Assembly (NCBI RefSeq): GCF_947072685.1
Contig: NZ_CAMTIK010000023.1
Location: 1 to 34,569, forward strand
Source of the DNA: an uncultured Cetobacterium sp.
Lineage (GTDB): Bacteria > Fusobacteriota > Fusobacteriia > Fusobacteriales > Fusobacteriaceae
Direction of reading: 5' to 3'
Length of the DNA: 34,569 nt
In this document: positions 1-34,569 of the stretch, in pieces
Position numbering within the stretch: position 1 is the first letter of the stretch
Layout of the letters: every line of letters begins with the position of its first letter
Position numbers and translations under genes: made by a program
Notes under the pieces: generated by a model
The model's database searches: none
What the model was told of the DNA's origin: nothing
The model's input: only the letters and a program-made list of their open reading frames with translations

Positions 1-30
1 TTGTTATGTTATTTTTTGAGCATGTTTTAT

Positions 31-59
31 ATTATACGTCAATATACATATAAATACAA
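31..59 (-). promoter_or_regulatory. Candidate outward promoter at left edge
   Basis: Read on the minus strand, TTGTAT (54-59) and TATAAT (31-36) are separated by 17 bp, which fits a sigma-70-type promoter pointing out of the left edge. A gene beyond position 1 on the minus strand would be its target, but it is not in the window. An inverted repeat at 67-89 lies directly upstream of the -35 box and could be a regulator site. The background is very AT-rich, so chance matches are possible. Confidence 0.4.
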
Positions 60-66
60 TATTTTT

Positions 67-89
67 ATTACATACACATGTTATGTAAT
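67..89. repeat. Inverted repeat, possible operator
   Basis: ATTACATA (67-74) and TATGTAAT (82-89) form perfect 8-bp arms around a 7-bp spacer. The size and symmetry resemble a dimeric regulator site. It sits just upstream of the candidate outward promoter, where an activator would bind. It is not followed by a T-run in either direction that would make it an obvious terminator. No regulator can be named. Confidence 0.4.
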
Positions 90-136
90 TTTATTTTTTT
101 AAAGAACGGTGTTATGAAATAAAAGCGAAAATAGAA

Positions 137-160
137 AAAGAGGCTATTACTAGCCTCTTT
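137..160 (-). terminator. Intrinsic terminator after the M20 gene
   Basis: AAAGAGGCTA (137-146) and TAGCCTCTTT (151-160) form a 10-bp hairpin with a 4-nt loop. Read on the minus strand it lies about 30 nt after the M20 amidohydrolase stop codon and runs into a U-rich tail, so it probably ends the DUF3100/M20 operon. Confidence 0.8.
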
Positions 161-190
161 AAAAGGAAAAATATCGAAAATTAGTTATTG

Positions 191-1507
191 TTATGCTTTT
201 ATAACCTTGTCATTTGACTCCATGAAAGTTAAGTACTCCTCTTTAGTCATGACAGGTTTAAAGTTTGCTAAAATCTCTTTTGCTTTTGTAGCATCTCCAA
301 ACAATAGCTCAACAACTGTTAGTGCCATTGCTTTTGCCGGCATTAAGATTGCAATCTCTTCATCTACTGTAGTAAACTCTCTTGTATGTAAAGCTCCTTT
401 GATTCCACCAAACATAGGATGAAGTGTCGGCATTAGATGAGATACGTCACCAAAATCAAATGATCCTGTGAAGTCTCCACCTTTTATCATATCATCTTTT
501 AATCCTAAGTACTCTACGTTATTTGCTAAAACATCTTCCATAGAATCATGTCTTAATATTGGTAGGTATCCAGGTATCTCAGTTAATTCAATCTCTGCTC
601 CAACAGCATACGCTCCAGCTATTAAAGCTCTATTAACCTTTCTATTGGCATCAATCATTCCTTCAATAGTTCTGGCTCTTACATATGATTCCATTCTTAC
701 ATCTGCTGGAACTGAGTTTACAATATCTCCACCTTTTGTAATAATTGGGTGGAATCTAACTCTATCGCTATCTTTAAATGTTTCTCTTTGTGCATGAACA
801 TTATTTATTCCTAACATCGCTGCATTCAATGCATTTATTCCTTCATGTGGAGCTGATCCAGCATGTGCTTCTTTTCCTATAAATTTAACTGTTTTCCCTA
901 TAAATCCATTACTTACAGGACCTGTTAAAACTTTTTTATCTCCTAAATCAAGAGCGTGAAACATAAGTGACATATCAACATCATCAAAAGCTCCATTATA
1001 TATTAACTCCTGCTTACCACCAAAATATTTTATCTTTCCAGATTCTCTTAACTTTGTTCTGTACTCTAATTCAACAAACTCCTCCGCCGGTGTTGCCATA
1101 AAATCAACTTTTCCACCTAACTCTTCTAAAATTCCAGATTTTATAAGACCTGTTGCTGCTCCTAACATTCCAGCAATTTGAATATGATGTCCACAAGCAT
1201 GAACTGCCCCTAATTCATTTGAATCAGAATGGTCTCCACAAGAAATTGCATCCAATTCTCCTAATATCGCTATTTTTGGACCTGTTGCATCCTTATTAGC
1301 TCTCGCTCTACATCCAGTATAAGCAATCCCTTCTTCAACTTCTAATCCTAATTCAGTTTGAAAATAATTTGAAACTATTTTTGTCCCTTCAAACTCTTTA
1401 TACCCAAACTCAGGATTATCATACATAGCTTTTCCAGCCTTTAATATTATCTCTCTATTTTCATCAATAGTCTTTATTACTCTATCTTTAATTTCATTTA
1501 TATTCAT
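191..1507 (-). CDS. M20 family amidohydrolase (M20D/AbgB-like)
   Basis: A 438-residue cytoplasmic zinc-dependent amidohydrolase, probably cleaving an N-acyl or amide bond of a small peptide or amino-acid conjugate. Visible M20 landmarks are GELDA (83-87), HACGHH (103-108), the EE pair (142-143) and a His near 184. The residue after CGH is His, where M20D enzymes often have Asp; other M20 subgroups vary here too, so this does not by itself mean loss of activity. The ATG follows GGAGG at 6 nt. It is the last gene of an operon with two membrane proteins (1548-2817), which suggests the carrier imports or exports its substrate or product. It resembles aminobenzoyl-glutamate hydrolase-type proteins, but the substrate cannot be read from sequence. 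Confidence 0.88.
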   Translation of the reverse strand: MNINEIKDRVIKTIDENREIILKAGKAMYDNPEFGYKEFEGTKIVSNYFQTELGLEVEEGIAYTGCRARANKDATGPKIAILGELDAISCGDHSDSNELGAVHACGHHIQIAGMLGAATGLIKSGILEELGGKVDFMATPAEEFVELEYRTKLRESGKIKYFGGKQELIYNGAFDDVDMSLMFHALDLGDKKVLTGPVSNGFIGKTVKFIGKEAHAGSAPHEGINALNAAMLGINNVHAQRETFKDSDRVRFHPIITKGGDIVNSVPADVRMESYVRARTIEGMIDANRKVNRALIAGAYAVGAEIELTEIPGYLPILRHDSMEDVLANNVEYLGLKDDMIKGGDFTGSFDFGDVSHLMPTLHPMFGGIKGALHTREFTTVDEEIAILMPAKAMALTVVELLFGDATKAKEILANFKPVMTKEEYLTFMESNDKVIKA

Positions 1508-1547
1508 ATTGAGCCTCCCATAAAATTTAAATTATATTTACTGATAT

Positions 1548-2015
1548 TTAAATTACTCCTTGATATGTTAAAACTGTTTGAGCTATAAGTGCACAAGCAA
1601 AGAATATTGTTGTAAATACTACAACTGCGATTATAACAATTTTCCACGACATAGCTTTTAACTGTTCAATCTTATCTCCAACGGATATTCCTGCAAATGC
1701 TAAGAGTGGAGTACACAGTGGCATAAACTCTACCGTTCCTATTTCAGGTGCTATAATCTTTGCAAAAGGTAGTGCTTGAATACTCACTATCATTCCAACT
1801 ATTGTTGAAAGTGCATATGCTGGTAGCGGAAATTTAGGAAACATATCTTTAACTGCGAAACAAAGAAGTGCTAACGCTATTATTAAAAACATTCCTGGAA
1901 TTGCTCCTACAAATTGTTTCTTCATTCCAATTGCTTGTCCTGTCAATACTATAACTCCTGCCATAGACATCAATAAAAAGTATATTAAATATTTTTTCAA
2001 ATCAAAACTACGCAT
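1548..2015 (-). CDS. Small multi-pass membrane protein, partner of DUF3100 protein
   Basis: 155 residues, strongly hydrophobic, with about five predicted membrane segments (roughly 9-29, 36-54, 63-84, 98-114 and 124-150) and a short Lys-containing N-terminus. Its ATG lies inside the end of the DUF3100 gene (8-nt overlap), so the two are likely translationally coupled. The M20 gene follows after about 40 nt. I do not recognise a named family. The tight pairing suggests it forms one transport complex with the DUF3100 protein. That role is inference from context. Confidence 0.75.
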   Translation of the reverse strand: MRSFDLKKYLIYFLLMSMAGVIVLTGQAIGMKKQFVGAIPGMFLIIALALLCFAVKDMFPKFPLPAYALSTIVGMIVSIQALPFAKIIAPEIGTVEFMPLCTPLLAFAGISVGDKIEQLKAMSWKIVIIAVVVFTTIFFACALIAQTVLTYQGVI

Positions 2016-2817
2016 ATTTTTCCACTTCCTTTTTTAAAAATTTTGGTTCTAATTTTTTATAATACCACTCTGTAAACGGAAGTGATATAAACACCAAAAT
2101 ATTTACTCCTGTTAATCCTGAAAGCATATTACTTGTTGATGCGTATGCAAATACTTGTTCAGCATATTGAGGTCCTACAACTTCTGCTAACGATGAAGCT
2201 GCAGCTGTCATCATGCTTCCACTCCCTACACCACAAGCCATTCCTAATGCTAATGGATGAAGTCCACTGTATATAGATATTGATCCTAAAATTCCAAAAT
2301 AAATTGTTCCTACTATAGTTCCTGCTAAATACACACCTAAAACTCCGCTTCCCTCTGGTGAAGAGATTCCATATTTTTCTCCAATTACACCTAATGAGGC
2401 CTCTCTACTTATACTCGAACCAGCTCCTATCGTCTCCCTTTTAAGTCCTAATTTTAATGCTAAAGGAACTGCTATTATAGGGGCTAATATATGTCCTAAC
2501 TCCTGTGCTAAAAATGCCGGTCCTGCTTGAATTATTTTTTCTATATTAGGACCTACAAATGTTCCTAATTTTATTCCTAACATCAGAAGAATAAGCATAA
2601 CCATATCACAAGCTATTTTCATCTCTTTTTCTCCGATAATATCTCTTAATTTTTGAATCTTTTTTCCTAATAAATCAGGAGTTAACATCATTCCAATAAT
2701 AACCGCAAATAGCATTGGAAATAAAGCTACTTTTCCTAGTTGTACTTTCCCAATTTTTTCACAGACTAATGAAATTATTGTTACAACTAAAAATACATTA
2801 ATTGTACTTCTTTTCAT
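2008..2817 (-). CDS. DUF3100 family membrane protein (putative transporter)
   Basis: 269 residues with many hydrophobic segments and glycine-rich motifs such as GAGSSISREASLG (about 131-143) and GMACGVGSGSMMTAAASS (about 193-210), typical of a membrane carrier. The pattern matches my recollection of the DUF3100 family, whose members are found next to M20 peptidases or amidohydrolases. It is the first gene of the operon. GAGGG precedes the ATG at about 7 nt, and the promoter lies at 2906-2934. The likely role is moving the substrate or product of the downstream amidohydrolase; the ligand is unknown. Confidence 0.8.
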   Translation of the reverse strand: MKRSTINVFLVVTIISLVCEKIGKVQLGKVALFPMLFAVIIGMMLTPDLLGKKIQKLRDIIGEKEMKIACDMVMLILLMLGIKLGTFVGPNIEKIIQAGPAFLAQELGHILAPIIAVPLALKLGLKRETIGAGSSISREASLGVIGEKYGISSPEGSGVLGVYLAGTIVGTIYFGILGSISIYSGLHPLALGMACGVGSGSMMTAAASSLAEVVGPQYAEQVFAYASTSNMLSGLTGVNILVFISLPFTEWYYKKLEPKFLKKEVEKYA

Positions 2818-2874
2818 AATAATTCCCTCTTTTCTATAACTTTTTTTATTTACCTATCCCAATAATACTTTTTC

Positions 2875-2910
2875 GTCTTTAATAGGTCTTTAATTATCTT
2901 TTTAGATAAT
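2875..2910. promoter_or_regulatory. Operator-like repeats in the DUF3100 promoter region
   Basis: Two exact copies of GTCTTTAAT start at 2875 and 2886, an 11-bp period close to one helical turn. Next to them is an inverted repeat with 7-bp arms, ATTATCT (2893-2899) and AGATAAT (2904-2910), whose right arm covers most of the -10 box. Such an arrangement at and just downstream of a -10 box suggests repressor binding. The adjacent regulator (3052-4338) is the natural candidate. The assignment is inference. Confidence 0.4.
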
Positions 2911-2934
2911 ACTATTTTTTAAAGATAAAGTCAA
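2906..2934 (-). promoter_or_regulatory. Promoter of DUF3100/M20 operon
   Basis: On the minus strand TTGACT (2929-2934) and TATTAT (2906-2911) are separated by exactly 17 bp, a strong sigma-70-type match. It would start transcription near 2899, about 80 nt before the DUF3100 start codon. This is the main feature of the 2818-3051 gap. Confidence 0.7.
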
Positions 2935-3013
2935 GCTAAAATTCGTATTTTTTATTTATTTTTAAATTTAAACGTTCTTTTTCAGAACTGTTAACCTGCG
3001 TTTAACGTCAAAT

Positions 3014-3053
3014 AAAAAAAGTTGGAAGTAACTTCACTACTTCCAACTTTTTT
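3014..3053 (-). terminator. Terminator after regulator gene
   Basis: GTTGGAAGTA (3021-3030) and TACTTCCAAC (3038-3047) form a perfect 10-bp stem with a 7-nt loop, extended by flanking A/T runs. On the minus strand it begins right after the stop codon of the 3052-4338 gene and ends in seven U residues (3014-3020). It probably closes the long minus-strand gene run and separates the regulator from the DUF3100 operon. Confidence 0.88.
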
Positions 3054-4338
3054 AAAAATTAAACTTTACTACTCGTCTAGGTCTGCCAACCTTAGAACAA
3101 AGCTCATACTCTATCGTAGTGGCAAATCCACTTTCTAAAATAGGTTTTATTACTCTATTTACGCTTCTTTCACTAATCTCCAACATTTCTGAGAGCTCTT
3201 TACTTGTGAATTCTCGTTTCCCTAAATTTTCTTGGATTGATTTAAGTTTATAAAGATATTTGGGACTAACTCCTATTTCTTTAGCTTCTTTTTTTATATT
3301 ATCTGATACTTTAGCCATATAGTCCAATCTATTTTTCTTATAAAGAGGTCCTCTTATCTTGTTGTCTGAAAAAAGATAAGCTTCCCCTTTTTCGTGAATC
3401 AAACTTATTTCCAAAGCTTTTTTAGCATTTTTTGATGCCTCTTGAATATTTTCAGCATATCCAATACCTATCGCTAATTTATCGCTCGGAATTATCACTT
3501 CATTTAATAGTTTATAAAAATATTCCTGATTTTCACTTTTTTCTAATATTCTCTGAGTTGTAAAAAACATATACTCATCACTACCAAATTCTTGGTAATT
3601 TCCATGAATAATTTTAGAATATTTTAAAAACAATTGATTCAGTTTAATTTTAAACATGCTTTTGTCGTAAAAGTTTTCATCTTTTTTAGATTTTCTTATT
3701 ATCTTTATTATTTTTATTCCAATTCTATTTTTATTGTTTTCATTAATTTGTATATCTTTTAAAAGATTTTCCATTTGATTAATTATCTCATTTTTCGAAG
3801 CTTGCAATCTATATACTGGAATATTTTTTAATTTAAAATAATCATATACGTAACCAAAAGATGTCAATATACAATTCACCTTATTTTGAGCTAAATTTTT
3901 TATATGTTCATCTAAAAAATCAGTTTCTTTTTTATTTTCATAATACTCTTGGACATCAATACTTGCTAGCTCTATTCCAAACTCTTCTAGAACTTGCTTT
4001 AATGTTTCTGTTTTTACTATATCTGCCCCTATTTTTAAGACCGTTAAATCTGAATAATCATTCCTTACTTTCCATAAAGCTTTTAATATTCCACCAACTT
4101 CTCTATTTGAATAAACAATTGGTATATCTAACTGTAACTGACTTATAATTTCTGAATAGACACCGATTCCTGTCGAATAAATCCCATCTACCTTCCCCTT
4201 TAATTCCTCTAAAAAATCTAAAGATTCTCCCAATTGATTAATTTTATAAGATAAAAAAGTTACTTCAGAATACTGAACTGATAAAGTTCTAAATATTTTT
4301 TCTACTGAATCTGGGTATCCTATAATAGCTATTTTCAT
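3052..4338 (-). CDS. Transcriptional regulator with degenerate GGDEF-like domain and C-terminal winged HTH
   Basis: 428 residues. The N-terminal ~195 residues look like an alpha/beta ligand-sensing region of no family I can name. Residues ~205-345 resemble a degenerate GGDEF-type fold of the kind found in CdaR-like or GTP cyclohydrolase III-like sensors, including the stretch GIGYAENIQEASKNAKKALE; there is no GGDEF catalytic motif. Residues ~372-428 form a helix-turn-helix (SKELSEMLEISERSVNRVI) followed by a basic wing (KVGRPRR). It lies immediately upstream of the DUF3100/M20 operon in the same direction, separated by a terminator, so it is a plausible local regulator. GGTGGAG precedes the ATG. 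The ligand is unknown; the target is inference. Confidence 0.72.
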   Translation of the reverse strand: MKIAIIGYPDSVEKIFRTLSVQYSEVTFLSYKINQLGESLDFLEELKGKVDGIYSTGIGVYSEIISQLQLDIPIVYSNREVGGILKALWKVRNDYSDLTVLKIGADIVKTETLKQVLEEFGIELASIDVQEYYENKKETDFLDEHIKNLAQNKVNCILTSFGYVYDYFKLKNIPVYRLQASKNEIINQMENLLKDIQINENNKNRIGIKIIKIIRKSKKDENFYDKSMFKIKLNQLFLKYSKIIHGNYQEFGSDEYMFFTTQRILEKSENQEYFYKLLNEVIIPSDKLAIGIGYAENIQEASKNAKKALEISLIHEKGEAYLFSDNKIRGPLYKKNRLDYMAKVSDNIKKEAKEIGVSPKYLYKLKSIQENLGKREFTSKELSEMLEISERSVNRVIKPILESGFATTIEYELCSKVGRPRRVVKFNF

Positions 4339-4365
4339 CTGTTACTCTCCCACCGTTAATTTAAA

Positions 4366-4785
4366 TTACTTTCCACAACATTTTTTATATTTTTTTCCAG
4401 ATCCACATAGACATGGGTCATTTCTTCCAATTTTATCGTCTTTTACTATTGTACCTTGAAGAGGTAACCATCCATTATAAAACCACTTACCATCTTTTTT
4501 TACAAATCTACTTTTTTCATGGTGAACTGTTAATTTTCCATTTTCTCTATAAGATGCTTTGAACTCTACTATTCCTTCATCATCACCATCTTGTCCCTCT
4601 TCAGTTGATATAATTTCTAATCCTAACCATTCCGATTCCGTCGCCCAATTTTTTGTCTCTTGAACATCTAAGTCATGTCTTGTATCTGGATCTTGAGTTT
4701 CAACTAAAAAATCTATATCTCCAGTTTCAAAAGCATTATATCTTGCTCTCATCAACTCTTCTGCAGTTTTAAAATCATTTAACAT
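4366..4785 (-). CDS. YchJ/UPF0225-like SEC-C protein
   Basis: 139 residues. An N-terminal NTF2-like region (~5-110), including PDTRHDLD and a [10 protein letters not shown] segment, precedes a C-terminal SEC-C zinc motif with C-x-C-x8-CC spacing ([13 protein letters not shown], about 124-136). Many YchJ homologues carry a SEC-C motif at both ends; here only the C-terminal one is present. SEC-C motifs bind zinc and often mediate contact with the ribosome or SecB; the exact role of this family is unknown. GGAG lies 8 nt before the ATG, and 5 nt separate it from the preceding gene. Confidence 0.85.
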
Positions 4786-4790
4786 ATTCT

Positions 4791-5165
4791 TTACTCCTTT
4801 GTTTTATTTAATAGTTCCAAGTCTTTTTCAAGTTTTTTAGTTTTTTTATATATTTCATTAATTCTAAATTCCAAAGAATTTAGAATCCAAAATTGAAAAT
4901 GACTTGCTCTTTGAGATTCATAGAACATCCAAATTAGCTTTATAACACCAAACAGTATTGCTACTTGAACAGCTAAAGAAGGAGTAATTCTGTTGAATAC
5001 ACCACCTAAAACTAAAAGAGCTACAATAATAACTATCAATAATGTATTCACTATTTTATTTTGTTTATTATTAGAGCCACCGATTTGACCTACAATATTC
5101 CTAATTCTTTCTTTTTCTTTCTGGAATTCTTGTAACTCTTCTCTTAATTGTTCTTCCCCTCTCAA
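4791..5165 (-). CDS. Small membrane protein with flanking coiled coils
   Basis: The preferred start is a TTG at 5163-5165, because AGGAGG (5170-5175) sits 4 nt upstream; an in-frame TTG at 5189 lies inside nadE and lacks such a site. This gives 124 residues. A charged, probably coiled-coil N-terminus ([16 protein letters not shown]) leads into two hydrophobic segments (roughly 42-60 and 67-88), followed by a second charged helix rich in Lys, Glu and Leu. I do not recognise a family. It lies between nadE and the YchJ-like gene in the long operon. Confidence 0.7.
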
Positions 5166-5176
5166 AATTCCTCCTT

Positions 5177-6001
5177 TTAAACTCCCCAATCTCTAGGATA
5201 TCTAAACTCTCTTCCGATAGTTCTTGTAGATATCTTTGCTATCAACGGTAATTTTCTTTTGTATTGTGATATTTTTATTTTCCAAATTACTTTATTCACT
5301 ATTTCTTCAGGATATCCTGCGTCTATAATATCCTCTTTTTTCTCTCTTTCATCTATCAATCGATATAAAATTTCATCTGCCAATTTATATGAAAATCCTA
5401 ATTCACTTTCGTCTGTTTGTCCTTCCCATAAATCAGCACTTGGTTTTTTATCTATCAAAGGGGCTGGAACACCCATATGTTTTGATAACTCCCAAATCTG
5501 TGTCTTATATAGATCTCCAATTACATTTATAGCCGAGGCTGCATCTCCAAACTGAGTGCTATATCCTAATAACATCTCTGTTTTATTAGAAGTTCCCAAA
5601 ACTAGTGCTTTTTCTTTAGCTGAATGATCAAATAAAATACACATTCTTTCCCTTGCCATTCTATTTCCTTTTCTAAGACCATCCATATCAGGATTCATCA
5701 AGAAATAAGGTTCAACCATAGGTGTTATCTCTATCACTTTTGACTTTATTCCTAAATCTTCGACAACTAATCTAGCATGCTCAATACTTTCTTTGCTCGA
5801 TGTTTTATAAGGCATAAGTATTCCTAAAACATTTTCAGCACCGAAAGCTTTTGCTGCTAAATAAGCAACTATTGCTGAGTCTATTCCTCCTGAAAGTCCT
5901 AAAACTACTTTAGAAAACCCAACTTTTGTAGCCTCTTCTTTTAAAAAATTAATCAATATATTTTCAACTAAATTTAAATCTAAATCTAATTTACAATCCA
6001 T
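5177..6001 (-). CDS. nadE: NAD+ synthase, ammonia-dependent type
   Basis: 274 residues, the usual length of single-domain NadE. It catalyses the last step of NAD synthesis, the ATP-dependent amidation of deamido-NAD. The PP-loop SGGIDSA lies at about 38-44, and the conserved [13 protein letters not shown] and PSADLW segments are present. There is no N-terminal glutaminase domain, so free ammonia or a separate glutaminase must supply nitrogen. It is 11 nt from rbgA in the same operon, and its end is followed by the TTG start of the small membrane protein. Confidence 0.96.
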
Positions 6002-6012
6002 TCCAATTTCTC

Positions 6013-6909
6013 CTATTTATATAAATCTTTTAAGTGCTCAGCTAAATCCATATCCAGTCCAAATTTACCTAATTTACATGCTCTGTAGTCTCTTAGTAAT
6101 GTATATGTTGCTTGTTGAACATTTAAATGTCCACCTTTTTGTAACATGTTCATTCTAAGTGCTATTGATTCTAGTAACCCTCCAGAAACTTGATCAAAAT
6201 CCTCATCGTGAAGTTTGTATTTATCTTTTAATACATTTTTCATTCCCATAGCAAGCATCTTTTCTATTAAAATACACGCAACTTCATCAATTGGTAATAT
6301 TTCATCTCTGATTGCTCCACTTATAGCTAAGTTATATCCAACTTCTTGATTTTCGAATTTTGGCCATAATATTCCTGGCGTATCTAGAAGTTCTAATCCC
6401 TCTTTTATTCTAATCCACTGTTTTCCTCTTGTAAATCCTGGTTTATTTCCTACTGCAGCACTATTTTTTCCAACTATTCTATTTATTAGTCTAGACTTCC
6501 CAACATTTGGAATTCCTGCAATCATAAGTCTTGTATTTATTTTTCTTAAACCTTTTTTTAATAACTTTTCTTTTTTCTCTTTAGAAACCTTCTCTATTAT
6601 TGTATAAAGGGCTTTTATATTAAATCCTGTCTCCGCTGAAAGTTCTAAAACCTCATCTGCAAAATTATTTTCTTTAAAGAATTTTTTCCAAAAAGCGATC
6701 TCATTTTTTGTAACTAAATCAGCTTTATTTATAACTATAACTCTTTTTTTATTTTTAGCAAAACTTGCTATATCAGGATTTTTACTTGATAGAGGAATTC
6801 TAGCATCCACAACTTCAAGAACTATGTCTATTAAAGGCATATTCTCCTTTATCAAATCTTTTGTTTTTTTCATATGACCTGGATACCAGTTTATTTTTGT
6901 CATTGCCAT
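6013..6909 (-). CDS. rbgA: Ribosome biogenesis GTPase RbgA (YlqF)
   Basis: 298 residues. A circularly permuted GTPase: the G4 motif NKAD (61-64) precedes the P-loop GIPNVGKS (132-139) and DTPG (176-179), which is diagnostic for the YlqF/YawG group. The N-terminal NWYPGHMKK signature matches RbgA, which acts late in assembly of the 50S subunit. The start used is the ATG at 6909, with GAGGTG 7 nt upstream; an in-frame ATG two codons later is less well placed. It sits among other ribosome and rRNA genes (rsmI, tlyA, yhbY, rsmE). Confidence 0.95.
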
Positions 6910-6921
6910 TTTACTTCACCT

Positions 6922-7587
6922 CTATTTTTCGTTACCTTTTATTAGAAGAACTATCTCTCCCTTTATAGGATTTTTAGCTAATTTTTCTCTCAGCTCTGTT
7001 GTTGTTCCTCTCAAAATCTCTTCATATAATTTTGTTATCTCTCTCACTATTACAACTTCTCTAATACCTATAAATGTTTCAATATCTCCTAATGTTTTTT
7101 CTATTCTATGAGGTGATTCAAAAATTATTATAGTTCTTTCTTCTGTTGCTAAAGATTTTAAAAGTGTTTGTCTTCCTTTTTTCTTAGGTAAAAACCCTTC
7201 AAAGCAGAATCTTCTCGTTGATATTCCTGCTACCGAAGCTGCTGCTGTCATTGCACTGGCTCCTGGAATTGGAACCACTTTTATCCCTCTTTTTAAAGCT
7301 TCATCAACCATTTCAAATCCTGGATCTGAAATGCACGGTGTACCTGCATCTGTAACTAAAGCAATTTTATTTCCATTCTCTAGCATATTTGCTATATTTG
7401 CTATTTGATGCATTTTTGTATGCTCATCATATCTATATACAATTTTTTCTATCCCTAAATGATTTAGTAACTTTTTTGTTACTCTTGTATCCTCTGCAAA
7501 AACAAAATCGACCTCTTCAAAGGTCTTTATTGCTCTAAGTGTTATATCATCTAAATTTCCTATTGGTGTTGCCACTATATAAAGCAT
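6922..7587 (-). CDS. rsmI: 16S rRNA (cytidine(1402)-2'-O)-methyltransferase RsmI
   Basis: 221 residues. A tetrapyrrole-methylase-fold enzyme that 2'-O-methylates C1402 in the 16S rRNA decoding centre using SAM. The N-terminal YIVATPIGNLDDIT, the AEDTR segment, the VTDAGTPCISDPG loop and VPIPGASA are all characteristic. It is shorter than the ~280-residue forms and ends soon after the catalytic fold (GEIVLLIKG), so the small C-terminal RsmI extension is missing. There is no sign of a frameshift. It is 12 nt upstream of rbgA. Confidence 0.95.
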   Translation of the reverse strand: MLYIVATPIGNLDDITLRAIKTFEEVDFVFAEDTRVTKKLLNHLGIEKIVYRYDEHTKMHQIANIANMLENGNKIALVTDAGTPCISDPGFEMVDEALKRGIKVVPIPGASAMTAAASVAGISTRRFCFEGFLPKKKGRQTLLKSLATEERTIIIFESPHRIEKTLGDIETFIGIREVVIVREITKLYEEILRGTTTELREKLAKNPIKGEIVLLIKGNEK

Positions 7588-7604
7588 TTTCTACCTCTTT
7601 CTAC

Positions 7605-8882
7605 TTATTTTTTCTCTAGAAGTTTATTCATTTCCAAAACTGCTCTATCCAATTGAATATCCCCTTTGGACATTATTTTTTTAGCTTCCTCTTCGCCCTT
7701 AACTTCTTTTATAATTTCATTCCTATTCTCTTTTGTTTCCTCTTCATTTACATTAGTCACAAAACCATTAAAAAATAAGAAGTCATCCTTTTCTTCTACT
7801 AAAATATCAGGTTCAATCCCTTTTCCATGTATAGATACTCCACTAGGAGTATAATATTTGGCAATTGTAATTTTTATTCCATCCCCATCCGGTAAAGGTA
7901 ATAATGTTTGAACACTTCCTTTTCCAAAACTTTTTTCTCCTATTAAGATTCCTCTTTTATAATCTTTAATAGCACCCGATACAATCTCTGAAGCTGATGC
8001 ACTTCCTTCATTTATCAAAATTATTAATGGAAAATCTCCGAAATATTTTCCTTCTCTATATGCTATCTCTTCATCTCCTGTTTTTCCTTTAGTGCTCACA
8101 ATTTTACCTTCTGGAATAAACATAGATGAAATTTTTACAGCCTGTCCTAAAGATCCTCCTGGGTTACTTCTTAAATCTAAAATTATCCCTTTAGCTCCTT
8201 TTTTCAAAAGACCTTCTAAATCTTTTTTTACATCTTTGTAAACATCCTCGCCAAATTGAGTCAATCTTAAATAGCCGATATTCTTATCTATTATTCTACT
8301 TTTAACATATTTCAACTCTATTATTGATCTTTTTAGTTCAACATCTTTCGTTTCTTTGGCTTCCTCTCTATAAACTGTAAGTTTTACTGAAGTTCCTGGT
8401 TCACCTTTTAATTTTTTAACACACTGCTCACTTGTTAATTTATAAGTACTTTCTCCATCTATTGCAACTATTTTATCTTTAGCTTTAATTCCTGCTAAGT
8501 ATGCTGGTGTGTCTTCGATTGGAGATACAACTAACAAAGGTTCATCTGATTTCTTTTGGATAACCATTCCTACGCCAGCGTATTTCCCTTCTATATCCTC
8601 TTTAAAACTTTCTAACTCCTCTTTAGTAAAATACGTAGAGTGAGGATCATCTAAAGATTCCATCATACCTTTTAAAGCTCCTTGCATCAGAGTTATATTT
8701 GTGGGATCTTTTTCGCCACCCACATGATTTTCTTTTATAATATTCATAATATCAGACATCTCTTTTAACTCTTTTATATTTGTGATAAATCCATTATCTA
8801 CCGAATAAGATGTTGCTGTATTCACAAGCATCATTCCGGATAAAAATAGTGCTACTCCAGTATTTCTCAACAGTTTTATCAT
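7605..8882 (-). CDS. S41 family C-terminal processing protease (CtpA-like)
   Basis: 425 residues. An N-terminal signal sequence (about 1-26, hydrophobic ALFLSGMMLVNTA) predicts export. A PDZ domain spans ~100-175, followed by the S41 peptidase core. The catalytic triad can be placed by the family spacing: Ser296 in EGSASASEI, Lys321 and Gln325 in FGKGSVQ, matching the Ser/Lys/Gln spacing of CtpB and Prc. The C-terminal ~60 residues are Lys/Glu-rich. Such enzymes trim or degrade envelope proteins at their C-termini. The start overlaps the tlyA stop by 4 nt. Confidence 0.93.
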   Translation of the reverse strand: MIKLLRNTGVALFLSGMMLVNTATSYSVDNGFITNIKELKEMSDIMNIIKENHVGGEKDPTNITLMQGALKGMMESLDDPHSTYFTKEELESFKEDIEGKYAGVGMVIQKKSDEPLLVVSPIEDTPAYLAGIKAKDKIVAIDGESTYKLTSEQCVKKLKGEPGTSVKLTVYREEAKETKDVELKRSIIELKYVKSRIIDKNIGYLRLTQFGEDVYKDVKKDLEGLLKKGAKGIILDLRSNPGGSLGQAVKISSMFIPEGKIVSTKGKTGDEEIAYREGKYFGDFPLIILINEGSASASEIVSGAIKDYKRGILIGEKSFGKGSVQTLLPLPDGDGIKITIAKYYTPSGVSIHGKGIEPDILVEEKDDFLFFNGFVTNVNEEETKENRNEIIKEVKGEEEAKKIMSKGDIQLDRAVLEMNKLLEKK

Positions 8883-9685
8883 ATAGCTCCTCCCAAGTTC
8901 TTTCCTAACTTTACAACAGCTTCAATATTAATCTGAGAGTCATCTTCTCCTAATTCAAATAGGGAGATATACTCCACATTCCCCTTAGTTCCTGTAATTG
9001 GTGAAAAATCTAAGGCCTTTAATCTAAGCCCTGCCTTTTTTGCTTCTTCCACAACCATCTCTATTGCCATTAGATGTTTCTTACTATCTTTAACTATTCC
9101 ACCTTTTTCAATATTTTCCTTTCCAACTTCAAACTGTGGCTTTATTAAAGCCATAAGTTTTGTTTCAGAATTAAAAAATTTAATCAGATGTTCTATAACT
9201 TTTGTTATTGATATAAACGATACATCCATTACTATATAATCTGGTTTTTCATTGTTTAAATCAACTGAAGTCAAATCTTTTATATGCATATTTTCTAAAG
9301 ACTTAACCCTATTATCATTTCTCAATTTCCAATCAAGTTGATTTGTCCCAACATCCACAGCATAAACAAATTTTGCTCCATTTTGCAAAGAACAATCTGT
9401 AAACCCTCCTGTTGAAGATCCTACATCTAAAACAACTTTATCCTGAAAATTTATATTAAAAACTGAAATAGCTTTCTCCAACTTCATTCCACCACGGCTT
9501 ACATACTTACATGCGTCACCTTTTACTCTTATAACAGGTTCATCATCTATTTTTATAGATGTTCCTGCTTTATCTATTTTTTTTTCATTTATTATAACTA
9601 ATCCTGCCATTATTGCTCTTTTTGCTTTTTCTCTAGTTTCGTAAAATCCTTTTTCAACTAGAAGAACATCTACTCTTTCTTTCAT
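8879..9685 (-). CDS. tlyA: TlyA family rRNA (cytidine-2'-O)-methyltransferase
   Basis: 268 residues. An N-terminal S4 RNA-binding domain (~1-60) is followed by an FtsJ-like SAM methyltransferase domain with the binding motif DVGSSTGGFTDC (~91-102) and the PDYIVMDVSFIS segment. TlyA enzymes 2'-O-methylate cytidines in 16S and/or 23S rRNA; some are annotated as hemolysins for historical reasons. 4-nt overlaps join it to the HD-domain gene upstream and the protease gene downstream, suggesting translational coupling. Confidence 0.93.
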   Translation of the reverse strand: MKERVDVLLVEKGFYETREKAKRAIMAGLVIINEKKIDKAGTSIKIDDEPVIRVKGDACKYVSRGGMKLEKAISVFNINFQDKVVLDVGSSTGGFTDCSLQNGAKFVYAVDVGTNQLDWKLRNDNRVKSLENMHIKDLTSVDLNNEKPDYIVMDVSFISITKVIEHLIKFFNSETKLMALIKPQFEVGKENIEKGGIVKDSKKHLMAIEMVVEEAKKAGLRLKALDFSPITGTKGNVEYISLFELGEDDSQINIEAVVKLGKNLGGAI

Positions 9686-10515
9686 TCGTTCCCTTCCTTT
9701 TCAAAGATTTTAATATCTTCTAGATAATTAAGCAATGGATTTTCTAGTATTAAATTTTCAAATCCCTCTCTATCTACAGCCTTTATTAACTTTTCTGTTT
9801 CTCTTACTCTTTTAGTAAAGAAATCATCTCCTATAGGAATTTTCTTTTTACTTTTATAATAACCCAATAATTGCTTTGTATTTTTTAATCTCAATTCGTG
9901 TTTAGCTCTTTTTAATCTATCTTTAATTACACCTGTAGTACAACTAAATTTTTTAGCTACTTCATCGATATTTAATCCTTCACTCATCAGCTTTAATATT
10001 TTATCTGCACCGATAGGGTTAATTCTATGATACTTCGCCGAATACATATCAGCTCTATGAACAATATGAGCCTCTTTAGTATTGGGTTGAATTTTCCCCC
10101 ATTTTCCATGATGTGAAATAACTATATGTGTTATATTTTTCTTTATTTTATCTATTATTTTTAGATTTAAAGCCTCTTCAATCTCATTTAAAACCTTCTC
10201 AGCTTCTTTTATAATATACTCTGGTTTTTTTATCATCATTTGAGAATGTGATAATTTTTCATCAGCTTTTCTAATACTTCCCTTACTTAAATCGTGAATA
10301 ATAACCCCAACTACTATAGAAAAAAATTCTACTCTTTCTCTCGCTTCTTTTAAATCTCTAAAATCTCTTCTTATCTCTTCAAAAGATATTTTTAATACAT
10401 CATATGTATGCGTAGTTATCTTTACTCCCTGGTCATCGTGATGATCTAAATCCAAAACCATCTCGTGTTCTAGTAGTAACTTGATAAACTTTAGTGCATT
10501 ACTATTTTTCGCCAT
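9682..10515 (-). CDS. HD-domain protein with C-terminal helix-turn-helix
   Basis: The start chosen is ATG 10515, with GAGG about 9 nt upstream; a TTG at 10530 would extend it by five residues. 277 residues. An HD metal-dependent phosphohydrolase core is visible: an early His-rich patch (LDLDHHDD), IIHD (~72-75), a SHHGKWG motif and HRADMYSAK. The SHHG...P-T-EA...H-AD pattern resembles the HD domain of the YhaM-type 3'-5' exoribonuclease. Near 180-210 a segment (IDEVAKKFSCTTGVIKDRL) looks like a helix-turn-helix. I cannot name the family; a nuclease or phosphodiesterase acting on RNA or nucleotides is a reasonable guess. It overlaps dxs by 14 nt and tlyA by 4 nt. Confidence 0.75.
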   Translation of the reverse strand: MAKNSNALKFIKLLLEHEMVLDLDHHDDQGVKITTHTYDVLKISFEEIRRDFRDLKEARERVEFFSIVVGVIIHDLSKGSIRKADEKLSHSQMMIKKPEYIIKEAEKVLNEIEEALNLKIIDKIKKNITHIVISHHGKWGKIQPNTKEAHIVHRADMYSAKYHRINPIGADKILKLMSEGLNIDEVAKKFSCTTGVIKDRLKRAKHELRLKNTKQLLGYYKSKKKIPIGDDFFTKRVRETEKLIKAVDREGFENLILENPLLNYLEDIKIFEKEGNE

Positions 10516-12319
10516 TAATGCTACCCTCAATTCTATCTATTAGTTTTTTGCCTCTTAGGCCATAATCTTCTAGAAGTATATTTCTTGATCCATGCGGAAT
10601 AGATACACTATCTAGAGCTATTATATTTATTTTAATTTTAATTTTTTTCTCATTTAAAAATTCTAAAATCTCAGAACCAAATCCGCCTCTTTCATATCCA
10701 TCTTCAAATGTAAATATATTTGTATATTTTGAAAATTCATCTAAAATGAAGTCTTCATCTAATGGTCTTATTGATGAACAACTTACTATTGTTCCATCCA
10801 ATCCCTTTTCTCTAAGTTTTTCTTCTATCTCAATTACTTCTTTTAACATTGCTCCTGTTGCTAAATAAAGATTTTTTGTTCCTTTTTTTACTTCTGTCCA
10901 CTTTCCTAATTCGAACTCTAAATCATTTTTCAATTCAAAATTTTTCCCTCTAGGAAATCTTATGGCTAAAGGTCCACTTTTAAAATCTTTTGAAAATTCT
11001 AATACTTTCTCTAACTCTTTCCCTGTTGTAGGTGCTATAACTCTATAATTTGGCATGCTTAAAAACATATTCAAATCATGTATTCCTTGATGAGTCTTCC
11101 CATCTTCTCCAACTATTCCTGCTCTGTCAACAATAAATCTAACTGGTAGGTTTTGAAGTCCCACATCATGAATCATTTGATCAAAAGCCCTTTGAAAAAA
11201 AGTTGAATAAATAGCCACATAGGGTTTCTTTCCAGATATTGCCAATCCTGCAGCAAATGTAACACCATGCCCTTCTGCTATTCCTACGTCTATACATCTA
11301 TTTTCAAATCTATTTTTGAACTCTCCTAGTCCTGTTCCTTTTATCATTGCTGCTGAGATAGCATAGATCTCATTATCTTTTTCAGCAATCTCTACTAATT
11401 TTTTACCAAAAATACTTGAGTAGCTTTTTTCGCCTGACTCAACTTCTCCTGTTTCTGGGTTAAATGGTGATATCCCATGAAACTTTTCTTTATTTTCTTC
11501 TGCTAAATGGTAACCTTTTCCTTTTTCTGTTTTTATGTGCACAAAAACAGGCCCTTCCATATCTTTTGCAATGGATAAAGTTTTTATCAATGACTCTAAA
11601 TTATGACCATCTATAACTCCTAAAAATTGATATCCTAAAACTTCAGATATGCTTGACGGTAAAAAGAATTGTTTAACAGAATACTCTATTCTTTCTAGCA
11701 AGTTTTTTAATTGAACTCCCACTCGCCCTTTACTGACTATGTCTCTAATATCTTTTCTGATGTTCATATAAGCGTTACTCACCATCAATCTACCAAAAAA
11801 GTTAGATAATGAGCCCACATTTTTCCCGATAGACATTTCATTATCATTAAGTATAACTATTAAATTTTTTATATTTTCTCCAATATTATTTAACGCTTCT
11901 AAAGAATGTCCATTAGCTATTGACGCATCTCCTACAACAACTATTACTTTGTTATTTGGATTAGCTGTGGCTATTCCTGCCCCTGCCGACAATGCGCTGC
12001 CCGCATGACCTGAAATAAAAAAGTCGTAACAACTTTCTTTAGGGTCTAAAAATGGTCCTATCCCATTTTTTGTTCTCAATGTACCAAACTTTTCTTTTCT
12101 TCCTGTCAATAATTTATAAACGTATGATTGGTGTCCTACGTCAAAAAGTACTTTATCATTCGGTAGATCAAAAATTTCGTATATTGCCTGAGTTAATTCT
12201 ACAACTCCCAGATTAGGTGCCAAATGTCCACCATTTTTACTAGTTATCTCTATCAGTGTATTTCTAATATCTTCGCTTTCTTTTTTTAATTTCTCGATGT
12301 ATTCCTTATCTACCTTCAT
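10502..12319 (-). CDS. dxs: 1-deoxy-D-xylulose-5-phosphate synthase
   Basis: 605 residues from ATG 12319, which has AAGGA 8 nt upstream; an ATG three codons earlier (12328) has no properly spaced site. It condenses pyruvate with glyceraldehyde-3-phosphate using thiamine diphosphate, the first step of the MEP isoprenoid pathway. The thiamine-binding motif runs from GDASIANG through LNDNEMSIGKNVG (~130-165), and DVGHQSYVYK near 60 holds the conserved His. The central transketolase domain (VGIAEGHGVTFAAGLA, DRAGIVGEDGKTHQG) is intact. It is slightly shorter than E. coli Dxs (620). Isoprenoid lipid carriers link it loosely to the cell-wall genes nearby. Confidence 0.96.
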   Translation of the reverse strand: MKVDKEYIEKLKKESEDIRNTLIEITSKNGGHLAPNLGVVELTQAIYEIFDLPNDKVLFDVGHQSYVYKLLTGRKEKFGTLRTKNGIGPFLDPKESCYDFFISGHAGSALSAGAGIATANPNNKVIVVVGDASIANGHSLEALNNIGENIKNLIVILNDNEMSIGKNVGSLSNFFGRLMVSNAYMNIRKDIRDIVSKGRVGVQLKNLLERIEYSVKQFFLPSSISEVLGYQFLGVIDGHNLESLIKTLSIAKDMEGPVFVHIKTEKGKGYHLAEENKEKFHGISPFNPETGEVESGEKSYSSIFGKKLVEIAEKDNEIYAISAAMIKGTGLGEFKNRFENRCIDVGIAEGHGVTFAAGLAISGKKPYVAIYSTFFQRAFDQMIHDVGLQNLPVRFIVDRAGIVGEDGKTHQGIHDLNMFLSMPNYRVIAPTTGKELEKVLEFSKDFKSGPLAIRFPRGKNFELKNDLEFELGKWTEVKKGTKNLYLATGAMLKEVIEIEEKLREKGLDGTIVSCSSIRPLDEDFILDEFSKYTNIFTFEDGYERGGFGSEILEFLNEKKIKIKINIIALDSVSIPHGSRNILLEDYGLRGKKLIDRIEGSINGEK

Positions 12320-12330
12320 ACTCTCCATCC

Positions 12331-12792
12331 TTAAGCTTGAATATAACCTTTGAATAAAAAGGCTACAACCACTCCTAATATAGCCCCCACTAAAACTTCC
12401 ATAGGACTGTGCCCCAGAAGCTCTTTCAATTTTTCATCGTGTAATTTCTCCCCCACTTTTGCTGCAAATCTATCTAGTAAGGTATTTAATAATCCTGCAT
12501 GTTTTCCTGCAGCTCTTCTTATTCCCGCAGCATCATACATAACAACCCCTGCTAAAACAAATGCTATTGCAAAAATGCTACTTTGTGTCCCATGAGCAAT
12601 ACCTATTGCTGTACTAAGTGATGCCATTGTTGAAGAATGGGAGCTTGGCATTCCCCCAGTTTCAAAGATTCTTCTAATATTTAGTTTTTTATCTATAAAT
12701 ATTGTTATTATCACTTTATAAAACTGAGCTATAAACCAAGCTATAAACACTACATCTAGAATTCTATTGCCTAAAATTATTCCTTTTTCCAT
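12331..12792 (-). CDS. Divergent PAP2 family protein (DUF212, YuiD-like)
   Basis: 153 residues with about four hydrophobic segments. The motif GGMPSSHSS (~46-54) is the signature of the DUF212 branch related to acid phosphatase/vanadium haloperoxidase enzymes, and a second conserved region includes YDAAGIRRAAGKHA. It is probably a membrane phosphatase, but no substrate is established for this group. Its position directly upstream of dxs fits a role in lipid or isoprenyl phosphate metabolism; that is inference. Confidence 0.88.
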   Translation of the reverse strand: MEKGIILGNRILDVVFIAWFIAQFYKVIITIFIDKKLNIRRIFETGGMPSSHSSTMASLSTAIGIAHGTQSSIFAIAFVLAGVVMYDAAGIRRAAGKHAGLLNTLLDRFAAKVGEKLHDEKLKELLGHSPMEVLVGAILGVVVAFLFKGYIQA

Positions 12793-12816
12793 AGTCTTTC
12801 CCCACTCTCTATTTTT

Positions 12817-13125
12817 TTACTTTATTCCTTTTAATTCTAAAGATATTGATGGTTTTTCTTCGCTCTCTTTATAGAAAGTTATTGTTCTTCCTATTATTGA
12901 AACAACTTCTGCACCTATTGCATCAGCTATTTGATAAGCAACCTCTTTTTTTTCAACTTCTGAATTTTGAAGAATTTTTACTTTTATTAATTCTCTTGGA
13001 GCTATTGCATCAGCTACCCCTTGAGCTAAAGTTTCTGAAAACCCTTCTTTTCCTACTCTAAATATTGCGTCTAAATTGTGAGCTCTCTTTTTTAAAAATG
13101 CTCTCTTCTTACTTGTTAAATTCAT
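12817..13125 (-). CDS. yhbY: YhbY-family CRM-domain RNA-binding protein
   Basis: 102 residues, essentially a single CRM domain: LTSKKRAFLKKRAHNLDAIF at the start, then VGKEGFSE and the ELIKVKILQNSE strand. YhbY homologues associate with pre-50S ribosomal particles. It is 30 nt downstream of rnj and 24 nt upstream of the DUF212 gene, within the same minus-strand run. Confidence 0.93.
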   Translation of the reverse strand: MNLTSKKRAFLKKRAHNLDAIFRVGKEGFSETLAQGVADAIAPRELIKVKILQNSEVEKKEVAYQIADAIGAEVVSIIGRTITFYKESEEKPSISLELKGIK

Positions 13126-13155
13126 TTTTTCTCCTCTTTATCTCTTAAATTCTTT

Positions 13156-15063
13156 TTATACATCCATGATGATTGGTAATATTACTGGTGTTCTTTTTAT
13201 TCTGTTATAGAAGAATCTACTAGCTATATCTCTAACACTATTTTTTATAGTTGTCCAATCTTTTACGCCAGTTTCTTCAAATTCTTTTAATTTTACTTTT
13301 ATATGTTCATTGGCCTCATTTAATATTACTTCTGAGTCTCTTGAATAAACAAATCCTCTTGTTACAATATCTGGTCCGCTTAGAACTTTTCCTGTTTCTT
13401 TATCCATAGTGAATACAACGATTACAACCCCATCTTGCGATAGTTGCTGTCTATCTTTTAACACTATATGCCCTATATCTCCAACACCAAGTCCATCAAC
13501 CAGTGTTGCTCCTGCATTAACTTTTCCTTTTATTTTTGCACTTGTTTTAGTCACTTCAACCTTACTTCCATTAGTTGCAATAACTATGTTGTTTTTTGAA
13601 ATTCCAGTTTCAATAGCAGTCTCTTTGTGAGCCTTTAGCATTTTGAACTCTCCATGTACAGGCATAAAATTCTTAGGCTTAATCAAGTTTAACATCAATT
13701 TTTGTTCCTCTTTACTAGCATGTCCCGATACATGTATTCCTGCTATCTTTTTGAATACAACTTCTGCATCGTATTTTAAAAGACTATTTATATTATTTGA
13801 AACTGCTCTTTCATTTCCAGGAATCGGCGTTGCAGAAATAATTACTGTATCCCCTTCTTTCACCTTCGTATGTTTGTGCATATTTTTTGCAATTCTTGAA
13901 AGAGCCGCCATTGGTTCTCCTTGTGTTCCAGTACAGAGAATTACAACTTTATTATCTTTCATCTTATCAACATCAGATAAATTTATCATTATATTTTCAG
14001 GAAGTTTTAAATATCCTAATGATGAGGCTATATCAAATACTTTCACTAAACTTCTTCCATCAATAGCTATTTTTCTTCCATATTCATGAGCTATATTTAC
14101 AATTTGTTGTAATCTATGAACATGCGATGCAAAGGCAGCAACAATTATTCTCCCTTTAGCTTTTGTAAACTCAACTTTAAAGGCTTCTCCAACTGTCTTT
14201 TCAGATGGTGTAAATCCTTCTATTTCAGAGTTTGTTGAATCTGATAAAAGTAAATCTACCCCCTCCTCACCAATCTGAGCAAGTCTTAAAAAGTCTACCC
14301 CATCTCCATCTACTGGAGTTAAATCAATTTTAAAGTCACCTGTATACATAACTCTTCCTGCTGGAGTTGTAACAACTACTGCATAAGCATCCGCTATTGA
14401 ATGTGTCACTCCAACAAATTCAACTTCAAAATACTTTCCTATTTTTATCTTATCTCTACCTTTTACTTCTCTCATCTTTGGAAGTACTTTAGATACATCT
14501 CCATTTTCAAACTTAGACTTAATCAATGCCAGCGTTAATTTTCCCCCATGAACAGGAATATTTTTATCTATCTTTTGATAAAGATAAGGAATTGAACCTA
14601 TGTGATCCTCATGACCATGTGTTATAAAAAGTCCTTTTATTTTATCTCTGTTGCTTTCTATATAACTAAAATCCGGGATAACTAAATCTATTCCTAAAAG
14701 TCCATCATCTGGGAATGTAACCCCAGAGTCAATTATAATTATCTCATCTCTGTATTGAACTAAAGTCATATTTTTTCCAATTTCATCCAATCCACCTAAC
14801 GGGATAACATACATTTTTTCTTCTTTCTCTAACTTTAGAGGAGTTTTATTTTCAACCTCTGTATTCTCTTCTTTTTCTATTTTTTTAGGAACTCTTTTTT
14901 TCGATATCTGTTCCTCTTTTAATTCTGCTGGTTTTTTTACTTCTCCTGCCACCACATCTTCTGTTTTTTTCTCTGTGGCTTTAGGTTTATTATAATACTT
15001 TTTTCGTTTTGGTTTTTTCTTTACTGTGTCTTTCTCCTTTTCAGTAATATTTTCTAAATTCAT
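13156..15063 (-). CDS. rnj: Ribonuclease J with Lys-rich N-terminal extension
   Basis: 635 residues. A metallo-beta-lactamase/beta-CASP ribonuclease with 5'-3' exo- and endonuclease activity in RNA decay and rRNA maturation. The metal-binding motif HGHEDH lies at 149-154, and the beta-CASP and C-terminal regions are present (CTGTQGEPMAAL, HVSGHAS, PVHGE). The catalytic core begins at about residue 84 (MYVIPLGGLDEIG); the first ~83 residues are a highly charged Lys/Glu tail absent from Bacillus RNase J. The upstream ATG is supported by GGAG at 5 nt and a 4-nt overlap with mrdA, so the extension is likely translated. Confidence 0.95.
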   Translation of the reverse strand: MNLENITEKEKDTVKKKPKRKKYYNKPKATEKKTEDVVAGEVKKPAELKEEQISKKRVPKKIEKEENTEVENKTPLKLEKEEKMYVIPLGGLDEIGKNMTLVQYRDEIIIIDSGVTFPDDGLLGIDLVIPDFSYIESNRDKIKGLFITHGHEDHIGSIPYLYQKIDKNIPVHGGKLTLALIKSKFENGDVSKVLPKMREVKGRDKIKIGKYFEVEFVGVTHSIADAYAVVVTTPAGRVMYTGDFKIDLTPVDGDGVDFLRLAQIGEEGVDLLLSDSTNSEIEGFTPSEKTVGEAFKVEFTKAKGRIIVAAFASHVHRLQQIVNIAHEYGRKIAIDGRSLVKVFDIASSLGYLKLPENIMINLSDVDKMKDNKVVILCTGTQGEPMAALSRIAKNMHKHTKVKEGDTVIISATPIPGNERAVSNNINSLLKYDAEVVFKKIAGIHVSGHASKEEQKLMLNLIKPKNFMPVHGEFKMLKAHKETAIETGISKNNIVIATNGSKVEVTKTSAKIKGKVNAGATLVDGLGVGDIGHIVLKDRQQLSQDGVVIVVFTMDKETGKVLSGPDIVTRGFVYSRDSEVILNEANEHIKVKLKEFEETGVKDWTTIKNSVRDIASRFFYNRIKRTPVILPIIMDV

Positions 15064-16850
15064 TTCATCTCCTCATTGTAATATTCCAAATATTTGTCCA
15101 CAAATTTTTTAGCTACTCCTCCAGCCACACTTCCACCTCCACCTGCTCCTTCTAAAAGAACTGTGAATACTACTTTAGGTTGTTTGTCAGCAGGAAAGTA
15201 TCCTGCAACAAGTGCATGTGTCTCATCAAACTTTGAGTTCTGAGCTGATCCACTTTTTGCTCCAATTGATAGTCCTGGCGTTCTTAAAGACTTCGTAGTT
15301 CCATTATTTTTTTCCACTGTATTTATCAATGCTTTATTTAAAACATCATAATACCAACCTGGCAAATTATTTTCATATAAAACCTCTGGTTTTATATCTA
15401 TTCTGTCTTTTCCATTTTCCATATAATCAACTACATGCGGAACATAAGCTTTCCCTCTGTTTGCTAATCCCATATATGAGATTGCCACTTGAAGAGGAGT
15501 TACTAATAAATACCCTTGGCCTATTGAAAGATTTATTGTATCTCCCTTAAACCACCCTTGTTTAAATCTTTTCTTTTTCCATTTTTCATTAGGTAAAATC
15601 CCCGATCTTTCACCAAAAACATCTATATTTGTTAACTTTCCATATCCAAATTTTCCAGCTGTATCAACTATAGATTCATGCCCAAACTCATCGGCATACT
15701 TATAATAGTATGGATTAACTGATTCAATTATAGATTTTTCAAAATCCACAGTTCCATGTCCACCTTTTTTCCATGCTTTCCAACTCCATTTTCCAATACT
15801 ATAAACCCCATTATCATAAATCTTTGTTTTGGGACTTAAGCCGTTATTAAAAAATGAAAATGCTGAAAATGGTTTGAAAACTGAACCTGGCGGATATTCA
15901 CCTGCTAAACTTTTATTTGTTAATGGTTTTCTTGGATCCCCTGTTATTTCTGCCCATTCTTCCTGAGATATTCTAGAACTAAATGTTGTCAGTGAATAGG
16001 TTGGATAGCTCACCATAGTTAAAACTTTTCCTGTTTGAGCATCTAATGCTATCAGAGAACCCGTTAAATTTCTCTCTTCAAAAAGTTTTTCCATATCCTT
16101 TTGAAGCCTCATATCCAACGAAAGATGCAAATTATATCCTTCAACTGGATTTTTACTTTTCTCTATTTTCTGTGCTTTATTTAAGGCATTTACCTCTATA
16201 TAATCATATCCAGGTTTCCCTTTCATTTGAAAATCATAAATTCTTTCGATTCCAGTCTTTCCCACAATATCTCTTGGTGAATAACCTTGGTCTTTTAAAT
16301 TTTCATATTCTTTTTCCGTAATTTTTTTTACGTATCCTACTGTATGAGCTGCTAAGGTATCATATATATATTTTCTTTTTGAATAACTTTGAACTTCTAA
16401 ATATGGATAATCACCTATTTTTTCCATCAATTTATGTGCTAATCCTAAATCTAAATCTTCTACAAGTATATTCTCCTTAGTGTATGGTACAATTTCTCCA
16501 TATTTAATCCTCTTTTGTAAATAATCTTCTGTATAACCAGTAACCTCTTTCATCTCTTTTAGTTGTTTTTCATCTATATGTCTTTGATTCAAATATACCA
16601 ATCGATATCCTAAAGTGTTTGTTACAATTAATTCTCCATTGGAATCATAAATATTTCCTCTTTCAGCTTCAATTTTTCTTAATTTTACACGATTTTTTTG
16701 GGCTAAATAGTTGTATTTATCCTTTTTTACAATCTGCAAATAAGCCATCCTAGATCCCAATAGTAAAAAAGCAACAAATATTAACCCCTTATATATATCT
16801 CCTCTAAATTCAAAACTTTTCCCCAGTTTTATTCCAAGATCTTTTTTCAC
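15060..16850 (-). CDS. mrdA: Penicillin-binding protein 2 (class B transpeptidase)
   Basis: 596 residues. A short cytoplasmic tail and one membrane anchor (~22-40) lead to a periplasmic dimerisation domain and a transpeptidase domain. The active-site motifs are all visible: SVFK (323-326), SVN (377-379) and KSG near 530. It crosslinks peptidoglycan during cell elongation. It overlaps mreD upstream and rnj downstream by 4 nt each, and the mreD-mrdA pairing supports the elongation-specific PBP2 identity over PBP3/FtsI. Confidence 0.94.
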   Translation of the reverse strand: MKKDLGIKLGKSFEFRGDIYKGLIFVAFLLLGSRMAYLQIVKKDKYNYLAQKNRVKLRKIEAERGNIYDSNGELIVTNTLGYRLVYLNQRHIDEKQLKEMKEVTGYTEDYLQKRIKYGEIVPYTKENILVEDLDLGLAHKLMEKIGDYPYLEVQSYSKRKYIYDTLAAHTVGYVKKITEKEYENLKDQGYSPRDIVGKTGIERIYDFQMKGKPGYDYIEVNALNKAQKIEKSKNPVEGYNLHLSLDMRLQKDMEKLFEERNLTGSLIALDAQTGKVLTMVSYPTYSLTTFSSRISQEEWAEITGDPRKPLTNKSLAGEYPPGSVFKPFSAFSFFNNGLSPKTKIYDNGVYSIGKWSWKAWKKGGHGTVDFEKSIIESVNPYYYKYADEFGHESIVDTAGKFGYGKLTNIDVFGERSGILPNEKWKKKRFKQGWFKGDTINLSIGQGYLLVTPLQVAISYMGLANRGKAYVPHVVDYMENGKDRIDIKPEVLYENNLPGWYYDVLNKALINTVEKNNGTTKSLRTPGLSIGAKSGSAQNSKFDETHALVAGYFPADKQPKVVFTVLLEGAGGGGSVAGGVAKKFVDKYLEYYNEEMK

Positions 16851-17248
16851 TTAGTTGCTCTCCTCATATATAATAAATTAATTGCAAAATAAAATATTGA
16901 AAGAAACAAGATATTTACTATGATTAAAGGACTCCCTATATATTTTTTCCAGACTACAATTTGTAAAATAGATAGAATATAAATATTCCCAATATTGTAG
17001 TCAAAATTTATAAAATAAAGATAATAAAAAACAATGTTTATCCCTATAAATATAAAACCGTAAGCTGGTTCACTTGAATGTAAAGCTAAAATAATTGCTA
17101 ATATAGGAAATAAAAATACTATTTTTTTCTCTTTTTTATATGATAAATAAGCCAGATATGGCATTATTAAAAATCCTTTTGATGACATTTGTGGAATACT
17201 ATCTAATATAAATATAAATAATATCGAGATAAAATCTAGCATTTTCAC
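16847..17248 (-). CDS. mreD: MreD-like membrane protein
   Basis: 133 residues, almost entirely hydrophobic, with four or five predicted membrane segments and few charges. Sequence alone is not diagnostic. The call rests on size, topology and location immediately upstream of mrdA with a 4-nt overlap, the usual place of mreD in mre-mrd clusters. mreB and mreC are not in the window. MreD is part of the elongasome that guides lateral wall synthesis. It could instead be an unrelated membrane protein. Confidence 0.55.
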   Translation of the reverse strand: MKMLDFISILFIFILDSIPQMSSKGFLIMPYLAYLSYKKEKKIVFLFPILAIILALHSSEPAYGFIFIGINIVFYYLYFINFDYNIGNIYILSILQIVVWKKYIGSPLIIVNILFLSIFYFAINLLYMRRATK

Positions 17249-17259
17249 TCCTTATAATC

Positions 17260-18258
17260 TTAGTTCATTAAGATGTTCAATTTATTATCTAGACTATTAT
17301 TTTCAATCATACTCACAATGTTGAGTTTTTTAGCAACTTTTAAAGCTGTGTAATAGTCCTCTTTATTGTATTCTATAACAGGTTTTTCTAATTTTTTAGA
17401 TTCATTTTTTAAATTAACATTTTTATATCCTAAATCTTCAAGTTCTTTTAAAGCTCCTTTTGCATCCGTTGAAGTTCCTTTTATATCAATTTTAAAATCA
17501 ATATCTTTTTCTCTTCCTAAAATCAATACAACACTTGCTAATGTTGGGATATCATTATCCTCTTTTATTTTAAAGTATTTTTCATTTACATTTGTTAATA
17601 TGTCTTCTAAATTTTCTTTTGTAGCTTCATTTATCTTTATTAAACTATAGTTTGTATTTTTTTCATAGTTTGCTGCTGTGTATGTTAGAGACAATTTGTT
17701 TTTTAACTTTTCACCAGTTTGTCTAGCATATCCACCAACTCCATTTGCATTCAGTATATCTACTACTATGTTCCCTGAACTTTTAAGTTCACCACCATAT
17801 AGGTCTGAAAATAATGCCTGTGTTCCCGATGTCAGTATATATTTTTTATCCTCTATAACCATCTCCGGTATATTTCTTGCATTTTTCACATTTAATGAAA
17901 TTTCACTATATTTAACAACTTTATAATTTGAGATTTTTTCTGGCAAAAAATTATTTATTGATCCAATTACCATTTCATAATTCCTAGAATCCACTAAATT
18001 TTTGATTGTTGTTTCTTTATCGACTTGGATATCAAAAGGAATTTTCACTGCAAGCTTATCCTCATATACAACTATAATATTATTTTTTCCTATAATTGCA
18101 TACCGTTCCCACTTTTCTAAACTCTTATTATTTTTATTTAGATTGTATGTTAAAAATATACCTAAAAAAACTATAACAATCAGTGCTACAAATACATTTC
18201 CTAATGTTTTCATTCCAGTTTTATTTTTTCTAATCCCTTTTTCCCTTCTCATCTGCAA
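17260..18258 (-). CDS. LytR C-terminal-domain protein, membrane-anchored
   Basis: 332 residues from a TTG start; the site AAGGAG lies 7 nt before that TTG, better placed than for the ATG two codons later. A basic cytoplasmic tail and one membrane segment (~20-40) precede an external region. Residues ~160-215 match the LytR C-terminal domain (VDILNANGVGGYARQTGEKL). The LCP phosphotransferase domain of true LytR proteins is missing, so it is not expected to attach wall polymers itself. Its place just upstream of mreD-mrdA suggests an envelope role. It overlaps mtaB by 29 nt. Confidence 0.78.
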   Translation of the reverse strand: MQMRREKGIRKNKTGMKTLGNVFVALIVIVFLGIFLTYNLNKNNKSLEKWERYAIIGKNNIIVVYEDKLAVKIPFDIQVDKETTIKNLVDSRNYEMVIGSINNFLPEKISNYKVVKYSEISLNVKNARNIPEMVIEDKKYILTSGTQALFSDLYGGELKSSGNIVVDILNANGVGGYARQTGEKLKNKLSLTYTAANYEKNTNYSLIKINEATKENLEDILTNVNEKYFKIKEDNDIPTLASVVLILGREKDIDFKIDIKGTSTDAKGALKELEDLGYKNVNLKNESKKLEKPVIEYNKEDYYTALKVAKKLNIVSMIENNSLDNKLNILMN

Positions 18259-19546
18259 TTAGTAGCTCCTTTTCTAAATTTGAAATTTCAACTTTCACTA
18301 ATTCATTAACACTTGCGTTGATATTAAGTGTTTTTATTCTAAGGTAATTTTGACTATATCCATATGAATAACCGTCCTCTTTTATCTCTTCCACTAAAAC
18401 TTCCAAATCTTTCTTTAAATATTTTTCTTTTCTTTCTTTGGACATTTCTTTTCTAAGTGCTTCTAATTTTTCTGCTCTTTGTTTTTTTATAACTCCATCA
18501 ATTTTATCTGTAAATGTGCTCGCTAACGTTTTTTCTCTATCAGAATACTGGAATACATGTAAATCAGAAAAACCGATTTTTTTTATAAGGTTGTATGTAT
18601 TTTCAAACATCTCGTCTGTCTCTCCAGGAAACCCAACTATAACATCTGCTGTATACTCCATATTTTCTATCGAATCTCTTAATTTCATAAGTCTTTCTTC
18701 TATTAAGTCCGCTCCATAATGTCTTCTCATCTTTTTTAAAACTGTATCATCACAAGACTGTAAAGAGATATGTAAATGAGGCATCAACCTTTTATTTTCC
18801 TTCATAATATCTATAAATTCATCTGATATTTTATCCGGATACATCGATCCAATTCTCACTCTTTCAACTCCGTTTAGTTTTATAACTTTTTCTAATAATT
18901 TTTCCAAATCTATATCTTCCTTTAAATCTTCTCCGTAAGCCCCTAGATTTATTCCTATTATTATAAACTCTTTAAAGCCTTCTTTCGTAAGAATTTCAAT
19001 CTCATTGCAGATACTCTCTAAAGAACGAGATCTGCTCTTTCCTCTTCCAAAAGGTATTTTACAGTAAGAACAGAAGTTATTACAACCATCCTGGATTTTA
19101 ATATACGCTCTTGACATCTCTCTTAAGGTTGCAAACTCATACTCTTCATAAGCTTTATCTTGGAATATATCTTCCGATAAAACTTTAGACTTTTTATTTT
19201 CTATATCTCTTATAAAATCAACCAATCCACTTTTGTTACTATTTCCAATTACAAAATCTATCTCTTCTATCTCTAATAGTTCTTTTGAATTTGTTTGAGC
19301 ATAGCATCCTGTCACTATCACTATTGAATTAGGATTTAATTTTTTAGCTCTTCTTAGGATATTTCTTGTTTTCTTATCGGCTATACTAGTTACAGTGCAT
19401 GAATTAACTATATATATATCCGCTTCTTTTTCAAAATTTTCCTCTTCATAACCAAACTTCACAAGTTGATTTTTTAAACTTTCACTTTCATATTGATTAA
19501 CTTTACACCCTAACGTGTAAAAAGCAACTTTTTTATTAAAATTCAT
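18230..19546 (-). CDS. mtaB: tRNA (N6-threonylcarbamoyladenosine(37)-C2)-methylthiotransferase MtaB
   Basis: 438 residues. A radical-SAM methylthiotransferase that converts t6A37 to ms2t6A37 in tRNAs reading ANN codons. The N-terminal MTTase domain has three cluster Cys residues (TLGCKVNQ, NSCTVTS, TGCYAQ); the radical-SAM motif is CNNFCSYC; the QSCDD and GFPGETDE segments favour MtaB over MiaB or RimO. The C-terminal TRAM-like domain is present. It overlaps rsmE by 11 nt and the LytR_C gene by 29 nt. Confidence 0.93.
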   Translation of the reverse strand: MNFNKKVAFYTLGCKVNQYESESLKNQLVKFGYEEENFEKEADIYIVNSCTVTSIADKKTRNILRRAKKLNPNSIVIVTGCYAQTNSKELLEIEEIDFVIGNSNKSGLVDFIRDIENKKSKVLSEDIFQDKAYEEYEFATLREMSRAYIKIQDGCNNFCSYCKIPFGRGKSRSRSLESICNEIEILTKEGFKEFIIIGINLGAYGEDLKEDIDLEKLLEKVIKLNGVERVRIGSMYPDKISDEFIDIMKENKRLMPHLHISLQSCDDTVLKKMRRHYGADLIEERLMKLRDSIENMEYTADVIVGFPGETDEMFENTYNLIKKIGFSDLHVFQYSDREKTLASTFTDKIDGVIKKQRAEKLEALRKEMSKERKEKYLKKDLEVLVEEIKEDGYSYGYSQNYLRIKTLNINASVNELVKVEISNLEKELLIADEKGKRD

Positions 19547-20246
19547 TTACCAGTATTCCTCCTACAATAATTGAGGCAGTTTCAGCTCTTAAAATTCTTT
19601 TTCCTAACGATACGGGAACCACTCCCCTATCCTGTAAGAACTCTATCTCCTCTTTATCAAATCCCCCCTCTGGACCGATTATATATAAAACTTTTTTGGG
19701 TTTTTCTTTAATTTTATTCAATATATTTCTTAAAGAATTTTCCTCTTCACACTCATATGGAACCACGGCTAAATCATACTCTTCAAAATCTAATTCAGCC
19801 AATTTTTTAGGTTCTTGAATCTCCATCAATTTAACAGCCTGACACTGTTTTATCGCTTCTTTGGCAATCAAATCCCATTTATCTTTTTTTTCTGTTATTT
19901 TTGCTATCCCTCTTTTAGTAAGTAGTGGTATTATTTTAGTTACCCCAACCTCTGTTAACTTCTGAATAGACAAATCCATTTTATCATTTTTTAGAATTCC
20001 GATAGCTGCATCTATCTCAACTTTCGTTGAATATTTATCTTCATTTTTCTCTAAAATCTTGGCTTCTAGCATCCTTTTATCTATTGATAAAATCTCACAT
20101 ATATACTCAAACTCTCCATCAACAGCCCTAATAACCTCTCCAACTTTTACTCTAAAAGCATTTTTAAGATGATTTATATCATTTTTATCTGTTATTTCTA
20201 TTATATTATTAGCTATATTTTCCTTAGATATTATAACACTTATCAC
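19536..20246 (-). CDS. rsmE: 16S rRNA (uracil(1498)-N3)-methyltransferase RsmE
   Basis: 236 residues with a GTG start; GGAG sits 6 nt upstream. An N-terminal PUA-like region is followed by a SPOUT methyltransferase domain with the SAM-knot signatures YIIGPEGGFDKEE (~187-199) and LGKRILRAETA near the end. It methylates U1498 of 16S rRNA. It follows the Rrf2 regulator by 9 nt and overlaps mtaB by 11 nt. Confidence 0.94.
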   Translation of the reverse strand: MISVIISKENIANNIIEITDKNDINHLKNAFRVKVGEVIRAVDGEFEYICEILSIDKRMLEAKILEKNEDKYSTKVEIDAAIGILKNDKMDLSIQKLTEVGVTKIIPLLTKRGIAKITEKKDKWDLIAKEAIKQCQAVKLMEIQEPKKLAELDFEEYDLAVVPYECEEENSLRNILNKIKEKPKKVLYIIGPEGGFDKEEIEFLQDRGVVPVSLGKRILRAETASIIVGGILVNEF

Positions 20247-20255
20247 TATAATCTC

Positions 20256-20681
20256 CTATATCATATCCTTATTTTTTATTAACTCCGCTAGAGTAGTATC
20301 CTCTAATATTTTGGTCATTGCAATATCTAACTTACTCCAAATGCAAGTTGTTGAACACTCATCGTCCACACAAGAACAATTCTTTGTTTTATTATTTTCA
20401 TTACAATCTATTACCTTTACTTCTTCTTCTAATATTTTATATAATTCATGCAATGTTATATTTTCTGGTTCTATAGAAAGTTTATATCCTCCATTAGGAC
20501 CTCTTTTACCTTGAATTATTTTTTCGTTTTTTAATTTAAACAATATTTGCTCTAAGTATTGAACTGAAATATCTTCAGCTTCTGATATCTCTTTTATTCT
20601 AGCAAGATTTCCATGTTGACTCGCTTCTGCTATATATACTAAAGCCTTTACTCCATATCTAACTTTTGTACTTATTTTCAT
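20256..20681 (-). CDS. Rrf2-family regulator with IscR-like cysteines
   Basis: 141 residues from ATG 20681, chosen because GGAG lies 7 nt upstream and the family normally starts MKISTKxRYG; an upstream extension would run into ruvB. The winged HTH is typical (VSVQYLEQILFKLK-like, GPNGGYKL). Five cysteines (93, 102, 104, 109, 113) cluster where IscR has its three Fe-S ligands, so an iron-sulfur cofactor is likely. It may sense redox or Fe-S status. No isc or suf genes are in the window; targets are unknown. It lies 4 nt after ruvB. Confidence 0.87.
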   Translation of the reverse strand: MKISTKVRYGVKALVYIAEASQHGNLARIKEISEAEDISVQYLEQILFKLKNEKIIQGKRGPNGGYKLSIEPENITLHELYKILEEEVKVIDCNENNKTKNCSCVDDECSTTCIWSKLDIAMTKILEDTTLAELIKNKDMI

Positions 20682-20685
20682 CCTC

Positions 20686-21675
20686 TTACTCCTTTGCTTT
20701 AAAATGACTATAAGCCTTCTCTGTAACCATTCTACCACGACTAGTTCTTTTTATATAACCAATTTTAACTAAATAAGGCTCATAAACCTCTTCGATAGTT
20801 CTTCTGTCCTCGCCCAACATCAAAGCTAAAGTCTCAACGCCCACTGGTCCTCCGCCATAATTTTCTATTATTGCGGTGATTATATCCCTATCTAGTTCAT
20901 CCAGACCCTGCTCATCTACACCCAATATATTTAAGGCTTTAATTGCATTTTCTAAGTTTACTATTCCATTTCCTTTTATCTCACAATAATCCCTAACTCT
21001 TTTTAAAAGTCTATTTGCTATTCTTGGTGTTCCTCTACTTCTAAGCGCTATTTCTCTAGCTCCGCTATCTTCCACCATCACTCCTAAAAGAGAACCACCT
21101 CTTTTTACAATTCCTTCTAGTTCATCATTTTTATAGTAATCCATCCTATGGACAACTCCAAATCTATCTCTCAAAGGAGAACTCAGAAGTCCTGCTCTAG
21201 TCGTTGCCCCTATCAAAGTAAACGGAGGTAACTCTATTCTAATCGAACGAGCTGAGGGTCCCTTTCCAATTATGATATCCAATTCTCCATCCTCCATAGC
21301 AGGATATAAAATTTCTTCTACAGATGTATTCAGTCTATGAATTTCATCTATAAATAAAATATCATTTTCTTCTAAAGACGTCAAAATAGCTGCTAAATCA
21401 CCAGCTTTATCTAATATTGGCCCTGAAGTGACCTTGAAACTAACTCCCATCTCTGTCGCAATCACACCTGCTAATGTTGTTTTCCCAAGTCCAGGTGGTC
21501 CGTATAATAATACATGATCAATACACCCTCCTCTTCGTTTAGCGGCTTCTATAAATATTTCCATTTTTTCTTTTAAGGAATCCTGTCCTATATATTCTGT
21601 CAACCTCTTAGGTCTTAAATTTTTTTGTATTTCTCCTTCAAACTCAAACTCCTTCTCAGAAACTACTCTATCCAT
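20686..21675 (-). CDS. ruvB: Holliday junction branch migration helicase RuvB
   Basis: 329 residues. AAA+ motor that drives branch migration with RuvA. Walker [10 protein letters not shown] (~59-67), Walker B FIDEIHR (~108-114), the sensor segment [18 protein letters not shown] and the C-terminal DNA-binding winged helix ([13 protein letters not shown]) are all present. Neither ruvA nor ruvC is adjacent. It is 9 nt downstream of the DUF445 gene. Confidence 0.97.
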
Positions 21676-21684
21676 TCCATCTCC

Positions 21685-22287
21685 TTAAAATAAAACTGTT
21701 ATTAAGAATTGAGCTATCCCTATCAACCCACCTAAAATTGCTCCCACAATCTCTATATGTTTTAATTCTTTTTTCGCTAAAGAAAAAACTATTCTTTCAA
21801 GTTCTTCTAAAGAAAAACCATCTATTTTTTCTACTATAATCTCTTTAAAGTCTACATTCTTCTCTAAAGTTTCAAATAGCATTCCTATTATTTGATCCTT
21901 ATTCTCCATTATTGAATCTCTGATTGAATCCTTTATTTTCCTTAATGTTGATTCGTTCAAAAACATAGCTAACATCGGAAATTTTGAAGATATTTCTGCT
22001 GCCAATTTTTGCTCAAGAATTCTATCTATAACTTTTCCCATTTCATTTTCTATATCGGCATTTTCTAGTTTTCTCATAATATCATCTAAAGATATCAATT
22101 CACTTTGAATTGTATGTGCTAAAGATATACCAATTTCATGTTTTCTTTTTGGAATTAGTCCTTGAATTTTAAAGAAAAATAAATTTATTTCTTTATATGG
22201 TCTAAATAACATTTTAATTGCAATATAGTTTGTAATCCACCCAATCATAGATCCAATTACAACTAAAAGTATAGCTTTTATAAACAT
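21685..22287 (-). CDS. DUF445 family membrane protein
   Basis: 200 residues. A hydrophobic N-terminus with GWITNYIAIKMLFRP (~15-29), a DUF445 hallmark, is followed by a long helical, charged middle and a C-terminal membrane segment (GAILGGLIGIAQFLITVLF). The function of this family is unknown. It is the first gene of the 21-gene minus-strand run and has its own promoter at 22334-22362. A GAGG site precedes the ATG. Confidence 0.87.
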   Translation of the reverse strand: MFIKAILLVVIGSMIGWITNYIAIKMLFRPYKEINLFFFKIQGLIPKRKHEIGISLAHTIQSELISLDDIMRKLENADIENEMGKVIDRILEQKLAAEISSKFPMLAMFLNESTLRKIKDSIRDSIMENKDQIIGMLFETLEKNVDFKEIIVEKIDGFSLEELERIVFSLAKKELKHIEIVGAILGGLIGIAQFLITVLF

Positions 22288-22333
22288 TTCCTCACCTTTT
22301 CCAATTCTTTATCAAATTTATAAATTATTATTT

Positions 22334-22362
22334 ATTATACCATTTTATATTTATATATCCAA
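22334..22362 (-). promoter_or_regulatory. Promoter of the long minus-strand operon
   Basis: On the minus strand TTGGAT (22357-22362) and TATAAT (22334-22339) are 17 bp apart, about 47 nt upstream of the DUF445 start. As the only upstream intergenic region of the run, it is the likely main promoter for duf445-ruvB and onwards, though internal promoters are probable. Confidence 0.62.
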
Positions 22363-22467
22363 TATATTTTTGTTCCTAATTCTACATAAAATAATACCTC
22401 TCTCCAATACAAAACTACATTTTTAAAATTTCTCAATAAAATTTTATTTCTATTTTTAAAAAAACCC

Positions 22468-22495
22468 TTGTTTTTTTCTCCTATTATGTTATAAT
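22468..22495 (+). promoter_or_regulatory. Promoter of the Tyr leader and AgcS symporter
   Basis: TTGTTT (22468-22473) and a perfect TATAAT (22490-22495) lie 16 bp apart, with TG one base before the -10 box (extended -10). Transcription would start near 22502, about 20 nt before the leader peptide start codon, giving a leader RNA of about 230 nt before the symporter. Confidence 0.78.
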
Positions 22496-22522
22496 ACATA
22501 AAATAAATTTTTGGAGGAAAAT

Positions 22523-22579
22523 ATGGAACAAAAAGTAATGTTTAATATAAATTCATATTACTATTATTATCTAACCTAG
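22523..22579 (+). CDS. Poly-tyrosine leader peptide (attenuator)
   Basis: An 18-codon ORF, translation MEQKVMFNINSYYYYYLT, ending in TAG. GGAGG (22513-22517) is 5 nt upstream of the ATG, an excellent ribosome binding site. Codons 12-16 (22556-22570) are five consecutive Tyr codons (four TAT, one TAC). It lies between a strong promoter and an intrinsic terminator that precedes a transporter gene, the classic layout of a ribosome-mediated attenuator such as the trp, his or phe leaders. The expected behaviour is stalling at the Tyr run when charged tRNA-Tyr is scarce. I know of no named example of this leader, so the identity is inferred from layout. Confidence 0.85.
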   Translation: MEQKVMFNINSYYYYYLT

Positions 22580-22700
22580 GGTTGGTATTTTTGTTTCATT
22601 CAAAAAATACGAATCCACTTTGTGTTACCGGTTAATAACTAGTAAGATGGATTTGTTACATAGAACTGTTAGTTTGCAGCCTGTGGTCAATCCACAGGCT
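22579..22700 (+). promoter_or_regulatory. Attenuator RNA with alternative pairings
   Basis: Four nested pairings, each excluding the next, can be drawn. 0:1 is GGGTT plus GTATTTTTG (22579-22593) with CAAAAAATAC plus AATCC (22601-22616). 1:2 is ACGAATCCA (22609-22617) with TGGATTTGT (22648-22656), 9 bp including one G-U. 2:3 is TGGATT (22648-22653) with AATCCA (22689-22694). 3:4 is the terminator stem. A ribosome that reaches the TAG at 22577-22579 would cover strand 0 and favour 1:2 and the terminator. A ribosome held on the Tyr codons leaves 0:1 free to form, releasing strand 2 to open the terminator. Folds were found by eye; energies were not computed. Confidence 0.65.
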
Positions 22701-22707
22701 TTTTTTT
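22678..22707 (+). terminator. Intrinsic terminator of the attenuator
   Basis: AGCCTGTGG (22678-22686) and CCACAGGCT (22692-22700) form a perfect 9-bp, GC-rich stem with a 5-nt loop, followed by seven T residues. It lies upstream of the AgcS start codon (22733) and downstream of the promoter, so it can only act as an attenuator, not as the end of a preceding plus-strand gene. Confidence 0.92.
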
Positions 22708-22732
22708 ATTTTTTTAATCTTAGGAGGTCATT

Positions 22733-24073
22733 ATGAATTTTTTAGAAACTATTGTTAATTTTTTAAACTCCATTCTTTGGGGTAAAAATCTACTTGTTGT
22801 CTTACTTATTTTTTCAGGAGTATTTTTTACTTTTAAAACAAATTTTGTACAAATTCGTTTTTTTAAGCATATGATTGCTCTTTTATACGAGAAATCTGAT
22901 AACAACAATCAAAACCTTTCACCTTTCCAAGCGTTTTGTATCAGTACTGCCACTAGAGTTGGAGCTGGTAATCTTGCTGGTGTTGTCAGTGCAATCTCTA
23001 TTGGAGGAGCCGGTTCCATATTTTGGATGTGGGTCGTTGCTTTTTTAGGTTCTGCAACTGCTTTTATAGAAACAACTTTGGCTATAATCTTTAGGGAACA
23101 AGATAAAAATGGAACTTTTTTTGGAGGCCCATGTTTCTTTTTAAAAAATGGTCTGGGCAAAAAGAGTTGGGGAATTGCCTTTGTTTTTACTGGGATAATT
23201 TGTTGGGCTGGCGTTCTACAAGTTGTATCCAATTCTGTTACCGAATCTTTTAATGTAGCTTTTAATTTAAATCCTTTTATAATGGCCGGACTTTTAACTC
23301 TTATGGCCGCCATCGTAATTTTTGGAAAAACTGATAAAACTGCTAAAATTTTAGATAAAGTAGTTCCTTTGATGGCTTTTTTATACCTAGCTATTGTATT
23401 TTTTATAATCATAAAAAACTTCAATCTGCTTCCAGATGTTTTTACTCGTATATTCTCAGAAGCATTTGGTATAAGACAAGGAGTAGGTGGAACTGTTGGG
23501 GCTATCGTCATGCAAGGTGTTAAGAGAGGGCTTTTTTCTAACGAAGCTGGAACTGGAAGTGCTCCTTGTGCTGCTGCTAGTGCTAACGTTTCTCACCCTG
23601 TTCAACAGGGGCTTATCCAAAGTTTAGGTGTATTTGTAGATACATTTGTTATCTGTACAGCTACTGCACTCGTTATGCTTTTAACAAAGGAATCAATCAT
23701 TCAAAATTTAAATGGAATGGAACTCCTACAAAAATCTTTTAACTACCATTTAGGTTCAACTTTTGGAGAGATTTTCGTAGCTATTATTCTTTTTCTTTTC
23801 TGTTTTTCAACCCTTCTTGGAATATGTTTTTATGGAAAAGTTAACGTTAAGTTCTTAACAGATAAGGAAATTGGACAAACTTGTTTTAAAATTTTTGCTC
23901 TATCTATGATTTTTATTGGTGGAATTCAACAAAATATTTTTATGTGGAATCTAGCTGATTTAGGGCTTGCTCTTATGACAATAATCAATTTATCTGGGGT
24001 TTTTCCCCTTTCAAAATTTGCATTTGATTCCTTAAAAGATTATGAATCTAAATTTATAAAATTAAAAATTTAA
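22733..24073 (+). CDS. AgcS-family sodium:amino-acid symporter, probably tyrosine-regulated
   Basis: 446 residues with about eleven membrane segments. The family signature is clear: TRVGAGNLAGV (~74-84) followed by GGAGSIFWMW (91-100), and a conserved NEAGTGSAPCAAA segment (~271-283). Members are sodium-driven amino-acid transporters, usually annotated as alanine or glycine carriers. AGGAGG lies just upstream of the ATG. The preceding attenuator has a leader peptide with five Tyr codons, so expression is predicted to rise when tyrosine is short; tyrosine or another aromatic amino acid may be the actual substrate. That specificity is inference. It is a single-gene unit ending at the 24081-24110 terminator. 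Confidence 0.92.
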   Translation: MNFLETIVNFLNSILWGKNLLVVLLIFSGVFFTFKTNFVQIRFFKHMIALLYEKSDNNNQNLSPFQAFCISTATRVGAGNLAGVVSAISIGGAGSIFWMWVVAFLGSATAFIETTLAIIFREQDKNGTFFGGPCFFLKNGLGKKSWGIAFVFTGIICWAGVLQVVSNSVTESFNVAFNLNPFIMAGLLTLMAAIVIFGKTDKTAKILDKVVPLMAFLYLAIVFFIIIKNFNLLPDVFTRIFSEAFGIRQGVGGTVGAIVMQGVKRGLFSNEAGTGSAPCAAASANVSHPVQQGLIQSLGVFVDTFVICTATALVMLLTKESIIQNLNGMELLQKSFNYHLGSTFGEIFVAIILFLFCFSTLLGICFYGKVNVKFLTDKEIGQTCFKIFALSMIFIGGIQQNIFMWNLADLGLALMTIINLSGVFPLSKFAFDSLKDYESKFIKLKI

Positions 24074-24080
24074 ACCAACA

Positions 24081-24110
24081 AAAAAAGATAGAGAAAACCT
24101 CTATCTTTTT
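24081..24110. terminator. Bidirectional terminator
   Basis: GATAGAG (24087-24093) and CTCTATC (24099-24105) pair around a 5-nt loop, with A and T runs extending the stem to 12-13 bp and providing a U-run in both directions. It closes the AgcS gene on the plus strand and the convergent GGDEF gene, whose stop codon lies within it, on the minus strand. Confidence 0.85.
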
Positions 24111-25306
24111 ATCTTTGTCACTATTCCTCTACCTTTTTCTTTAGATTCATATAGAGCTCTATCGGCATAATTAAAATTTGTTAAAATACTTTCTTCATAC
24201 TTCAATCTTACCAATCCCATGCTCACTGAAATTTTTTTTCCATCTAAAACCATTTTTTTTATTTTTAAATTTATTCTATTACAAACTTCGAATGAATCTT
24301 CAGTATTATCTGTAAGAATAGCAAATTCATCTCCACCTATTCTATAAATATCAGTTAAACCTTCGCTTTTTAATGTTTTAGCAACATATTTCAAAGCTTT
24401 ATCTCCTGTTGAGTGACCAAAATTATTATTTAAATCTCTTAGATGATCTAAATCCAAAAGAATTAAATCATAACTTCTGTTTTTTTTCTCAAAAATTTCT
24501 CTAATTTTTTCATCATAACCATGTCTATTTCCTACTTCTGTTAATTTATCGATATAAACTTTTTTCATCTCATTTTTTTCATAAGTTATATCCTTGATTA
24601 CACAAGCTAAAAGATTTCCTTTATCTATTTTTACTCTTTCTTTATTTATCTTATAATATCTTCCGTTAAACTTTGATTCCCCACTATACTTCCCATTTTC
24701 CAAAACATAATCATCTATTTTTTTCCACTCTTCACTCATATATTTAGGAAACAAATCTTTATCTTCTTTTCCTATCAAATCTATCTTTTTCAATCCTATA
24801 AAATTACAAAAAGCTTTATTCGCATAAATATATTTTAAAGATGTGTCCTTATAAAATATATAGTCCCCTATATTATCTAATATTTCGTCCATAATTCTTT
24901 CGTCTGAAATCAATAGTTTTTCATCCATTTTAACTTTAAAAAATTCTATCGCTACAAAAACATTTGCCATTTTATTTATTTTTTTTATCTCTATTCCAAT
25001 ACAAATCTCTTTTTTTTGTTTGTATATAAAAGCTTCGTACATTACATTTTCAATATATATGTCATCTAACTCTCCGTCTAAAACTCTTTTTATATTTTTT
25101 CTAATATTGCATCCAGAACAACGGGATGTTTCTAAACACCTTTTCTTTTCTAAGTTTTGATTAAAGCATTCTAAAAATTCCCCACATCTTTCCCCTGAAT
25201 CCTTCTTAAAAACTTGTTGTAGTATCTTATTGCTGTAACAAACCTTAAAATCTTTATCTAGTATCATTACCCCATTTCTATGATTATCTAAAAAAAGTTT
25301 ATACAT
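24101..25306 (-). CDS. PAS-PAS-GGDEF diguanylate cyclase
   Basis: The start chosen is ATG 25306, next to a G-rich ribosome binding site; an extension to 25366 would run through the rny terminator hairpin. 401 residues, with no clear membrane segment. PAS 1 (~1-115) carries five Cys (41, 47, 57, 63, 66) in a pattern like metal- or cofactor-binding PAS domains. PAS 2 spans ~138-245. The GGDEF domain (~250-400) has an intact GGDEF motif at 324-328 and so should make cyclic di-GMP. The RxxD inhibitory site is missing (GLTD instead). It follows rny but is probably partly separated from it by the hairpin at 25333-25360. Confidence 0.88.
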   Translation of the reverse strand: MYKLFLDNHRNGVMILDKDFKVCYSNKILQQVFKKDSGERCGEFLECFNQNLEKKRCLETSRCSGCNIRKNIKRVLDGELDDIYIENVMYEAFIYKQKKEICIGIEIKKINKMANVFVAIEFFKVKMDEKLLISDERIMDEILDNIGDYIFYKDTSLKYIYANKAFCNFIGLKKIDLIGKEDKDLFPKYMSEEWKKIDDYVLENGKYSGESKFNGRYYKINKERVKIDKGNLLACVIKDITYEKNEMKKVYIDKLTEVGNRHGYDEKIREIFEKKNRSYDLILLDLDHLRDLNNNFGHSTGDKALKYVAKTLKSEGLTDIYRIGGDEFAILTDNTEDSFEVCNRINLKIKKMVLDGKKISVSMGLVRLKYEESILTNFNYADRALYESKEKGRGIVTKIKR

Positions 25307-25310
25307 CTGT

Positions 25311-25318
25311 CCCCCCCC
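25311..25318 (-). repeat. G8 homopolymer at the GGDEF gene ribosome binding site
   Basis: Eight consecutive C on the plus strand (G on the coding strand), 4 nt before the ATG of the diguanylate cyclase. It doubles as the Shine-Dalgarno sequence. In such an AT-rich sequence a G8 run is unusual and is a possible slippage site. Confidence 0.8.
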
Positions 25319-25332
25319 TTTTTTAAATAAAG

Positions 25333-25360
25333 AAGGAGAAAAACTTTTGTTTTTCTCCTT
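25333..25360 (-). terminator. Hairpin after rny
   Basis: AAGGAGAAAAAC (25333-25344) and GTTTTTCTCCTT (25349-25360) form a perfect 12-bp stem with a 4-nt loop. On the minus strand it lies 5 nt after the rny stop codon and is followed by a U-rich but interrupted tail, so it may be a partial terminator before the GGDEF gene. Confidence 0.65.
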
Positions 25361-25365
25361 GATCA

Positions 25366-26931
25366 TTATTTTGCGTACTCTACTGCTCTTGTTTCTCTCA
25401 TGATAGTTACTTTTATTTGCCCAGGATATTGCATTGTTTCCTCAATTCTTTTTGCTATATCTCTAGCCATTTTAGTCGCTGCATCATCTGAAACAACCTC
25501 TGGATTTATTATGATTCTAATCTCTCTACCTGCTTGAATTGCATATGAAGATTCTACCCCTTCAAAAGAAGTTGCAATCTCTTCTAACCCTTCAAGTCTT
25601 TTTAAATATGTAGATAGAGTTTCTCTTCTAGCTCCAGGTCTAGACGCTGAAATAGCATCTGATGCTTGAACCAGTATAGCTTCTACACTTTCAAACTCAA
25701 CTTCATTATGGTGAGCCATTACAGCATTTATTACTGCGGGTTTCTCTCCAAATTTCTTTAAAAATTCTCCACCTATGATTGCATGAGAAGCTTCTATATC
25801 GTGTTCTAAAACTTTACCCACATCATGTAATAAACCTGCTCTTTTAGCTAATTTTGTATCTGCCCCTAATTCAGCAGCTAAATTTGCTGCTAGTTTAGCC
25901 ACTTCAATTGAGTGAGTCAATACATTTTGACCATAACTTGTTCTATATTTCAATCTTCCTAAAGTTTTAATGATTTCCATATGCATACCTGGAATTCCTA
26001 ACTCAAGTAAAGCTTGTTCTCCTGCTTCAACTATATCTTTTTCTATCTCTTTTCTCGATTTATTTACAACTTCTTCTATTTTTCCAGGATGTATTCTTCC
26101 GTCATTGATTAGTTTTTCTATTGCTCTTCTAGCAACCTCTCTTTTTACACCATCAAAACTTGATAAAACTACTGCTTCAGGTGTATCATCTATTATGATA
26201 TCTACCCCTGTTAAAGCCTCTATTGTTCTGATATTTCTTCCCTCTCTACCTATAATTCTTCCCTTCATTTCATCATTTGGTAGATTTACAACCGATACAG
26301 TTGCGTCTGCAACAAATTCAGAAGAAGCTTTTCCAATAGCTGTCGATAAAATTCTCTTCGATATTCTATCTTTTTCCTCTTCCATTTTGTTTTCATACTC
26401 TCTAATTGCTAAAGCTGTTTCATGTACTAAATCATCCTTTAACTTAGATATTAACATATCTTTCGCTTCGTTCTTTGTCATCTCAGATATCTTTTCCAAA
26501 GCTTCTTCTTGTGCCTTTTTTACATCCTCTATCTCAAGTTTTTTATTTTCTAAAGTTGCATTTATTCCTTCTAGTTCAGTAGCTCTATTTTCAACTTTTT
26601 CTATTTTAACCTCTAACGTTTCCTCTTTTTTTGCTAATCTTGATTCTTTTTGTAAAAGATCGTTCTTTGCTATTTTGATCTCTTTTTCTGCTTCCTCTTT
26701 CATATGATAAACAGTTTCTTTAGCTTTTAATTCAATCTCTTTTCCTTTAGCGAAAGCCTCTTTTTCTGCTCTTTCTAAAATATCTTTAGCTTTTATTTTA
26801 GCTTTTAATTTATCATCTTCTAAATTATTTAATTCCTCTATTTTTTTATCTATAGTTGATTTTTTATACAAAGCACTAAAAACTATTGCAATTCCTACTA
26901 TAGCTAATCCAACTCCTATTATTAAGTTCAT
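25366..26931 (-). CDS. rny: Ribonuclease Y
   Basis: 521 residues, the normal length. A membrane anchor (~3-20) is followed by a long Lys/Glu-rich coiled coil (~25-195), a KH RNA-binding domain with [13 protein letters not shown] (~225-237) and an HD domain ([16 protein letters not shown], and HHNEVEF). It is the main initiating endoribonuclease of mRNA decay in bacteria lacking RNase E and probably works alongside the RNase J of this window. It lies 22 nt after the STAS gene. Confidence 0.96.
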
Positions 26932-26953
26932 ACTCTCTCCTTTTTATATCTAT

Positions 26954-27301
26954 TTATCTAAAACTAGCAATTGCTTCCTCTTCTGTTCTATAGATATCAA
27001 ATAGCTCATCTAAACCAATCATTTCAAATATTGTTCTGATATGATCATTTAATGCAACTAATTTTATATCTCCACCTAACTCTCTAACAACTCTTAATTT
27101 CCCTCTCAAAATACCCATTGCCAAACTATTTATGTGTACCAATTCTTCAAAATCTATAACAAATTTAGTTATATCTAACTCTATTTGTTTTGCTATTTTC
27201 TCTTTTAGCTTTGGTGCTACTAACGCATCTAGCTCTCCATATACTTTTATTACTCTTATATCATCTACATTTTTCTCAACTATTTCAAAATTCGTAGTCA
27301 T
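26954..27301 (-). CDS. STAS-domain anti-sigma factor antagonist
   Basis: 115 residues, a single STAS domain. The phospho-acceptor region reads VHINSLAMGIL (~55-65), with Ser at the place where RsbV/SpoIIAA proteins are phosphorylated. It would bind and titrate the partner kinase when unphosphorylated. Its start lies 2 nt after the stop of the ATPase gene (27304-27696), the usual partner arrangement. No sigma factor gene is adjacent, so the output may be something else. Confidence 0.9.
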   Translation of the reverse strand: MTTNFEIVEKNVDDIRVIKVYGELDALVAPKLKEKIAKQIELDITKFVIDFEELVHINSLAMGILRGKLRVVRELGGDIKLVALNDHIRTIFEMIGLDELFDIYRTEEEAIASFR

Positions 27302-27303
27302 CT

Positions 27304-27696
27304 TTAATTCTCCTCCTTAATTCTCTTTTCAACTTTTATCTTTGTACCATTAACTTTTTTTTCTATTTTGAAATTATCCGCCATTGCTTTGGCTAAAAAA
27401 AGCCCCATTCCACCTTCTTCTTTACTAATCTTATCTTCATCAAAACCAATACCATTATCCTCAACTATAAGGTGTATAATGTCTTCATTCTTTTGAAGTT
27501 CTATTATTATATCCCCAGATTTATACTCATATCCATGCTCTATAACATTTGTTGCAAGTTCATCTACAATTGAAAGTATTTTCATTATATCCTTCTGATC
27601 AACTTTTTGATGCTCTAAGTATGTTTTTGTCATAGCTCTAATAATAGAAAGATTTTTTAAAGATGATGGAACATACAGTTTTATTTCATTCTGCAT
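27304..27696 (-). CDS. Anti-sigma-type ATP-binding serine kinase (RsbW/SpoIIAB-like)
   Basis: 130 residues with an HATPase fold: N-box ELATNVIEHG (~48-57), G1 box VEDNGIGFD (~86-94) and G2 box GGMGLFLAK (~101-109). Such kinases phosphorylate a STAS partner and hold a target protein, often a sigma factor. The STAS gene follows at once, forming a partner-switching pair. It sits between a lipoprotein gene and rny. Confidence 0.9.
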   Translation of the reverse strand: MQNEIKLYVPSSLKNLSIIRAMTKTYLEHQKVDQKDIMKILSIVDELATNVIEHGYEYKSGDIIIELQKNEDIIHLIVEDNGIGFDEDKISKEEGGMGLFLAKAMADNFKIEKKVNGTKIKVEKRIKEEN

Positions 27697-27700
27697 ATTT

Positions 27701-28087
27701 TCACCTTCTCTCTGTAAATTTTATTATTTTCCAGTCACCGTTTGAATATTTATACTCTAAATTAAAATAAATAATCTCTTCACCAATCCTGATTCCTACA
27801 CTATTTTTAGCCGTAGTTTTTTCAAATTCAGGTTTAGTAAAATAAAACTTTAATTCTGACAAGTTATAATCCGATAGTTTGTTCACCATATATCTCTCTT
27901 TTAACGATACATCCAAACTGTTTTTTAAACTTATCAAATTATTTTTTTGTAAATCTTTTTGAATAAGCTCTAATTTAGTATTTAATCTGTTGTCAATACC
28001 AGTTAAATTTTCTCTGTTTTTATTTTCTAAATTTGAACAAGAAGCAGTCAAAACAACTAAAAACACAACACAAATCTTCTTTATCAT
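27701..28087 (-). CDS. Small lipoprotein of unknown function
   Basis: 128 residues. A short basic start and hydrophobic stretch (MIKKICVVFLVVLTASC) end in a lipobox with Cys17 as the likely lipidation site. The mature part has a helical, charged region and a final strand-rich part (EEIIYFNLEYKYSNGDWKII) that resembles small NTF2-like or DUF4878-type folds, though I cannot assign a family. It is the first gene of the unit leading to the partner-switch pair and rny, with its own promoter at 28119-28147. Confidence 0.75.
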   Translation of the reverse strand: MIKKICVVFLVVLTASCSNLENKNRENLTGIDNRLNTKLELIQKDLQKNNLISLKNSLDVSLKERYMVNKLSDYNLSELKFYFTKPEFEKTTAKNSVGIRIGEEIIYFNLEYKYSNGDWKIIKFTERR

Positions 28088-28118
28088 TCAGCACTTCCTT
28101 ATAAAGCTTTTCTGTACA

Positions 28119-28147
28119 ATGATACCACACGAATACCTTTTTATCAA
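28119..28147 (-). promoter_or_regulatory. Promoter of lipoprotein-rny operon
   Basis: On the minus strand TTGATA (28142-28147) and TATCAT (28119-28124) are 17 bp apart, about 32 nt before the lipoprotein start codon. It is the only clear promoter for the lipoprotein, kinase, STAS and rny genes, which have gaps of 22 nt or less. Confidence 0.68.
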
Positions 28148-28194
28148 GACTATTATTTTGATCTATTTTTTATAAAGTCAGACTAACAAAGGGT

Positions 28195-29091
28195 TTATAG
28201 TCTGTTAAATTTTTCTAAAATATCTAAAAAAATCTCTTTTTCTGACATTTTATCTAAATCATACCAAATATATTCATCATCATTTTTAAACCATGTAAAT
28301 TGCCTCTTAGCATAATTTCTTGAATTCTTTTTTATTAATTCCTTAGCTTCAATCAAATTTATCTTACCTTCTATATAATCAACTAGCTCTGTATATCCGA
28401 TTATATTTATTCTTTTTAAAGACTCACCATATTTTTCATACAGTGACTCCACTTCTTTTAACAAACCATTTTCCATCATTATTTCAACTCTTCTGTTAAT
28501 CCTTTCATAAAGGTATTCCCTGTCTCTTTCTAAAGCTACTTTTAAAAATTTGAAATTATTGCCTTTTATATTTTTTTTAGATAGTTCTGAGAACTTCTCT
28601 CCTGTTTTATAAAAAACTTCCAAAGCTCTTTCAACTCTTCTTTTGTTATTTGGATGAATACTTTCTGCACTTTCAGGATCTATTTCACATAGTAGTTTAA
28701 AAAGATTTTCTCCGTTCTCTTTCATTAACTTTTCTCTTATCTGCGAATCACTTTCAGGTAATACTGATAATCCTCTTACAACTGAGTCTATATAGAGTCC
28801 CGTTCCACCCACTAATAAAATATTTTTATCTTCAGATACATTTAAAATTTCATTCACTTTTCTCTGATAATCCCCAACACTATATTTCTTTATCGGTTCT
28901 ACTATATCAAGTAGATGATGAACAACTCCATTTTTCTCCTGCTCCTTTATTTTAGCTGTACCTATATCCATACCTTTATATACTTGAGCTGAATCTGCTG
29001 AAACAATCTCACCATTTAATGCCTTTGCTAATTTTATAGATAATTCTGTCTTTCCAACTCCTGTTGGCCCAGCGATAACAATACCTTTCAT
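28195..29091 (-). CDS. miaA: tRNA dimethylallyltransferase MiaA
   Basis: 298 residues from ATG 29091, chosen because GAGGTG lies 5 nt upstream and homologues start just before the P-loop; an ATG at 29148 would translate the terminator hairpin. It adds a dimethylallyl group to A37 of tRNAs reading UNN codons. The P-loop GPTGVGKTE lies at ~7-15, and the SADSAQVYKGMDIGTAK, GGTGLYIDS and KRQFTWFK segments are characteristic. It uses dimethylallyl diphosphate made via the pathway that starts with dxs. Confidence 0.95.
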   Translation of the reverse strand: MKGIVIAGPTGVGKTELSIKLAKALNGEIVSADSAQVYKGMDIGTAKIKEQEKNGVVHHLLDIVEPIKKYSVGDYQRKVNEILNVSEDKNILLVGGTGLYIDSVVRGLSVLPESDSQIREKLMKENGENLFKLLCEIDPESAESIHPNNKRRVERALEVFYKTGEKFSELSKKNIKGNNFKFLKVALERDREYLYERINRRVEIMMENGLLKEVESLYEKYGESLKRINIIGYTELVDYIEGKINLIEAKELIKKNSRNYAKRQFTWFKNDDEYIWYDLDKMSEKEIFLDILEKFNRL

Positions 29092-29114
29092 TTCTTCACC
29101 TCTCTTAGTTTTAA

Positions 29115-29145
29115 CAAAAAAAGCTGAGCCAAATGGCTCAGCTTT
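29115..29145 (-). terminator. Terminator between obg and miaA
   Basis: A perfect stem of GCTGAGCC (29123-29130) with GGCTCAGC (29135-29142), extended by A/T pairs, with a 4-nt loop. On the minus strand it follows the obg stop codon by 6 nt and ends in a run of U (plus-strand A residues from 29115). miaA begins only about 25 nt later, so miaA may be reached by read-through. Confidence 0.85.
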
Positions 29146-29151
29146 CATAAC

Positions 29152-30438
29152 TTACTCAACAAAATCAAATTCTGTATCAGCAATTCTTACAGTATCTCCA
29201 TCTTCCACTCCTGCATCTCTTAAAGCTTCTTCTAATCCTAAAGTTCTAAGCATATGTAAGAATGTAACTACCGACTCATCATCATGAGTTATTATATACT
29301 TCGCCAATACTCCATCAACCATAGATCCATCCACAACAAATACGCCATCCTCATCCTGTATAACTGTAAATGGTTCTTTAGTAACTTTGTTAGCTCTCAA
29401 TACCTCAATAATATCAGCTTCTTCTTCCAGCTCTTCTCTTACTGTTTCTTGTAAAACATGCCAAGTTTTATTCAGAACCTCTTTTATTCCATCTCCTAAG
29501 ATTACTGATACAGGAAATACTTCATGCCCTTTTGATTCTATGTATGCTTTAAACTCTTCATATTTTTCCATATCCCAAATTAAATCCATTTTATTTGCTA
29601 AAACAATCTGTTTTTTATTCGCTAACTTTTCACTAAACTTTGTTAACTCATTATTTATTCTATCGAAATCTTCAATTGGATCTCTTCCTTCAATTCCAGC
29701 AACATCTATTATATGGTAGATCATTTTACATCTCTCAATATGCTTTAAAAATTTATCTCCTAAACCTACTCCTTCGTGAGCTCCTTCTATCAAACCAGGT
29801 ATATCTGCAACCACAAACGATCTCCCCTCTCCAAGTCTTACAACTCCTAATTTAGGTTCTAATGTGGTAAAGTGATAATTTCCTACTTTTGATTTAGCCG
29901 CTGATATTTTATTTATTAAACTTGATTTTCCAACCGAAGGGTATCCTACTAAAGCAACATCCGCTAAAAGTTTCAACTCTAATTTAACTCTTAGTTCTAC
30001 TCCTTCTTTTCCTTTTCCAGCCATTGTCGGTGTTCTTCTAACTGAAGTTTTGAAGTTAGTATTACCTAACCCTCCTCTTCCTCCTCTCAAAAGAACTCTT
30101 TGGGCTCCTGAAACACTCATATCAAGTAGCAATTTACCTGTTTCAATGTCTCTCACTTGTGTTCCAATAGGAACTTTAATAACTAAATCTTCTCCTGTTT
30201 TTCCAAACATATTTTTTTTAGCACCGTTTTCACCATTTTCAGCTTGGAATAACTTTTTGTATTTAAAATCTATAAGTGTATTGATATTTGGATCAGCTAT
30301 AAATACTAAATCTCCACCCTTTCCTCCATCTCCACCATCTGGACCTCCAAACTGTATAAACTTTTCTCTTCTAAAAGTGGCAGCTCCATCTCCACCATTT
30401 CCTGCTTTAACCGTTAATATAACCTCATCTATAAACAC
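29152..30438 (-). CDS. obg: GTPase Obg/CgtA
   Basis: 428 residues, GTG start with GGAGGAG upstream. The glycine-rich OBG domain (~1-157), the GTPase domain with P-loop GYPSVGKSSL (~166-175), the DIPG and NKMD motifs, and a C-terminal OCT domain (~350-428) ending in an acidic tail are all present. The OCT domain is typical of Firmicutes-type Obg proteins. It acts in 50S maturation and links growth to nutrient status. Confidence 0.96.
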   Translation of the reverse strand: MFIDEVILTVKAGNGGDGAATFRREKFIQFGGPDGGDGGKGGDLVFIADPNINTLIDFKYKKLFQAENGENGAKKNMFGKTGEDLVIKVPIGTQVRDIETGKLLLDMSVSGAQRVLLRGGRGGLGNTNFKTSVRRTPTMAGKGKEGVELRVKLELKLLADVALVGYPSVGKSSLINKISAAKSKVGNYHFTTLEPKLGVVRLGEGRSFVVADIPGLIEGAHEGVGLGDKFLKHIERCKMIYHIIDVAGIEGRDPIEDFDRINNELTKFSEKLANKKQIVLANKMDLIWDMEKYEEFKAYIESKGHEVFPVSVILGDGIKEVLNKTWHVLQETVREELEEEADIIEVLRANKVTKEPFTVIQDEDGVFVVDGSMVDGVLAKYIITHDDESVVTFLHMLRTLGLEEALRDAGVEDGDTVRIADTEFDFVE

Positions 30439-30464
30439 AACTAATCTCCTCCGAATAACTTTTT

Positions 30465-30492
30465 ATCCTATATATAAATTCTTTTTTATCAA
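30465..30492 (-). promoter_or_regulatory. Candidate obg promoter
   Basis: On the minus strand TTGATA (30487-30492) and TAGGAT (30465-30470) are 16 bp apart, about 27 nt before the GTG start. A TATAAT further upstream on the same strand is an alternative without a good -35 box. Confidence 0.42.
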
Positions 30493-30580
30493 AATGTATT
30501 AATTATTATATTCTACACTTTTTTCTGAAATTTTGCAATTATTTTTAGTTGCTTTTTATTATGTATTTTTTGTTTTTTAA

Positions 30581-30609
30581 TTAATATTTACAAGCTTTTA
30601 TGATAGAAT
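30581..30609 (+). promoter_or_regulatory. Candidate aroC operon promoter
   Basis: TTAATA (30581-30586) and TAGAAT (30604-30609) are 17 bp apart, with TG one base before the -10 box. It lies about 33 nt before the aroC ATG. The -35 box is weak. The 30439-30642 gap otherwise holds only the divergent obg promoter. Confidence 0.42.
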
Positions 30610-30642
30610 GAACTATAAATATTAAAAGTTTGGAGGAATTTT

Positions 30643-31644
30643 ATGAATAGTTTTGGTTCTCTCTTTAGAGTTCAAATATATGGTGAGTCTCATGGTGCTG
30701 GTGTTGGAATTGTTGTAGATGGTGTTCCACCTGGAATTCCGTTGAATATTGATGATTTTAAAGAGGATTTATCTAAAAGAAAACCTGGTAAAATAGGTAC
30801 TACAAAACGAACCGAAGAGGATCTTCCCATTCTTCTTTCCGGAGTTTTTAATAACTTTACCACTGGAGCTCCTATCAATATATTTTTTCAAAATAACAAC
30901 ATAAATTCTCGTGTTTATGATGATTTTAAAACTCATCCTAGACCCGGTCACTCTGATTTTTCAGCTGTACAAAAATTCAACTCTTTCAACGATATGAGAG
31001 GTGGTGGGCATTTTTCTGGAAGATTAACTCTAGGCCTTGTTGCGGCCGGAGTTATTGCAAAAAAAATCTTAAATAAATTTGATTTTGTTTGCGAAATTGA
31101 GAGTATCGGAACTTTAAACAAAAATGATTTTAAAAATAAATTGGATGACTATTTAAAAAATACTGAAAAAAATGGTGATTCTTTAGGTGGTATACTTTCG
31201 CTTTCTATAAAAAATATGTCTGTTGGTCTAGGCGAACCTTTTTTTGAGTCTGTTGAATCTAAAATTTCATCTATTGTCTTTTCTATTCCTGGAATTAAGG
31301 GAATTGAATTTGGGGCAGGCTTTGAAGGAACACGAGTTTTCGGAAGTCAGTTCAACGATATTTTTGTTGAAAAAAATGGTAAAACATCTTCTAATAATAG
31401 TGGTGGAATCAATGGTGGAATTACCAATGGAAATGATATCTACTTAAGGGTAGCTGTCAAACCAACTTCAAGTATTTTTAAATCTCAAAATACCTACAAT
31501 TTTGAAGAAAATAAAATTACACCCTTAAAAATAAATGGAAGACACGATGTCGCATTCATTTTGAGAGTTCCAATTGTCCTAGAGAACTCTGTCGCTATCG
31601 CTATAGCAGATCTATATTTACAAAGTAAAAAAATACAATTTTAA
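30643..31644 (+). CDS. aroC: Chorismate synthase
   Basis: 333 residues, a compact form of a family usually 350-390 residues long. It converts 5-enolpyruvylshikimate-3-phosphate to chorismate using reduced FMN, the last shared step to Tyr, Phe and Trp. The conserved motifs GESHGAGVG (~14-22), RPGHSD (~102-107) and GRHDVAF near the end (~299-305) are present. GGAGG lies just upstream of the ATG. It leads a four-gene plus-strand unit; no other shikimate genes are nearby. Confidence 0.95.
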   Translation: MNSFGSLFRVQIYGESHGAGVGIVVDGVPPGIPLNIDDFKEDLSKRKPGKIGTTKRTEEDLPILLSGVFNNFTTGAPINIFFQNNNINSRVYDDFKTHPRPGHSDFSAVQKFNSFNDMRGGGHFSGRLTLGLVAAGVIAKKILNKFDFVCEIESIGTLNKNDFKNKLDDYLKNTEKNGDSLGGILSLSIKNMSVGLGEPFFESVESKISSIVFSIPGIKGIEFGAGFEGTRVFGSQFNDIFVEKNGKTSSNNSGGINGGITNGNDIYLRVAVKPTSSIFKSQNTYNFEENKITPLKINGRHDVAFILRVPIVLENSVAIAIADLYLQSKKIQF

Positions 31645-31657
31645 TTGGAGGATTTTA

Positions 31658-32149
31658 ATGTTAAAAAGAACAAACTATATTGATTGGGATGAATATTTTA
31701 TGGGTGTTGCAATTCTTTCAGCTAAACGAAGCAAAGATCCTGGAACACAAGTTGGGGCTTGTATTGTGACTCCAGATAAAAGAATTGTTGGTGTTGGATA
31801 TAATGGTCTTCCTGCTGGATGCTCGGATGATGATTTCCCTTGGAATAGAGACGGGGATTTCCTAGAAAATAAATATGCATATGTTTGCCACGCTGAACTT
31901 AACGCTATCTTAAACAGTACTAAAAATTTAAAAAGTTGTACTATATATGTTGATTTATTCCCTTGTAATGAATGCGCTAAAAGTATCATACAAAGTGGAA
32001 TCAGTGAGGTTGTATATCTTTCTGATAAATACAGTAACTCTGATTCCAATATTGCATCTAAGAAACTTCTAAATGCTGCTGGTATTAAACTTAGACAGCT
32101 TGAACCTAAATTTGATGAACTTACTTTAAATTTTAGAAAAAATAACTAG
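31658..32149 (+). CDS. dCMP/cytidine deaminase family protein (ComEB-like)
   Basis: 163 residues. A zinc-dependent deaminase with the two active-site motifs HAE (CHAELNAI, ~85-92) and PCNEC (~108-112). Length and N-terminal features (TQVGACIVTPDKRIVGVGYNGLPAGC) match deoxycytidylate deaminases, which make dUMP for dTTP synthesis. A GGAGG site precedes the ATG. It is 13 nt after aroC. Confidence 0.9.
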   Translation: MLKRTNYIDWDEYFMGVAILSAKRSKDPGTQVGACIVTPDKRIVGVGYNGLPAGCSDDDFPWNRDGDFLENKYAYVCHAELNAILNSTKNLKSCTIYVDLFPCNECAKSIIQSGISEVVYLSDKYSNSDSNIASKKLLNAAGIKLRQLEPKFDELTLNFRKNN

Positions 32150-32159
32150 GAGGACTAAT

Positions 32160-32789
32160 ATGAATAATACATTATCTAGAGTTGAAGAATGGGTTAATTC
32201 TATGACTCATTATTTTGGAGCTATTTTAGCACTTGTTGGTACCGGTGCACTTTTAGTCCATTCTTTAAGAACTAATAACATAGGATATGTTGTCGGTTCA
32301 ATGGTGTTTTGTTTTTCATTAATTTTGCTTTATACCATGTCTGGAACTTATCACATCTTATATACAGGTAAATTTAAGCGGATTTTTAAAATTTTAGATC
32401 ATTCCGCTATCTACATTCTTATATCTGGTTCATATACCCCTTATCTTTTAGGTGTTTTTGATGGACATGTAAAATGGATTTTATTTTCTATTCAATGGGG
32501 AATGACTCTTGTTGGAATTTTATTTAAATTATTTTTTATTGGAAGATTTAACTTCCTTTCAACGCTTATATATCTTCTTATGGGATGGATGATTGTTTTT
32601 GTTTTTGATGATTTAAAAACACTTGTTCCACCCATATCTTTAAGTTTGTTGATCTGGGGTGGAGTTAGTTACTCTATTGGAACTGTATTCTATATGATGA
32701 AAAATAAAAAATTTTCTCATGGAGTATGGCATATTTTCGTTCTAGCAGGAAGCATCTTTAATTATTTTTCGGTATACTTTTTAATCTAA
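32160..32789 (+). CDS. Hemolysin III (YqfA/PAQR-like) membrane protein
   Basis: 209 residues with seven predicted membrane segments. PAQR-type metal-site features are visible: SGTYHI (~61-66), DHSAIYILISGSYTP (~80-94) and HGVWHIFVLAGS near the end. Bacterial members are called hemolysin III, but their physiological role is not established; a zinc-dependent lipid hydrolase role has been proposed for the wider family. It is 10 nt after the deaminase gene with AGGAGG upstream. Confidence 0.9.
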   Translation: MNNTLSRVEEWVNSMTHYFGAILALVGTGALLVHSLRTNNIGYVVGSMVFCFSLILLYTMSGTYHILYTGKFKRIFKILDHSAIYILISGSYTPYLLGVFDGHVKWILFSIQWGMTLVGILFKLFFIGRFNFLSTLIYLLMGWMIVFVFDDLKTLVPPISLSLLIWGGVSYSIGTVFYMMKNKKFSHGVWHIFVLAGSIFNYFSVYFLI

Positions 32790-32813
32790 CTAATATAACT
32801 AGGGGGAAATATT

Positions 32814-34145
32814 TTGAACGATTTAAGTTTAAAGTTTGAAAAACAAGGAATACTATCCACTATACTTAAGTTTAGTATTCCTTCATCTTTCGGAGCTATT
32901 ATTGGAATGCTTTGCGTTTTAACTGATCGCTTTTTTATAGGACAAGTTGCTGGTAGATCTGGAATGGCAGCAGTAGCTCTTGTTTTTCCATATGCTATGA
33001 TTATCAATAGTTTTAATTTTGCTTTCTCGGGTATTGCAATTATTATAGGAATCAAGTTGGGAAATAATGATCAGGATGGGGCTGAAAAAGTTTTGTGTAC
33101 AGGATTTCTTTGGATTATAGTAACAGGTATTCTTCTATCTATTTTCCTTTGGTCTTTCAATACCCAAATACTTAAACTCCTTGGAGCTTCTGATTTAATT
33201 ATTCCTTTTGCTAAAGAATATACAAAATTTTTAATTCCGATTGCGGTTTTTCAAATGATTTTAGGTCAAAGCACTCTTATTCGAGGGATTGGAGACTCTG
33301 TTACTGCAATGGGAGTGAACATTTCCACTGGGGTCTTAAATGTTATCTTAGATTATATCTTTATTTTAAAACTTGGAATGGGGATTGGAGGAGCTGCGCT
33401 TGCAACTCTTATTGCAACTTTTTTGAGTGCAATATACGTCTTAAATTATTTTTTAAAATCTGATATTATTACATTTTCCAAAAAAAACTTCTCTTATAAT
33501 TTTAAAATTTTAAAAGAGATTTTTAGAATTGGAAGTCCACGATTTTACAATCAACTCCTTCAATCATTAATTATAACAATCACAAATAAACAAGCTGGAG
33601 TTTACGGCGGTGATATTGCCACCGCTGCTATTGGTATTATCTCAATTTGTAGGAGTGTTATGAATACAAGCCTTCAGGGATTCAATCAAGGAACAGCAGC
33701 TATTATCTCTTATAATTTTGGTTCTAATAATTTTAAAAGAGTTAAGGAAGTTTTGAAAATACAACTCTACACAGTTGTTAGCGTATCCTTATTGCTTGTT
33801 ATACTAATGCTTGCCAACACAACCGCAATCGTTTCTTTCTTTATAAAGGATGACCCTGACCTAATCGCTTTTACAGTGACCGCTATGAGAGTTAATCTTT
33901 TTTTAATGCCTTTTACAGCTATTTTTCTAGCCTGTAATAATTTCTTTCAATCTATAAAAGAAAATGTTATCGCCACTAGATTTTTTATAACTAGAATTAT
34001 TATTTTAAATATTCCTTTGGTTTATATTTTGGGATATTTTTTCAAAGAAACTGGTGTTTGGTTAGCATTTCCTATAGCTGATACCACAGTTGCGGTCATT
34101 CTTTTATTTTTAACTATTAAAAAAATTAAATCCATGAGAAGTTAG
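32814..34145 (+). CDS. MATE family multidrug/sodium antiporter
   Basis: 443 residues, TTG start with AGGGGG 7 nt upstream; no better ATG exists. About twelve membrane segments in two repeats, with typical MATE features: IPSSFGAIIGMLCVLTDRFF-like start, GILNVILDYIF-type segment (~177-187) and the second-half motif GFNQGTAAIISYNFG (~291-305). It exports drugs or metabolites using a sodium or proton gradient. Last gene of the aroC unit; no terminator is visible in the 59 nt before ssrA. Confidence 0.93.
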   Translation: MNDLSLKFEKQGILSTILKFSIPSSFGAIIGMLCVLTDRFFIGQVAGRSGMAAVALVFPYAMIINSFNFAFSGIAIIIGIKLGNNDQDGAEKVLCTGFLWIIVTGILLSIFLWSFNTQILKLLGASDLIIPFAKEYTKFLIPIAVFQMILGQSTLIRGIGDSVTAMGVNISTGVLNVILDYIFILKLGMGIGGAALATLIATFLSAIYVLNYFLKSDIITFSKKNFSYNFKILKEIFRIGSPRFYNQLLQSLIITITNKQAGVYGGDIATAAIGIISICRSVMNTSLQGFNQGTAAIISYNFGSNNFKRVKEVLKIQLYTVVSVSLLLVILMLANTTAIVSFFIKDDPDLIAFTVTAMRVNLFLMPFTAIFLACNNFFQSIKENVIATRFFITRIIILNIPLVYILGYFFKETGVWLAFPIADTTVAVILLFLTIKKIKSMRS

Positions 34146-34157
34146 CATAAAGTTTCA

Positions 34158-34186
34158 TTGAGTTTAAAAAAAATATGTGTTATAAT
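34158..34186 (+). promoter_or_regulatory. ssrA promoter
   Basis: TTGAGT (34158-34163) and a perfect TATAAT (34181-34186) are 17 bp apart, about 18 nt before the mature tmRNA 5' end; the short leader would be removed by RNase P. Confidence 0.75.
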
Positions 34187-34204
34187 AAATTACAATTTAA
34201 TAAT

Positions 34205-34552
34205 GGGGATGCAAAGGTTTCGACAGGGTTGTGAGGTTATAAGTAGCAGGCCAGGTTGATCGCTGTGAGAGATCAACTCATCGTTTAGATGGAAACAATA
34301 ATTACGCTTTAGCTGCATAATGACAGCTCACCTTTGAACTTTCTTTTCTGTAGGAGCGTTCAGCCAAGGTGTCACTTAAATACAGATTACCCTAAGCGAT
34401 TTCTCTAAGTTCTAGGGGACATTTCAGAGAATAGCTTTTGTTAGCCCTGTTTGTGGGAGTAACATTTGCGAAGTTAAATAGCAAACTAAGCTTGTAGAAG
34501 CTTATGGCACTTGCGATTTTGGACACGGGTTCGATTCCCGTCATCTCCACCA
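34205..34552 (+). ncRNA. ssrA: tmRNA (transfer-messenger RNA)
   Basis: About 348 nt, one-piece form. The 5' end GGGGATG (34205-34211) pairs with CATCTCC before the terminal ACCA (CCA encoded at 34550-34552), forming the alanyl acceptor stem. The 5' block GCAAAGGTTTCGACAGGG and the 3' T-arm with GGTTCGATTCC are typical. The tag frame starts with a GGA resume codon at 34291 and ends with TAA at 34318-34320, giving GNNNYALAA. It rescues stalled ribosomes together with SmpB. The gene is complete; the 17 nt after it show no terminator. Confidence 0.96.
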
Positions 34553-34569
34553 ATGAATCCACCAACTAA

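Follow-up and report, generated by a model that had tools for sequence, protein, structure and literature searches.

The region upstream of agcS in the window, by which we mean the whole 34,569-nucleotide stretch analysed here, from an uncultured Cetobacterium genome of 2.15 Mb in 51 contigs, very probably acts as a tyrosine-responsive, ribosome-mediated transcription attenuator with a predicted four-link chain of hairpins, and it is one member of an attenuator family that extends across the phylum Fusobacteriota. Direct reading recovered every part listed in the original prediction, namely a promoter, a GGAGG, an 18-codon ORF with five Tyr codons, a TAG, a 9-bp terminator and the symporter gene, all on the forward strand. 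The predicted promoter, read in the sequence, is TTGTTT-16-TGtTATAAT with an extended −10 (22468-22495); its −35 hexamer is weak and it is absent from the list produced by a blind promoter/terminator scan, while the same extended −10 is present in all aligned leaders of the genus. The Shine-Dalgarno sequence GGAGG (22513-22517), also read in the sequence and conserved, precedes the leader ORF (22523-22579), whose 18 codons run from the ATG at 22523 to the TAG at 22577-22579 and encode MEQKVMFNINSYYYYYLT. Its regulatory codons, TAT TAC TAT TAT TAT (22556-22570), are read in the sequence as Tyr codons 12-16. The intrinsic terminator, hairpin C (22678-22707), consists of AGCCTGTGG-TCAAT-CCACAGGCT (22678-22700), with a 9-bp stem (22678-22686:22692-22700) whose pairs covary and a run of eight T reaching 22707, and it was recovered independently by the blind scan. 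The gene itself, agcS (22733-24073; TIGR00835, 439 bits), codes for a sodium:amino-acid symporter, whose closest named relative is that of an uncultured Cetobacterium (87% identical). Rfam scans detected no riboswitch, T-box or other leader RNA family in the window or in 12 related loci. A tmRNA gene (RF00023) lies at window positions 34205-34552.

Between the leader ORF and the gene, five RNA segments are predicted to form four mutually exclusive hairpins, A (1:2), B (2:3), the antiterminator E (3:4) and the terminator C (4:5); in the window fold, A is compatible with E and B with C. Segment 1 (22579-22592; fold and covariation), the 5′ arm of hairpin A, starts at the last base of the stop codon. 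Segment 2 (22603-22616; fold and permutation, 0/20000) is the 3′ arm of A and, with 22609-22620, also the 5′ arm of B. Within segment 3 (22644-22669; fold and permutation), 22644-22656 pairs back in B, and 22649-22655, 22659-22663 and 22666-22669 pair forward in E, which captures segment 4 (22676-22693; fold and permutation), the terminator 5′ arm and loop, at 22676-22679, 22681-22685 and 22688-22693. The pairs are 22579-22583:22612-22616 and 22585-22592:22603-22610 for A, 22609-22617:22648-22656 and 22618-22620:22644-22646 for B, and 22649-22653:22689-22693, 22659-22663:22681-22685 and 22666-22669:22676-22679 for E. The clearest case is the second tandem leader of genome G014, where segment 3, GGTCTGTATC, is complementary over its full length to both segment 2, GATACAGATC, and the terminator, GGTGCAGACC, as read by eye and in agreement with the fold. 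The loop of hairpin B holds, directly after hairpin A, the motif CATTTTGTRTTA (22617-22628; CACTTTGTGTTA in the window), which is conserved across amino-acid classes and is a candidate RNA polymerase pause site; matches at 10 or more of the 12 positions occur in 20 of 41 leaders vs 2.5% of shuffles. Our guess is that the motif may serve as a hairpin-stabilised pause, by which polymerase and ribosome would stay in step. We also observed that the coding stretch 22549-22562, which leads into the Tyr run, is complementary to 22643-22656 of segment 3 at 13/14 positions; the whole leader includes this pairing in its minimum-energy fold. By eye it was seen within the genus, as was a similar match of the His codons to segment 3 in His leaders, and such pairing may act as a brake against read-through of untranslated RNA.

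We folded transcripts ending before the 3′ arm of the terminator, with no constraint toward any structure and with segment 1 either free or masked; these folds and the permutations described below are all computational and share one energy model. Unconstrained folding gave A and E when segment 1 was free and B when it was masked. In the window, the probability that segment 4 is paired upstream was 0.76 free vs 0.44 masked, a shift of about 0.33 that none of 60 dinucleotide shuffles matched, and the inner part of E (22659-22685) survived masking. The mean shift was 0.246 in 14 distinct leaders vs 0.018 (sd 0.039) in the null, and 0.166 vs 0.018 (sd 0.026) in 27 further leaders, which came from a search with a model containing only A and C. 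A simulated stall at the first or the last Tyr codon left the A and E state in place (0.76 and 0.76), and without a ribosome the folding was intermediate (0.54 in the window, 0.475 on average). Masking had no effect on a minority of leaders in this simple model, L127, L203 and L205 among them. We then exchanged zones between leaders, using one leader from each of 32 classes; such structure-blind partner swaps reached the observed values for A, B and E in 0/20000 cases each, and those of a control pairing in 16360/20000, so the zones of each leader fit one another. Hairpins A and C, moreover, covary in the leader alignments. The terminator is retained in the complete leader's minimum-energy fold whatever else forms, and the switch must therefore be kinetic.

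A ribosome covers about 12 nt beyond the first base of its A-site codon, as toeprints show. We accordingly estimated its front to lie near 22568 at the first Tyr codon, 22580 at the last and 22589 at the stop codon. Given these positions, only a ribosome that has passed all the Tyr codons hides segment 1, which makes hairpin A a sign of starvation and read-through. When Tyr-tRNA is low, the ribosome would stall within the Tyr run and leave segment 1 free; hairpin A would then form and release segment 3, which would capture the terminator 5′ arm and loop, and RNA polymerase would read into agcS. With ample Tyr-tRNA, the ribosome would run to the stop codon and cover segment 1, hairpin B would lock segment 3, and terminator C would stop transcription. 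Sequence and computation establish which parts the leader has and that they are conserved, which pairings exclude one another, and how codons agree with genes; we infer that charged Tyr-tRNA acts as the signal, that E outpaces C in time and that AgcS imports tyrosine.

In a classical arrangement of the trp type, a stalled ribosome would instead mask segment 1 and free segment 2 as the antiterminator, and hairpin A would favour termination. We regard this as very unlikely here. The same kinds of parts are present, that is, a leader peptide, a codon run, alternative hairpins and a terminator, but 8 nt separate the end of the Tyr run (22570) from segment 1 (22579), so the regulatory codons do not lie within segment 1 where a stalled ribosome would mask them; masking of segment 1 gives B, which leaves the terminator untouched; and the terminator 5′ arm is captured by 3:4, a structure that coexists with A. 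The original prediction, drawn by analogy with trp, his and phe leaders, is supported; the wiring differs from trp, there being four hairpins and not three, and a ribosome at the stop codon being the one that masks segment 1. The leader resembles E. coli trpL in its peptide with cognate codons, its mutually exclusive hairpins, its intrinsic terminator and the passage from stall to read-through. The trp attenuator, however, has three hairpins, with Trp codons in region I and a I:II hairpin that accompanies termination (PMC1183508). The agcS leader differs in having four hairpins, in placing its codons upstream of segment 1 and in linking A (1:2) with read-through. The chain of the his operon attenuator (hisL) has an odd number of links and its stalled ribosome masks the first segment, whereas the agcS chain is even. 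Two features are nevertheless common to both, the run of regulatory codons and an extra hairpin in the chain compared with trp (PMC1183508).

Five Tyr codons in a row are indeed improbable by chance, as originally argued (p about 4e-6 in 17 free codons, even at 5% Tyr). Judged from the sequences, conservation is stronger evidence than this figure that the run is real. A reading of 31 further TAY-run stretches of the source genome showed a few short ORFs with four Tyr codons. Alignment of the regions upstream of agcS, the check suggested for the prediction, revealed that the Tyr run, the terminator and the alternative hairpins are all kept in orthologous leaders. An agcS ortholog (79-100% identity) is present in nine genomes of the genus, with the five-Tyr leader in 9/9, and five Tyr codons occur in every agcS leader aligned, including those of other genera; each such Tyr leader is located before an agcS relative. 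Among the genus peptides, such as MKQKIVFNTNSYYYYYLT and MKQQKQFNRNSYYYYYIN, residues outside the run vary and the run of five is kept, as it is in MFRFRKINTTSYYYYYRT, MGSNLQFFIRNAYYYYYKNKDWC, MLKTIKINTTSLYYYYYL and MNNKNFVTTSYYYYYRNQDLN from other genera. In four genomes of two genera, tandem Tyr leaders precede agcS (L147, at 1018-1083 and 1231-1293, L148, L197 and L198), the downstream copy carrying six or seven Tyr codons; placed in series, the two would give a sharper response.

These peptides also bear on the idea that the nascent chain is an arrest peptide like TnaC or SpeFL, which would sense free tyrosine and stall the ribosome. Within the genus the peptide is partly conserved beyond the Tyr run (K.FN.N.YYYYYLT), as such a peptide would be, but between genera only the codon run is conserved and the rest differs (e.g., MFRFRKINTTSYYYYYRT and MNNKNFVTTSYYYYYRNQDLN), without the wider peptide conservation of the TnaC type. 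The distance from run to stop, furthermore, ranges from 3 to 27 nt among leaders, and in homologous leaders the same hairpin frame goes with codons for Trp, Met, Asn, His, Pro or Thr, all of which makes an arrest peptide even less likely than a trp-type arrangement.

Tyrosine-responsive, ribosome-mediated attenuation is the best reading of the agcS leader, on account of the conserved orthologous leaders and of matching codons before genes of known specificity; the leader is not peculiar to AgcS and belongs to a phylum-wide family. We built a covariance model, R2, from 19 diverse leaders and applied a cut-off of E<=0.05, at which it matched 43 of 98 Fusobacteriota genomes vs 1 of 199 Bacillota. 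The single Bacillota match, which is without a leader, was set aside; the matches L266, L271, L275 (upstream of a bactofilin-like gene), L240 and L276 have no leader ORF and are probable false hits. Where the model also matched the antisense strand of leaders found in sense, this was put down to hairpin symmetry. Across the 98 Fusobacteriota genomes, the same architecture precedes tyrS (Tyr codons, MKFDNNQTYYYYY), trpS (Trp, MLSYHKNNKNWIHWWF and MKINYYAISYWWC), metG, metN, metY and hom (Met, e.g., MKNIEFRQLNMMMMLWKGL before metG), asnA (Asn, up to nine), hisZ (His, MKFSLSRRAHHHHHHR), putP (Pro, MKKDQVISKNVNRQPIPPR, in the window's own genome), thrS (Thr, MLYGVFFDTTTTLTNK) and DAHP-synthase genes (mixed aromatic residues, MATQNFTNWYFYYYFRN), the identities of the downstream genes being confirmed by NCBIfam. 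All 25 tested leaders that precede a gene whose specificity is known carry cognate codons, with at least two cognate residues each, and the mean number of cognate residues was 4.68 vs 1.70 with gene labels permuted (n=25 leaders); these leaders were chosen by reading the matches, so that selection is possible, and a rule-based list gives the same picture. That the leader ORF is incidental, and a plain terminator or small-molecule riboswitch precedes agcS, is the least likely explanation of all, for although a strong terminator is present, the five-Tyr run is conserved between genera, cognate codons stand before all 25 of those genes, and the leader has no Rfam riboswitch or T-box.

Further members of the family were observed in individual genomes. 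The window's own genome holds a second member (L272; contig C5, 23079-23187), a Pro-coded leader ending in PIPPR and a stop codon, which has the same hairpin chain, precedes the sodium/proline symporter gene putP and has relatives in the genus (L251, L265, L268 and L270). A His-coded leader ending in SYHHR and a stop codon (L257) lies before an ABC binding-protein gene in genome G054, of family f4. Its presence in this other family of the same order points to attenuators that predate any one bacterial family. At L241, a tandem glycine riboswitch (521-664) stands between a Thr/Ile-coded leader and asd, so it is uncertain which gene this leader controls.

T-boxes sense tRNA charging by direct binding of the tRNA, with no leader peptide. 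Like the T-box (RF00230), the attenuators described here would respond to tRNA charging ahead of genes for synthetases, transporters and biosynthesis, and would settle between terminator and antiterminator. With the covariance model, no RF00230 match at gathering score was found in the window or its own genome, and T-boxes over the curated cut-off occur in only 2 of 98 Fusobacteriota genomes, with no match in the window's genus; an older survey listed none for Fusobacteria or Thermotogae (PMC2494555). The attenuator family probably fills the T-box niche in the Fusobacteriota, and would explain the control of amino-acid supply in a phylum with few T-boxes. Taking these observations together, we think it likely that the leader-peptide attenuators of the Fusobacteriota form one homologous class, with an even chain of four links and a conserved motif, CATTTTGTRTTA, that may set the timing of RNA polymerase pauses, a class recoded for Tyr, Trp, mixed aromatic residues, Met, Asn, His, Pro and Thr, which controls synthetases, biosynthesis and transport, replaces T-boxes and reveals the substrates of transporters.

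Leader-peptide attenuation is a textbook mechanism, known chiefly from enteric bacteria and a small number of other groups. A family that spans a phylum, can be recoded and has its hairpin parity inverted would, if true, be a new branch of it. By general standards the agcS leader fits a ribosome-mediated attenuator in its ORF, which carries a codon run and is predicted to be translated, and in its intrinsic terminator, which competes with an antiterminator. Comparable predictions exist in other phyla. The uORFC-13-1 aroF leader of Acholeplasma combines a predicted amino-acid-coded uORF and a terminator before DAHP synthase (PMC8632094), but it uses Phe codons and occurs only before aroF, with no four-hairpin chain described there. 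In Streptomyces, the synthetase genes trpS and leuS are predicted to be under leader-peptide control (PMC1262725), although with the classical antiterminator/terminator anatomy. We found no description of leaders like those reported here in the literature on tyrosine attenuators, on Fusobacteria leaders or on AgcS and tyrosine phenol-lyase; a 2010 survey of attenuation in amino-acid and aminoacyl-tRNA operons (doi 10.1134/S0026893310010164) may list some.

Finally, since leader codons match genes of known specificity, they allow a substrate to be predicted for transporters of unknown substrate. On the evidence of their leaders, the predicted substrates are tyrosine for AgcS, tryptophan for an NSS-like transporter, which had no NCBIfam match and was named by eye, and histidine for the ABC binding protein. 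The codons would in this way name transporter substrates beyond the reach of sequence alone, the predicted import of tyrosine by the AgcS of the window being the first, and codon swaps between paralogs would amount to a natural experiment on the evolution of the switch. In line with the tyrosine prediction, an AgcS paralog of 510 residues, 56% identical over the larger aligned stretch, is encoded directly after the tyrosine phenol-lyase gene in the same genome (L152; C4:17500-22500). Another agcS paralog of this genome (L005; C19:17552-18895) contains one TAA within its match, which may mark a pseudogene, an error of assembly or simply the point where the reading frame ends.

Follow-up and report, generated by a model that had tools for sequence, protein, structure and literature searches.

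An AGCS-family transporter gene in the window (the whole stretch of DNA that was analysed, 34,569 nt) is very probably controlled by ribosome-mediated transcription attenuation that senses charged tRNA-Tyr, and its leader would belong to a modular family in which the specifier codons have been swapped. We base this reading on sequence comparison and on energy models: the helices, their co-variation, the match of codons to genes and the spacing from the codons to strand 0 are all computed. The transporter probably imports tyrosine. We found the features expected of such an attenuator: a short translated ORF with clustered codons (five Tyr codons in the window), mutually exclusive terminator and antiterminator helices, a specifier that fits the gene (in the family the exceptions are two Fe-ADH genes and one contig end) and, in an equilibrium model, a fold that shifts with the position of the ribosome as expected. 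Table 1 gives the positions of the individual parts.

Table 1. Parts of the leader and the downstream gene, with positions in the window.
Feature	Position	Strand	Basis
Leader of AGCS-family symporter gene	22490-22733	+	
TATAAT, likely -10 box of leader promoter	22490..22495	+	sequence
GGAGG, Shine-Dalgarno sequence of leader ORF	22513..22517	+	sequence
Leader peptide ORF MEQKVMFNINSYYYYYLT*	22523..22579	+	equivalent ORF in 82/82 model R3 leaders
Specifier, five Tyr codons in a row	22556..22570	+	
Strand C, codon region; partner 22629-22651	22553..22573	+	duplex, minimum-free-energy fold, swap tests
Strand 0 (GGGTT.GTATTTTT)	22579..22592	+	duplex with strand 1; covariation
Strand 1 (AAAAATAC.AATCCA); partner strand 0 or strand 2	22603..22617	+	duplex, covariation
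Conserved single-stranded stretch 3' of strand 1	22618..22629	+	alignments A3, A7
Strand 2	22629..22663	+	duplex energies, folding, swap tests
Strand 3 (CTGTGGTCAATCCA)	22681..22694	+	duplex energies, folding, swap tests
Intrinsic terminator: 9-bp stem 22678-22700, T run 22700-22707	22678..22707	+	sequence, terminator scan
AGCS-family Na+/amino-acid symporter, proposed regulated gene, 446 aa	22733..24073	+	PF01235, TIGR00835

On the -35 side of the leader promoter there is only a poor match (TTGTTT, 22468-22473), and the TATAAT scored below the thresholds of the promoter scan and is hence unlisted by that scan. The terminator hairpin reads AGCCTGTGG-TCAAT-CCACAGGCT; it is strong and presumably functions as a terminator in the cell. 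The terminator scan reported 2 sites compared to 0.1 expected from shuffles. The leader fold has a z-score of -3.45 against 200 shuffles, one of which folds equally well. For the symporter the closest named relative shows 87% identity and was found in an uncultured Cetobacterium genome (L038), and we regard Cetobacterium as the probable origin of the window. The family consensus of the single-stranded stretch is ATTTTGTRTTA, and in alignment A7 the unpaired CATTTTGTRTTA at this place is conserved irrespective of the specifier class, which could be explained by a transcription pause or a factor site. Another terminator-like hairpin with a T-rich tail, CTAACC-TAG-GGTTGG (22571-22585), overlaps the leader stop codon and strand 0; judged by eye it is weaker in relatives and it is probably a chance product. 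The window also holds a tmRNA gene (34205-34552) with the tag GNNNYALAA.

An earlier, sequence-only reading of this stretch had proposed a five-strand switch built on two copies of AATCCA (22612-22617 and 22689-22694), a single TGGATT (22648-22653) and a GGGTT at the leader stop codon (22579-22583). These positions are exact, and the first G of GGGTT is shared with the stop codon TAG (22577-22579). The pairings it claimed all exist, the helices 0:1, 1:2, 2:3 and the terminator are mutually exclusive, and a switch of this kind is supported by swap tests, covariation and state-dependent folding. Two of its elements needed correction. The second AATCCA does pair, but it is no free strand: its AAT forms the terminator loop and its CCA opens the 3' arm. 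Likewise the 2:3 antiterminator exists, but it had been drawn too short and really reaches into the terminator 5' arm. A fourth helix, between the specifier codons and strand 2, was absent from that reading. Strand 2 can pair with the codons (through 22629-22651), with strand 1 (through its TGGATT) and with strand 3 (through 22648-22663); strand 3 comprises the 5' arm, the loop and the start of the 3' arm of the terminator and is the antiterminator partner of strand 2.

We propose that six segments interact, namely the codons (C), strands 0, 1, 2 and 3 and the terminator 3' arm. A ribosome stalled on the early or middle Tyr codons would cover C, 0:1 would form and strand 2 would be left free; UGGAUU[UGUUA]CAUAG would then pair with CUGUG[GUC]AAUCCA and hold the terminator 5' arm, and the polymerase would read through. 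Once the ribosome has reached the last Tyr codon or the stop codon, it would cover strand 0, which would allow 1:2 and with it the terminator to form. With no ribosome on the leader, strand 2 would be paired with C, the two enclosing the 0:1 hairpin, and here too the terminator would form. Across the homologues in the Fusobacteriaceae this scaffold appears to have been retained and the specifier codons exchanged.

The extension of 2:3 is formed by CATAG (22659-22663) and CTGTG (22681-22685, terminator 5' arm), and it is this extended helix that makes 2:3 a real antiterminator. In the window the long helix pairs UGGAUU...CAUAG with CUGUG...AAUCCA, in L138 (upstream of TyrRS) it has 11 bp (UGUAUUAAUAG:CUGUUGAUACA) and in L143 (upstream of MetRS) it reads GUCUGCC:GGUAGAC. 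AATCCA is missing from the terminators of L018, L019, L026, L029 and L031, where the short UGGAUU:AAUCCA core is lost. The idea that 2:3 is a mere by-product of the terminator was overturned by the swap tests, in which the longer helix swaps its partners jointly. We also discarded, by eye, a hairpin between two copies of GTTAC, which is lost outside the genus, and, within strand 2, a further small ORF at ATGGATTTG, which varies in length and end and has no Shine-Dalgarno sequence.

The swap test is free of alignment: the duplex energy of a leader's own strands is compared with that of strands from other leaders over 20,000 permutations. The first set contained 19 leaders in 14 classes, with one representative per class, and the second 34 representatives with a core identity below 72%; the second leaders of two tandems (L127b, L130b) were part of the 14-class set only. 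For 0:1, 1:2, 2:3 and codons:2 not one of the 20,000 permutations reached the native mean in the 14 classes, where the segments taken for strands 0 and 1 overlap one another in L138. With the 34 representatives, in which short hairpins may cause similar overlaps, the z-scores were -9.8 (0:1), -10.9 (1:2), -7.3 (2:3) and -8.0 (codons:2) and the native strands were ahead in 20,000 of 20,000 permutations. The control pairings behaved differently: in the 14 classes the native value was matched by 18,938 permutations for 1:3, 2,413 for 0:2, 18,793 for 0:3, 19,685 for codons:3 and 5,996 for codons:1, and the z-scores of 1:3, 0:3, codons:3, codons:1 and codons:0 ranged from -1.2 to +1.6 for the 34 representatives. 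Compared with a shuffled strand 2 in tests on single leaders, 2:3 reached p <= 0.05 in just 17 of 34.

Compensatory changes in homologues, which the sequence-only reading had suggested looking for, are present in 0:1, 1:2 and 2:3. Both sides of 0:1 and of 1:2 change among the aligned Tyr-transporter leaders. For 1:2 we counted 31 doubly changed cells compared to 10.8 +/- 3.2 in 35 sequences, a count that is lowered by the misalignment of L145, L156 and L158 in strand 2 of A7. In the 81 distinct rows of A8 there were 120 such cells compared to 46.1 +/- 9.1 after shuffling (0 of 500 shuffles that high), with the caveats that the fitting of A8 used the 1:2 structure and that for this count it still includes the opposite-strand match L175, dropped from A8 in other analyses. 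For 0:1 the count was 16 compared to 7.5 +/- 2.4.

For the state-dependent folding we used an equilibrium energy model. With the transcript ending at 22694, AAUCCA:UGGAUU stood at 0.64 when Tyr codon 1 or 3 occupied the A site, at 0.05 with the ribosome at the stop codon and at 0.00 without a ribosome. This bears out two predictions of the sequence-only reading, namely that strand 0 is blocked by a ribosome that has come to the stop codon, which permits 1:2 and termination, and that a stall on the early Tyr codons does not disturb 0:1 and keeps strand 2 free for 2:3. At transcript end 22696 the terminator stood at 0.01 in the stalled, 0.47 in the stop and 0.06 in the naked state, and once the transcript reached 22698 it was dominant in all states. 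The stall and stop states of the window diverge only across a few nucleotides of transcript (22694-22697), and the 5-bp CAUAG:CUGUG portion forms in every state. At equilibrium the full-length RNA is won by the terminator in every state. Thus the switch would have to be kinetic, with the choice falling while the 3' arm emerges.

We repeated the folding for 34 leaders, the window and 33 representatives (L158 was dropped as the run pattern missed its Met codons). The antiterminator was higher in the mid-run stall than at the stop codon in 21 of the 34, lower in 5 and equal in 8, and the terminator was higher at the stop codon than in the mid-run stall in 21 and never the reverse. The Pro leader in the window's genome (L188) showed no switching under the energy model. 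As modelled, these results support both translated states of the sequence-only reading and oppose its untranslated one. There, 0:1 was thought to form first and to free strand 2, so that naked RNA would read through, unlike the trp leader. We regard this as unlikely, though in the naked window RNA 0:1 does stand at 0.62-0.79 and CAUAG:CUGUG at 0.69-0.95 for transcripts ending no later than 22696, and across the 34 leaders the terminator is higher at the stop codon than in naked RNA in 9 and lower in 4. However, the pairing of the codons with strand 2 is backed by the whole family; in the naked window RNA it takes UGGAUU away, so that a strong antiterminator is missing and the fold resembles the termination state. 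Furthermore the antiterminator was lower in naked RNA than in the mid-run stall in 24 of 34 leaders and higher in only 2. A classical trp leader is on with a stalled ribosome, off after completed translation and off without translation. Since the codons pair with strand 2 when no ribosome is present, ribosome-mediated attenuation as modelled here gives the same output in all three states and reaches it by a different route.

We then looked at how far the element is distributed. Among 35 AGCS loci a leader was found in 16 and at none of the other AGCS genes: L001 and L009-L016 belong to the genus of the window, L017-L019 to two other genera, and in L026, L028, L029 and L031 two Tyr leaders in series precede one gene. 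Each of these tandem leaders has its own fold and terminator, and the second, e.g. MKFKFNYYYYYYLLNLGHRV, belongs to the family but has diverged. Covariance model R1, built from Tyr-transporter leaders only, matched 28 places in 24 of 98 Fusobacteriota genomes; four opposite-strand matches (L119, L121, L124, L125) were excluded via a lower threshold. It also found Met-codon leaders before MetRS, MetN and homoserine dehydrogenase, Trp/Phe/Tyr-codon leaders before DAHP synthase and Tyr-codon leaders before TyrRS. Model R2 matched 91 places in 42 of the 98 genomes at a loose threshold of 0.1. Of 59 R2 loci that were examined 53 have a leader, including three Met leaders missed by the first script, and L186, L187, L191, L193, L195 and L203, which lack one, were judged false. 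The core-only model R3 gave 122 places in 46 of the 98 genomes, four of them opposite strands of others; 45 of 61 Fusobacteriaceae genomes were matched, with one weak match elsewhere (E 0.042), and none of 20 genomes from other groups, a convenience sample without a positive control. All 36 further R3 loci that were examined have a leader ORF. The E-values of the models are rough and many of the sequences are related. For the statistics below we used 82 leaders with E <= 0.001, drawn from 99 loci. The window's own genome has three members: the Tyr leader described here, a Pro leader before PutP (L188, C5:23081) and a His leader before a basic-amino-acid SBP (L209, C2:3734).

The 82 leaders fall into the specifier classes His (31), Tyr (16), Pro (13), Met (10), aromatic (5), Asn (4), Trp (2) and Thr/Ile (1), the class of L243 being taken from its separately read ORF. 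Genes were named by NCBIfam. All 13 Pro leaders precede PutP and all four Asn leaders AsnA. The 31 His leaders precede basic-amino-acid SBP genes (24, several of which score below the NCBIfam cut-offs, so that only their family is assigned) and HisZ (6), and one lies at a contig end before its gene. Tyr leaders were found before AGCS (9) and TyrRS (7), and all 10 Met leaders before Met genes: MetN (4), homoserine dehydrogenase (2), MetRS (2) and OAH sulfhydrylase (2). Both Trp leaders precede an SNF-type transporter, the Thr/Ile leader aspartate-semialdehyde dehydrogenase and the aromatic leaders DAHP synthase (3) and Fe-ADH (2); the two Fe-ADH genes after aromatic/Met leaders break the codon-to-gene rule. 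At L235, L241 and L244 an Fe-ADH/glycerol-dehydrogenase-like gene is preceded by the leader MSLRKVRAMFWFMYYFKT..., in which codons for Phe, Trp, Tyr and Met are mixed. At L237 the leader MFKIKFTWQSWYFED with two Trp codons lies before a family 5 solute-binding protein gene, possibly for Trp-linked peptide uptake. In L182:251-1606 the Thr/Ile leader (MFRLTITTTIIIM) is followed by two glycine riboswitch aptamers and the aspartate-semialdehyde dehydrogenase gene. A glycine riboswitch (RF00504) also lies upstream of another AGCS paralogue in the window's genome (L005:1282-1374, G000:C19), so that different RNA sensors separate the paralogues within a single genome.

In 79 of 81 leaders the last specifier codon starts 8-13 nt upstream of strand 0 (L243 was left out, as the script chose another ORF). 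Given the size of the ribosome footprint, the leading edge of a ribosome on the last specifier codon would reach strand 0. The stop codon had been taken as the positional register, which does not hold in the family: its offset to the start of the core match varies from -1 to +23 nt among leaders, or from 1 to 23 nt without the -1 of the mis-picked ORF in L243. The fixed spacing from codons to strand 0 and the variable stop position are our strongest single argument and suggest that the position of the ribosome is what is read.

The different specifier classes might also have separate origins and resemble each other by convergence under the same geometry. Terminators and hairpin loops do differ widely, and besides the codon run the leader peptides have little in common. 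Convergence seems rather improbable, as R1 was built from Tyr transporter leaders alone and yet finds Met and aromatic leaders at unrelated genes, and both the unpaired CATTTTGTRTTA and GGRTTTGTA are common to different specifiers. Common descent of all members would account for these similarities. Control of translation, in which the leader peptide or structure governs re-initiation or access to the transporter start, is very improbable: the leader ORF sits just upstream of the transporter and re-initiation at leaders is proposed as a general effect in the part of PMC4833913 available to us, but a terminator was detected behind 82 of 82 leaders, strand 3 is built into it and the downstream Shine-Dalgarno sequence lies outside all helices examined. 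A T-box or an amino-acid riboswitch that senses tRNA or ligand directly would fit the gene classes (aminoacyl-tRNA synthetases, transporters) and the exchangeable specificity, but we consider it practically ruled out by the lack of Rfam and RF00230 matches, with no T-box match throughout the genus of the window (12 genomes, its own, G000, among them), no Rfam 15 family at gathering score for the window's leader and nine other member loci (best matches far below; in the window only the tmRNA scored), and a specifier that consists of a codon run within a translated ORF that has a Shine-Dalgarno sequence.

T-box matches are rare in the phylum, with 27 places in 20 of 98 Fusobacteriota genomes and 2 genomes above the cut-off; G041, G042 and G045 have three T-box-like matches each. 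A 2008 survey, in the sections accessible to us, lists zero T-boxes for 2 Fusobacteria/Thermotogae genomes (PMC2494555). The available part of a survey from 2010 names leader-peptide attenuators only for Proteobacteria, Actinobacteria and, newly, Firmicutes (PMC2965389). Our partial coverage of the literature on attenuation and leader peptides in Fusobacteria gave no description of these elements, and a prior description is possible. Lopatovskaya et al. reportedly described attenuators upstream of synthetase genes in 2010.

Taken together, we think it fairly likely that the family is a leader-peptide counterpart of the T-box in the Fusobacteriaceae: copies of one ancestral attenuator would have come to lie before genes for transport, biosynthesis and aminoacyl-tRNA synthetases and would have been re-specified by exchange of the codon run (Tyr, His, Pro, Met, Asn, Trp, mixed aromatic or Thr/Ile). 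On this reading the fixed spacing from codons to strand 0 would convert the ribosome position to three alternative RNA states, and CATTTTGTRTTA, which is conserved, would act as a pause or factor site by which ribosome and polymerase stay synchronised. Leader-peptide attenuators are usually seen as one-off inventions for each operon. If the members are indeed homologous, attenuation can spread and change its specificity as the T-box does. The codons would also provide a rule for the substrates of transporters (Tyr for this AGCS protein, His for an SBP) in a phylum to which fish-gut and human-associated bacteria belong, and the family would offer natural codon-swap experiments on how the ribosome position is read.

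Ribosome-mediated transcription attenuation, as described in general terms in the accessible text of PMC9413887, is the class in which we place the element; as we read it, the common re-specifiable scaffold and the extra deciding strand are new. With the enterobacterial trp, his, phe and thr attenuators it shares the short leader ORF with a codon run, the competing helices and the intrinsic terminator. It departs from the trp-type arrangement of four strands, in which the stalled ribosome covers strand 1 and no further strand takes part: here a conserved 0:1 competes with 1:2, the extra strand 0 chooses between them and the ribosome at the stop codon acts by covering strand 0. It further differs from the enterobacterial attenuators in that the antiterminator strand has the codons as a pairing partner and that a single conserved RNA scaffold is used for many amino acids. 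To our knowledge the classical leaders have no such common scaffold. Similar systems are also the His leader peptides of bacilli before hisZ and hisS* (accessible part of PMC2965389) and the his attenuators of Firmicutes (PMC9413887, likewise in part). Compared by description, these also place His codons before hisZ and have similar 5' UTRs common to two paralogous genes, whereas they are confined to His and to Firmicutes. The uORFC-13-1 motif before aroF in Acholeplasma (available portion of PMC8632094) resembles, again by description, the leader-type control of DAHP synthase in L134-L136 and L142, but it is limited to Acholeplasma and has a Phe codon run. The T-box riboswitches, for which RF00230 gave no match in the window or in G000, are alike in that one scaffold with an exchangeable specifier is found at genes for the synthetases, the biosynthesis and the transport of many amino acids. 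They bind uncharged tRNA, whereas the present family would sense through a translating ribosome and a run of codons.
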